64,000 nucleotides of DNA, from contig NC_092675.1 in NCBI RefSeq assembly GCF_964355755.1, forward strand, positions 15,947,312 to 16,011,311, given 5' to 3'. Made by a program: the position numbers and the translations under genes. Within the stretch, counting starts at the first letter, position 1, and each line of letters starts with the position of its first letter. The notes below the pieces were generated by a model that was not told where the DNA came from, did not search any database, and saw only the letters and a list, made by a program, of their open reading frames with translations. Shown piece by piece: positions 1 through 64,000 of this stretch. Origin of the DNA: Antedon mediterranea (lineage: Eukaryota; Echinodermata; Crinoidea; Comatulida; Antedonidae).

Positions 1-1290
1 TGTATATACATATTTTGGAACATCAGTGATATTTGCAGCATATGTTAATTTAGATAGTGCTTTTCAGGATTTCTAGCATTCCATTGCTTTAAAGTCTTTT
101 CTAGCTCTATTAATTTAACATCTCAGTTTTTTCTGGTACATTCTTCTGTATTATACCCTACACATATGCCTAAAATTTTGATCGGGTGTTTTACCCAATT
201 TAATTCTAAAGGCCTATCTATTCTGTTTTTCCATTTACCAATCCAAAAAGCATTGGTTTTTTTATATTTAGTGTCATTCCAGATACTTCACAAAAAAGTT
301 CAATTACCGTACACTGACTGCTGACTTAATACTTTTGTCATTACCAACATACAAAACAGTATCATCGGCTAATTGGCTTATTCTAGCTTCTATGTTATTT
401 TCATTATTTGGAAGTTTAATACCCTTATAGTCATCTTTGTTTCTTATTCTAGATGCCATTACTTCGACCACTAAAATGAATAACAGAGCGGATAGAGGAC
501 AACCTTGTCTAATACCTCTTTCCATTTTAAAATTGTTTGAAACCCAACCATTGTTAACTGTGACACATTCAACGTTATTATATAATACTTTTACCCAGTT
601 ACAAAAGAACATTCCAAAGTTAAACTTTTCTAGAACATAGAACATAAAATCTCTACTAATAAAATCAAAAGCCTTCTTAAAATCTAAGGTAATTATTGCC
701 CCTTCGATATCATTACATTCTGTATAATAAAGCAGGTCTTCTATTAACAGAATGTTTTCACCAGCGAAACGGCCTTTTATATAGCCTTTTTGGTCTAAAC
801 TTACTATTGATTTAATAACCATTTTAAGTCTGTTACTTAACACATGTGCAAGAATTTTGTAATCGGTGTTTAAGAGGGTAATGGGACGCCAATTATTCAA
901 ATTTTCTCTTTCTCCATCCTTGAACAAAAGGGTGATTACACCTCGTTTTTGCGAAAAGGATAATTCTTAAGAATTATAACTTTCATTTAACGCATCGCAA
1001 ATTAAATGTTTAATATTATTCCAAAAGAACACATAACATTCAACACTTAGACTATCCGATCCTGGTGTTTATTTTTTTTCATCATTGAAATTGCCTTTTT
1101 ACATTCATCAATAGTGACGTAACCTTCACAATTTTCTTTTTCTATTTCTGAAAGCTTGTTTATAATAGAATTACAAAGGTATTTCTTAATTTTTCCAGGG
1201 TTTATAACATTTTTTGCGTATAAATCTTCGAAATGTTGTATTTGTTCTTTTAAAATATCAATTGGGATCGTTGCTAAGCTGTTGAGCACT
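1..1290 (-). pseudogene. L1/Tx1-like LINE, reverse transcriptase remnant (runs off the window edge)
   Basis: Read on the minus strand, this is the linker, RT and start of the thumb of an L1/Tx1-type non-LTR retrotransposon. From about 1289 to 1047 there is the endonuclease-RT linker (FEDLYAKN, then MMKKNKHQD where intact elements have KNKSPGxDG). Around 960-860 comes SQKRGVITLLFKDGE followed by NNWRPITLLNTDYKIL, then DFKKAFD, GIRQGCPLSALLF and the catalytic LADDT (ADD codons at 361-369). Below 303 the thumb continues with WIGKWKNR and KILGICVGY. Stops and frameshifts occur at about 1047, 965, 303 and 120, so it is dead. The endonuclease half is absent beyond 1290, consistent with 5' truncation. 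What is seen is the motif order and its breaks; the clade assignment is from family knowledge. Confidence 0.85.
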
Positions 1291-1313
1291 CTTGCCGAAA
1301 AGCAGCCCCTAAG

Positions 1314-2100
1314 ATGGAACGCATCATCTACAACTATTCGATAAGGGACATAACGATCCCCTCACTTACCAACTACAAGAAGGCTTTAATTGGAAAGGTG
1401 GAAAGCGTGATAAAGCATATGCGATGGAAGGCATACTTTTTCCTGCAAGATAGTGACTAACACAAGCCAAGTGACCCAAGCCCGCATTTTTGCCCAAAAT
1501 CGAGGAAGAACCCACCACAGGTTCCGCAACTTAAGCAATTCGAGGACGACCTGTTAAAAATGATCGAAACAAAACAAGTCCACAACGCGTTCTAAAAACA
1601 AATGAAAACCGACATGAACGCGATGAAGTCCTCAAAACAAGGTGTTCGTCTTCGCCGAAAAAACAAGAAACATATACAATACCGATACAGCGGTATACAC
1701 AAAGCTGATACACGACAACGTAACATCGAAACACAAAATAGCTGAAGATAACCTACAGGCGTCAATCAACACCAACCTCCAGAAAATCGCCGTAAAGCTA
1801 AAAATACAAGACCGAATCGCGCCGATGGCTGGAAATCGAGCCTTCGTCACACTAAAGGACCACAAAGATAATTTTGCTGCGAATAGAATAGAATAGAACC
1901 CAACATGCCGCCTAATAAACCCCGCAAAGACCGAAATGGGAAAGGTAAGCAAATCGATCTTGGACTCCATTAATAAAGAAATTAGACTGTAGTTGACTGG
2001 TTCAAGAACATTACAGACAAACATCGACACACATTTATTATGTTCGACATAGTGGACTTTTATCCATCAATATCACTAAACTTGCATGGCAATCGACGGG
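1314..2100 (+). pseudogene. Reverse-transcriptase-type ORF remnant (LKDHK / [13 protein letters not shown] family)
   Basis: A decayed plus-strand coding remnant. 1314-1460 encodes MERIIYNYSIRD and then KHMRWKAYFFLQDSD before a stop. 1642-1896 reads FAEKTRNIYN, then IQDRIAPMAGNRAFVTLKDH, and the same frame continues past a stop as [19 protein letters not shown]. About 1990-2085 resumes as VVDWFKNI and FIMFDIVDFYPSIS. FDIVDFYPSI looks like RT motif A, with the first catalytic Asp. The stop at about 1894 sits in a small tandem expansion of aatag. Sequences of this type are common in cnidarian and other invertebrate genomes as RT-domain proteins. I cannot place it firmly in a named retroelement clade. 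The palm with the second and third catalytic Asp is missing. Confidence 0.6.
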
Positions 2101-2165
2101 TGTCACGAAACCTAAGACCACGAAAGCTAAGACCCCCTAAGACCTAAGATCACGAAAGCTAACAC
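2101..2165. repeat. Short internally repeated stretch (ACGAAAGCTAAGACC-type units)
   Basis: The motifs cacgaaa(c/g)ctaagacc, taagacc and tcacgaaagctaa recur three to four times in 65 bp, exactly at the junction between the RT remnant on the left and the LINE with the 2A-like motif on the right. It looks like simple-repeat expansion or a terminal repeat remnant. Confidence 0.5.
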
Positions 2166-2210
2166 AAAGCAAGGCTTAGTCTCACATCCCACAGCACATT
2201 CTAAGAGTAG

Positions 2211-2463
2211 GTCAGTGCGTTTTCCATCCTCCTTTGCGGTGACATTGAGATTAACCCATGTCCCTACAAATTTCCTTGCGGAACCTGCAGTAAACCTGTT
2301 CAACCAAAAGGGCTTGAAGTGTGTTTGTTGCAATTCGTGGTTTCACACAAGTTGTCAAACTGTGTCGAACATTGAATACTCCCGATTATATGCCTGTCCG
2401 GATGAGCTTTGGTTTTGTGGGCCTGGTTCGCTACCAATCTCCAATTGGCACAAAATGAATTAA
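2211..2463 (+). pseudogene. LINE N-terminus: 2A-like motif plus PHD-type zinc finger
   Basis: In the frame starting at 2211 the sequence reads VSAFSILLCGDIEINPCPYK and then FPCGTCSKPVQPKG. GDIEINPCP (2238-2264) is one residue away from the GDIExNPGP form of 2A and 2A-like co-translational recoding peptides; the Gly is Cys here, which should abolish activity. A one-base frame change near 2300 leads into GLKCVCCNSWFHTSCQTV, then EYSRL and LPISNWHKMN. The Cys/His spacing (C-x2-C ... C-x2-C ... W-F-H-x3-C) is that of a PHD finger. Such fingers occur at the N-terminus of CR1/L2-type polyproteins. Confidence 0.7.
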
Positions 2464-2514
2464 TTGACAAGATATTACTAAACGTGATCAGATAGGGGAA
2501 ATGTCTTGCATTTT

Positions 2515-2803
2515 GGGTCAAAGGTCAGTAACGTTATTTCCGGTCATTTTTACAGATAATGTTCTATTAGTTTGAATATAAACATCTATATTCTGGACAG
2601 TTTGACACCAATTACAACTTTCTGTGTCGAGTATTTACGGAGATATGATATCTGTTAGATATTGGGTCAAAGGTCAATAGACGTATTTCCGGCCATTTTT
2701 GGACAACATGTTCTATTACATCAAATATGAACATGTACATTCCGAACAATTTGACACCAAAATCAACTCTCTATGACCAGTGGTTGCCAAGATATCATAG
2801 TCT
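2515..2803. repeat. Two diverged direct repeats of about 149 bp inside the LINE
   Basis: Copy 1 starts at 2515 and copy 2 at 2664, both with gggtcaaaggtca, giving a 149-bp period. Shared blocks include tatttccgg(t/c)catttt, atgttctatta and caatttgacaccaa-type stretches, with roughly one difference in four bases. The block separates the PHD finger from the endonuclease of the LINE, so it is probably inserted DNA. It is non-coding. Confidence 0.6.
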
Positions 2804-2911
2804 ACTGGCAGCCATTTTAAAAAAAGCGCCCTCACGCGAAAGTTCTCAGGTTACAGCCCGTTTACCCAATATATTTGGATTCCCCAGAAAAAACTGGTCT
2901 AGAAAAGTCAT

Positions 2912-3733
2912 ATGAGAATTTCTACCTCTCCGGGTGGCACCTACCTCATTCATAGCCTAGTCCCATTCTCGGATTCCTTCTTTGAATCTAGTGCATCAAA
3001 CATCAGTACTGATTCATCAACCGAGTCACAATCTGATATATTCGGGACTTCATCATCGTCATCTTCTCGCAATGGACCTACTCTTCGTTGCGCTTTACTA
3101 AATTCTCGGAGTTTAAAAAACAAACTTACTTGAGTTTCAAGCTGTAGTTTCAATCAATAATTGATGTTACGGAAATATGGCTGAACTCTACTATACCATC
3201 TACTTTAATTTAAATTACGCAATTTTCAGGACAGAAATCGTCATGGAGGTGGTGTGATGCTAGCTGTCGCAAATGGACTTTTATCTTCCATTATAGATCT
3301 TCCACCAGATGTTACAACCGAAGTAGTTTTTGTTCAATTAAACATTGGATCAAATAAGTGGATTTGTGGAGCTTACTATAGACCCCGTCCGACACTGGTA
3401 GTATCGGACTCTTACGCAGGCGTCATCTTGTTGGGTGATTTTAATATCGAATTTTCGCCTAATATTACTACGAAACTAAAGTCGAATTTATTAGAGAATT
3501 TATCTGAAGCGCTATGTTTTGATCAACTTTTTCGTGACGTTATTCGATCATCCGATGATTTGAAATCTAATACAATAATTGATCTGATATTTACCTCACA
3601 TCCAGATCGTTTGTGTGATGTTAGAACTGTGGCTGGTATTGGCAACTCTGATCATAATATGGTGTCAATTAGAAAACGCGGCTCTTCTGGTAAGCTTCCA
3701 AAGATGATCCGTGAATTCTATCATTACCATTAA
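2912..3733 (+). pseudogene. LINE endonuclease (APE/EEP-type) remnant
   Basis: 2912-3133 gives a Ser-rich linker (SDSFFESSASN ... GTSSSSSSRNGP) and the first endonuclease block LRCALLNSRSLKNKLT. After frame breaks (3133-3254) come HGGGVMLAVANG, WICGAYYRPRP, GDFN (3434-3445) and GIGNSDHNMVS (SDHN at 3647-3658). The last two hold the catalytic Asp/Asn and Asp-His of this metal-dependent nuclease family, which nicks target DNA to prime reverse transcription. The frame stops at 3733. The ITETWL-type block is broken (EIWLNSTI at about 3170). Calls rest on motif order and are firm for the family. Confidence 0.8.
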
Positions 3734-3879
3734 GCTGATATTACACATTATATCACTGACTCCGTGGGAATTAATCGACTTCAGTGACATCAATTCAGCG
3801 GGGATCAATTCGCAGATTTCTTTTTTTCCATGTGTCCATGATAGTATTCATGTCCGTTGTTCCCGTAAAATGGCAAAAC

Positions 3880-5280
3880 CTTGGATTTGATCGCCAGAAG
3901 CGTGCCCTGTTCAAAAGAGCTCGTACACAAAATACAATTGCGGCATGGAATAAATATAAGATTATACGTAATAAAGTTCGTAATGTCTCCAAACGGGCAT
4001 ACGGTGATTTCATCACCAACTAATTAGTTAGTCATGTTTGTCCTTCGTGAAAATCAAGCGTAAATCATCCGATAATATCGATTTGTTTGTGATTAATGGC
4101 AATACTATCAGGGATCCCACTCCGATTGCCGATGAGTTTAATAAATTGTTATTTACGTCTACTGAAACAGCCGGCAGTATCATGTCTCCCACTTTGAATA
4201 TACCGTCGTTAAAGCACTTCAGAGTCTCCTGTTTCCAGGTGGAATCTGGTATTAAAAACTTTGTACCAAGTAAAGCCTGTGGCCCTGTTGGATTAAGCGC
4301 TCGCATGCTAAAGCTAGCATGTCCAGTTATTATCCCACTGATTTTTCAATCAATCGCTGTCTTGTGGTCAAATTTCTAGCATGTGGAAACGAGCGAACGA
4401 AGAAAGGGGACAAAGCTAACCAACTCAATTACCGGCCTGTATCTCTTACGTCAGTGGTGTGTAAGATATTGGAGAAACTTGTTTCTCAACAAATTCTTCA
4501 CCATTGTCTTAGTAATGGTCTTTTGGCAGCTCATCAACATGGTTTTCATGTACTACAGCATTGATGTCAGCTATGACGGACTGGTTACGCGCGCTTGACT
4601 CTAAATCTCCAGCTGTTGACCTTATCGCACTGGACTTCAGTCGTGCGTTCGAAACGATAGCGCACAGTAATATTCTCATTAGAAATTTTGACTTTTAAGA
4701 TCAATGATTCCGCATTAAGTTGGATAAACTCTTTTATTTGTAACCGTTTACAAAGTGTTGTGTATAAGGGCAAATCCTCTGATTGGTACTTGTTAAATCG
4801 GGAGTTCCCCAAAGGTCTGTCCTGGGTCCTTTGTTATTTGTTTTGTATGTTAATGATTTACACCTTCATGTTTATTCTACCATGGTTCAATATGCTAATG
4901 ACGTTTTTCTTTTTCGCCGTGTTACTGATTTACTCTCCATTGATTTATGAGCTAAGAACTCCCTTTATTTGAATCTTGACAAATGTAAATCGATGCATTT
5001 AACGTGGAGACATTACCCCAAACCCAATTATTATGTTTCGGATAAATTATTAGAATCTGTTAATTCTCTTAAGAATTTAGGATGTTCGATTCAATATAAT
5101 TTGTCATGGGACAAACAAATGCTTGACAATGTTTTGAATTGTAACAGTCTCATGGGTCTGATACGACTAATAAAACATCGAATGCTTCTAAAGAGGTAGC
5201 TGTGCACCTTTATAAGTCACTTGTACTACCTTGTTTGTATTATTGTTCAGTTTGGTGGATGTATCGCAAGAAACACATTA
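3880..5280 (+). pseudogene. LINE reverse transcriptase remnant, catalytic YADD changed to YAND
   Basis: Frames must be changed several times to follow it: RQKRALFKRARTQNTIAAWN (about 3891), KACGPVGLSARMLKLACP (about 4270), KKGDKANQLNYRPVSLTSVV (about 4400), LIALDFSRAFETIAH (about 4620), SVLGPLLF-type block (about 4820), YANDVFLF (4891-4902) and NLDKCKSMHL (about 4972). DFSRAF is RT motif A. The second catalytic box is YAND, so its first Asp codon is Asn. The end, LPCLYYCSVWWMYRKK, is cut at about 5280 by other DNA. It is inactive by both frameshifts and the active-site change. Confidence 0.8.
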
Positions 5281-5392
5281 AGCTTGGTTCCCACTAGAAC
5301 GTAACGCAAGGACGTAAACGCAGCGCAAACGTTTTAACCAATGACAAGCGCTTGTGATAAGAATCGGTACAGCGGAGAGCTACTTGCATGAT
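5281..5392. repeat. Inserted MITE-like fragment (cttggttcccactagaacg...)
   Basis: Starting at aagcttggttcccacta, the LINE coding sequence is interrupted by about 110 bp rich in aacgcaa/gacgtaa/cgcagcgcaaa words. Similar starts head short DNA-transposon-like repeats in marine invertebrate genomes. I do not see a matching second terminus, so it may be truncated. Confidence 0.4.
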
Positions 5393-6134
5393 ACTTAGGA
5401 AAGGATACTTGGAACAATCGTATTTCAACAGAAGAATTGAGTTAGGTCTATTGTCGAAAATAGACTTGCTTTCATTAATATGTCCTTTATTGCCAAATTA
5501 CTTATTTCTCATAGATCTGATTTTATGTGCAATTTTATTGAATTTTTTGTTATTAACAAGAGGCATCAAGATGTCTCGTTTCATCAGGGTATCGATAGGA
5601 CTGATGCGTACAAATATTCCGGAGTTTTTCGTTTTCCAAAGGCTTTTTCTGTACTGCATGTGGGGGATCCGTAATTATCTCATTGAAAGTTTAAAGCCAG
5701 TTTAAAACAATGTTATACTGATGTTTAATTGTTCTAGATTTTTTTTCGACTTCAAGGTCTATTTTTATAAACATTTTTGTAAATATAATGACGAATGTAC
5801 AATAATCTACTATTTATAATACAAGTATCTATTTTTATAAATCTATCTCTAATGTACAATAATCCTTTTTTTTTATAATATGAGCATCTATTTTTATTAT
5901 CTATCTCTAATATAAAATACTAATTTTTGCACAGTATTTTATTTGTTCTATGTTTTGTTTTATATTGAATTTTATTTGTTGATATGTATTGTTGACGTGG
6001 GTTTGGTTAAGCATATCTTTTGATGACAGTTTTTTTAACTTTTGCTTTACCTCGACAGCCTTGTTCAACTTGTTTGTTTCTGATTGTCGAAAGATTGAAA
6101 ATAAAAAAATAAATAAATAAGATAAAAAATAAAT
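5393..6134 (+). repeat. LINE C-terminus remnant, AT-rich 3' UTR with internal repeats and A-rich tail
   Basis: 5480-5674 reads KRHQDVSFHQG and GVFRFPKAFSVLHVGDP, a degraded RT C-terminus. From 5745 to 5930 a block with atctatttttataaatctatctctaatgtacaataatc-type words recurs about three times. The segment ends in a stretch rich in aaataaataaata (6100-6134), as expected for a LINE 3' tail. No terminal gene is present. Confidence 0.5.
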
Positions 6135-6375
6135 CATACTGTCAAATTATAGAAACAGTGCTCATATTCGATTCGGAACATAATCGCGTCGAGCATAGCT
6201 CATTGACGAAAGTTACGCATTTTGTCCGCATCATACCACTAGACCACAGAGTCATATAGGCCTATGGTATTATCACAGATTTTCACCCTCCAGATACAGT
6301 CTGTCATACAACAAACGCCCTCACAATCAGTGAAGGCCTAACAAGTCAGAATAAATTCGAAACTGCGACCTCCCG

Positions 6376-6516
6376 CAAACTCAATTGGATAGCGAATGAG
6401 AAAAAGTCGCCCCAACCGAGACTCGAACTCGGACCTCCTGCTTGATATGCAGATGTCCTAACCATTAGACCACTGGGGCTTTCATGGCATTGTTCAAACT
6501 CGATTGGATAGCGAAT
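6376..6516 (-). mobile_element. tRNA-derived SINE with 22-bp target site duplication
   Basis: An insert of about 97 bp (6398-6494) is bracketed by a 22-bp direct repeat (6376-6397 and 6495-6516) differing at one base. The insert holds a tRNA-like gene on the minus strand and a short A/T-rich tail. The flanking repeat behaves like a target site duplication, as expected for LINE-assisted insertion. A related copy with the same flanks lies at about 6876-6983. Confidence 0.7.
6408..6479 (-). tRNA. tRNA-like sequence inside a SINE (anticodon ATC read by position)
   Basis: On the minus strand a 72-nt cloverleaf can be drawn: acceptor GCCCCAG pairing with TTGGGGC, A-box-like TGGTCTAATGGTTAGG, anticodon stem TCTGC/GCAGG with loop ATATCAA, and B-box GGTCCGAGTTCGAGTC. 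The general build resembles tRNA-Asp/Glu. The loop gives ATC at the anticodon position, which is unusual. Given its position between target duplications and a second mutated copy 480 bp away, it is more likely a SINE head than a working tRNA gene. Confidence 0.55.
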
Positions 6517-6656
6517 CTTTAACATTCTCGGCGTGGTACGGCGGAACAGCACTAGTCCCTAAATTGTACGCACGCGCACCAGAGATCAGAGCCATACATA
6601 CGCGATTATGAGATCATGTTCCGAATATGAGCACTGTTTCTATAATTTACAGTATG

Positions 6657-6659
<3 letters not shown>

Positions 6660-6696
<37 letters not shown>
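6660..6696. repeat. (TA)n microsatellite
   Basis: About 18 TA units directly follow the right terminus of the inverted-repeat element. Confidence 0.95.
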
Positions 6697-6699
<3 letters not shown>

Positions 6700-6875
6700 T
6701 CTGCCATAGATCAAATTGATACGCCCTCATCTTTCAGTATTTTATTCACGAAGCGGGATCTCAAAAGATATACTTTTATAGGCCTATATATAAACACATC
6801 AGGTATAGAACATTAATTCTAAACCGCCCGGAAATTTAATTTTTAATTTGAAACGATAAAGATGAGGAAATCTGT

Positions 6876-6983
6876 GAGAATGAGAAAAAATCGCCCCAAC
6901 CAAGACTCGAACCCGGAACCTTCTGCTTGATATGCAGATGTCCCACCATTAGACCACTGGGGCTTTTATGGTATTGTTCAAAT
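6876..6983 (-). mobile_element. Second copy of the tRNA-derived SINE
   Basis: The same roughly 105-bp unit as at 6393-6500, in the same orientation, beginning gaatgagaaaaaatcgcccc and ending attgttcaaa. The tRNA-like core is 6893-6963 on the minus strand. It has one inserted base in the variable/T region and one lost base in the D arm, so the cloverleaf is damaged. Confidence 0.65.
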
Positions 6984-6989
6984 ATAGAG

Positions 6990-8421
6990 CAACACCTCTG
7001 ATTCAGTTGTTGAAATTAATTGTCGACTTTCCGAATGAGAGAAAAAAACCTCTCTCCCGAGACCCGCTGATTAAGGTTCTGCCATTATCGCTAATAGACA
7101 TCACATTTTACGAAGAGTTCTTAAGACAGCTAAAATCCTCTTCATTATCGTAAAATTACCACAGATCCCACCCCGGAAATTGCGGATATGGTAGCAAAAT
7201 CTGCAAAAAACACTCCATCGATCCTAAGAGTGAACCACATTTGGCACAGGTTAATCCAGTTCTAGGCAGATTTTACTTCTTACCTAAAATCCACAAAGCA
7301 GGCAATCCTTGTCGACCCATTATTTCGGGCAATGGCACTGCTACAGAGAAAATTTCTGAATATGCGTTGTGACTGATCTCCGATCATACATTCTGGACTC
7401 CACGGACTTTATCCAAATTCAAAGTTTACCTAATAATTCTGTTCTGCCTACATTTGATGTTTCATCGTTGTATACGAATATTCCTCACAAAGAAGGAGCC
7501 GACGCATGCATTTCAAATTACAAACACATTCCAAGCAAAACGCCTCATTTACGAGAACTGGTCATGTTGATTTTAATCAACAACAATTTCATTTTTGGCA
7601 GTGACCATTACCTCCAAATTCATGGAACACATCGATGGGCACAAAAATGGCGCCATATTTTGCAAATTTATTTATTTGATGCAAATTTTCTGTCCATCCA
7701 ACCTAATAAACCACTTGTTTGGTTTAGATACATTGACGACATCTTCATTATCTGGACCCATGGTGAAGAAAATCTGGATTCATTTCTTCTGAATATTAAT
7801 TTAGCCCACCCAACTATCAAATTTACAGCTACTAAATCCACTAGTAGCGTTGTCTTTTTGGACACTATAAAAGTGACCATAGAAAATGGTACACTAAAAA
7901 CTGATCTATTTCGTAAACCATACCGTACAGTCAAGCATTACATATTAGACATATCTGTTCCTTAGATTTAGATTTTCAGAATCGTACAGAAGAACTAACC
8001 GGACATCTCCGGAATAGAAATTACAAGAAGGAATACATTGGAACTGCTATAAAGAAAGCAAAGGATATTCCTCGATGTCAGACAATGATGTACAAACCAC
8101 GTCACCTAAATTCGACCATAGTGCCATTGGTCACAACCTATCACCCTAGGTTGCCTCCATTACGGGCTATTATTGAGAAACATATGCCCATTAAAGTCCA
8201 CAGAACGTCTCAGGACTATTTTTCCGGATCCACCCATTATTGCATTTCTTAGACCTCCCAACCTTCGTGATATATTAGTAAGATCTAAAGTTAAGAGTGA
8301 AATTAAAACTCATGACAGGTTGACAAGATCGGTACAAGGCAGTGTAATGTGGTCTGTAATACGGCATTTGATTCCTTACGATGTTCTACATCATATAACA
8401 TTGGTTGCTGGTGGTATCTAA
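6990..8421 (+). pseudogene. Penelope-like element, reverse transcriptase remnant
   Basis: The plus-strand frames give FYEEFLRQLKSS (about 7105), GRFYFLPKIHKAGNPCRPII (about 7266), and after a stop the long frame 7369-7965: LPTFDVSSLYTNIPHKEG (motif A), LINNNFIFGSDHYLQIHGT, then a deletion, PLVWFRYIDDIFIIW (YIDD at 7729-7740) and TDLFRKPYRT. Downstream are RTEELTGHLRNRNY and IIAFLRPPNLRDILVRSK. This order and these motifs are those of Penelope-like elements, whose RT is related to telomerase. The catalytic YIDD is intact. The GIY-YIG endonuclease expected after PPNLRDxLV is missing, and frameshifts at 7366, about 7966 and about 8215 make it dead. Confidence 0.8.
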
Positions 8422-8430
8422 TATCTAATA

Positions 8431-9693
8431 TCTATTATCTTGGGGCTGCAACGTAAAAGCTCTCTCTCTCTCTCTCTGACCCCACTGATTTGTGGTTTTA
8501 CCCTCTTGAAGAAGGTTTTGTGACAATTTTGATTTCCGCCCTCTCAAAAAGAAAAAGGTACATCGTACGAGGCCTATTAAATAACACTGGTTCATCATAG
8601 TGTATAATGAATGTGTGCATTATAATAAACCGTCAAAATAAATACAGATAAACATTTTATTACAAGTAAGTAAATTTGATTTTGTAAAATGTATAATCTT
8701 ATAACAGTCAAATAGTAATTAAAGTTAGCTTGCGCTAATATGTAGAAATTATACCGTTGTAGATCAACAACTAACTTTTGTTGATGTAAGTTCATAGGCT
8801 TACCTTGTTGTTGTTTTGACGACATAAAAATATAAAGCAATGTTACAGTAGTTTAAATACAGAAAATATTGAGTGTTGAACAGGATCGTCGTTAGCGCGT
8901 TCTCGTTTCTTCATCATTATATTCTGCTGCAGCTGTTGGGTAGATATTGGGTAGACTCCTCGTATCTAGATGAATATCAATATAGTCAGTTACCTATACA
9001 TAGAGGCAGAATATGTACAGTACTTTCATTCACGGGATACCGTATAGGCCAGCTACTTATAGAGTTCTACCAGAAAAAAAAAATCTATCATTGATTCGTC
9101 CTCGAGTACAACAGCTCCATCTTATATTGCGGTCCTAAATCTTGGCATTTACTTTCATCATCTTATCTCTCACAAACAAACTATCAATTTCTAGTTTTAA
9201 ATACAACATTAAAAATGCCCTGATCTTGGTATATGGCGAATACAATTTTTTTACAATTTTGTTTTTGCCTGGATAACTTCTTATATATCTATATTGTTTC
9301 TTTGGTATTGCATTCTTTGAAAATTACCATTTTTTTCAATGAGCTTGCCTGAATCGTCATGTTCGCCTTCTCCTTTTCCTCCCTTTTTATTTGGATATAT
9401 CGTTTTTTGTATTTTCCTCATTTTGTCTGGGAGCCTACGCGTAAAGTTTTAAACTTATATAGGTTTCCTTCCACACATACTATGTTTTTATTGGTTATTA
9501 TCGTACGTGTTAATATAATTATTATTTTATTCATTTTTAATATATGTGTGGAAAACATTTATTGGATATTGAATAAACTAAGCATACAGGATTGTTAAAT
9601 ATACACTTAATAATAAATAATAACTGATAATTAATTTTTTTCTTCTTTGTTTTAGAATAAGTACCGTAGGCCTATTAGCCTAATTATTGAATC
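8431..9693. other. Intergenic stretch with a (CT)n microsatellite
   Basis: 8459-8478 is a CT repeat. The rest is AT-rich and I see no coding potential beyond chance frames. The 5' flank of the receptor gene (about 9600-9693) should hold its promoter and 5' UTR; I see no convincing TATA box or other core motif. Confidence 0.6.
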
Positions 9694-9745
9694 ATGAAGT
9701 CACAGTGGATCATATTTCTACTTTTATTAATAACGGCCGGTGGTG
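9694..9745 (+). CDS. LDLR-like gene exon 1: signal peptide
   Basis: The ATG at 9694 opens MKSQW followed by a hydrophobic run [13 protein letters not shown]. The donor is g|gtatgt at 9746 (phase 1). This is the only start that places a signal sequence before the first LDLa module. An in-frame TAATTATTGA-type stop context lies just upstream. Confidence 0.85.
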
Positions 9746-12700
9746 GTATGTAATATTGATTCTACACAAATAGCAAAACCTGTACAGTTTAACTTGATTT
9801 CGTAATTCAATATCACCATGGTATCACAGTACCATAGGATGCTGAACTTATAAACGCATTATACCTGTAGATTACTAAGATAAACGCAAATGTCTAATGA
9901 ATCAAATCATTATATGCCTATACAATGTGAATAAAATATACTAAACTAACAAACTGAACTAACTTAATGTCTAAAAATAAACAGCTTGTGATATCAGCTA
10001 CCTAGTGATTGTCACACTCAGTATGTGACAACGAATACGATCATCATAATCATAATTCAATTTTTAATATTTCTGGTATGTTCTTCACAAAGTATAGAAC
10101 GTTTATTTCCATAAAGTTTGAATTATTTGCTGTACCCTATTTCTCAATGAAATGATTCTATCAAAGGCTATGTAATTACAATGTCCTATACATGCCACAA
10201 GTCTTTAATAAACGTAAATAATTATTACAATGTTTATTCCCAATACCACTTTTACCACCACCACCGGAAATTCTGGCGCACGCGCGAAAAAAGTCCTATT
10301 TTATTTATTTAGTTGTCTGTTTCTCTATAGTGTTTTGAGAAATGTCCCTTGGTACAACCAGGCAATAATAAAATTGTCTGTTGGTGCAAAGATCATAATA
10401 ATGTCATGGCAAAAAGTATTTCACAATAAAACATGCAACTTCCTTAAAATTATTCAAATTGGAGTTTACACGAATTTAGAAATCTATAACATTATTATTA
10501 CAATAATTATTGTGAAACACTTATAAAACTATAATATTTCAGGTGTTGCGTATTGTAATTACGATGAATTTGTATGCGTAAATGGTAGGTGTATATCTGA
10601 CAGATGGATTTGTGACGGGGACAACGATTGCGGAGACAACACGGATGAGTTCTCCTGTCCGCGTGTTACTTGTGATGAAAACGAATTTATGTGTGATGAC
10701 ACAAGTTGCATTACGCATCGATGGAAGTGCGATGGTGATACAGATTGCCTTGACTTATCCGATGAGTCTGATGAAATATGTATGGTTGAACGGAATGGAT
10801 GTTATGATGACGAATTTACCTGTGATAATACAGAATGCATTGTTAGACATTGGCAATGCGACGGAGAAGATGACTGTACAGACGGATCTGATGAATCTAA
10901 ATGTCGTAAGTTGTTTCATTGGTGTCTACAGGATTTATGACGTGAGCTTTCTACAGTTAGTTAGACCAGACCGGGGACCAGACACACAAAATGATAGGTG
11001 TAAGGTGTACCATATTAAAAGCATAAGCCAAGATAGTCTAAGAAATAATTAATGCAATCTAAGTATATTCAATAACTGAAGTCAAGTAAGCCGTAAAGAT
11101 ATAAAATAATATTCAGTGATTCAGGTGTGTCCAACAGTGTTCTAATGTATTCAAGGACCATCTTTGGGCACGTCCGAGATGGCACGCGAGAAAACGAGCC
11201 TATCTAGTATTCAAAATGAACAACACGATGTGATAAGCTACATGTGCCTTTTCATTTCCGTAGGTGATTGCTCTTTGAATCTGGAGGGTGATTATCATTG
11301 TCACAAAAATTCGTGTCCGATTGGTTTTGCGTTAAATATTTCTAATCAATGTGAAGACATCGACGAATGTAAACAATTGAATTCAAATGTGTGCAGCCAA
11401 GAATGCAGAAACACCGTCGGTGGTTTTTCTTGTTCTTGTCTGGACGGATATATTCTCGTAAACAATAACTGCAGAGCTCTTGGGCCTACCGGTACCCCGT
11501 TTGTTGTCTTCTCCACCAGGATTGATGTTCGCAAATACATCCCATCACAAAGAGTCTACACATTGGTGGCTAATAATCTATCAAGTGCCCTTGCTCTCGA
11601 TTTGGACATTAACAAGAAGGAAATATACTGGACTGATGTGGTTCAGAAAAAGATCTTTCGCGCTAAGATTAATATATCGAAACCTGAAGTATTTATTGAC
11701 GTACAAGATCAAGCAGAAGGTATTAGTATTGACTGGATCTATCGAAATGTTTACTGGACTAATAAAGCAAAGAGGATCATTGAAGTTGCGAGTCTTGACG
11801 AACCAAGCAAACGATCCGTTCTAATTTCAAACAATTTGCATATGCCTAAAGACATTTCAGTTGATCCGAGAGTTGGGTAAGTTAAATTATTTGTCAGGGC
11901 TTTATACTTCATGGCGTATATAGGCTATTTTTTTATTTCATACGCAACAGCGAGTAACTTGCCAATTACAAGTATACCGGTACTTTATAATGTATCGTGC
12001 TTATAAACTAAGTCTCATTTTAGGCTCAGGAAGTGGAGTTGAACGAGTAGTAAGTTAAAGCCCTCGCACTAGGTCAGGATTGAATCTTAGACCTTGAGAT
12101 TGGAAGGCAAGTACGTTAACCACCAAGCTACAACTCCTAATATTGTTGATATCCTACAGGTACATGTTCTGGTCTGATTTGGGAGAAAGAGCTATGATTG
12201 AACGAGCAGAAATGAATGGACAGCGGCGACAAACTATTGTTGACACCTCCATCACCTGGCCAAATGGGTTGTCCATCGATATAGTGAATGAGCGTTTGTT
12301 CTGGGTCGATGCTAAGCTCTATAGTTTGAGTAGTGTGGATTACGATGGTTTGAACAGACGCACAATAATCCAATCAGAATCGATTCTTCCTCATCCATTT
12401 TATATCACAGTATTTGAAGACTATGTTTACTGGACTGATTTAAAGGAAGGGCGTGTTATGAAGGCCAATAAATTTACTGGCGAGGGTATTACTGTTTTAG
12501 TTGAAAATCTGTTAACACCTATGGGAATTCAGATATATCATCCTCAAAAACAAATGCAAGGTGAGATGTTATTCACAAAGGATGATCAGTAAAACCGGAT
12601 ACAGTATTTATGAGGAGGGGTTGTTGAGCCGTGAAATGTGCAAAAAGTCACATTTGTGCAAACAACCACATTTGTGCAAACAACCACATTTGTGCAAACA

Positions 12701-15700
12701 TGTTGCCTTCAAATGTGCAAACAACCACATTTGTGCAAACATGGCACCCTCATAATGTGCAAATCTGTAAAAATGTATAATCCACTAATGTGCAAACATC
12801 ATGCCGTTAAATGTAAAAACGATTAGTTTTGACGTTAAATGTGCAAATGAAATTCTACATTAATGTGCAAATCAGTTTTTTCAACCTAAATCGAACTATC
12901 GGACCCATAATGAACTGAGTTAATTAGATATTATTTCTGTTATGCGCGATTTGAACAATGTATGCAATTTGAAATTTATTGACGATTTTCTTGCATCAAT
13001 ATTCACATTGCGCATGGTATTTTCAGTGATTGATAAAACCAAAGCTCATTGAAATCCGTATAAATTAATAAAAATGCAGCTAAAAGAATAGATGTTATTA
13101 AAATTTCGCAAATATTTCTTGCACAAATTCAAATGCGCAACGAAATCTTTGTGCTATTTTAAATCACGCATAAAATTTACCTTCGCTTAAGGATTATACC
13201 ATATTCATATACCTACTTCATCTATATTATTTTCCTGTTAATTAATTTTGTTAAAGAAAATTATTTGCGCAAGAAAATCCTCATAATTTAAAATTGCATA
13301 CATTGTCCAAATCGCGCATAAAAGAAATACATTTTAAATTAAATAATATAAAAAAGTTGTCCTCTTAATTTAAAGGAAATTCACAAAAGATAACTCAGTT
13401 CATTATGTTTTGTGAATTTTAAGGGATTTCAATGGTATGGAAGTCTCCATCTTCAGCAAGCAGCGACCACGTGTCAGTCTTGCATCGCCGGCGAGGACAT
13501 ACATGGTTGTGGTTTTTCAAAACAAATTATTTCAGCCTGTACTACAATTAAGTGGCTATATCTTAAAAACATTGTTAGAAAAACCCGTGACTAATTAGAA
13601 TTAGGTTATCATTTTGAATGAACAATTTTGGTTGAACAAAAATTATTTTCACGTACATTTGTAGAATTTCATTTGCACATTAATTTTAACGTCAAACTGA
13701 TCGTTTTTACATTTAACGGCGGGATGTTAGCACATTATTGGGTTATACATTTTTACAGATTTGCACATTTGAGGGTGCCATGTTTGCACAAATGTGTTTT
13801 TTGCACATTTGAATGCAACATGTTTGCACAAATGTGGTTGTTTGCACAAATGTTTTTTGCACATTTCACGGCTCAACAGAGTATAGTAAGTAAATTTTAA
13901 TAGAAATTGAAATTCGAGGTGAACTACAGTATTTGTTTTTCAATAGATAAACTTGGCAAATACAATTATTAATAAAGATCTAACATTTCTAGCACTAGGC
14001 CTACAATATCAATACTTACATATTTGTGTTGAAAGACAATTTGAACGATCTAATACAATCCCGAATTTGGAAATTCTTATGAAGGCCTAAATTATTTGTT
14101 TCCCGATCTTGTTTGGACAATTAATCGCTTCATTCATACATATTCCTCCTATTTACAAGAAAATCCATTTATTCATAACAATAATACATGAATAATATAA
14201 AATTCTAATATTATTAGGAATTGTGAATCACTGTGAAGGTCAAAATGGTGGATGCTCTGATCTGTGCGTAGCTGCTCCAAGACTTAGAAACCCCTATCAT
14301 GCTAAATACTCTTGCCTTTGTCCCAACAACTCGTCACTATTTCCAGACGGACTAACATGCGATGAAAAAAAGAATCCACCAACACAATCTCATAATCAAA
14401 CGGTTGATTCATATACGATAACAACAGGTAAATATAATATTGCTTAATGTGTATATAAATTTAATTATTTTAACTTTGAATAAATCAGATCATAAGGAGG
14501 ATTTACTTACTTACTTTTGAATATTATCGTGAAACTTCATCAATAACCAATAATTTAAATGAGGATAAGAAGATAGAAGACACATTCCCAGGATTAATTA
14601 AATCAACAGATTGGTTACTTCATAAACATTTCAAATCATATGGAAAATGAATAAATATACAACAATTATGAACATATTAATAATAAAAGCAAGAAATATA
14701 AGTGGAAAACGGACGGCACAGCAAGCAAGCTTTAAACATAATATAAACATTGTGAATAGAAAATGAGTAGAACAATATTTTCTGTCTACACACTATCAAA
14801 CTAGTTTGACATGTCATCATGTCCTTATATGGGCACATCACATACTTTTTTTATCACATAAAGTTATAGTGTAGACAACAAATGTAGAATCTCATTAACC
14901 GTGAATCAAAAGTGGAAGTAAGCAAGAACGTAATGAACTGGTGTCATCCTCAGCTATGATCCGATGACCTTCAAGGATTATGTAATCGATATAATATAAT
15001 ATTCAAGATTGTAGAAATATATGCTATAGTTAAATTTTATTTACAGCACAAGAGTATTGTGTTCAAACAATATGGGCCTTCATAAGGTTGTAATTGTTTT
15101 ATGTAATGGAAAACGGATGATATGTAATTATGCTGGGTGTCGATTGTAAAGAAGAAAAACATGATGTTTGAATCTTTTTGGATGAGTTAGACTTGACATA
15201 AAAGCCATCACTTTGTTAAAGGATTTGACTTTATACAAACTGGTATTATATTATAAGTGACCAATGTAAGGTCAATAGTTGGTGTGTACATCATAATACA
15301 GTAGAACTCCTTTGGAAAAGCTCTATTAAGGAAACACTTTCTCGTGAAATGAACGAGGGGTAATACTTTGACACATGGTCAACTATTCTGTTTGGGGGAG
15401 ACGTTTTTGGTCCCAAAGATGTCCACTTAAATAGGAGTTCTGATCTATTAGGAGTATAATTGTTTATAAATTTCGATATATAAGACGAACTACGGTGAAT
15501 AATGACTAAAGCTTATATAATTTTTTTATAGATACCGCCATGAGTGACCACTCAAATTTGTCTTCAAATTATCTTCTGCCTACAATTGTATTCGTATTAC
15601 TCGCCATTCTACTAGCTGTAGGAATCTTCATTTATTGCACGTAAGTTTTATACACGATATGCTAAATTTGACTCGTCGATACTTTGTACCCTCTTTTATG

Positions 15701-16051
15701 TGGAATACAATGTTCTTTATTATTAAAATATACATTAATAATATTCTTTTATAATGTACTGAAATATACCAAAGTATTATTCGAATAGACCTGTGATTGC
15801 TTTTTCATTTATCCTGCTCCCGTTCATAGCGCGTAGGTATATCCTTGTAGTTAAGCAAAAACAATGCAATAGTCAGGAGCTGGAGTAAAAACATAATTAT
15901 ATTTTAATAACTTAACAGGTCCGTACATACAAATAAACACAAGCGAGCGATCCTAAACAGTTTTAGAGACGTAGATGAATCTAACGACCAAGAAACGACT
16001 TCTATGAAGCAACATGACGTTGCCTTTGTCGACGATGAAACCAAGATTTAG
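9694..16051 (+). CDS. LDL-receptor-like membrane protein, seven coding exons
   Basis: Joining 9694-9745, 10543-10905, 11264-11876, 12160-12560, 14218-14427, 15532-15640 and 15919-16051 gives 1881 nt, 626 residues, with GT-AG borders and matching phases throughout. Order: signal peptide ([18 protein letters not shown]), three LDLa modules (Cys 22-56, 61-97, 104-138), a shortened EGF, a calcium-binding EGF (DIDEC), a YWTD beta-propeller (YWTD, YWTN, FWSD, FWVD, YWTD), an EGF (NGGCSDLC), a short Ser/Thr-rich stem, one transmembrane helix (about 561-581) and a 45-residue tail. It should act at the cell surface in ligand binding and uptake. LDLR and VLDLR have seven or eight LDLa modules, so this is a small member. 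The tail has no NPxY endocytosis signal. An AATAAA follows at 16416. The exact orthologue is not decided. Confidence 0.9.
9746..10542. other. Intron 1 of the LDLR-like gene
   Basis: AT-rich, with no repeat family that I recognise and no further exon. Confidence 0.7.
10543..10905 (+). CDS. LDLR-like gene exon 2: three LDLa modules
   Basis: The acceptor atatttcag precedes 10543 and the donor c|gtaagt follows 10905. The exon is 363 nt, phase 1-1. It encodes three LDLa modules, each with six Cys and the calcium cage: [39 protein letters not shown]. All three modules lie in one exon, whereas vertebrate LDLR splits most of its modules between exons. Confidence 0.92.
11264..11876 (+). CDS. LDLR-like gene exon 3: EGF modules and first propeller blades
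   Basis: Acceptor tttccgtag, donor gg|gtaagt (phase 1 to 2). It encodes [13 protein letters not shown], which is only the second half of an EGF module, then [11 protein letters not shown] (calcium-binding EGF), then propeller strands with [13 protein letters not shown] and [13 protein letters not shown]-glycosylation sequons appear at NIS and NLS. Confidence 0.9.
11930..12139 (-). mobile_element. tRNA-derived SINE, copy A (in intron 3)
   Basis: On the minus strand it begins ggagttgtagcttggtggtt, an A-box-like region, followed by a B-box-like gattcaatcc. Its tail, on the plus strand, contains atcgtgcttataaact and gtctcattttaggct. It matches 23130-23320 over about 190 bp at moderate identity. 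Confidence 0.65.
12160..12560 (+). CDS. LDLR-like gene exon 4: remaining propeller blades
   Basis: Acceptor tcctacag, donor caag|gtgaga (phase 2 to 1). It encodes [51 protein letters not shown] and [15 protein letters not shown], matching the last blades of LDLR-family propellers. Confidence 0.92.
12622..13878. mobile_element. Foldback element of about 1.26 kb in intron 4
   Basis: Both ends read inward as tgttgagccgtgaaatgtgc. The first about 235 bp matches the reverse complement of the last about 235 bp. Further inward, inverted matches continue: gcgcgatttg(a/g)acaatgtatg at 12942 against 13290-13318, and ataatgaactgagtta at 12908 against 13390-13405. The right arm is interrupted by about 250 bp (13410-13660). 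Each arm repeats a ttgtgcaaacaaccaca-type unit three times near its end. No transposase frame exists. It lies inside the gene but clear of the splice sites. Confidence 0.8.
14218..14427 (+). CDS. LDLR-like gene exon 5: C-terminal EGF and stem
   Basis: Acceptor ttattag, donor acag|gtaaat (phase 1-1). It encodes an EGF module ([13 protein letters not shown] ... [16 protein letters not shown]), then a short polar stem with an NQT sequon. The EGF after the propeller matches EGF-C of LDLR. Confidence 0.9.
14782..14877. repeat. Short MITE-like repeat, copy 1 (intron 5)
   Basis: Ends tgtctacac(ac)tat ... atagtgtagaca form a terminal inverted repeat. The interior holds atatgggcacatcaca, which is also in the copy at 23324-23443. 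Confidence 0.6.
15298..15446. repeat. MITE-like repeat with agtagaactcc ends (intron 5)
   Basis: Begins acagtagaactcc and ends aggagttctgat, an inverted repeat of about 11 bp around ctctattaaggaaacac- and gtccacttaa-type words. A diverged relative (ccctcttatggacacc) may be at about 55560-55620. Confidence 0.5.
15532..15640 (+). CDS. LDLR-like gene exon 6: transmembrane helix
   Basis: Acceptor ttttttatag, donor ac|gtaagt (phase 1 to 2). It encodes a Ser/Asn-rich spacer and then [20 protein letters not shown], a clean single-pass helix. Confidence 0.88.
15919..16051 (+). CDS. LDLR-like gene exon 7: cytoplasmic tail and stop
   Basis: Acceptor cttaacag; the stop TAG is at 16049-16051. The tail starts with a basic stop-transfer run ([11 protein letters not shown]) and ends [11 protein letters not shown]. 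It holds no tyrosine and no NPxY or FxNPxY. Confidence 0.85.
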
Positions 16052-17705
16052 AATGAAACGAAGACTTAGAACGAAGATTTAGAATATACCGTAGGTTATA
16101 ATATTATGTGATTTAAGATATTACGAGGTAAAAAAATATAAAAACAAAATTAAATCATGGACCATCCATATCTACAAAGGAAACTATTAATCACGAGCAC
16201 CACGGGCACTAACCAACAACAAAAAAATTAGTCATTTTGTGGGATTTTCTTATGCATTTTATATTATTTTAGTTTTTTAGCAAAATAGAGCCTCTCATTT
16301 ACTGTGACATTATTTAAAACGATTTTTAATTTTGATAATAACCGTGCTAATTAATTAAGCTTCATAGGCCTAAAATATACACATTTCTTTTCTATCAAGA
16401 AATCCTTCCTTAGGGAATAAAATTAAATTGACGATCTGGTGTATACCACACATCAGTCTAGCGCCATCTCAAGGTTTGTGGTGAAAAAGTATATTCGTAA
16501 CAGATACATGAAATCAAACACGAACAAGCAACCTAATGACCACCTTGTCACTTTCAATGCCTATCAATACCCGTCATCATTTCATACAGTGTTTATTCAA
16601 CTCGTTCTCCTTCCTCAACCTCTCGACTGGAGACGGACACAAAATGCCAGAATCAGTTTCTTTCTGATGGGCAAACTATGCAATCTTTTTGTCGAACAAT
16701 TTCCTAATTCGCAGCAAAACATGCAATTGTATAATTGAAGCAGGCGAATTGATCACCGGAATTTGACCCGACTCGGAATCGTCAAACCAATTATACTCAC
16801 CTATTTCGACGTATCCACCTTTTAGAGCAAACTATTCTGCCAATCCGGAATGTGAGAGATTAATTTACACGACGAACTGACATTTAGAATGTTCTCACAT
16901 TATTACCATAAAATGGAAAGTGACAAGATTGTTGTTTCATATGTGAAACGTATGATTGAAAACAAACTACCATCGAATATATAATTGAACTATTAACAAC
17001 TTTCAACCTTTTATCGATTTTAAATTAATTTCTAAAAAGACAAACTGAGATATAAGTTGATTGACCGTTTAAATGATACAATATGAGTTTGAATAGCTTG
17101 AGTCCATATTGAAAATGACTGCCACCATTTCATACTGTAATTTACCTATTTCATCATTTTCTTAGTTATACGTAATTACACTTATTGTGGTGATAAATAG
17201 ACAACAAAATAATCAATTGTTAATTGGAATTCAATGGAGACTTGCTAAGGATGCACCTCCTCTGGATTTTCCACTTTAAATCTGATTTCACTGATATGGA
17301 TATTATTTCCTATAAATATATAATTCAATTAGGCTCTAATATTAATATTGATTAATAATAGGTTTAATACCTTACAGATATTACATTATTATATTATATT
17401 ACTACCGTAAGTTTACAGAATATCAGTAAAGTATTCGTTAATTTAATTTCGATAAAAACATAATCGTCAATTATAAGATAATATTATTACAGAACTAATT
17501 CTCAACTCATTAACGGGTATTGTTTGAATGTTTTGTTTCTTTACATTTTTAGTGTTGCTATAATTCCTGTTATTATTTTAAAATTGCAAATATATTATAG
17601 CGTTGTAATGCTACCATATGCTTGAAATAAATTATTAATTAATTATGTTCGTTTTACATAATTTGGTGTGGTAAACTTGTTTCCAATAAATACCAGTCCT
17701 ATGCC
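16052..17705. other. 3' flank of the LDLR-like gene, then intergenic
   Basis: AATAAA at 16416-16421 is the best poly(A) signal for the receptor gene, giving a 3' UTR of about 380 nt. A near match to a CTCF-type site (minus strand, 16459-16473, one core mismatch) lies just after it. An open frame at 16439-16738 has no recognisable domain. The rest is AT-rich without a gene. Confidence 0.5.
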
Positions 17706-17885
17706 ATCATCATCATCTTAAGCGCAGTCATCGTTAGACATTGCACGGCTCAATTGTGTTTGCTATACTCTGTACGTTTTTGAGCAAACATGTATAGGTC
17801 CGCATGTGAAAAGTTCCGTTTCCATTTTTATGTTTGCCATCCATGTTCTTTTCGGTCTTCCTTTTGATCTTTTGGTCTTTCACAT
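17706..17885 (-). pseudogene. Retroelement C-terminal fragment
   Basis: On the minus strand KGRPKRTWMANIK appears (about 17870-17830), the pattern seen at the C-terminus of many LINE reverse transcriptases (GRPxxxWxDxI). It is short and isolated. Confidence 0.5.
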
Positions 17886-18234
17886 GTATATGTGAACTTT
17901 ATTCAATCAATCGTACATTTGTTATAATGGTAACCACAATAAGATATAATATTACAGTAGATTTTTACAAAAAAACAAGACCAATATAAATATTAATTAT
18001 AAAATATATACAATGATTATTTACAGTAATGATAATAATAAAAATTAATTGTTTATATTGAATATTATTGGAAACAGAAGTTGAATAATAAAATACTGGA
18101 AAGTTTAATTAGAGGTTTACAATCAATGGAAAAGATGAAAACATATAATATTGTAAGTATTAAAAGTAGCAGTGTTTAGGGAGATTACTGTATATTGGCA
18201 ACGGCACACAGTTGAACATGGTTTTAAGCAAACG

Positions 18235-18330
18235 TAATATATTGATTGATTGAATCGGGCATCACTATAAGCAAAGCTTTAAAATGTGATGTCCTATGTA
18301 ACAATTAAAAATTGGAAAAAATAAATAAAT
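18235..18330. repeat. Retroelement 3'-end-like repeat with ATTGATTG and AAATA tracts
   Basis: attgattgattgaat followed by gcatcac and aagctttaaaatgtgatgtcc, then (aaat)n. A related arrangement (tcaatcaatc ... aagctttaaaatg ... gatgtggggtcc) is at 38195-38345. Confidence 0.4.
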
Positions 18331-18374
18331 AAATAAATTACAATAAAAAAAAATAACAATTTCGCTGAGCCTCT

Positions 18375-18615
18375 TCTGAGTGTGATCTTAGCTTGTGTGT
18401 TTCATTTAATCAGAGCATGGCCATACCATGTCAGCCTTCTTTTCTTTACATCCTTTCTCCACTCGATCTCTCCTCTTCTTTTATACAATTTTTTTATTTC
18501 CTCCGGCCACCTTATATCATATTATTCTCTTCAGGAATTCCAGGTATAATCTTCTTCAAACAGGATGATCATTTACTGCAGTCCCTTTTAGGGATGTCAT
18601 AGCCTATATGCTTAG
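18375..18615 (-). pseudogene. Retroelement RT C-terminal fragment
   Basis: On the minus strand KDVKKRRLTWYGHALIK (about 18460-18410) matches the common LINE RT ending KxRLRWYGHVxR. Upstream minus-strand sequence is too degraded to read. Confidence 0.55.
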
Positions 18616-21600
18616 GAAGCTCTAAATATTTCGGGAAATCGGCCGAACCTGAAAACAATTTCAGAAAGCCATTTCTTAGCTTATAAGATTGTTGGCCTAA
18701 CCACAGATTAAGTTGCAGATGTTACCACTGTTTTCCACTCTCAAAATAATGAAACCATAATAATGTAAGATTGTGTATAGAAATAATTAAATTAATAATA
18801 AAAATGATTAGCACTGCCAGTCATCGAATACGAATGACATTTGTCTTATTTCTTTCTTTGTTTGCAGCGCATTCATCATACACATTCATAAGCATAGCAG
18901 TCGTTAGATGTTTCCAGGCTACTTAATACTGGGTATCGCAAAAAGAATAGGCCTAAGCATCAGCACAAACATTTGATTTTAACTATAAATTTTGAATATA
19001 AAATATCCTAATTATTTAATTGCCAAAGTTATTTGTAACAAAATGACATAATTAATCAAACGTGTCTTTATTCGTTAAACAAGTACTGCACTCTCAGTAA
19101 AATGAAAGATTTAGATAGCGTAGTTAGAATATTACCACTTTTTATTTCAACAATAATTATTATTACATGTTAGAACAATTGCATATACGGCACTTCTGTT
19201 AAGTTGTTTTAACTCATTCATTCTGATTTAAGTATGTGTTCACACCTGCAATTATGATCCATATTAACGTGTGTTTATACTAAGTTATTCGAATAAAAAA
19301 AGGTCAATGTATACGGAAATGTATAAAAGTGTCTGTTAGCTATTTACTTAATGGTTCTAGTGTCAAACCTTAGTAGAAACGTAAACAGACGAGAACAAAC
19401 AGAACAAACCCGCTTGGGATTCTTGAGCAAGTAGGAGGTGCAAACTTGTGTTCAAAACAGGTCTCTTCTTTCCGTTTTGGTGTCCCTGCGGGGGTACGTT
19501 AGGACAAAGCCCAATTTGTTAGTTTTCAGTTTTGGTTAGGACTAACTTGTCACTCATCGATGCGGTAACGCTTGTAGCTACTGTAAAAATATCGGTTAAC
19601 TTAATTGCGCTCCATACCCTAACAGTACAGTATCAATTTTTAATGAGGAAGTATTGAATCCATATATAATGTATGAGACTAATAGGCATACCAAAATTAA
19701 CAAGACAAAAAGTAGGCCTATCTATAATATTCTGAATAATACTGTCCTTTCGTTTATACCAATGTAAAAAAAAACAGAAACAAACTAGCCTAAACTCAGC
19801 TGAAACAAAAATATTTTGTTTATTTACAATATGAAACCTTTTAACAAGAATCACTTATTTTTTTGTAAACAGGTAACTGGTGTTCACTGGTGATAACTGC
19901 GGAAAACTAGGCTACTAATATAGGCCTACACAATTACCGTGAAAACATTGTATGTTCTTACCAAAACGAATACGATTAAAAGACTGATGTGAATTATATA
20001 TTTACTGATAAAAATGTAAGCACTAATTTAAGAATATCGATATACTATTGGAAACTTAACGAATGAAAGTAATCCGTTCATCGTACAAACAATTAAAATA
20101 GGCTTAGGCCTACTTGAACATTAACGTACAGGCTCTAAACCTTGTGATGAGTGCACCTCATAAGTTCATTGGAATATGCAAATAATGCTATAAAAACTAA
20201 TATCTTTAACACATTTAGAATAGCTTTACTTGTGTAACATTTAAAAATAACGAATGTATTTTAATTCATACACAAAAATACAAACCATACACTAAAATTA
20301 ACACCAGTTTTAACCAAATTAAAGGATAGGCCTATATAGTTATATTCATTCATTAATTTCCCTTATTTCGGATAGTTCATCTATATACAAAGCCTACAAA
20401 AAAAGAGAATAAAAAATCACCAGGAAATTAACAGTAACATCTTCCACAAAAACAACCTAAAATGTCCTAAAATGTACACCAACGCTGATGCAGGTTGGAT
20501 GGTGGAAGTACATTGACTATGGTTTTAATTAGAATATTACAACTGTCATGATTATGTAGTTAAAAGCAAAAATAAAAAAACACCAATGTATTATTACAGT
20601 TTCTTCTATTTAAACAAATCTGTTGGCCCTTGACCTGTAAAATGTATAATAGGTCCAAAATACACTACAGGCAGGAAGCCACTAGGCAAACGAGTGTTCC
20701 CATGGGTCTCTGTCCCTACACACACTCATGGAAACACGTGTAACGTATGATGAAGCCACTAATTGTATTCAAAAGTTAGATATCTGGGTTGCTTAAACAT
20801 TATTTCTTAGGGCTTTAGAAGTGTATTTACAGAAGCGGATGATTAGGAAGCCAGAGTGCTTAAATTTGATACACATACAAACTCTCCAGTGTGCCAATTG
20901 GTTTACTCTACCTTTTGTTACAAAATCATTCCTGACGTATGTTTTTAGCAAACTTCGACAGCAAACAACAAGAAATCAACAAGTGAATAACCTTATAAAA
21001 TTTTATGTTTAAAAAGTATTTATAGATAGACTACTGTACATGAAATAAGTTAATGTTTACCGGTATTAATATAGTTAAGCTTTGCTGTATTCTTGCTTGC
21101 TTGATCGTGGCTCACTTCGTCATCAGCAGCAAATTATGCTAGTGGCGTTAAACTTTTCCGATTTATTTTGATGTCTAAACCATTAAAACAATGCCATTAT
21201 TTTGATGGAAATAGACTAAAGTGGGTACTAATTGTTTTGTAGGCTACTAGGCCTACATATTGACGTTTTCACGCTGCTGTTTTAGCCTGGTACGTCCCAA
21301 GAGGACTAACTTATTCAGAAGCTAAAGCAAGCAGCAGTTAGGCCTATAGTTCTAGATGCCGACGTTTTTGGTAATTTGTAAACTAGGACGGGTCATGCTG
21401 AAATTACAAACCCCAAAGCAGGTCTGGGAAAAGAGAGTCTATGAAAACATTTGCTGATAATACATTATTATATATAATATTATGTAGACAGTAATCTGTA
21501 AAATCTTGTTCAATAAATAATGACTTTGTTCTTGCTGTCAACATATGCCAGTATTATAATAGGCCTAATTCACTGTCAAATAATCAAAACATTATTTCTG

Positions 21601-21636
21601 GTATTTACAATAAGTTCCATTTGACTGTCAATCTAG

Positions 21637-21640
<4 letters not shown>
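18616..21640. other. Intergenic; no gene seen
   Basis: AT-rich. It includes a somewhat GC-richer part at 19370-19620 without a domain-bearing frame, and a dense run of TAGGCCTA palindromes (18950-21570). Confidence 0.5.

Positions 21641-21690
<50 letters not shown>
21641..21690. repeat. (AT)n microsatellite
   Basis: Twenty-five uninterrupted AT units. Confidence 0.95.
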
Positions 21691-21694
<4 letters not shown>

Positions 21695-21699
21695 CTGTA

Positions 21700-23129
21700 A
21701 TTCGCTGTCAGATAATCATTGAATTATTATCAAAACAGTCCATCCATACAGTAAAGTTTTTGGTTGTAATACTGTAGGATGCAATTTATTGACACTTGAA
21801 GCATCTAGGCTTGATGAAGTGACCCCCAGACTTGACTTTAGCAATAAAATAAACAGTGACAGAAATTAAGTCTGTTTAGTATAATAAAGTAATATTATTT
21901 AGACATAATATTTATATAAATTAATTATTTAATAAGCACATCATCTTTTACAGATTCAGTATTTTTTATTTTTCAATTTCAATTGCACAATTATGACATA
22001 TCAAAGTATAAATTCTTGTTGTACTTTACTTCAAATACAAAAGTTATTCACTTTCTGTAACAAAAAAAAAATATTTATTCATGTATTAAAACAGAAAGAA
22101 ACTTTAATTACAACTCAAAAACCATTGTCTGACAGACAATTTAAGTATTTTTTATTTAAAATACATTTTTCAGGTAAATAATCGTATAGTCAATTTGAAT
22201 AACTATTATGTGACAATAACATTACACATTTAAAAACAAATTTAAAATAAAAAATATTTTTCAGGGGGACAATATATCTTTAAAACTGTTACGTCAACAA
22301 AGCGAGCAGCGGTTTTTGTAAGAAATATTTCTTGTTTATTCTCCTTTTTCGAGAACCATCATACTCGAGAACCTTGTTAGATGAGTTGCAAAGTTACCTC
22401 ACTGTTCACTTTTAATATCATGCATTATTGGTACCAAACAATAAATGTGTTGATTTGTTAACACTATAGGCCTATTTTACAAACACAATTTTAAAAAGGT
22501 ATTAGTTTTATTTAGTAGGCCTATTTTTAAACTATGTTTATTTTAATTATCATGTTAAGTTTGTATTTAATTGTGCTTTTTATTTTGTTGTACTGTTAGT
22601 TACCCATGTTATGATATTGACAATGTGATTCACTTTCGTTGTTCTTTTTGGCGTTTTAAATTGTTATCTGTGACAAACCAAGTGTTTGGCGAAATAAATA
22701 AATTGAATTTAGTATAGTGATTAAGAAGTGTTCATAAATTAATTCAATCAAATTAATTGCATACAATCAAACCTATTTTTATTTTAAACGTATACCCTGA
22801 GTAGCCTGTTTTTTGAAAGCTTTGTTGTTGAATCGAAATGAATAGGTAATTGAATCCATGGTCAACAGTTTATCGGTACATTGTTAAATAATCGTTTTGA
22901 AACCACTTTATCATTGTACATTATTCATAACGAATAGTTTTATTTAATTTTCAAAAACATCAAAATCAGAACAAGTCTAAGGAGGCCTTGTGAAGCCTCG
23001 TGGTACGAAATTCAATCATTAACGCTGTCATGCCGTTCAATTAAATCTTTCTCCATTTACATAAATTAAAAAACGTAACATTATCATGGTCGAATCATTT
23101 AGTCCTATATGTCAACGTATAGAATATGT
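21700..23129. other. Intergenic; no gene seen
   Basis: AT-rich with the small MITE end noted separately. No frame carries a domain that I recognise. Confidence 0.5.
22255..22284. repeat. Terminal fragment of the TTAA-flanked MITE family
   Basis: ttttcagggggacaatatat followed by ctttaa matches the right end of the complete element at 35542-35893. No left end is seen upstream, so it is a fragment. Confidence 0.55.
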
Positions 23130-23320
23130 GTTTTTTTTTATTTCATAGGCCAATTATACGATGTATACAATATTTTATAATTATCGTGCTTATAAACTAC
23201 GTCTCATTTTAGGCTTGGGAAGTGGAGGTGAAAGAGTCATGAGTTACGACTCATGACGCAGGTTATAGGATTCAACCCTGGACCCGTTGGATTGGTTAAC
23301 CATCAAGCTACAGCTCCACT
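23130..23320 (-). mobile_element. tRNA-derived SINE, copy B
   Basis: On the minus strand it starts ggagctgtagcttgatggtt, continues to gtccagggttgaatcc (B-box-like), then gactcatgactctttcacct, and ends agacgtagtttataagcacg. It is the better-preserved copy of the family at 11930-12139. Confidence 0.65.
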
Positions 23321-23323
23321 ACG

Positions 23324-23443
23324 TTTAAAGCTCTAAAAAAGTGCAATATGCTTAAAGTTATATGACGTCATCGCGTCCATAAATGGGCACATCACATTTG
23401 TTGTTGTAACATGAAGTTTGATAGTGTAGACAGAGCTTTAACA
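23324..23443. repeat. Short MITE-like repeat, copy 2
   Basis: tttaaagctct on the left pairs with agagctttaa on the right. It also contains atgggcacatcaca and agtttgatagtgtagacag, which match the copy at 14782-14877. A full TGACGTCA palindrome lies at about 23363-23370. Confidence 0.6.
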
Positions 23444-25440
23444 AAAAAAAAGAATCTTGTTGAGATTTAGTTTGTAAATAGACACAGTTCAAAATATTCA
23501 TTAGGAAATATTGATAACTGTATTTAAAAACATCTATAATAATATTAATCGACCCTTTCTTTTTATGGCTGTTCCGCTAGTGTTTGACAAAACATGTCTC
23601 ATTTGATATTAATATTAGAATAGTAACCCATGATTCAGTGGCTTTGGAATGCATTCTCTTTTATCCCGTACATTTACCGGTCCTTCTATAACTCTGCGTT
23701 AAAGACTTTTAATTTCGCATGTATCATATAGAATCCTACTTTTCTATAGTATATTGATTGACATTCTAAATAAGTATAGGGTTACAGAATAATATTGAAA
23801 GCTTCACACTTTGAGCTATAAAGAAAATAAACTGCTTTTACTTGAACATGAAAGCTTAAGAATGATACATTGTAGTTATGAAAGTGTCTAAGTGTTTCAT
23901 TTCGTAAACTTGGTCATTGACTTGTATTCTTTGTGTTACGTTTTTAATGACCCAAATTTATACACAGAAGAAATACCGGGTCTTAGATTTGCTTGCACAG
24001 CTCTTCCCATCTGCTTTGTTAACGTTTGTAGCCCGGAATTACCTGAGCACACAACCCTAAAGGTAAAAAAAAACAAGGAGTATGGTAGAGTAACCATCCC
24101 TCACAGCTTAATCAGCCTTTGTTCTCTGACGAAATGCCTCCATTACAATTGATACTACAGAAAATAGAGTTTGTCTAAGAAAATTGATTCTGTTAATTTA
24201 GTACTAATGTAAACGTCCCATTGTTGATAAGAATTGCTGTGGGTGACAAGGTTTGAGGATTATTGCCCCGAAGAAATGTCAGATTTGGGTTTGTTCTAAA
24301 TGTACTACTTAATTCAAACATTGGTGTCAAGATTTTTGCTTTCTTTATTTTAATTTCATTTGTTTAAGATGCTTAAACTTTGATCCACAATACATTGTGA
24401 ATTCGGCTTATAGTAATAATTATTGTTTCACCTGACAAATTAAGAAATAAGCACATATACTATTTTAAGGTATTTATTTTAATCTAACATAATGTATTAC
24501 TTTTTAATTCTTCTTACTGGTTACTAATGCAAATACATTGGGTTCTTACCCATTGTCCGTAAATTTAAATAAACACAGGTGTTCAATAAGTTCAATGACC
24601 AACGCAAAAAAAACCACATTTAAAAACACTTAGCAATTTTATACGCAAAGTTATACCACGATTAAATGTTTTATATTATATAAAGCTTTGAAATTCGAAT
24701 TCACTGCAATTGGAATACAACCTTTAGGGGAAGAGTTTCTATAGTGATTCCATATAATTTGATATTATCATAATTATACTTATACACTAAATTCAGATTT
24801 AAATAGTAAGGGTGTATTGGCTATCAATAATGTTTTGAAAAGGCATGCAACGTTTTATATTCATACTGAAATATGGAAATATTCACGAATGACATCGTCT
24901 GAGCCGTGGCATGAATACATAAAAAATAGTTTGTAATATTTTAATACATAAATGACGTAAATTTCGTTAAAAAAAGTTGATAGGCATACGTGATAAAACG
25001 TATGACTATAATAGCATAATACGTGACCAATAAATGCATGTTGTAATATTAGTAAACCAAATATGTAATAAAAAACAGAATGAATCCTAATTGTTAGTGT
25101 GAAAACGAATATTATCAATAAAATTTATAGGTTGGAATAATGATGTAAAATGAGCAATTTTAAAACTATTATTATCTTAGACAATTAACAGCTGATTAAA
25201 TATAAGTGAGACGAACCCACAAAATACAAAACAAACCAATACATTTGATTGTTTGTTGTTTCTTTCTTGTTGATTTAAGCCAATACTTTTACTTATTTAC
25301 CGATATTTATTTAAAACATAGTACATCATACAATAACTGTTCGTTTATATGAAAACGAAAAAAAAAAAGATATAAAAAATAGAAACAAATACTAAACATT
25401 TTTAATTTTGTTGAACACAGGCCTAAACAAAATAACATTG
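23444..25440. other. Intergenic; no gene seen
   Basis: A frame at 23892-24152 is open for 86 codons but carries no motif and lacks clear splice or start context. The rest is AT-rich. Confidence 0.45.
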
Positions 25441-25454
25441 TATGCACTGTAGGT

Positions 25455-25605
25455 TTTTAGTCGCGTACAAACGCGACTCTACAGCTCACTATTTCGGTCG
25501 GTCGGTCGGTTGGTTGGTTGGTTGGTCGGTCGGTAATCACTAACTCAAATTTGCGCACGCAACTGCAGCCATGTATAATGGCCTTGTTAATAGTAAACAT
25601 CATAT
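25455..25605 (+). repeat. Hairpin plus (GGTC/GGTT)n dispersed repeat, copy 1
   Basis: A perfect 7-bp stem gtcgcgt-acaa-acgcgac (25460-25477) is followed by ctctacagctcactat, a 40-bp ggtc/ggtt tract (25495-25534), and a trailing part with ggccttgtt. An inverted second copy is at 30850-30975. Confidence 0.7.
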
Positions 25606-28600
25606 AAGATTTATAGTGAAAAGTAACGCGTAACTGACATTGTCCATGAATCCGTACAGATTTGTTAAAGAAGTTATATTTGACTAACAGATTCAGTAAT
25701 CCTAAATGGGTTTGTAACTTAACTTAACAGTTAACAAAATCAATTTAAAAACAACTTTTCTTTTAACGTAAACATTTACTTAGGCCTAAATCAGATATTT
25801 TTAGCATTGTAGTTTTCAAATCTAATATACTTCTTTTCAGAACTCAATCAAATAATCTGAATTTTGATTGATAATCCAATTACCTGTAACGTTATGGTAT
25901 TTATGTTCTGAATTTAAATTGCCGGTAATTTAAAATTTTCATAAGATTTTCAGATTGCAAAAATGACAGTTGATTGTAAACATGAAATAATTACGTTGAC
26001 ACCCCATTACCTCTCCAAACAAAAGACAAAACACTACATGTTCCACCTGTATTAGCACCTGCTTGTACTGAATTCAAACATGTAGAATTTTAATGCGAAT
26101 AACTCTTAGAAAAAGTTCAGACGAACTCGTCTAACGCAGTTGGAAGCTGTTTGATTGGCGGGTGTCTATTCTACAACAAAATATAGTTAAAAATCAGAAT
26201 AGATTTTAGTTTACTTTGATTTAGGCCTACTAGCTGCTTAAAACATGATCTCGATCATTAACATGCTTCAATATCCCTCCGCCTGTCACGCTGAGGCCTA
26301 ACAGCTAGGCCCATGCAGTGGTTCTATAAACATCATGTTTTAACTATGAATCCTGGCAGATCAGCGGAATCCCCATTGCGATTTATGGACCTAGGCTAAT
26401 GGGCACTCATTTGTTATGTACACTAAAACACGTAAACTGTTAGTATAACCTGGACTCGTACTGTTTCTTAAGTTTGATAAGAGAAACTGGAGATACATAT
26501 TTGTGGAGATAATTTCTTGTCTTGTCACATGTACTATATTTCATATCACTCAAAAGAGTTTAAGATTAAGAAACTCATCCTACTTAAGTCACGTTTCAAA
26601 ACTCTAGTGCTGTATTTATTTCTAAAAATTCAACAGTTTTAACAGTGAGACTAAAGCTTCAGTTACATAAGAAAATATGAAAATACAGTATGAGTAAATA
26701 CGCCATAAGCGCCCTATACAGATACCGTGATTATAATTATAATTAAACTATCAGTTACGGAAACGATGAGAGAACAACATTTCTGCCGCAAGGCAAGACC
26801 TATCAATATTTCCCCAATAATATAATCACCTTTTAAAACTCATCAATGCGCATATGCAACTATGAGTACAAATTAAATGATTTACCAAAAACTGGTAAAT
26901 AAAACAGTATAAATTCTAAGAAAATTATTTATTATTAAATTATAATTTATTTACAAATTTACCGAACGAAATATTTGTTTTTAATACCAATGGCAATCTT
27001 CCAAAGGTTAAAAAAATGTTTGATTAACCATGTATAGAAGGGACACTCTGAAAATCTTCTAAGAGTTTAAAAAGGATAAAATGTTAATGAAAACCACTTA
27101 CTACCAATGTATGAAACACAGCACAAGAGAGATTTAAGAATAATACAACCTCAATTAACCATAACTAACTCTAAACTTTCTAAGTAAAACTTCGCGACTT
27201 TGGGAAAATATATCCCAAAAGGTGCATGACCAACCGCTGCAAAATGTTACAGGAAGCTTGTTTTTGTAAACCACACACATGAGTACTTGACTTTTGAATT
27301 TGCTAAGTGGATTTGTTTGTGTCCATATAGGAAATAAACCTTTCTCCGTGTTATTTCTAAAGGATTTTCTCCTACGGCCAACCTTTCTTATCTTCTAATG
27401 TTATATTCTCAGCATGAAGATAATGACATTTCATGTTTTAAACATTACCTGATAAAAGGTGTACTAACAACATCAAGAAATACACACTAAATTAATTTTA
27501 TAATAATCGATATTCACTTGCAGACGACCTAAAACAAACATATCTAAAATGGCAAGGTTATACAAATATCATTTGAACATGCACCCTTTTCAATTATGTC
27601 TATTACAATTATACTCGGCAGTCGATTATGGTTAAAGATTATCAATTTGATCGACTATGATGGGCCATATTTATAATAATATATAGTTTAATATCACGAT
27701 GATCAAAGAGCAATAAAAGAATCTTTATTAGCTCTGTTGTTTTTTTATTTTGCAGCGATTTTGTAATATATATTTTGAAAAGAAAATAATCATATTGAAT
27801 TGAAGAAAAAATAATTTAAAGTAAAAAAAATAGTCAGCTGTACATCAACTTTTATCCAATCAGGAATCAATAAGAGTATACAGAGCCAATCGCATCCCAA
27901 GAATTCCAAGTACGTCATAACTATTTTAAGAACTGTACAACGTCCTCTTGCGTCAAATTGTTTCAAATTTGATAAACTGTATTTATCAAATTGTCACTAT
28001 ACTTTCGTCCGTACGCTTTCAGCGGTGGCATAAGTTACAGTAAATGAAACATATGACAAATATGAAATAAACATTGCAGAATTATTCCAAATTGATTGGT
28101 TCTTTGCTGCCTTTATTCAACAAATTCAAAACAATTGGGAAATTTCATTTGATGTCATTTCTTTATGTTTTCATATAACAATATAAAAAGAAAATATTAA
28201 AGTCAAGAGAGAACAAAGTAACCCAAAAAGGAAACTGTTGGAAGGCCGTCTGTACACAGTTTTAACAACAAACAATAATACAAAATTATCTAACTGTACA
28301 GTGGCAGTCTAGTAGTGTGTTATTGAAATACGATTCTGGTTAAGTGTACTTATAGTGTACTTTTTATAAGAGGTTCATTAATGATTTTCTCGTAACTTTA
28401 GAGGTCGTGCGTTATTTTATTCGTGATTTTGACAATTCATGTCAACAGTTGTCTAGACAAGAAATGCAATTTCCGTTGTGTCACAAAATATGCATATTTA
28501 TTAATTGATACTGATGTACGCGCACTGCTACACAATAGAATTAAAATTACTATTTGATTTAAATCTGACGACTCAATCTTCAAAAGTCAGCACCCGTCCA

Positions 28601-30849
28601 ATAGATGGACAAGGAAGCAAATTACCCTCCCCGGCAGAAGAAATGATTGAAACCTTACAAAAGCAATTTGTCTCTTTAACCTCTGTCTAATTCATTGTCA
28701 ACGCCGTTAACAACAGCTTGAGGCAGGATGGAGTTACCATCCGATTCCTGCTTAACATGAAAGAGTAATGTTTTCCCTCTCACTTTTTTGACACGTTCAA
28801 GTAAAACAAACGAAGCTAACATTCCAAAAGGAACGGTACCCGGTAACTAAGACCTTGGACACGGCAGGTCGCCATTGACCTAGGGTTTCCTTCTTCCCAC
28901 TCATGCTGGCCTACGATGCTCAGATATGGCATCAGTTAAAAGTTAAGTATACAACTCATGCTGAGGATCATAAAAATTCGATTTCTTGATATAATTTTCC
29001 ATCAATAATAATATTCTTTAATGTTACTTCGACAGTTCTGTAAAATTTCACAGCAGTGCGCCCGCAGTGTGTGATCGGTGAATGTGAAACTACACGATAG
29101 CAATTTCGAACCTGATCAAAATTGACAGTTGAGACAACACAAGAAAATAAACATGAATGATGGCAAAATATATCGATCTATAGGCCCGGAGCACGTGAAC
29201 TTTATGAAATCTACCCGGGGAACAGAGGCGTAATTCACCTGAACAAATTGGGTCATTACTACACAGTGGTCAGTTGCAGTGTTTAGCAATGAGCCTACCT
29301 GTGGTGCTCAGCTATCATACTTACAAACTTACCAATTATAAAATTAGGTAACGTGTCAGATCAGCAAAGAATATTGGTTAACTATTAATATCCAGCTATA
29401 CGAGTTGTTGTCTTGGAGGTTGTGATTACTTTTCAACTGCATGTCCCCCGCTAATCAAATATCGTCTAATCTTTATAAATGTAAATAAATACAATAAATG
29501 AATACAATTTTGTAGTTTTTATTTGTCAGATCATTATGTTTTCATGCGAAAATATATACATATGAATTATTAAAGTCCAGATTTAATCCGAAGGATCTGG
29601 TGGCATTAGTCCACATTGCAATATTGTATTGTAATAATTGTGATTATAGTTTAAACACAATTCTTGTCATCCAAAAACGAAACTGATCAAATCAAACGAT
29701 TGGCCTATCTTTAAATAGTCTGAGAAAACAATTTTTTATTTTTTTTATATTTTTATTATACTGTGTCTCATGTAAGCCTATTGGAATATGAAAACAAGAA
29801 AAATTCGAAAGCACCGAGTGATTTTGATACTGAAGTAATGTGTAAATCTTCTTCTTTTTATGCAAAAAAACACTACCACAAAATGTTGAAAACCTTCGTT
29901 AAACGATACACGGGTTAAAATAGGGTCTCAAAGAAAATGGTTTAGATATTCTATTAAAGAAAACTATTTTTTTTATAGATAGATAAATAGATATATAGAT
30001 AGCATTCTTCTTCTGAACATGTTATTATAAATAATGTATTAGGCCTATTAATATTTAAGCAAAAGCTTGTAGGTATATCAAAGTAAAGCAGACTTTCTAT
30101 GCATTTTCTTACTGACATATAAGTATACGCTAGCAAAAGTTAGTCCAACTTAAGCAAAACTCCGATTTTTGAAAGGCAAGAAGTCCAAAGTTTGCCAGTG
30201 TACACCAGTTGACAAACGTCGGCAAACTGTTTACAAAAATGTACCTTCTTGACATAGGTTTGGTGAGTTATGTAGTCAACGAATTACCTAAAAGTGTAGC
30301 AAAAGATTGATAACATGACAGACCAATTCCCTACAATTGTTGACGTTTTGTAAAAGTAATGCATATATATTACTTTAGTAACATTAAACCAGGTCATTCA
30401 TTGTCTTAAATGTACGTTAATGATAAATTATGATAAAAAGAGAGAAACAATGCACTACCTAAGTAGCTCAATGTGAATGTCCTCTCGTGGACAGTCTTTA
30501 GGCCTGATAAACAGCAATAACGTACAAACATCGTACGCTAATTATAGACATAGCCTGACGTTGTTGCATTAATTGTCTTTCTGTGTTTGCCAGAATACGT
30601 TAATGCAAATTAGGTGAAACCCGGGATTTTGAAGAGTTACGATTCTTCCATTTGTTTTGGCCTTTATGATCGATTGAAACTGGGTGAATTGCAGAAGAAA
30701 AACGCTCAAACCGCGCGGAATGCATGTAGGTATTTATAGCGGGCCGGTTAAATTTTTTAATTCGACTTGTTTTTTTATATTTGTAACCGTTTAAAGACGA
30801 AAAAAGTAATTTCACTACGATCATATAGTATTTCTTTTTACATTAAATG
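25606..30849. other. Intergenic; no gene seen
   Basis: About 5.2 kb of AT-rich DNA between two inverted copies of the hairpin/GGTC repeat. A GATA-like microsatellite lies at 29970-30003. No domain-bearing frame was found. Confidence 0.5.
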
Positions 30850-30975
30850 TAGTTTGTGACCTTAAATTAGATCTAAACAAGGCCATGTGTACCGACCAAC
30901 CGACCGACCAAACGACCGACCATCCGACCAATCGACCGACATAGTGAGCTGAGAGTCGCGTTGTACGCGACTAAA
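30850..30975 (-). repeat. Hairpin plus (GGTC)n dispersed repeat, copy 2 (inverted)
   Basis: aaggccatg, then a gacc-rich tract (30891-30940), atagtgagctgaga, and the stem gtcgcgt-tgt-acgcgac (30955-30971). Read on the minus strand, the order is the same as in copy 1. Confidence 0.7.
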
Positions 30976-33002
30976 TACGTAGGGAACGGGACTTTAATGC
31001 TCTGTACAGTTTACTATTGACAAAATTGAAAAAGTACAAATTGAAATCTTTTAATAATATTGTTACTTTACTAGCGCCCCCTGTTGTTGTAAAACTTTCA
31101 GCAAAAACACTAAACCAAGAGTAAACAGTTTTAAACAACCAAATTGATATTCTCATGAATCAAACTCCAAGATATATTTAAAAAATATATCTGATTTGTA
31201 AATTGTCAATCATAGGATAAAAACACAATTTAGTACCGAGACGGCAAACTTATTTCCATTGTGGTCCTAAAAAATTAATAAAAACAAATGTTATAGTTTA
31301 CAAGGACCAGCATAAAGTACTCCAAGGGACCAGTAATATTTCAGTTAATTATCATCTATTTTATTGAAAAACTGTGTGTATTGATATACGCATTTTTGGT
31401 GACTTCTTGAATAATCAGAGTGGATGATGTGTATATAATAGTACAAGCAATTGTAACAGAGACGCGCATGCGATGTCGACTGTACGGACGCTTGATTTAC
31501 AAGCGCCAGATGATGATGCATGTAAAGTACAGTATTATGTTTTTTAGTTTGACATAATTATAAGTATTTGATAATGTTAATGAAGGTAAAAGGTTACTGT
31601 ACTGGGCAAAAAAAAAAAAAAGAATTGAGCATGCGCTAAACGATATCATCTAATTTGGTGAACTATATTAGTCACATACTTTGAGCTTGAACGCCTTAAG
31701 ACATACAGAATGTCGTGCTTCAAGGGTGGTACAATGATACATAGAAAAGGTGGAATAAAAACTAAACAGCGCCACTTTCGATAATAATTTTGATTCAGGC
31801 ATCAATTATGAAATAATAATTGATGCCATTTTGCTTGGCAACGCCGGTGGTCTACAAGAATTCCATGCACCAAGTGTCAACCCCATCAAAATTAACCACA
31901 ATATTGTTACATTTTGACAACTCTTGTAGGAGAGAAATCACAGGCGGGGGTCGAGTCAGTCCGCAGGATAGTCTGTAATTCCACCTGCCCGAGACGCCTT
32001 CCTGTAGCCCTTATTAAAACAGAAACATATTTTGACTTAATACAGCCAACACACAATTGAACGCCAATTAGCTTAGCGTTTAATTGAAAAGGGCTATGAC
32101 TCTTAAAACCAAAGGGATACATGCCTACTGATTTCAAAGGTCAGAATACAGCTTCAACTAAGAAAAAACATCTGCAAATAATACTATTGATCACAAGTAA
32201 AAACAATTGGACTGGAAAATCTGTAAAAAGTTAGCATAAGTATTTTTTCGATTCTAATATGGTGTATAGAACTGTGGGGATTGCGGCCACAATCTCTGCC
32301 TATGTTTTTAGTGTTAATAGTTTACATCTTAATAAAGAAAGTAAACCGTTATGCAACCTTATTATATTCAGAAATAAATAGGTAGCATGTGCCCAATGTG
32401 GAGATTTACGAACTTTCCCATATAGTTATCTTGCACTAAACGTCAACAGTCCTTTGGTGTATGCAATTATAGAAATAATTAGTAACAAAGTACTTGAAAA
32501 AAGTGTTGACAAATCATGTTGAGTAGACAAAAAGAGAAGATCATAAAGAGGTCTGACGACAGAAAGTAAGAGGGGAAGATACAATAATAGGAAATTTGAC
32601 AGAAAAAAAAACACGGCATTTAGTAGGCATGTAGGTTAGATAGACTTTTGACATTTGTCAAGATGTTTAACAAATGTTGCAATCTTTTTGGTCTGTAGAT
32701 TATTAAGAACATGGGCAAGCAGGAGCTAAGCAGGACTCCGAATCTGGAAAGGGCAAATGTCACTATGATGGCAAAAAGTTAAAGTTGCAACAGTAGATCA
32801 TGTAACGTAATATGCGCAGTATCAGTGTTTGATAATGAGAAGATGAATTAAATCATAGAACGTTTTGTTGTGCGTTCGGTTTTGACGGATAGGCATAGAA
32901 ATTTAATCTCAGCGATTAATATTATGAAATTGCAAACTTCCGTTGCGTAGTTGGATGTAAATGCTTGACGACGTGGGAGGCAAAATTTGTTTCTGTTGCA
33001 CT
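30976..33002. other. Intergenic; no gene seen
   Basis: It contains an A-run (about 31608-31621) and a small inverted repeat around 31795-31830 (ggcatcaatta ... taattgatgcc). A 76-codon minus-strand frame at 31907-32137 shows no motif. Confidence 0.45.
31072..31087 (-). promoter_or_regulatory. Candidate CTCF-type binding site
   Basis: The minus strand reads ACAACAGGGGGCGCTA, which fits the core NCANNAGRNGGCRSY at every position. It stands in otherwise AT-rich intergenic DNA. Binding is inference only. Confidence 0.4.
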
Positions 33003-33003
33003 T

Positions 33004-33612
33004 TGTATCTAGGGTCAGGTTTAACATAACCGATACAGTAGCATTCGACGTATCATTTTGTACCTCCATTGGTGGAACATAATTACATTTCGATTGAGAA
33101 TAAGTGGGGTAACATCTTCTTATAGAACAACTCGTTAGGACCCCGTAGTTAGGAAATTATTACTGGACGTCGATTAATTAAGGCGCATTCAATAACTAAA
33201 TTGTTATTATCCAAAATAATGCTGTCACGCATCAATCAAAATCCTATATTATTATTAACTTTTATAATTTACTTGTTACATGAATACTCCAGAATCTACA
33301 ACATGAATCTATAGTAATACTGTGGACCTGTTGGAATAAAAAAAAGTGGAAAACCGTTTTGCAACGAGTTCTCTTCACTAACGAATTATAATTTGTTTGC
33401 TCGATAAAGAACTATTATATGATACAAGTATTACAACTGCAATTAATTACAATGATTAAAAACGTTAATTGTATTAAGCACGTGCGCACAAAATTAAGTT
33501 GATCATTTTTACCATTACTGGGCGATAGATATATCTATCCGATTATCAATGCTGTATCTAGGGTCAGGTTTAACATAACCGATACTGACGTAGCATTCGA
33601 CGTATCATTTTG
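33004..33612. repeat. Pair of near-identical 57-60 bp direct repeats, 549 bp apart
   Basis: 33004-33061 and 33553-33612 share tgtatctagggtcaggttta, acataaccgatac, and gtagcattcgacgtatcatt, with only a small 3-4 base indel/substitution block between. The intervening DNA is not duplicated. Confidence 0.85.
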
Positions 33613-34194
33613 TTTTTGTGATAAGTGAGTAATGCAATTTCCAGTTTATTTGACAATAAAAGTTATCTGTATCCATGTATCTGTTAATGTATCTTCACAT
33701 ATCTCATGTGGTGTCTGTATCATATAATGGTAGGTGAAAGGTATGTTAATGGTCTATAATTCTATGAAATTTCGTTTCATACTGGAAAAACCTAAATACA
33801 GTACAAATATCGGGTATGTAGGTCTATATCAAGAACAAATATTATGCATTTTTCACTGATTCAGATAACTTGATTTTCATTCTTCCGGCACTATTGCAAT
33901 GTTTCTAGATAAATACAACTTCGAAGATTTTGACAGAAAACATATTCAACGACCTAAAAGTAACTGTTACTACTCCATAGTAGGCCTATTGCGTTCACAC
34001 ATACGTATTGCAGATGTTGCGTGTGTAAGGTAAATAGTTTTGTAACTGTTAACATTCATCTAATTATTTGTAGAAATATCATACAAGTTTATTTATATTT
34101 TAGGTATTAGTAGCACATAATGTTATTCTCATTTATTATCAATATTCTATTATCAACTTAAAAGTCAAAGGCTACCATGAAACCTCTTTAGTAC

Positions 34195-34611
34195 TCATGG
34201 GTGGGCTTCTCTTCAAGATGGGCTTCTTTTCGAGATTACTTTTGCAAACTTTTTTTTCTAAATAATTTCTATAAATGTTATGAATTGCTGTATACTTCAA
34301 CATAGAGATATTATAGTAAAGTAATTATATCACTACGACTACAATAATAAGATTTTGAGACATTACCTGACATTTTGATATATTTGTGATCAAAATACCA
34401 TTTTAAACTGTAAAATAAATGTAGGATATAAACTCGATCATACATTATAATTATCTGAATAACAAGTTATCTGGCAATAAATCAGATTTATTTCTTTAAT
34501 ATTCAAATAGTCTATCTCTCGAAAAGAAGTCTACTTTCATACTATTTTGAAAATACCAAAGGGTGGGGCTTCTTTTCGAAACGGGCTTCTTTTCGAAAAG
34601 AAGCCCACGCA
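34195..34611. repeat. MITE-like element with gtgggcttcttttcgaa ends
   Basis: The left end tgggtgggcttctcttcaag and the right end, ending cgaaaagaagcccac, are inverted. Each side repeats the gggcttcttttcga unit twice, and the right side makes a tight palindrome (gggcttcttttcgaaaagaa, gccc). No coding frame. Confidence 0.55.
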
Positions 34612-34619
34612 TAAACTAT

Positions 34620-37600
34620 AGGGAATTTAAAATATCTTTTATTTTCGAGTGGCCAGATGAAACCACCGACTAAAGTTGCAATACCGTAAATACCAATGTT
34701 TATAGGTATAAATACATTTCAGTAACACACAACAGTGATATACATGTTATTCACATTTCAGTATTTTCTTTAGTTATCAGAAATGCTCAGAAACAGTCGG
34801 ATCCAATTAGAACTGTTGCTGATTTTTACATTTTACTTCTCGATAATTATAAAAAAAATAAATCATTCCACAAACAATCCTCTTACTTTCTCACAATACA
34901 AAAATACGGAGTGATTAGAAACCATCAGAGCACATGGAGTTATACTTAATGTATTTAAGTTGTTACTGACATGAACTTTTATTGTAATTGTTATCATTTG
35001 CAGTATGAATCGTCCCAAGACGCAGCAGTATATTCGCATGTAATTCAGGATAAATTGGAATTTTGGAATTCTTCACTGAGCTGTGTTTCCCCATTGCGTA
35101 GAAGACATCACGTATTACACATGTAGAATGCATGGGAAAGTATACATATAAGAAGTTAGTGTGTAGTAAACCCTACGGGACGCCGATTGGGTAATCAAAA
35201 ATATATTGATGTGAAATAATAACAATTAAATATTGTTTCTATTATTAATTGTTTTGTAAGATTACTTTCATTTTACTCAGACATTTGGCAACCTGACGTA
35301 TGATATTTAAATTCAATCCCTAATATTAAACGGGATGTCTGGTGGACTTTACGTTTAAACTGTACAAATTTAAAGCAAAAGGTTAAATACTTCAGTTTAT
35401 GAAAACAATACACTGTATAAAAATATATCGTATTAAAGCATATGATCTAACTAAACTAATTAAACATCCATAAAAACCCGATATTCCTTACATTTACAAT
35501 GCTATATATTATACTATTATACTAGATCCGGCCTGATTCATTTAAAGATGTATTGTCCCCCAAAAACATGAAAAATGAAGATTAATTAAATCAGATTTTT
35601 AATAGGCTATTTTGTAGTTTTAATAAAATTAATCACTTTCGCAGAAAAAACCCAAAAAAAAGGAATGTTTTCCCTTATAAAATGACAAAATAAATGGTTA
35701 AATTCAACCAAAAATCCATTGACTGGCAGCCAAATTGACTATTTTTTGCTTTAATTTACAGTTTTTTTTCAGTTAAATACATGTTTTTTGATCTATTTTT
35801 TGGCCGAAGTGGATAACTATTATGATATTAAAATGGCTTATTCAACAAAAACATTTAAATAATTATTTTTTCAGGGCGACAATACATCTTTAACGTTAAC
35901 GATTAAAAAAAAAAAAACAGCATGTAAACTGTATTACGAAAAAACACTTTTTACGAGAGAAGTGTTAACATCTCAAACAATAAAAGTATTTTTAATTATA
36001 ATTTAATTTCTATATTATGTAGGCCTACAGTATCTGATCATTCGTTTATGCACGAATTGTACATTAACTATTGTTAGGCCTTTATGATGACTTTTTGAAA
36101 ATAAATGTTGGATGAAAAAGAACGGAGGTGAATTATTTCAGTAGGATAAGAAATTAGATTTGTTTGAGAAAGATAACGTATAGAATATACTGTGTTTATT
36201 TACCATCCACTCTGTTTGTACCTTCTTCCCAGAGGGCTAATTTGACGAACCCTAAGAGCCAAGCAACACCCTTTCAAAGATACCGGCGGTAATATAGATA
36301 CGGACTGACATTTCAACTTTGTTGGTTTTAATTGTTTCAAACAGCCTGTGAACAGTAGGCTACTTATCTATAAAAAGACAATTTGAAGAGAAAAATTAAA
36401 TAAATAGAAGATAAAATCTCTCTTTTGGTAGTTATTAAGTACATATTTGTACTGAATATAAGTTGAATTAAAAGCATAAACTACAAAAGACAAAAAGTAA
36501 ATATTACCGTCGCAAACATTCCACGAAACATTAATCATTAGAATATTTGAACATTAGTTCATAGGGTTTTGTGATCAGATAATGAACCGCCCTACATTAA
36601 CGTCTGAAAAAAATATGACTATTTTACAATATTGAATATACGGGAAAAGACTATAACAATTCCAATCTACCCACATTAACATAAATCAGTTATATTTATT
36701 CATATCATCGCTTTTTCTTTTATTTTTCCGAAAAACATTAGATTTTATAAAAGAAGTGCCAGAGATCGAATTTTTCTGTGGAATGTTTTCTTGGACAATT
36801 TCTTCTAATCTAATAAATAACGTATAACATAATTAGTTTATCGAGTGTCTTTTTAATTGTAAATATTTATGTGAAGTAGATAACTTGGTTTGTTTTATTT
36901 GGATATATCTTGTTTTATTAAGCTTAATTAGTTAGCAAATAGCAATGAATTAACGTTTCAAAATAACAGGAAAGGACGCGTGTGTAGAACCTTGGAGTAT
37001 ACACCTTTGAAAGCCTGTGGTATGGATCCCTTGGTTTTGAATAAATAAACTAGTTAAAGTTACTCTATACAGTTATAACACAGCCAATGGTAAATTGCTT
37101 AAAAACTGCAGGCGATACTGCAACTTTGATATTATAGAAAACAGTTAAGAACACGAAGCAAGATATTGCATTCTCAGTAATGTGTACCCAGCTGTAGGCG
37201 CTGTATTGTAAGTCAACAGACATATTACTGGCTAGTTTAGAGGGCATGATGTTAGCCTAGCTTTAGCACAGACAACGTCAGTCAAATTGATACTGTAATG
37301 CAACAGTAATGTTAGATCAACATCGACAAGACAGATATTTTAGTTTTGCATGGTAGATAAATAGCGCTATCATATCGATAAGACCTGGTCAATTACAACA
37401 CAGCGTAACGTCATAAACTTTTACTATTTTTGATAGGTATAGGAAAATACTTAATAATATCAAATTAATTTTTTTCTGTAGTAGTAGTCTTTAAAATATG
37501 CATAATTATTAAAATAAAGAGATGCATATCGTAACTAGTGTTTTTACACCTTTTTTTTTTACTTTATCGCTTTATATAGTACCTCGTTAAGAGATTAAAT

Positions 37601-38190
37601 AAACATTAAATATCATAACATTGCAATACTAAATAGAAAAAAAACCTTAAATCAAATTCATTTGTTGTGCTAACAATTGTTTGTATCTTTTCAACTTCGA
37701 CCTTGCCATCAGTGGTGTGCATTAGTAAAAACGTTTTCTAGAGACGATATAAAACGAAATTGTATCACCACTGTTTCACTTAATTTACATAATTAGTTCA
37801 AAGTTCAACATGGACTCCATTCCCTGCTTTCTTTGGTATTTTGACAAGTAGCATTTTATTGTAACTGTCAATCATAAATCAAATATGTTCTTTCTCTTAC
37901 AAATATGAAATCATCCTCAGAACTATTTCTCGTAATTATCGCAGCCGTGTAAGAATAACACTCCCCACGTGGTGCTGTGATGGGTTTATCGAAATCGGAC
38001 TTAAATAAACAGTGTGGTACCAAATGAGAAAAATGTATTCCTTTTGCAGTTATTTTTTTTATTCTTACAAAATGGTATGACACATCACATAACAAGCGAT
38101 ACTGTGATTGGCTAAGACCTACTTTGTTTTTAACAAACGAAATTGTTGTTGAAACATAAGATGTGGGCCTAAATAAACCAACAGATAGAT
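34620..38190. other. Intergenic (apart from the MITE); no gene seen
   Basis: AT-rich. The 110-codon minus-strand frame at 37868-38200 shows no domain and ends in a (TCAA)n tract, so I treat it as chance. Confidence 0.45.
35542..35893. mobile_element. TTAA-flanked MITE, about 352 bp
   Basis: Starts TTAAAGATGTATTGTCCCCC and ends with gcgacaatacatctttaa. The terminal inverted repeat of about 17 bp differs at one base, and TTAA forms both outer ends, as in piggyBac-type target choice. A fragment of the same family is at 22255-22284. Confidence 0.7.
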
Positions 38191-38194
38191 TATC

Positions 38195-38345
38195 AATCAA
38201 TCAATCAATCAATAATAAATTGTATTTCTCAAATAAAAATAAAAGTAAAGATAACATAAAATAATACATAATAAATGAGAAAAGGGGTACCCCACTGAAA
38301 GCTTAAGCTTTAAAATGCTTAAGATGTGGGGTCCAGGCAACATAT
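38195..38345. repeat. (TCAA)n tract with retroelement 3'-end-like sequence
   Basis: A tcaatcaatc... tract is followed by AT-rich DNA and gggtaccccactgaaagctt, aagctttaaaatg and gatgtggggtcc. It resembles 18235-18330 in plan. Confidence 0.45.
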
Positions 38346-38859
38346 TTAAGTAAGGTAAGGTAAGAAACAAAAAGTAAAATATCAATATGATAATGAGCAA
38401 AAAAGGTATTTATCTTAACGAATGCAGTTATAATTTAACTTAAAACAGATATATTATAACTATAAGGTAAATATATGTTGAGACTAGGTTACGTAGGCCT
38501 ATAGTATTTTACTTTATAAGTAATTATGTTAATTGAAAAGGAATAAATCCAGTTACAATGTAATTTGCCAACATCTATTCAAATTACGACCAAAATAAGA
38601 CCTGATGACTGATGTGCATCCTGATATTCATTTTGGATTTGAAAGAGTATTCGTATAGGCCTATTGTTATTATTTAAATATCATATAGAAACTCTAGCAT
38701 TGCTTTCGTTATCTGTATATAACTTCCCATCCTTTTTATCATTCTTTTTTATGGAAAAGAGTGGCCTAGAATGTTTCTTTTCATACTGTAATTATTCGTT
38801 ACAATAATTTAATTTTGAATATGTCGACTAAATTATTCTAAAAAGACATGTTGAAAAAA

Positions 38860-39255
38860 AGCCAGATATAAATATTATCGATATGGAATTTGCAAAGGTT
38901 TTTTATGTGTTTGTGTACATTTAATATTACAAATATCAAAGAATTATCTTTAGTTAAGATTCAAATAAAAGTTAATTTTAAAATAAAATTGTTAACGTAC
39001 CCAGTTCAACTATACGATGAATTACGCATGTTGCAAAAACACACAAGGTTAAGTAGTAAATTAAATAAAAAAACAATAAAATCGAAAACAGACACAAATA
39101 TTATCAAGATGGAATTTGCAAATGTTGGTGTTTTAAATGTATTATTCTTGAAAAATACTGTTGATACTGCAAATACTACATATATCAAAGAAATATCTTA
39201 AGATTCAAATAAAACTTTACAAAGTTCAACTGTACGATGAAATACGCATGTCATG
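38860..39255. repeat. Diverged tandem duplication, period about 225 bp
   Basis: Paired blocks: aaatattatcgatatggaat with aaatattatcaagatggaat; aaatatcaaagaattatctt with tatatcaaagaaatatctta; gttcaactatacgatgaatt with gttcaactgtacgatgaaat. It explains the chance frames there on both strands. Confidence 0.65.
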
Positions 39256-42200
39256 GACGCAGAACAGTTAAATAAAATCAAATGATTGCAACTCCAACGG
39301 CTTGTTCTGACACTACATGTCTTCTTCAGATTTGAGATATCTTTAAACAGACTTTACAGTTAATCATACAATTACAAGCGAAACATAGTCCTATATAACA
39401 TTACCAGCTAGATAGAAAGTGTTTCTGTCGCTAAACATGATAAGACCAAGATATCATTTATCGTGAAACATGGTGAAACTTGATAACCTGAATATACAAC
39501 ACTTTGTCACATATAAAAGTACATGTAATAGGATTTTAATAGATAGTCATCTTAACTCGAGACAAGGTAAGCCGTTGTCTTCACCAACCGAGATATCATT
39601 AATTTCTACAGAGAAAGAAATTAACAGTTTGGAAGAGACTGGGTGTTTACTTGCTGAGTTTTTGACAGTTTAAGGAAGCTACTTCTCTTCACAGATGTAA
39701 AACATAGGGTGTATGTAATGAATTGAAGACGGGGGTGCATTGTAAAACCAATAAAGTTGTATAACTTTTAATCAAAGACACTGTGGTGTATCATCTTTTA
39801 AATTGTATTTGTGTTAAATGTACTTATGCCTACTATATTATTTAAAGTTTAAAATATAAAAAATACACTGTGTCATCTTATGTTCTATAAAGTTTGCCCG
39901 ACAAGACAGACATTTCGTTTTGACGAGACCTATCTAATGACATTCAAATAACATATCTATTTCAATTTGATTGGTCTTGTGGTGCGATGACAAATTACCC
40001 GAGCAATGCACCGGTACATCATTTTCCTTAAAGTTATGTAAAGTTTGTTATTGTTTTATACCACCTGACCATACAAAACAACAAAAAGGTGTGTCCTTAA
40101 CAATAATTGAGCAATGTCATAATGTTTATGTGTAAATTCACCTTCAATTTGTCGTGAATTTTCCAACTGTTTTATTCCAGAGGCGATACCAGCAGTGTGA
40201 TTCGTGAGTGTGGGTATTACCAACTAGTATTTGTTTTTAATTACACAAATTGCCAACTGTTAGACTTTGTCATTAAAGCACGGTTGTGGTGATATTAGCT
40301 GTCACTAAGATGAATACAAATTTACACGTAGCTGTTGGAATATGCAATTCTAAAATACCTAGCGTTAAATATGATGTCAAAATTGAAATCTGATTTCAAT
40401 TGAATTCGTAATCATCACCAATTTCAAAAAGACCCGGAAGTTATCGGAGCAAAGATCACATGAATGTTACACTCATTGTTAGTTACCGATATCTTCTGAT
40501 TTCAATTTTGCTAAATCTGATTATGCATCTGAAACCCTATACAATATGAGCCCTCTCGATTAATGTCCATAACGTATTTAGGAATTGTATGGGAACGAAG
40601 CTTAGTTATCAAACACATGTTATCAAACTAAGTTTGGGGAAATTTCGATCCAATACCAATGTTTTCTCTGATCTGTAACGCCTAAAAAAACCTAAAAAAG
40701 CCCAATATATTCGATTGTAATAATAGTGTAGGCCTAATCATTTTGCTAATATTAAACATTTTCATCTTTATTTATAACTAAACTTGTTTTGTAAGTGGAT
40801 TTTTATTTTAAAATAAACTGTATTAAACATGTTAATTGCAATTAAAACAGCTTCATTCATTTATTATACCATATTATAACAATACTTTTTTATTGGCTTT
40901 ATTCAATGGGAAAGCAACAACCAATGTGTTCTTAATTTGAGGAGACTGCGGTAGTGTATGTTTTTAGTACGTAACTCAATTTAAGTTACACATCTGTCAA
41001 TACTGGTTCATCGTAATCGGGAACTGTTATTTATCAATTCATTGTTAAGTTATTGTATATGCCATAAGCAACCTAAGTTGACGTATCATGCAGTATGATT
41101 GACAGTGTAGATTGAAGTAACAGTCAGAAAGCTAGCCCCGCCCAGCTGGGTTTGTTTGCAAGAGCAGAGAGGTGGATGGCAAAGTGAACGGTATCCCGCG
41201 GTCACGACAAATTGCAGTCAGTTCAGCCAGACCATAACCATGGCGTTCAAATTACTTTGATGCATTTCAAAATCTATGACATATTAAGGCGCCCAGACTA
41301 GGCCATTCACCATACATCTTTAGCCAGTGTTACCAATGTTCAGGGGAACACTGTGCTGTAAAAACATTCTAGCATGGCCTGTATCTCACCAAGGACTGCT
41401 ATACAAGGAACTCGACATGACTTTCGGAACCTGTGGTCAGCTAAATATTTTTCTATGATCAATATTTTGTCAAGATATAAAAGCAAACATTCTTTGAGCA
41501 TGCGCAATTATGAAATAACGTGATGTCACAGAAGTTCATGGTACTGAATTTACCAAAGAAACTTTTGTGAATATTTAAAAAATAAGTTTTTGTTGATTAA
41601 AATGGCAAATAAAATGGAAATGAATTGAGAGTTCGTAGAACACTTTAGAAAACTTTTCTTGAGTTTGAAATCAATAGTTTGTCAGTGTAGACTAGGTTGA
41701 ACTGCACAACTTACTACCACTGATAAATACAAGTTTTAAGCTATGACATCATTCTTGAATAAATGAACGCGAAAACAAAGTAGAGGACATAAAATTACGA
41801 TATATTGTCCACCTGAAGAAATAATCTATTAGAAAAAATTATTTATTTTTATTTTTATTTATTTCATGTTTTGAGAAACAATACGTCTTTATATAATATA
41901 CACCGATGACTTTATTGTGCAATAAGGTTGATTACTATTCTGGGTCTTATGCAAGAAAACATTTGACACTGAACGCAACAAAATGTTAAAGGAAAAGTTG
42001 TAAGTTTTTAAGATCTAAACATTTATACAAGTATTAATCTCGGTAAGTTTAATAGACAATAACATAGTTAAACTGTCGCCATCTGACAGATAGCGATTGC
42101 ATTCTGTTATTATTACCCACTAATGTACTTCTTTTATTTTATTGTAACATCAAGGATATATTGAATGGCTTAAAAAGACCTTTTCATAAGCCTTTAAAAC

Positions 42201-42730
42201 AGATTTAAGAACCATTTAAGAGCTTATATACAAACAAATTGTGTTTAATTACCTTTTGTTGAAAGTCGGGGATAATAGTTAAGGATTAAAAGAACAAAAC
42301 AAAGTAGAAATGGATAAGGTTTCAATAGCACATAAGTAACATCAAATGAAGTAACAAAGTTAAGAATACTTAGAATTATAGAAATCTTCACGATAAAGGA
42401 CTTTAGAGTACAGCTGCTTTGGTGGTAATACGTTTAACGATACGATACCATCCCTTAAATTTAAAGCAAATCTTGTCGATTGAATAGCGATTCATTAACT
42501 ACACACTTATTTTGTTTTTCAAACAACGTTTGATGGGAGAATATACCTAAGCTTAACTAAACGTCTGCTTTCAATAGGAGAGTGTAGTATGCATAGCGCA
42601 GCTAATAATTTTATCCACAAAACATTACCGGTATTACTTGCACCCGGCTTGTGCGCGTTGCTATAATCTTTTTCATTTTTTTTCTCTTTCGTGGGGGTCA
42701 CCCACATTTATTCATTCCTTATAAAAATAT
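39256..42730. other. Intergenic; no gene seen
   Basis: A GC-richer patch at 41130-41240 includes ccccgccc (GC-box-like) and an ATG context accATGGcg at about 41240, but no open frame follows. It could be a distal regulatory element or a non-coding exon; I cannot support either. Confidence 0.4.
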
Positions 42731-42878
42731 ATTTTGACACATGTGAGCCCGATAAACAAAAACAAGGAAACAAGTATTGGTTGTAAAGTTATTTAATATG
42801 AATGGCAAGTCATCGTTGCAGCATGCACGTAAAAGGAAAACATAAAAAAGGAACATTGGGATGCTCTGAAAGGGCCAA
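42731..42878 (-). repeat. Ngaro terminal repeat B2
   Basis: 148 bp starting attttgacacatgtgagccc; same sequence as B1 at 43056-43203. It is the 3' end of the element. Confidence 0.9.
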
Positions 42879-42935
42879 AACACATGTCTCAAAATCGTAA
42901 TTGAAAACAAAATAAAGAGGGAGTGGAGGGAGGGA

Positions 42936-43057
42936 AGTGAAAATTATTTTACTTAGCCAAAAACTGGCGTGGTAATCTGTTGACAGCGTGAGGTGAAGAG
43001 GATGAGATGCTCACGCTGTCAAAAGATGATTGCGAGGGCGCCCCGCAATCACGTGAT
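42936..43057 (-). repeat. Ngaro repeat A2
   Basis: 122 bp identical to A1. It contains an internal hairpin: gacagcgtgag ... ctcacgctgtc, and a second one, gattgcg ... cgcaatc. Structured ends like these may guide circle formation. Confidence 0.92.
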
Positions 43058-43203
43058 TTTGACACATGTGAGCCCGATAAACAAAAACAAGGAAACAAGT
43101 ATTGGTTGTAAAGTTATTTAATATGAATGGCAAGTCATCGTTGCAGCATGCACGTAAAAGGAAAACATAAAAAAGGAACATTGGGATGCTCTGAAAGGGC
43201 CAA
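43056..43203 (-). repeat. Ngaro repeat B1
   Basis: 148 bp, identical by eye to B2, directly abutting A2. Confidence 0.9.
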
Positions 43204-43269
43204 CACAGTTGGCAACGAAGGGGCCAACGAAGCAGCCCAAATTAAGTGCAGGTAGAACCGATGACAAGC

Positions 43270-43720
43270 CATTCAGATGATGGTGCAACATATGTTGACA
43301 CCCAGAACGTATAGAAACTATCTACATAGTCTACCTGGAGCAACATGTGTTGACTCCAGTACCCGGTTGACCATTAGCGCCTGATAGGTGGAGCAACCAA
43401 ATATTGACATCGAAAAACGTATAGAAACACCTACATTAGTCTACCTGGAGCAACATGTGTTGACTCCAGTACATGTTTAAACATTTTAATTAGGTAGGCA
43501 GTGTAATCAAATGTTGGCACCGAAAAACGTATAGAAACAATCTACATTAGTCTGCCTGGGGCAACATGTGTTGACTCCAGTACGCGTTTGAGAATTGAGT
43601 TTAATAAACGGTGCAACACCGAAAACATATAAATAACTTATTAGTCTACCTGGAGCAACGTGTTGACTCCGATTGAACATATGATTATAATTGGCGGTGC
43701 AACCTATGCTGTCACCGAAA
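43270..43720. repeat. Tandem array, about 110-bp unit, about four copies (Ngaro 3' region)
   Basis: ctacctggagcaacatgtgt, followed by tgactcc, recurs at about 43331, 43441, 43552 and 43646. cgaaaaacgtatagaaac recurs between. Spacings are 110, 111 and 94 bp. It lies between the recombinase remnant and B1. Confidence 0.8.
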
Positions 43721-43819
43721 GAAAACAAAAATAAAATAAGTAAAATGATATACAGAAAAAATAAGTATCAACTTTGTTTAAGCTTGACGCTTAATACCCA
43801 GTCATGCTTAGGAAATATG

Positions 43820-44425
43820 CCAACCAGCCAGCACCCATATTTACAACGCTGTATTTGACAAAGTTATGTGGTTCGACCATCGTCCAAAAATCAAAATGTC
43901 TTGGTGAGAGTGTCAAAGTTGGTGAAGGTCGGTAGCTCGACCGATTCTGAAAGAATGAGTGTTAAACTGTGTATGTTCCAGACTAGCATGGCGAGCTAAT
44001 TGTTTATAGCATTAGTGTGTGTTCTGCGGCCTTGGAGACTACTGCTTCACTGGCTCTGAGGCATGCGAAGTAACATATTATGAACAAGGCTCTGTATAGG
44101 ATGAATTCGTATTTGGATTTCATGCTACCTCGCATATGTCCAATTAGCGTTACAAGAATGTCGGAGGTGACCGGCGGTCTGATCGGTTTGGATGGAGAGT
44201 TCGTTTTTTGTTTCGCTACTCCTCTGCATAAATTGCTGACTGCTGGATTTGCGGTAAGGTCTTCCATAAATGATACCCTGTGCACGAATGACACTGGGCT
44301 AAGGTAGTTTCGAATCGTGGAAATCGCCAGTGCATTTTTAGTCAGCTTACTTACATAGAGAACAATTGTCTGTGGAGTCGCTGGCAGCGGAAGGCTTAGT
44401 GATTTCCCGAATTGGTTAAAATGCC
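43820..44425 (-). pseudogene. Ngaro tyrosine recombinase (YR) remnant
   Basis: On the minus strand the frame from about 44423 reads LPLPATPQTIVLYVSKLT and ISTIRNYLSPVSF (SAM-like N-terminal domain), then RPPVTSDILVTLIGHM and YRALFIICYFACLRASEAVV (the first catalytic Arg in CLR). A stop at 44004 follows. Beyond it come NTHSFRIGRAT (catalytic HxxR, 43941-43961) and FGRWSNH. The final catalytic Tyr expected after GRWS is not visible (LSNTA instead), and more stops intervene. This enzyme class inserts the circular cDNA; this copy cannot. Confidence 0.8.
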
Positions 44426-44473
44426 ATTTGCTTTTATAGTTACTAGCGGTTCATTTACTTAATGAGTTCCACA

Positions 44474-44955
44474 TTAGCTCTCGTGTGAGGATCTTGAGTT
44501 GTTTAGTGGTTCGAAGTAGATTGGTTGTAAGTGCTTTGGTATCTTTAGCGGTGTGCGGTTCATACTGTGCTCCTCTAGCATGGCCTCCGTTTCCTGAAAA
44601 CGAGAAAGAGCGTCACATATCCTGTTTTGCTTACCAGGGATGTGCCTGGCTGTAAACTGAATGTTGTTTAGTAGTAACAAAAGGACGATAGCGCGAACCA
44701 CTCTCATGACCTTTTCGTTTGATGACAATTTTTTGTTAAGCACATATACATCAGCTAGGTTATCACAGTGGAAAACTACATGGGTGTTGGCTAGCTGTTT
44801 TGCAAAAATCGAAAGCATGACATAGATGGGGTAAATTTTGAGAACCATGATGTCGAACATTTTCCAAGTTTCCGGCCAGCGGCCTTGAATCCAGAACTTT
44901 TGGAAGGTCGCACCAAGTGCGGTTTTTGAGGCATCAGAGAAGAAATGTAAACGCT
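44474..44955 (-). pseudogene. Ngaro RNase H domain remnant
   Basis: On the minus strand FFSDASKTALGATFQ (first catalytic Asp) is followed by a degraded ELxPI-type block (LKIYPIYVMLSIFAKQL), VVFHCDNLADVYVLNKK (the DN motif) and FTARHIPGKQNRICDALSRF. These are the landmarks of the RNase H that follows RT in DIRS/Ngaro elements. The catalytic Glu position is changed (KIYP where ELFP is usual). Confidence 0.82.
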
Positions 44956-45229
44956 GCGAGTCAAATTTTTGTGGGGGTGAAAAATGGTAACGCCATTGTG
45001 TTTGCTAAGAAAGTCGGCCCAAATTTGGAGATCCTCCTTTGCTGAGTCAGAAAGGTGAATAGTTGAAAAGGGGTTAGTTAGACCGGCCGTTAGGGCATTA
45101 AGCCTTCTTAGGAACGCCAGTCCAGAGGGTATAACCCAGGTGGCAAATTGTAGCTTTTCAAAGAGATTGGGGGGCTCTCAATGTAATTGAGTGAAGTTTT
45201 GAACTTTAAAGGGAGTAACGTAATTTTAT

Positions 45230-45960
45230 TATCTCAGATGGAAGCCTGTCTTACATTTTCTGTAAATCAAGTTCAATACCCAGGAAGGAAATGGTGGTGG
45301 TGGGTGAAATTGTTTTGTGCGGTGCTAGAGGTATGCCACCGCGGTTAGCAAGCGCCTTGGATATCTTCAAGGAGTTCGCACACAGTTGGTGTGTGTCTTC
45401 AATGGAGGATGTCGTCTAATATTTTCACGTTATTGGGCTGTTTTAACTTTTTTATAAGGAAAAATTTCACTCCGTCAGAAAACTTATTGAATATTTGACA
45501 CGAAGATCCGCCGCCTTGGGGAAGCGTTTTATCGTAGTAATACTGGCCTAACCACGTGAAACCTGTGAGGTGATATTGAGTGGGATGTAAATGTATTAGT
45601 CTGTATGCGTCACTGGTGTCCGTCTTGGCCATGAATGCCGGGTGATTGTGTATGTCAATTATGTCTATTGCGTTGGCAATTGTTTCGTAATGAACTGTTA
45701 TGCAAAACCCAGGGATGTTGTGATTGACAGCGTTTGAGTCGTAGGGATAGGAGAGGTTGTGGAGGATACGACATTTTTCAGGTACGGAATTTCCGGAAGG
45801 TTGTTGATGATAGCTTGGGAGTTAGTTGCTGTAAAAGCAGCCCCATGTAAGGTAGAAGCCATGAGCAAAACATAGGGTTAAGCGTGGTGTTTGTAACCAG
45901 ATAGGAGTGCGCTTATTCTAGTGGGAATTATTGGGATCCCGAGCACTGAAAAACGAGTGG
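45230..45960 (-). pseudogene. Ngaro reverse transcriptase remnant
   Basis: Minus-strand blocks in order: ISALLSGYKHH, a frame change, VPEKCRILHNLSYPYDSNAV, FMAKTDTSDAYRLIHLHPTQ (motif A), YYYDKTLPQGGGSSCQIFNK, and VKILDDILH (LDD at 45411-45419). A one-base frameshift right after LDD leads to EDTHQLCANSLKISKALANR and TISFLGIELDL. The order fits the RT of DIRS/Ngaro elements, which use LDD rather than YxDD. It is inactive through several breaks. Confidence 0.85.
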
Positions 45961-46079
45961 CGATATTGACAGTTTGTCTGGACACATCTATTGAATCTGT
46001 TATGGTAGGAGAAGCCGAGTGGACGCTCCACGGTTGGATGGGTTAGAGGTTTATGGTTAGCTCGTTGCGTCTAGTTTAT

Positions 46080-46488
46080 GCAGGAGGTCGGCTCGAACAG
46101 ATGACCAAGAGCAAAGTGTGTACTCAGTAGCCATTCGAAATTATCAGTCGTAAAAGTACCATTAATTTGGATGACTGCGCATGAGGTATTTAATATACTT
46201 AAAATAATTAAGATGTCCTGTGTATATTTACTTAAATAAAATTGTGGCAAAGTCGTGAAAGGCCTAGTGCCAGTTGTGTTCGTTTAAGATGCAGCATTTG
46301 GGCTTAGGCACAAGTTCAAAGGTACCAGTGAACGTTGGCGTCAAAGCTTCCGCTGCGCTGTTGAAGTCGAGCAGATTGTGCAGCTCGATGAATTTGTGGG
46401 AGATTATTTTCTCTTTAAGTTTTTGACAAGGTAGGGGGTTTGAGGAAGAGAGCTGCCGGTAGGTTCGGCTTAGCGACATTAATCTCAA
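46080..46488 (-). pseudogene. Ngaro ORF1 (Gag-like) C-terminal remnant
   Basis: Minus strand: KLKEKIISHKFIELHNLLDF, then CILNEHNWH, stop, AFHDFATILF, WYFYD, FRMATEYTLCSWSSVRADLL. The spacing W...AF..........YD..FR.......W matches the conserved tail of the Gag-like ORF in DIRS/Ngaro elements and sits just upstream of RT. Three or more in-frame stops are present. Confidence 0.6.
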
Positions 46489-46571
46489 CCACAGAAGTTA
46501 CCAGGGTTTTGACGATATGCCTCATGTCCTTTAATTCTTATTTATGTCAAATTCAGGTACTGGCACATTTC

Positions 46572-46593
46572 TTTTTTTTTTTTTTTTTTTTTT
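46572..46593. repeat. Poly(T) run of about 22 (poly(A) on the element strand)
   Basis: An uninterrupted T run inside the Ngaro element, between the minisatellite and the Gag-like region. Confidence 0.9.
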
Positions 46594-46799
46594 GGTGCCG
46601 TATTTTTTACCTCTTGTTAGTTCTTTTCCGTCCTGACATGGTGTACCTGTAAGAAAATCGTTGTGCAATTAAGACGGAAAGAAAGATGTTTGTGGACAGA
46701 TATCATCAAGTTGCAGGGGAAAAGGGCCCTGCAACCATGTTAAAGGAGGAAAAAAAAAAAGATTGGAGACAAAAGTCAGCATTGGGGTAGAGAATGAAA

Positions 46800-48935
46800 C
46801 CAGCATGAGTCATTTAAAGAAATGCTGTACTTAGGAGGGTGATAAGACACCACCGCCGTATGGGGTGATAGTAGGGGGACCAGCATGAGTCATATAACCA
46901 GCATGAGTCATATAATGAATGCTGTACTTAAGAGCATGAGTGATAAAACACCGCCGTATGTGGGGGTAGTTAATGAACCAGCATAAGTAATTATGCGGTG
47001 GTAGTAGGGAAACCAGCATGAGTCATATAATGAATACTGTACTTAAGAGCATGAGTGATAAAAACACCGCCGTATGTGGGGGTGGGTAATGAACCAGCAT
47101 AAGAAATTATGTGGTGGTAGTAGGGTTAATGAACCAGCATAAGGCATAAGTAATTATGTGGTGGTAATAGGGGAACCAGCATGAGTCATAATATAATGAA
47201 TGAACCAGCATAAGAAATTATGTGGTGGTAGTAGTCATATAATGGTAAACCAGCATAAGAAATTTAAGGTGGTAGTAGTCATATAATGGTAAACCAGCAT
47301 AAGAAATTATGTGGTGGTAGTAGTCATATAATGGTGAACCAGCATAAGAAATTATGTGGTGGTAGTAGTCATATAATGGTAAACCAGCATAAGAAATTAT
47401 GTGGTGGTAGTAGTCATATAATGGTAAACCAGCATAAGAAATTATGTGGTGGTAGTAGTCATATAATGGTGAACCAGCATAAGAAATTATGTGGTGGTAG
47501 TAGTCATATAATGGTAAACCAGCCTAAGAAATTATGTGGTGGTAGTAGTCATATAATGGTAAACCAGCATAAGAAATTATGTGGTGGTAGTAGTCATATA
47601 ATGGTAAACCAGCATAAGAAATTATGTGGTGGTAGTAGTCATATAATGGTGAACCAGCATAAGAAATTATGTGGTGGTAGTAGTCATATAATGGTAAACC
47701 AGCATAAGAAATTATGTGGTGGTAGTAGTCATATAATGGTAAACCAGCATAAGAAATTATGTGGTGGTAGTAGTCATATAATGGTAAACCAGCATAAGAA
47801 ATTATGTGGTGGTAGTAGTCATATAATGGTAAACCAGCATAAGAAATTATGTGGTGGTAGTAGTCATATAATGGTAAAACCAGCATAAGAAATTATGTGG
47901 TGGTAGTAGTCATATAATGGTGAACCAGCATAAGAAATTATGTGGTGGTAGTAGTCATATAATGGTGAACCAGCATAAGAAATTATGTGGTGGTAGTAGT
48001 CATATAATGGTGAACCAGCATAAGAAATTATGTGGTGGTAGTAGTCATATAATGGTAAACCAGCATAAGAAATTATGTGGTGGTAGTAGTCATATAATGG
48101 TGAACCAGCATAAGAAATTATGTGGTGGTAGTAGTCATATAATGGTAAACCAGCATAAGAAATTATGTGGTGGTAGTAGTCATATAATGGTGAACCAGCA
48201 TAAGAAATTATGTGGTGGTAGTAGTCATATAATGGTAAACCAGCATAAGAAATTATGTGGTGGTAGTATTCATATAATGGTAAACCAGCATAAGAAATTA
48301 TGTGGTGGTAGTATTCATATAATGGTGAACCAGCATAAGAAATTATGTGGTGGTAGTAGTCATATAATGGTAAACCAGCATAAGAAATTATGTGGTGGTA
48401 GTATTCATATAATGGTGAACCAGCATAAGAAATTATGTGGTGGTAGTAGTGAAACCAGCATGAGTCATATAACCAGCATGAGTCATATAAAGAATGCTGT
48501 ACTTAAGGGCATGAGTGATAAAACACCGCCGTATGTGGAGGTAGGTAATGAACCAGCATAAGAAATTATGTGGTGGTAAAAGGGTTAATAAACCAGCATA
48601 AGAAATTATGTGGTGGTAGTAGTAAAACCAGCATGAGTCATAAAATGAATGCTGTACTTAAGAGCATGAGTGATAAAACACCGCCGTATGTGGGGGTAGG
48701 TAATGAACCAGCATAAGAAATTATGTGGTGGTAGTAGGGAAACCAGCATGAGTCATGTAATGAATGCTGTACTTAAGAGCATGAGTAATATAATGAACCA
48801 GCATAAGAAATTATGTGGTGGAGTAGGGAAACCAGCATGAGTCATATAATGAATGCTGTACTTAAGAGCATGAGTAATAAAGGAGTCTTAATATAATGAA
48901 GATGAACTTGGGGAACCAGCAAGAGTCATAAGATG
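46800..48935. repeat. Composite minisatellite inside the Ngaro element
   Basis: The outer parts (46800-47200 and 48450-48935) are irregular copies of a roughly 115-120 bp unit made of ccagcatgagtcatataatg, aatgctgtacttaagagcat, aaaacaccgccgtatgtggg and ccagcataagaaattatgtg. The centre (47202-48449) is about 28 copies of a 45-bp unit made of only the last block plus gtggtagtagtcatataatgg. The 45-bp unit seems to have been cut out of the larger unit and amplified. It spans where coding sequence between the hydrolase-like and Gag-like regions would be expected. Confidence 0.92.
47202..48449. repeat. 45-bp tandem array, about 28 units
   Basis: The period is exactly 45 bp over most of the array. 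One early unit (about 47250) is shortened and one (47870-47880) has an extra A that breaks the reading frame. Because 45 is a multiple of three, long frames run on both strands; I regard these as by-products. Units differ mainly at ggt(a/g)aacc. From about 48010 to 48420 the two variants mostly alternate, suggesting a 90-bp higher-order unit. Confidence 0.95.
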
Positions 48936-49258
48936 AATGCTATACTAACTATAAACCATTCAGATTTGTGCAAAATATTTGCCAGTTTAGCGTAGCATCA
49001 AGAAAGAAAAAAAAAAAACAAGTTATTATTTATTTCTTTTGGATGTAAAACAATGGGAAAAAAAGAAATGGAGTCAACAGTGTGTTGCCTGGCATTTTAT
49101 TTTGTTTATTCTGTTTAATTATGTATTTATTTTCCTCTAAAATCCGGTTCCGGATTGTCCACAGTGACGCAGTAGTAGAAACAGATAATAAGATTGTTGT
49201 TATTTAATGCATGGCATACTTAAGTTAGCATAAGAGGCTCCGTGCATGAAAGCAGACC
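48936..49258. other. Ngaro interior without recognisable coding sequence
   Basis: AT-rich with A-runs, between the minisatellite and the hydrolase-like remnant. Nothing further is supported. Confidence 0.5.
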
Positions 49259-49635
49259 TTACTTTTTAACTAGGTCATTCGATCCGAGGTCGATTATCAA
49301 AAATCTGGCTTGAATGTTGCCACTTGATTTACAAAATTAGTTAGGTCGTTTATCTTTAGGCCGGGCACCCCCCAAAGAACAGTATTATCATAGTGATAAC
49401 TGATTCGGAAGTCAGGCAAAGGTCGATGTGAACCAAGTATGGAGTCCGAGTCGGACGAATTACCCAAGCCGTGATGGAAAGCGAGGCTTTCGCTCAAACC
49501 GGAAACGAATGAGTTGTGCCTAGGGCTAGGGCATAACCAGACAACATAATTACAGTAAAGTACGAAAAATCGAACAGAATGGGGGTAAGATAAGGTGTTA
49601 GATAAATTCCAGTCAAAGATATTGTGTGAGTTCAC
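49259..49635 (-). pseudogene. SGNH/GDSL-hydrolase-like remnant of the Ngaro element
   Basis: Minus strand: HNSFVSGLSESLAFHHGLG (a degraded GHS/GDS block), then TVLWGVPGLKINDLTNFVNQ, VATFKPDF and stop. Shifting one base restores FLIIDLGSNDLVKK (GSND at 49274-49285), the GxND block of SGNH hydrolases. Block I (Ser), the conserved Gly and GxND thus appear in order; the C-terminal DxxH block is not seen. SGNH-type hydrolase domains have been reported in Ngaro/DIRS-like elements. The catalytic Ser context is degraded here, and the frame is broken. Confidence 0.6.
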
Positions 49636-49680
49636 ACAGCCTATAAGTGTATGAGGATAAAATGAACTGGTAAATGTAAA

Positions 49681-49802
49681 AGTGAAAATTATTTTACTTA
49701 GCCAAAAACTGGCGTGGTAATCTGTTGACAGCGTGAGGTGAAGAGGATGAGATGCTCACGCTGTCAAAAGATGATTGCGAGGGCGCCCCGCAATCACGTG
49801 AT
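49681..49802 (-). repeat. Ngaro terminal repeat A1
   Basis: 122 bp identical to A2 at 42936-43057. It is the 5' end of the element on the minus strand. Confidence 0.92.
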
Positions 49803-52100
49803 ATTATATAATATACATACATTTTTGTAAAAATATAAAACAATAAAATTCAATTGAATAGTTAAAAAGGCACTATATCTATACATGTACATACAATCGA
49901 TGGAATAAAAGTATGCTTTAAAAACGTACATTTTATGTTTATTGCAAGTTATAGTAAAAGTACAACTATTTTCATTTAAATTTACTTTATATTAAGAAAT
50001 GTATTAAAAGTAGCTGTTTCTTTTATTATATTTTAAATAAGTACTCACAATTTGTATGTTTACTTTTTCCTTTTGACCTTATATTACATCCATTACAAAT
50101 ATATACACACATTAATAGACCTATTTACATTCACGAATCAGTTTAACATAGCTATTATAACATAACACATTATATGCTACTTTTTATGTTTTGGCCTTGT
50201 ACTGTATAACATTTGTTTCATTCCACTATTTCTAAACCTTAAAATTCTGTTCTTACTATGTTGGTCATTTACATTTGTTTGTTTACCTTTTTGTTGGACC
50301 GTGTGTTTCAGTCTATTACCCTAATACATTTATTTCTATCATATATTAGTTTTAGTATAGGCCATGGAGTTTGTTAGTTTTATAATGTATAGCAATGTCA
50401 AACATTATTGATGTTTAATAAACAAAATGTAAAATATGTTATTGGAATGTAGGGTAGATTTTCTAGGAACGACCTCCACTTATTATTATTTAAGGAACCG
50501 GTTTGTGTGCATGTTTTGAAGCTGGTCCGGGGTGCTTTCGACACTGAGCACTCATTTAAAACCTATCTCTCTTACAAACGGACAAACAAAGTTACATTAT
50601 AAAATAACACATGTTTGCATTCAAAATTCTTTACATTGTGGAGAATAAAAAAAATGAATACTGACGAAAAGAGAAGAAAAAAAAAAGAAATCGTATAATA
50701 TATGAAAACGGCCTAATTGTTGATTAAAGCTATTTTGTAGGCCTATATTGAAAATACTAAAAAATAATTATCTTAACTGAGATTGAAATAAAAATTCACA
50801 ATTTATTCATTCATTATGTATAATCGGCACCGCCAATGATCTTGTTATAACAAATTGTAATGGTAATTTAACTGTTTCTTGGGATACTCGAGCGGGAAAA
50901 TGTGATAGGAACATTGTATTAAAACAGGTGGATATGCAAATTTCAGCCTTTTCATCTGTAAATGTATGATTGCAATTTCAAGTACATCTGTATAATAATT
51001 TTTTTAAATAGTTCTCTTTCTCACATCATCCGAATACTTCTTCAATTGTTTAGTGTTCATTCTGTAAATAACAATGAAAAAAGCTTACCGTATATTCAGT
51101 AAATTACAGAGTATTTTTTGTTTGTTTGTTAGAGTTTGAGTGTCATGGTTTCTAACATTTTTTAAGTAACAAAGAACAAACAAAATTAAATTCAAAGAGG
51201 CATGCTCACAATGTCGATGACACATGATCATCAAGTAGTACAGAAAGAAACAATACATTGAAAACTAAGTGAACACAGATTCACATCATGTTCAACTTCT
51301 TATGTGACCTACATGTAACATACACGAATTGACGTTGCTTGAACAAATGATAATTACAATTAAAACATGTTAAATTAATCAAGATGTCGGGTTGTATCAT
51401 CAATGTACGTATCTGTGTGATACGCACTGATACGCGTTCTAGAAATGAGTGTATTCCCCTAGTTTAGGCCTATAGTCTGAACGTTTCCATATTCAATGTC
51501 AAACAGCTCCCCGGTGCGTATCGAATAATTTCATGATGATAAACAATGTGTTTTACCGAATGAATGATTTTATTTTAACGGAAAAAATGAAGAAAAAACA
51601 ATTAAAGGGTGAATGACCAATAATGAAATTACGAAAATTGGTGTATTAAATTATGAGTGACATAATGTTGATTATTTACCGCAGGTGAAGAATCAGACAA
51701 ACAATATACTATAATATTGGTAATAAATTGATAAAAACGTGTGTGATCAATAAGGCCTAAAAACAGAAATACAAACTTTATTCCTTATGTTTTTTTTTAA
51801 ATAATATAATTCGATTAGGAAAATATTTCTAAAAATGATACATGTTGTTTAAACAAAGGTGTATTTGTAAAAACCATGTTTTTTTAACTATATTTTTCCA
51901 GCCTTTCCCAGTGATTGTTTTTAAAATTAGACCATTTCCAGTTTAAATCAGGCCATACGAAGAAACCGTTGAATTAGACAATTTGCCCGCGTTTTAGTTG
52001 AAAAAGATGTCAAAGTTACAAAATATTGTCAAAATCATGCCTATGTAAAATCTATTATAGCTCATGGGGATCAACATTGACCTTCAATTGTTTTAACTTA
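49803..52100. other. Intergenic; no gene seen
   Basis: AT-rich 3' of the Ngaro element's A1 repeat. No recognisable domain, RNA gene or repeat family. Confidence 0.5.
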
Positions 52101-52118
52101 TTACGGAAGCAGATAAGT

Positions 52119-52490
52119 TGTAGATATGAATTCATGCAAAATACTTACCTCTCGAATATTTTGACGTCATCATATGGTCAGCCGAATATAAAATATATGA
52201 TTTTTGTCTCTTTCGTCATAACTCACCTTATTCGTATTTCATTTTCCCCCAGATTTTAATATTGTCTAGGTCAATCAATTATCTTTCGCATGAGCAGTCA
52301 AAAAATTGAATAACGTGGGTCACTTATTTTCATCTTTACAGTAAATTTCAATCTGTTATAGTTCTTCAGAATGAAAAGTGATACTCATAATCAAAACGTT
52401 TTCTGGAATTGTAGATATGAATTCATCTAAAAATTGTTCCTATCGGATGTTGTGACGTCATCATATGGCCAGTTGAATTAAAAATGTCGA
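52119..52490. repeat. Diverged direct repeat, about 290-bp spacing, with TGACGTCA sites
   Basis: ttgtagatatgaattcat recurs at 52119 and 52409. tgacgtcatcatatgg(t/c)ca recurs at 52162 and 52453. Each copy holds a full CRE-type palindrome TGACGTCA. Confidence 0.65.
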
Positions 52491-52569
52491 ATTTTTATTG
52501 TTTGCGCCATAGTTCATCACATTTGAAAAAGCGCATCTATATTCTAAGTATTCGAATCTCTTCAAAAAT

Positions 52570-53552
52570 ATGTTGTTGCTCAGATAATTTTCTTCCGAAA
52601 TTGCTATCATGTTAGAAATTGGAATAAATGGCGGGTCCCGTAATTTCACTCATGCTATACAGTATAGTGTATACTGTATATATTTAGACACAAACAGATA
52701 GCACACTAACAATATTTTATTTTCTTCAGATCATGATGGCATAATCATTTTCTGTGCGCAATCTTTTAATGTATGTCGTGCACGTAGTGTTTGTTGTGCG
52801 GATACCTAACTCATCAAAGTGACGAGTTCAAATATAGTATTATTAGTTTTCCACAATATGCGGATAACTTCTTGTAATCGTACTGTTCTTTCTCCCCCAT
52901 ATGACCTTTTGAATAAAAAAAATTTCATCTTTTGCGTCATAGTTCTTCATACTTAAAAGAGCGCGCATCTACATTATACGTATTCGAATACGTATCACTT
53001 CACTTTTGTCTTGTATGTCCGGCTTATAAGGCAGAAAGGGAACCCTTACTGAGTCCTTATTATTGGCGTAATCACTCACTTATCCAAAATGTTATCTATG
53101 TTACTAACAGATGTAAATGCTTATGTTAATCTGTCAAAGTATATATTTGTAGGTCTATCCTTAAAAAGGAGAGAGTAAACCTTACTGTAATATATTCTGA
53201 ATCTATGGACCCGTGGCCTACAGTTAAAATAAACGCAGGCATCATTGCCTGGAATGAATGAAATCTATTCAACATGTTAACATGTTGTTGCTCAGACCAT
53301 TTTCTTCCCAAATTGCTATCTTCGTGCTTCCTTTTGATGACGTCATCATGTTGGAATAAAAGGCGGGTCCCGTAATTTCTATATAATGTATATACTAAGA
53401 CACAAAACAGCTAGCACACTAACAATATTTTTTTCTTCAGGTCATAATGGCATAATCTTTTTCTGTGCGCAATATTCTAACGTATGACGTGCACGCGGTG
53501 TTTGTCGTGCGGATAACTAACTCGTCAAAGTGAAGAGTTCCAATCTAGTGTT
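52570..53552. repeat. Segmental duplication of about 270 bp
   Basis: 52570-52840 and 53283-53552 share, in order, atgttgttgctcaga, ttttcttcc, ggcgggtcccgtaattt, agcacactaacaatatt, ggcataatc, ttttctgtgcgcaat, cgtgcacg, gtgcggata and ctaactc. Copy 2 has an extra piece with tgatgacgtcatcat near 53338. The preceding segments (52500-52560 and 52930-52990) also match (gcg(c/t)catagttc ... gtattcgaat), so the duplication is larger, with about 270 bp of unrelated DNA inserted in copy 2. Confidence 0.75.
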
Positions 53553-53564
53553 TTTTTACTATTT

Positions 53565-53735
53565 AATGATAATTGGAGATAACTTTCAAATGTATAAGCT
53601 AATTTGAATTATTGTAAGTCAACATTTTTAGTAAAATATTAATTTGATATATTTAAAAATTGGAGGTAAGCTTCAAATTTATAAGCTTAATTGAATTATT
53701 GTAAGTCAACAATTTTCTCAAAATATTACAATTTA
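53565..53735. repeat. Tandem duplication, about 87-bp period
   Basis: aattggagataactttcaaa, then tgtataagct, then gaattattgtaagtcaaca, is repeated as aattggaggtaagcttcaaa, tttataagct, gaattattgtaagtcaaca. Confidence 0.75.
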
Positions 53736-53739
53736 GTTC

Positions 53740-56700
53740 AATAATTGGCCTATATCAACCTTACATTGTGTGGAGAAGATGAGTTTTCTAAACGGTTTAT
53801 GTGTCGGTATTTTTACTTTGAAGTGTGTTATTTGCTGTGTAGATGGTATTTTCGTAATCTCTCTCACGGAATTTTGAAACATACACCAGGTAGTAATCCA
53901 ATTGATTCACTAGACCTGATTACTATAGAACAATATGCTTCTCAAGTGCTTGCATATTGTGTAGTTAACACTTTCGAAATATTATTAAAATGTTCAGTAT
54001 GACTTACATTATCAAACATTGTTAATTTCATGTCAACTAATCGACCACGAAATTAAGTTCTCTAAAGTAAATCCAAACGTGACAAACTGAATAGTAGAGA
54101 AAAGTAATCGGTTGGCAAACGTGTTTTGAGTAGGCCTAGCACTCTATTCAGGTAAGAAAAGGAACGCTGGAAAGCCGTCGGGATTGTAGGGATCTGACGC
54201 ATTAAGAACGGCTCAAAATCTCGTCAATAAATACTTTTCATCGGCCTACGAATCAGTTTATGATGCAACTTGGGTAACGTGTAAGCACGCTTGATCAGTT
54301 TGAAAAGTTTCAATATTTTAAGTTACTGGTAGATGGCTAATGTTTGGGATAGTTCGAATGTACTACAAATTAGCTAATAACTTAGTAAGGATTGCTAAGG
54401 GCTCTGAAGAGAGTGTCCAAACGTGTCTCGATATGATTACTTGACTTGATGTCGGTGAATGAATTATTTATGAAATTCATCAAAATACGGTATACTTAAA
54501 TCGACAAGATCTGAAACTTTTATTGTGCTGAATAGGGTGGTGTGAAACATAGGTTATTGTACATTTAATCCTGCAGTGTATTACATTGTATATTTATTTA
54601 TTATCCTATAAAAATCGATAATCTCCACATGGTCCCTGCTGTAATGTATCGTTTGTACAGTAAACTATGACAGTTTTACAGTTGAATTCAGTTTACATTC
54701 CTCTTGTGTTAAAGTCCCATGATCTTTAACTAATAGCTAATATTAACATTTATCATACTTTTATAACGATGTGATCAAGTAAATTCTATTATTATTGATT
54801 TTCCTCTTCATACTCTCCCAACCAACAACTCACAGCCAACTGAGATTCAATGATACGCCTTCTTAAGCGTGAATACACAAATCGGGGTCATGAAAGGACT
54901 ATTATATAAATATAAAGTTAGACATTTTAAATTACAATAAGTCTTTAGAATTCGTTGATTCTGTGTATATTCATTTCTTAAAATGTGTTAAGGTATTAGT
55001 TCTTAGTTGATTATGTTGTATAGGCCTAATAATTAATGACAGCGTTCTATATACTTCGACCATGCCTAAATGCTCTCTCTCGAACTTGTTTTCCTCTGAG
55101 TTGATGTTTTCGAGGCGTAGTTGATTCTTTTGTCGTTTGCAACTGTGCGTATTTCGCTCGATTAAATTTAATAGAGTGTTTAACCTGCTCATTCTAACGT
55201 CACTAATAAACTTGAATAAAAAAAACGTTTACGGAATTAAACACATGATCCTAAAGTTACTATCTTAGTCGTTAATCTGCTACTCTTTTATAATTGAATA
55301 TTTTTTTAAAGCACAAGTTATGAGTAATACAAACAATAAACATAATTTTAACACGTCTAGGCCTATAAATGTGGGAAATTATTTTATATTATCTCTGCCA
55401 TGTAGTGAAAAAAACTGCCATCATTGTCGATTATTTAATTTTAAAAGACAACAAAGAAATGAATAAAAGATTTATATAGAATTGAATTAATGTTTAAGGA
55501 TAATTCTTCACGACAGTATTGTTTGAATGTCATCCGGGTAATCATCTATTTTACAAATACAGTAGTAACCCTCTTATGGACACCAATATGTAGGGGACAT
55601 CCTCCTTTCTATAAGGAGCAATATATTTTAACACTAGACCATAAAATATTAAAGGCAAATTTACACAGATGAGCGGTAACGTAGAATGTGTATCTTTTCT
55701 CAGCGGAAACCGCCTGGTCACAAGGAATAACATGTTTCTATATTATTATTATTACCGTTAAGGGAAAATTCTATCAAAGGGACACTTCGAGTAATACTAT
55801 AAATTGTTTGTTATATTATAAAGAAGGACATAAGATGTTTAGGCCCGGAAAGTTAAATTTCTAATTAGTTAAATATCCTAATTTATTCCAGCAAGGTATC
55901 GAAACTGTGTCGATGTTATAATCTTCCAATCATCTCGTAGCCGATCTAAGATTGATTTTTTCATCAACTTAATTTCACGACTTTTTGATTTGTCATTTTC
56001 ACGCTTGGATGTTGTTGATGATAATTAAGCGAAAGGGTTCGACGAAGCAGTTGATCGAAATTCATTCCAGTACAAACTTTCTTCATAATATCGCCGGCCA
56101 ACTGTATAACCAATGCTTAAGTTGTTATTTGTACAGCTACAAAATGCCAACTTAGTTGCAGTTAAGTGCCCTAAACTAACTCACTTTTCAACAAAATGGT
56201 GTCTTGTAAAAACACATATCACGTATCGTCGACGTAAGAATTAATTGCCGTTCTGAATGGCATTCATTGGGATACAATTAGCAAGAGTTACCGCTCCGTT
56301 TAACGCATTGTGTTTTGATGCGGTTTTTGTAGATACATGTTTTTAGAAAGCGTCCTCTCTGTTCTTCAAGAAAACAACTTTTAAGTAAATAACGGAAAGA
56401 ATATTTCATAATTGAATTATGAACAGCACAATTTCAACATTAATAAACAGATAATTTAATCTTATTTCCCGAATAATGGTGTGTCATTATCAATGATATT
56501 GGTGTAATATAATATTTGTTTTGTAGCATGACATTTAACAGATTTTTAGAAATATTACAGTTAATGCCACTAAATTGATTAGGCCTATATACAATAATAT
56601 ATTTATTAATTATTCTTTCTTTCATTCAATTATGAGGACAGACAAAAACACATAAAATCAAAGTAAAACAAGAAACTCTTTTTGAACGTTTTATTTACCA

Positions 56701-58080
56701 TACAAGATGATACACTTTAATTTATGTTGAAACACCAACGATATTATAAACATACTTCATTCCGTTTTCCTGTAATATTTCAGTATATGCATTTAGGACG
56801 TCAGCTCTTTGTAAATACATAACCAATATTCAATAAATGGAGAATATAACCTAATTACATAACCTAACCCATGACATTGTAAGGACAGTTTTAGGAGTTT
56901 ATTTTTTTTTTCCGTAAAAAAAACAGGGGAAATATCTTAATATGAAATTATTTCTAAAAATAATTTTATAGAATTGTTGTTCTGAGCTGCCATTATGTTT
57001 TCCTAACTTTATGGAAACATAACACCTGCGGATCGTAAATTTATTTAAAGCATTTCCATGCTATTCAAAGTACAATTTACCAATATTTTATTATTTATTA
57101 GTCATCTAATTTAGAACATTACATTAAACTTGCCACTTAAATTATCAGTAATTAATTATAACATTAAAAAAACACATACGTGCTTTTAGAACATAAAAAT
57201 AATAAATAGTAGATAGCACACCTTCAATTACGTTAATATTGAAGAAACACATAAAATAATAATTGTCAGTTTTATTTTATGACCGAACTAATTATAGAGT
57301 CCTACAGTGTCAAAAATGCCCTTTAATTCTTTTGATTTCGTTAAAATCAAGCCTTTAAGATAATTGTTCAAGAAATATTTAATATCTTATAAATCTAGTA
57401 TTCTACTACTTCTCTGAACGTCAGAACACATATACACATCACAGCAAGGATTCCGGTTGAAGTTAAAACAGAAATAAAAATACTATTATGTTACATCTTG
57501 GAAAAAGGCGAATAATAATAATTTACAACCTCTAAATTTACACAATTTTCTACAATATACAATAATTAAACATTTACTCTTATTATTACTATTCTTTTTA
57601 CATTTTTCAATTCATTATCTTGGAAAAAAGAATTAATGAACATGTTTGTTATGAATAATTCCAAATCTGTGTATAACCTATTTACTTTGTAACGGCGTCT
57701 AATTATCAAAACAAAAACGTTTTAAATAACCACCCCTATACAGGATAAACATCAAATAGTTTATCACTATTTTGGTTTACATTATTTGATTGTATAATGT
57801 TTTATGTCTGTACCAAAAGATTCCACGCCTTTCATTAAACAGTGTATGTTGTTTACACTCAAATCAAGACATTTAATGCTGATTCTATAGGCAATCGCAT
57901 CAAATAAATGTTCAGTTCGACTGGGTTAGATGCCTACAATTTGAACAACAATCTACGCAAGAGACGAACTTTTGTTAGGATCTTGTGATAACCAATTTTC
58001 TTCAGTATTTCAATCATAATCACTAGATAAAATATATTCATGTATTGTTTTTATTATACTGTATAAGTACAAGGTGTTAT
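53740..58080. other. Intergenic, 3' of the DMRTA-type gene; no gene seen
   Basis: Moderately GC-richer parts at 54100-54460 and 55860-56350 have no domain-bearing frame and could be regulatory. A diverged relative of the agtagaactcc repeat may lie at 55560-55620. Confidence 0.45.
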
Positions 58081-58132
58081 AAATGTTTTATTTCGTACAT
58101 CTCTTCTATTTCCAGTGGCTTCTGAGTGCACA

Positions 58133-58171
58133 TTACAATTGGCCTTCATCTTCTGTCCGAACAGATTGTCT
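58133..58171 (-). CDS. Candidate terminal exon of the DMRTA-type gene (reading uncertain)
   Basis: A good acceptor (ttgttatttcag) ends at 58172, and AATAAA signals lie shortly beyond (one at 58087-58092, minus strand). In phase 0 the exon reads RQSVRTEDEGQL and stops. But the upstream exon ends with one base (t) of a codon, and splicing to this acceptor would create a TAG stop at once. An acceptor two bases further would open a different tail. An undetected small exon could also lie between. The exon is plausible; its frame is not settled. Confidence 0.35.
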   Translation of the reverse strand, partial: RQSVRTEDEGQL

Positions 58172-58549
58172 CTGAAATAACAAAATAGATACTTTATAAG
58201 TAACAGTATAATCCATTAAATCATTAAACCAAACAATTATCTCAATTGCTTTAAACTGAAACTCTTTAAGTAATAGTGATATAAATAACATTTTAATAAT
58301 TAGTGATGTTTTTCCAGAACCAGAATAATTAATGGACATTGTCATGTTTCTTTCATTCATTAAAAGTAAGTACAACATATGACCATTGTGTACAAATACA
58401 CCAATTAACTATTTGATAACAAATTGTCACAATTAGCGTCACCTTATTCTCTTTGACGAAATTGTTATTAACATTTGGAAGATGACGAGCAAGTGTTGAA
58501 CAGTGTTGAGGATCGAAGATGTGATAATAATACAAATTATTAAACTTAC

Positions 58550-59365
58550 ATGTAGTTCCAAATGTTCCATTTTGACGGCCATCTTTTCTTCCACTCATAT
58601 CACGCATCAATCCACTAAAACTATACTCTGCCGCTGTCGGTGGCCTCATTCCAAATGCTGGGAACATCGTAGGAGGGTAAGGATTAACTAGAGCTAACCC
58701 CCTACCATACGGTGCGTATGCAAACTGCATATGTGGGAAGGGACCGCTTGATGACGCCATTGCCGCTCTATCCGTTGCACTCAGAGGAGAAAACGCAGAT
58801 TTAATTCCAGATGAAGCCAAAGGCGCTGTTGGCAAATAGGGACGATGCGTTACGTATGATGTACTGGAACTTGTTGTAGGAAAGGGAAACGTGGTTGTAG
58901 ATGAATGCGTTGCGACCTGTGCACCGGGATGGTTAGAAAGAATTTGTTCGATAGATTGGACCAAATCACCATCACAACCTTGAAGAATTAACTCCAGTAC
59001 ACTTTTCTTTTGAGAGGGGAATAATTGAATTAAAGTGTCTATTGGCTGTTTGCCACTATGTTTAGCAGCTAAAGATAATGGTGACTCTGGTGTACTGCTC
59101 TTCTCTCTTTCACGTCGACTTTCTTTAACAGTTTGTTCATCACTAACGTTTAATTTAGGGGAATGTTTATGAGAGGGCGATCGAAGTGGAGAGGCATTGC
59201 TGCATTCTCTACTTGATGGTGAATGCAGTCCTGGGCTAACTGTTCGTATATCTACCATGCTTGAGACTGAACTTGGCGGGCTGCTTGCTCCGTTCATCAT
59301 TGCTACAGCTGAAGGTGATATTTGTGAATTAGCATGAATAATTTCTAACTTTGCTCGTTTTCCGT
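58550..59365 (-). CDS. DMRTA: DMRTA-type transcription factor, DMA-domain exon (partial gene)
   Basis: Acceptor tatctttcag before 59365 and donor t|gtaagt after 58550 bound 816 nt (phase 1 in, phase 1 out), 271 codons. The exon opens DGKRAKLEIIHANSQISPSA, then a Ser/Pro-rich linker, then the DMA domain KQPIDTLIQLFPSQ ... VLELILQGCDGDLVQSIEQI (about residues 105-145 of the exon; about 58930-59052). A Ser/Thr/Pro-rich stretch follows, then PAFGMRPPTAAEYSFSGLMR and DMSGRKDG. DMA plus the RPP...YSFSGLMRD tail is typical of DMRTA1/A2 (Dmrt4/5) proteins. These are nuclear DM-domain factors in neural and gonadal development. The DM zinc-binding domain must be in an upstream exon outside the window. 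The orthologue within DMRTA versus DMRT3 is inferred from IEQIL. Confidence 0.88.
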
Positions 59366-62300
59366 CTGAAAGATATAAATAATAAATACGTTTAGTACAA
59401 ATAAGCCGAAACAATTATATGCCTGTACAGTAGCTTATTCCAAAAACGACTAAATAAAAATAAATTTAACAATAACATTTAAAAAACATTCAAATAAAAA
59501 CATTGTATTGTTCTAGTAATTAAAAAAAAAATTGTTTAGTCTATACTATTGTGTCTGTGAAACTTCTAACTTGGCCATGACGTCATCATAACAGTAAATT
59601 GGGAAGTTGCAGACTATAGTGAAATGGGCGTATCGAAATAGTAGGAGCATTCATTGATGAAATTAGATAAACTCACTTGCCATAAAGTATTCAATAAATC
59701 CACATCACACGATGACGCTACAGTCACGTTTACTGCAGCAGACTATCATGGTAAATTCGATATTAGACGGGAATCAAGGAGGTGTGCTACTGTACACACA
59801 ATCATAATGCCATTTTGTTACAGAAACTTCGACCATCATTGATTGCTACCACATACGGCGCATCTTTATCTATTCCTAATAACCATCAACGGATGAATAG
59901 ACAACATTAATATCTCAATTAAATATTAATAGATGCCCCGGTAATGACTAAAGAGGTGTTGGCGCTCATGTGTATTCTTGCGAACCGGATCGATTAAGAC
60001 AACAAATAAGTATCAAATTAATTGTATTCTAAATCGGCGATTATTGTATATCACTTCGAAAGCTAAACATACAATTAGTTTCATTTTAGATAACAGCAAT
60101 TACGACGTTTTCTAAATCAATGGAGATTAAATACAGTTTTCAATAAAATGTATATGTTTGTTGTTAAAATGGTACAAATCAGGCGCATACTTATATGGGA
60201 CTTCATAATTTGATTATTGAAACATCACAAATACCACAAATGTATAGGCCTATTAAAAAAAAAACTGTTACAATAATTTATTTATAACTTATGCTAATGT
60301 TTATGTTATGACTATCAGAATTATGTGGGTTGATTAGTGTATTCAAAACTACAAAGATATAACATTATTAATAATTTCCGGTGTGGTTTTACCAAGAGGA
60401 GTGTATACATTGCGGTAAATTTTGCACATAGGCCCATGATTCATCAATTTATGTATAAGTTAGTTATAAATGTATGTATACAGTAATAATAAAGTCAATA
60501 AAACAAAGGCATTTCCAGCGAATACAACTAGATACTACCAAATATTTGAATGACATATAAAATCTACTCCAAAATAACGAATTAGTACGGTACGGTACAA
60601 ATAATAATAATACAAAAAATAAATAAGATATAGCCTAATTAATTATTTTGTTACAGTATAAGGTTTTCTCAATAAACCACATAATTTGTTATAGTTTTCC
60701 AGATAAAACTACTATTTAGTTTCAATTCAATTTACTGACACGTGAAACCCGTTAATTCCTGTGTATATAGTTTGATTGTTTGTATTTCAGCACAGAAAGG
60801 TTTCATAACCTCAGAAATTTACAAGAAAGGAAACTGTACTTTATGATTGACTATGTAAAAAGTTTGGCCTAAAACAATCATTGCCGCAAGGGCTTACAAA
60901 GTTTCCAACAGCATAATTGTAACGAAACTTCACAGATTGGCGTTTCCTATACGAAGACTACCTGCGGCAAACTGCAACCAGCGGTATTATTTTATTTATA
61001 CCATGAGTTATAATGGACACACCTGTTTGGAATCTCTTATGGCAACAATGTCACTCAATCAGATCTATTCGTAGTATTATTTGGCTCTATTATTTATATA
61101 GTATTTTTGTCAATAATTTTCAATTACACAGGATAATCGGAAATTAACAATGCCTGTGTCAGCCCCGTGTCAATATCAAAGTGTTAAGGCCTAGTTACAC
61201 ACAGTTCAATCAACGCTAAAATATGTAATATATACCTAAAGTTGGTGTAAGTTTAGAATAAATGTTGACAGTATCAATCACATGGTATTTTGTAATGGAA
61301 GTATTAACATTGAAAGTGTAGCCTACTTTTATTTAGTATATCTTTTCTATTACATTTTGTCAGGTGAATTGTATAGCATTAAGCTTTGTTCAAGTATCGT
61401 ACAGCACACACACAATTCTGTGAATATACTGTATTACAATTGATATGCCTAATAATTTTAAATAATTATTTAGATAATAGCCTTTTAATTATCGATATCT
61501 ATACTGAAGAAAAATTCTAATGACTTCGACTAATAATTTCAATCAATAATAATAATTAATAATAATAATAATAATACAAAATAAATAATTTAATAAGATA
61601 TAGCCTAATTAATTATTTTGTTACAGTATAAGGTTTTCTCAATAAACCACATAATTTGTTACAGTTTTTCAGATAAAACTACTATTTATCTATGTTATAG
61701 CAGTTTAATAATGAGTATAAAACCGTTATTAAATTTAATTGTAAAAAAAATACGATTGGCCTTACTAATAAGCCATGGTAGAATAACACGCTAATATATA
61801 ATATAACGAACATGTATCATGTAGTTACAGCCGAGACCACCAAGCTAGAGTACAACGAGTAAGCCTCAACGAAATATATCTATTATACTAAAATTATGAC
61901 AGCGTTCATCATATTCCGGATAATGTCAAATTCATACGGCTGACGTAGCCCTAGGCCCGTTGAGCTGGTGTAACCTTTTGCTAAAGTTGTCGCTACACAG
62001 GGGCCTAACGAGTCTTTGACAATCGTGTGATAAATTAGTCCTACTGGAAAGGACTATAATGATGGCTAATTTTTAAGTGTATAGATTAGGAAATCAAAGG
62101 CGTAATCTTACTACATGTATTTAAGTACTCTTTACGGTGGTATAATTAACTTGCCTGATAACAAGGATGAAATTAGGAACATGAAAAAACCTTAATACTG
62201 CACCGGTAATATACATTATTGCATATATTTCATTATGTATTATAATTTACTGTAGGCTTGCTTGCAACATTATGTACGATTAATCCATGTTTTTTGCGTT

Positions 62301-64000
62301 TAATCTTTTTTTCTTTTATTAATTTGTTTGTCTGAAATTGAATTTTACCAAATAAATAAAATTAAAAAATGTTTAGTAATATTACAAAACGTTCATGTGA
62401 ATTGTTACTTCCTTTCTACGACCGTTGCCGTCGATGTCATTTTATTGCTAATATTATACACCATCTTGACATAAGCAATAGGCCGAGATACTTAGCTATG
62501 CCATCTCTACTTTCGTTTGTTATTTATACATCTACCGTATTATTCACTCAAGAGCTTTTGTAAAGTTTGTGGACTTAAGTAAAATTAATGGTATCTTTTG
62601 TAAACCCTGTCTAGCCAGCAGAGTTCTAAACAGGTCAATTAGGTTAAGACACTTTATATACCAGTTCATTAGTGCTTTAGAAATCTAAATTAGGTAAGTA
62701 CTTACTGAAGATGTTTCAGTTTGTTATCAATAAAACGTTACGTTATTACATTATCACCTACTAATTCCCTGATTTGCGGGGCAAATTGGTCTTAGACACC
62801 AACAAAACAAGACGTGTTCAAAAGACTATGGAGATAAAAGAATCTTAAGTTGAAAAGATTCTGTAAAAGTGGCTTGTTTAACATGACAAATCAGAGTGAA
62901 TGACAGGATAATAGCCCATATTATAAAGCGAGTCGTAGATAATGCCAGCACCATAGAGGTGGTACAAAGATACTAGAATAAAACGTTTAGTATCGTCACC
63001 TGCCATCAAAGAAATCAACAATCAGAAAAGATGAAACTTAAGGTTACTTTCCCTGTCGTAGTACTATACAATTCATTTTTTTCTCCATCGAATAGCGAAG
63101 CAAAATTACTCCCTTTTCTCTCTTTTGTGGGGATTTACCATTGTATTTTTAGTATAAAAATGCATAGTTTTGTAATAAATTTATATTTTATTTTATATTA
63201 ATATCACTTTAGGTACGCTATGATTTTACGGTTATAAATAAATTTCGTGGAAGCAACACTTTCTATAAGAGTTATTTTTACAGAGACTCATCATAAACAT
63301 TGCTATAATTTAGGCCTTACCATGAGTATAAACTCAGCAAACAATCCACATGGTTAAGAACTCGACGCAGAAACGTAACTGTTTCAGATAACAATAGGTG
63401 TTCATAATCTAAAAACGACGGTTTTAATCCGTCTTTTGTGTATATTCGTCTGAGTAGGCAGAAATTAAGTAAAGAGAGTTTTTATACACTTTTAACGCGA
63501 GAATAAATAAAAATAGTAGCCGTTACATGTCATATTTTTATAACGCCATTAGCGTCAATTATAAGTTTCAGCCGTAATTAAACTCTGTAAGTGTATCAAT
63601 AAACATGCCTTAAGTATAAGCCGCAATTATGAGGTCAAAAAATCACATCTTAGTTACGATATCCTGAAAGTTAGAGAGTTATAATAACAAAAAAATCGAA
63701 TAAACTTATCACCATGGTAATAAAGTTCATTTATTTAATTGATAATACAAATATATAAAATAACTATGTGTTCTTATTTAGGACCGTTAATGTGAATCAA
63801 TGTGAATATCTCTTTCCATTAAAACACACAACATTGTTTTTAAAGTAATTTGGGTTGAGAGTATACGGTATTGAAAAAAAGATAAACCTTAACCGCAATT
63901 AACTATTTAATAAAAGAATCAGTTCAACAGCAGAATATTATTTACTATAAATTATAAAAAATAAATAATGAGACAACTTTTAGTTATTATTGATTATTCA
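59366..64000. other. Probable long intron of the DMRTA-type gene
   Basis: The exon at 58550-59365 begins mid-codon after an acceptor, so the gene continues to the right. I looked for a minus-strand DM domain (CxRCRNHG, then CxC) and found none up to 64000. The stretch holds a TGACGTCA palindrome (59578-59585), AAT microsatellite DNA (61545-61575), and a 97-bp direct repeat pair (60622 and 61592). Confidence 0.6.
60622..61688. repeat. 97-bp direct repeat pair, 970 bp apart
   Basis: 60622-60718 and 61592-61688 both run from aataagatatagcctaatta through acagtataaggttttctcaa to agataaaactactattta, with two or three differences. Both are preceded by aataataat...acaaaa-type DNA. The DNA between them is not repeated. 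Confidence 0.88.

Follow-up and report, generated by a model that had tools for sequence, protein, structure and literature searches.

A Ngaro-type retrotransposon lineage that was already defective has very probably spread in trans through the genome of Antedon mediterranea. The core of the case lies in breaks inherited from a common ancestor, neutral evolution of the defective copies, open relatives with matching ends, empty insertion sites and chimerism. One copy was found in the window, the 64,000-nucleotide stretch of contig NC_092675.1 that was analyzed, where a complete non-autonomous Ngaro-type element of 7,070 bp occupies positions 42732 to 49801 of the minus strand in the order A1, body, B1, A2, B2. 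These bounds, ambiguous by 1 nt, were set by aligning the window ends with five empty copies of the target repeat; the target is a dispersed repeat, and target-site duplication is absent. A1 (49680 to 49802, its outermost one or two bases possibly target) matches A2 (42935 to 43057) over 123 bp, and B1 (43056 to 43203) matches B2 (42731 to 42878, the 3' end of the element, its outermost base possibly target) over 148 bp, all four on the minus strand and with zero differing sites within either pair. The first-pass annotation, made from the letters alone, had called both pairs identical; the B run of 148 bp was exact as given, while the A run, likewise identical, is 123 bp rather than the 122 bp stated. 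Because exact repeats of 123 and 148 bp recur in the same order at many loci, a chance origin of this layout is excluded.

The reading frames between the repeats are wrecked, as had been described: hydrolase, gag, reverse transcriptase (RT) and recombinase are all broken, and the RNase H frame is separated from RT. On the minus strand, an SGNH/GDSL-hydrolase remnant (49297 to 49755) runs 152 aa to its first stop and is named through an open relative, L016 (Lipase_GDSL_2). The gag remnant (46071 to 46639), its start assigned manually to the homologue of the L016 ATG, carries the deletions and stops of the family, and both gag and RT contain deletions, frameshifts and stops. The RT remnant (45399 to 45821, a 140-aa frame) matches RVT_1 below the cutoff (E 7e-6, 26.3 bits against 29.6 bits), and the RNase H remnant (44474 to 45004, 176 aa) matches RVT_3 weakly (E 0.017). 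An N-terminal part of the tyrosine recombinase (YR; 44004 to 44450, 148 aa) ends at a 224-bp deletion. Further downstream, at the junction 43876/43875, a 30-bp deletion has removed the segment corresponding to SSSAFKRYIR of the open relatives, which bears out the earlier observation that the recombinase lacks its catalytic Tyr. The hydrolase, gag and recombinase remnants gave no Pfam match up to E 1, barring one weak and unrelated, and their names therefore depend on the open relatives.

Stops shared across loci had been expected of a moving defective lineage, and such sharing is extensive. In an alignment over gag to YR, eight indels relative to L016 are present in 16 of 16 defective copies; these include the loss of 218 bp from gag (219 bp in L012, where the placement differs by 1 bp), of 2 bp from RT and of the 30 bp that hold the Tyr segment. 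All 16 also have stops at the same seven codons. The Tyr segment is missing from all 22 family copies in which the 3' region of YR was read, these being the 16 aligned copies plus six further loci. Later changes are nested within this set: the 224-bp YR deletion in 13 of the 16, a 1-bp deletion in six aligned copies including the window copy, and a 19-bp RT insertion in four. Breakage of the family proceeded stepwise.

The same genome holds two open relatives with matching ends, L016 and L017, which are candidates for the intact partner that the first-pass annotation had proposed to look for. Their stop-free frames are 230 or 278, 417, 717 and 342 aa long. Those of L016 match GDSL, RVT_1 and Phage_integrase above the Pfam cutoffs, and none of its four open frames has a Pfam match to a methyltransferase domain, a trait of DIRS1/PAT. 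Its ends depart from those of the family in five B columns and, within A, in one internal column and the final base. Against zero sites within the A and B pairs, the body of the window copy has diverged from the open relatives by 6.2% (RT to YR) and 11.5% (gag side), so ends and frames differ in divergence, a comparison that had also been proposed. Relative to L016, the family as a whole stands at 10-16% in hydrolase, gag and RT; for the window copy the DNA figures are 0.9% in A, 13.4% in the RT remnant, 3.0% in RNase H, 3.2% in the N-terminal part of YR and 3.2-3.6% for the recombinase. A more distant relative, L030 (RT about 59% alike), was considered and set aside; no A or B match was listed for it at E 1e-8, in a listing that omits brief hits of two repeat-rich features.

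The window copy is only 0.4-1.4% away from its nearest siblings, L004, L006 and L007. The older a copy, the further its paired repeats have diverged (Spearman 0.84, n = 15, p = 1e-4), a trend that agrees with the earlier reading of repeat identity as a mark of recent insertion and disfavors the gene conversion within copies that had been offered as its alternative. In the defective copies we counted 87 synonymous and 198 nonsynonymous changes and 14 stops (omega 0.86, p = 0.26), and variants found in at least two such copies (16 synonymous, 36 nonsynonymous, three stops) look likewise neutral. The RNase H and N-terminal recombinase frames, still open in many defective copies, gave no sign of selection there (omega 0.88 and 0.89; p = 0.66 and 0.73); their closeness to L016 is attributable to exchange of the 3' part, and synonymous divergence falls in that part too. 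L016 and L017 differ by 10 synonymous and three nonsynonymous changes (p = 3e-4, a test based on 13 differences). By these counts the defective copies appear neutral and the open pair does not.

Sequence comparison shows the family to be chimeric: its 5' half is older and defective, and its RNase H-recombinase half is that of the open lineage. A Fisher test for the RNase H-recombinase exchange gave p = 1e-21, leaving out the linker between RT and RNase H (eight sites for L016, 25 for L026) and A1 (three sites favoring L016, two favoring L026). The 5' module, held in common with L026 and L027, already contained the 218-bp deletion, a 106-bp deletion and three of the stops. We suggest, tentatively and with more doubt than confidence, that the helper's 3' part, swapped in for one of L026/L027 type, keeps the family mobile; the near-even split of A1 sites weakens this suggestion. 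The B1-A2-B2 ends lie downstream of the captured part and may have come along with it, and the capture may have maintained or renewed mobility. Were it true, such capture would let a non-autonomous tyrosine-recombinase element keep pace with a diverging helper.

Flanking sequence was compared for 31 flanks, each up to 300 bp. Most are unrelated, or are repeats that have diverged further than the elements inside them. Those that are related fall into three repeat groups; there, similarity between corresponding flanks is 74-87% from one defective locus to another (L008/L014 excepted), against 97-99% between the elements. At the window site, all five empty paralogues fetched read straight through, and satellite as well as dispersed-repeat empty sites give no indication of a target duplication. 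Where both termini of a copy were retrieved, A1 and B2 mostly form precise ends; in L014, A2 is missing and no 5' end was located, and the interval retrieved for L015 stops within B2. Not every locus is a separate insertion: L008 and L014 share a 3' flank, a satellite, at 99.3% identity, the 5' flank of L008 matching no other, and L023 and L024 have the same matches, as judged from the matches themselves and not from the flank comparison.

From these observations we infer that the proteins of an open relative did the moving, through an RNA intermediate and with template switching; the common breaks and the open relatives support the earlier proposal that a defective copy was mobilized by another element. 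The window copy is a young member of a non-autonomous family without usable Gag, RT or recombinase, whose RNA would serve as template for the RT of an autonomous Ngaro that has near-identical ends, most likely of the L016/L017 lineage. The split repeats would be rebuilt during that helper-driven cycle, and the helper's tyrosine recombinase would insert the product, leaving no target duplication. The founding chimera combined a defective 5' half of L026/L027 type with the open lineage's RNase H-recombinase half; the catalytic-Tyr segment was lost afterwards, then 224 bp more of the recombinase in most copies, and spread continued. Since the window copy and L016 differ by 6-16% per 150-bp block in gag and RT, a closer helper, extinct or unassembled, might account for part or the whole of the movement. 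That such an element was the helper, with L016 and L017 as mere cousins, we consider unlikely. The 10-16% distance of the family from L016 would fit it, as would the facts that DNA searches scored only part of the candidates and that parts of the assembly consist of N (3,304 such positions in L028); but no closer copy having a long open frame was among those listed by the RT search, in which 106 of 106 candidates were scored, the A, RNase H and recombinase regions of the window copy are close to L016, and L016 and L017 resemble each other to about the same degree as the youngest family copies do.

Movement by a helper, whichever its identity, has also to be set against other origins. Had the copies been inserted intact and decayed in place, with gene conversion holding the A and B pairs identical, the window copy would speak for it: for its terminal branch of 0.0055, a hand estimate gives about 2.9 expected repeat differences, and none is seen (P about 0.06). 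Breaks common to 16 of 16 copies, with later ones nested among them, largely refute this origin, which is extremely improbable and could be revived only if conversion between loci had spread the breaks; the growth of repeat-pair divergence with age, and unconverted private changes in single repeats of L008, L010, L012, L013 and L015, also count against it. Multiplication as DNA by segmental or satellite duplication, without transposition, may account for a few pairs, given the L008/L014 flank, the like matches of L023 and L024, the location of the solo A-B loci L028 and L029 in the same flank sequence, and the last 25 flank bases that L034 and L007 have in common. As a general account it is very improbable, being refuted for most copies by flanks unrelated or more diverged than the elements; the exact A1 and B2 ends of most copies and the empty sites also speak against it. 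A helper recombinase might instead move defective copies as excised DNA circles, no reverse transcription being involved; insertion of a recombined circle is compatible with the lack of target duplication, and the solo loci could stem from recombination of A1 with A2. We regard this as improbable, for a circle formed by A1 x A2 or B1 x B2 alone would presumably not rebuild the A1-body-B1-A2-B2 order that the copies keep, and the chimera would be made most easily by template switching.

Insertion without target-site duplication is a family trait of Ngaro-like retrotransposons. The split-repeat order, RT and YR remnants akin to L016, lack of a methyltransferase and lack of target duplication mark the present element as probably Ngaro-like, and separate insertions bearing the same inactivating mutations, together with an open element of that genome whose ends match, are what would be expected of a non-autonomous partner. 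Ngaro-like tyrosine-recombinase retrotransposons of the order DIRS are described, for instance from Xenopus and Cafeteria, as A1-[ORFs]-B1A2B2 with RT/RH and recombinase, those of Xenopus including an SGNH hydrolase (PMC9210276, PMC8547959), all features held in common with the elements here. The amphibian hydrolase is placed after the recombinase (PMC9210276), whereas the hydrolase frame here adjoins A1, 5' of gag. Unlike the Xenopus and Cafeteria elements, most copies read here form a non-coding family.

Dasheng/RIRE2 is reportedly a pair of a non-autonomous LTR retrotransposon and an autonomous partner, resembling the present family in its defective body, matching ends and presumed mobilization by the partner. 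LTR elements, however, integrate by means of a DDE integrase and duplicate their target, whereas here the enzyme encoded by the open relative is a tyrosine recombinase and target duplication is absent. Trans-mobilization is well documented for LTR elements and for LINE/SINE pairs. For tyrosine-recombinase retrotransposons we met it in a single paper, on SIRE/VIPER: SIRE of Trypanosoma cruzi corresponds to the A2-B2 region, its mobility being left open (PMC6681497). SIRE is likewise a non-coding element with the ends of a coding tyrosine-recombinase partner, and its layout resembles the solo loci L028 and L029; SIRE, however, is a short solo form, whereas the family in the window has full-length members with a complete set of split repeats and internal breaks in common. 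Phrase searches for non-autonomous Ngaro, DIRS or YR elements and for defective Ngaro returned no paper in the open-access collection searched, a scope outside which subscription papers, Repbase and other wordings fall. One assembly here provides a series of defective copies, nested and dated relative to one another, along with matched ends, empty insertion sites and an open relative. With its catalytic segment missing at about 20 loci, the family approximates a natural knock-out, which argues that the recombinase need not act in cis.

Some further features of the copies may be recorded. A DNA transposon sits at the identical site in L003 and L014, yet these are not sisters in the tree, an observation that counts against the preferred explanation. 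One or both flanks lie in one of three tandem repeats in eight of 18 copies (L003, L004, L007, L009, L010 and L017, and by the 3' flank L008 and L014), a tally from which, without the genomic share of such repeats as a baseline, we claim no preference for satellite DNA. Clustering near one point per chromosome, suggested by eye, was not significant by Monte Carlo over 30 merged loci (P = 0.18 for close neighbors, 0.10 for median distance). The window copy also contains two tandem arrays. An array of 28 45-bp units (47191 to 48450) sits between the hydrolase and gag remnants, and neither the open relatives nor three older defective copies contain an exact unit of it; 110-bp units (43295 to 43583) sit between the recombinase and B1, and related units occupy the same position in the open relatives.

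The window copy (42732-49801) reads A1, body, B1, A2, B2 on the minus strand, and it is exactly identical between A1 and A2 across 123 bp and between B1 and B2 across 148 bp, which leaves the repeat coordinates of the first-pass annotation correct to within one base. Its body carries, in order, an SGNH hydrolase remnant, a 45-bp tandem array (47191-48450, between the hydrolase and gag remnants), remnants of gag, reverse transcriptase (RT), RNase H and recombinase, and then 110-bp tandem units. Domain names for these remnants were taken mainly from L016 (contig C11) and L017 (contig C9), two related elements of this assembly whose frames of 230 (L016) or 278 (L017), 417, 717 and 342 aa are free of stops. 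L016 exceeds the Pfam cutoffs for Lipase_GDSL_2 (38.7 bits, cutoff 32.9), RVT_1 (45.8 bits, cutoff 29.6) and Phage_integrase (28.6 bits, cutoff 27.1), scores under the cutoff for RNase H, and has no Pfam match in gag; the boxes CLRASEA, HSFRIG and KRYIR we take to be those of the recombinase. Elsewhere in the window, two pairs of short tandem arrays, apparently reverse complements (12637-12763 and 13760-13863, ~1.1 kb apart; 25494-25534 and 30891-30940, ~5.4 kb apart), are possibly the ends of other mobile elements.

Searches of the assembly scored 106 of 106 candidates for RT and 107 of 107 for recombinase, but 40 of 81 for A and 40 of 67 for B, so that copy numbers from the last two are lower bounds. 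Sequence was taken for 17 loci of 6.6-8.5 kb, one small extension and 16 further pieces, and 16 defective copies (the window copy and L001-L015) were aligned to L016 from gag to recombinase, with L011 and L012 starting later in gag. Eight indels are common to all 16, at L016 positions 2865, 2878, 3199, 3221 (218 bp; in L012, 219 bp from 3220), 3526, 4265, 4338 and 5854, the last a 30-bp indel spanning the catalytic Tyr segment of the recombinase. Seven codons of the L016 gag and RT frames likewise read as stops in every defective copy. Because further indels occur in subsets of the copies, the losses form a nested series: 15 of 16 lack 1 bp at 4517, 14 have a 106-bp deletion (engulfed by a 248-bp deletion in L001 and L008), 13 have a 224-bp recombinase deletion (absent from L012, L013 and L015), six (L002, L003, L004, L006, L007 and the window copy) lack 1 bp at 2906, and four carry a 19-bp insertion. 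The Tyr segment is also missing from six further family loci (L019-L024), for a total of 22 of 22; this count leaves out L026, which is cut before the segment, and the more distant defective copy L027, which retains the segment but, read by hand from its letters, has Asn in place of Tyr. Within the stretches fetched, L025, L028, L029, L031, L032, L033 and L034 had no recombinase match.

Divergence from L016 is uneven along the element. In 150-bp blocks, the window copy is 6-16% diverged as far as roughly L016 position 4450 and 1-6% diverged beyond it; L012, L013 and L015 differ by 5-13% at 5500-5800. Synonymous divergence is 0.17 in RT but 0.05-0.07 across RNase H and the N-terminal recombinase (Fisher p = 1.5e-4), with 0.09, on 35 sites, in the short 3' recombinase piece. 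In its 5' part the window copy lies near L026 and L027 (hydrolase 3.5%, L026 only; gag 4.5%, L027; RT 4-5%), with which it shares the 218- and 106-bp deletions and the stops at 2952, 2970 and 3063, though not the ones at 2973 and 3057. Its RNase H (compared with L026) and recombinase (compared with L026 and L027) are 3-4% from L016 versus 8-9% from L026/L027. Informative sites split 23:99 for L016:L026 in the 5' part and 65:10 in the 3' part (p = 1.4e-21), and 13:71 and 21:4 for L016:L027 (p = 4e-10); A1 gives no clear signal (3:2 for L016:L026). The simplest history suggested by these sequences involves a single exchange close to where RT meets RNase H, in which an already defective 5' part would have been joined to the open lineage's 3' part. 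The Tyr segment and the 224 bp would have been lost, and the 45-bp array expanded, after that exchange. Exact 45-bp units, counted without L011 and L012, number zero in L016, L017 and three older defective copies (L009, L013 and L015), 1-7 in L005, L010, L014, L008 and L003, and 18-26 in L001, L002, L004, L006, L007 and the window copy.

Variants among the defective copies (87 synonymous, 198 nonsynonymous, 14 stop) give an omega of 0.86 (p = 0.26); those common to at least two copies (16, 36 and 3) mostly predate the last insertions. Fixed differences between L016 and all defective copies (57, 87 and 7) are biased toward synonymous change (p = 0.002), the pattern that a partly coding branch should leave, and L016 and L017 differ by 10 synonymous and 3 nonsynonymous changes (p = 3e-4, on 13 changes).

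The longer the terminal branch of a copy, the more substitutions separate its pair members (rho 0.84, p = 1e-4), a relation computed on 15 of the 16 defective copies because L014 has no pair; L009 falls under the trend. Private changes in single repeats occur in L008, L010, L012, L013 and L015; the window copy, L002, L006 and L007 have no differences in either pair, and L004 has only one extra base. The identical repeats of the window copy therefore point to a recent insertion, as had been proposed. By hand arithmetic, finding no difference over the roughly 269 bp of each member is compatible with up to about 0.6% divergence. Because its terminal branch of 0.0055 predicts about three differences where none was found (P about 0.06), some gene conversion, the alternative raised at the outset, or mutations predating insertion may also have contributed.

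All 19 listed 5' flanks end in AT ahead of CA(C/T)GTG, 15 of them in ATAT. The window copy occupies a dispersed repeat whose two halves adjoin elsewhere in the assembly, and all five empty copies fetched run uninterrupted across the site. Empty satellite monomers reveal no target duplication, one T being of ambiguous origin. A comparison at E 1e-6 of 14 five-prime and 17 three-prime flanks (31 in all, none longer than 300 bp) places related flanks in three repeat groups, L003/L004/L017, L007/L008/L014 and L009/L010, within which corresponding flanks of different defective loci are 74-87% alike (except L008/L014, 99.3%) versus 97-99% for the elements; the L008 5' flank matched none of the others compared. 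Flanks from three satellite families border 8 of 18 copies (L003, L004, L007-L010, L014 and L017), several in the same monomer phase at separate loci. The A1 ends of L034 and L007, about 20 kb apart on contig C1, are immediately preceded by 25 identical flank bases, the product either of a duplication or of two insertions in one satellite phase.

None of the family copies read could supply a working recombinase or RT, and the losses came before the insertions; we therefore infer, from sequence rather than from observed movement, that proteins from elsewhere moved the family, which supports the first-pass proposal of mobilisation by another element's proteins. The open lineage is a candidate helper that fits in its ends, its youth and its location. 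Its diagnostic bases (in A, the final base plus one internal column; in B, five columns) are present in each pair member compared, and L016 B2 differs from B1 at 1 of 153 sites. L016 and L017 are 0.3-0.5% apart, L002, L004, L006 and L007 0.3-0.9% among themselves, and L003, L004 and L017 all sit in one satellite. The family's ends are 0.9% from those of the open lineage in A and about 4% in B, and a closer helper, extinct or unassembled, may have done the work. We rate the family as a putative Ngaro by structure that is non-autonomous and chimeric and lost its catalytic segment before spreading.

Several derivatives depart from this layout. On contig C2, L028 (5987-6315) and L029 (464-792) are solo A-linker-B units, each about 328 bp long, that lack a body and share their flank sequence, a layout matching the description SIRE = A2+B2 for VIPER; they probably arose by A1 x A2 recombination followed by regional duplication. 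L014 ends 3' in a lone B abutting the flank, the structure that loss of A2 through B1 x B2 recombination would leave. In L003 (736-1655, with a 9-bp target duplication) and L014 (about 2000-2343), which the tree does not place as sisters, the identical hydrolase position is occupied by a DNA transposon whose inverted ends measure about 150 bp; the two inserts are 88-93% alike. On contig C6, L033 (275-510) is a miniature of roughly 230 bp with clean ends, made up of an open-lineage-type A1, about 100 bp of the hydrolase region and no more of B than its final 20 bp.
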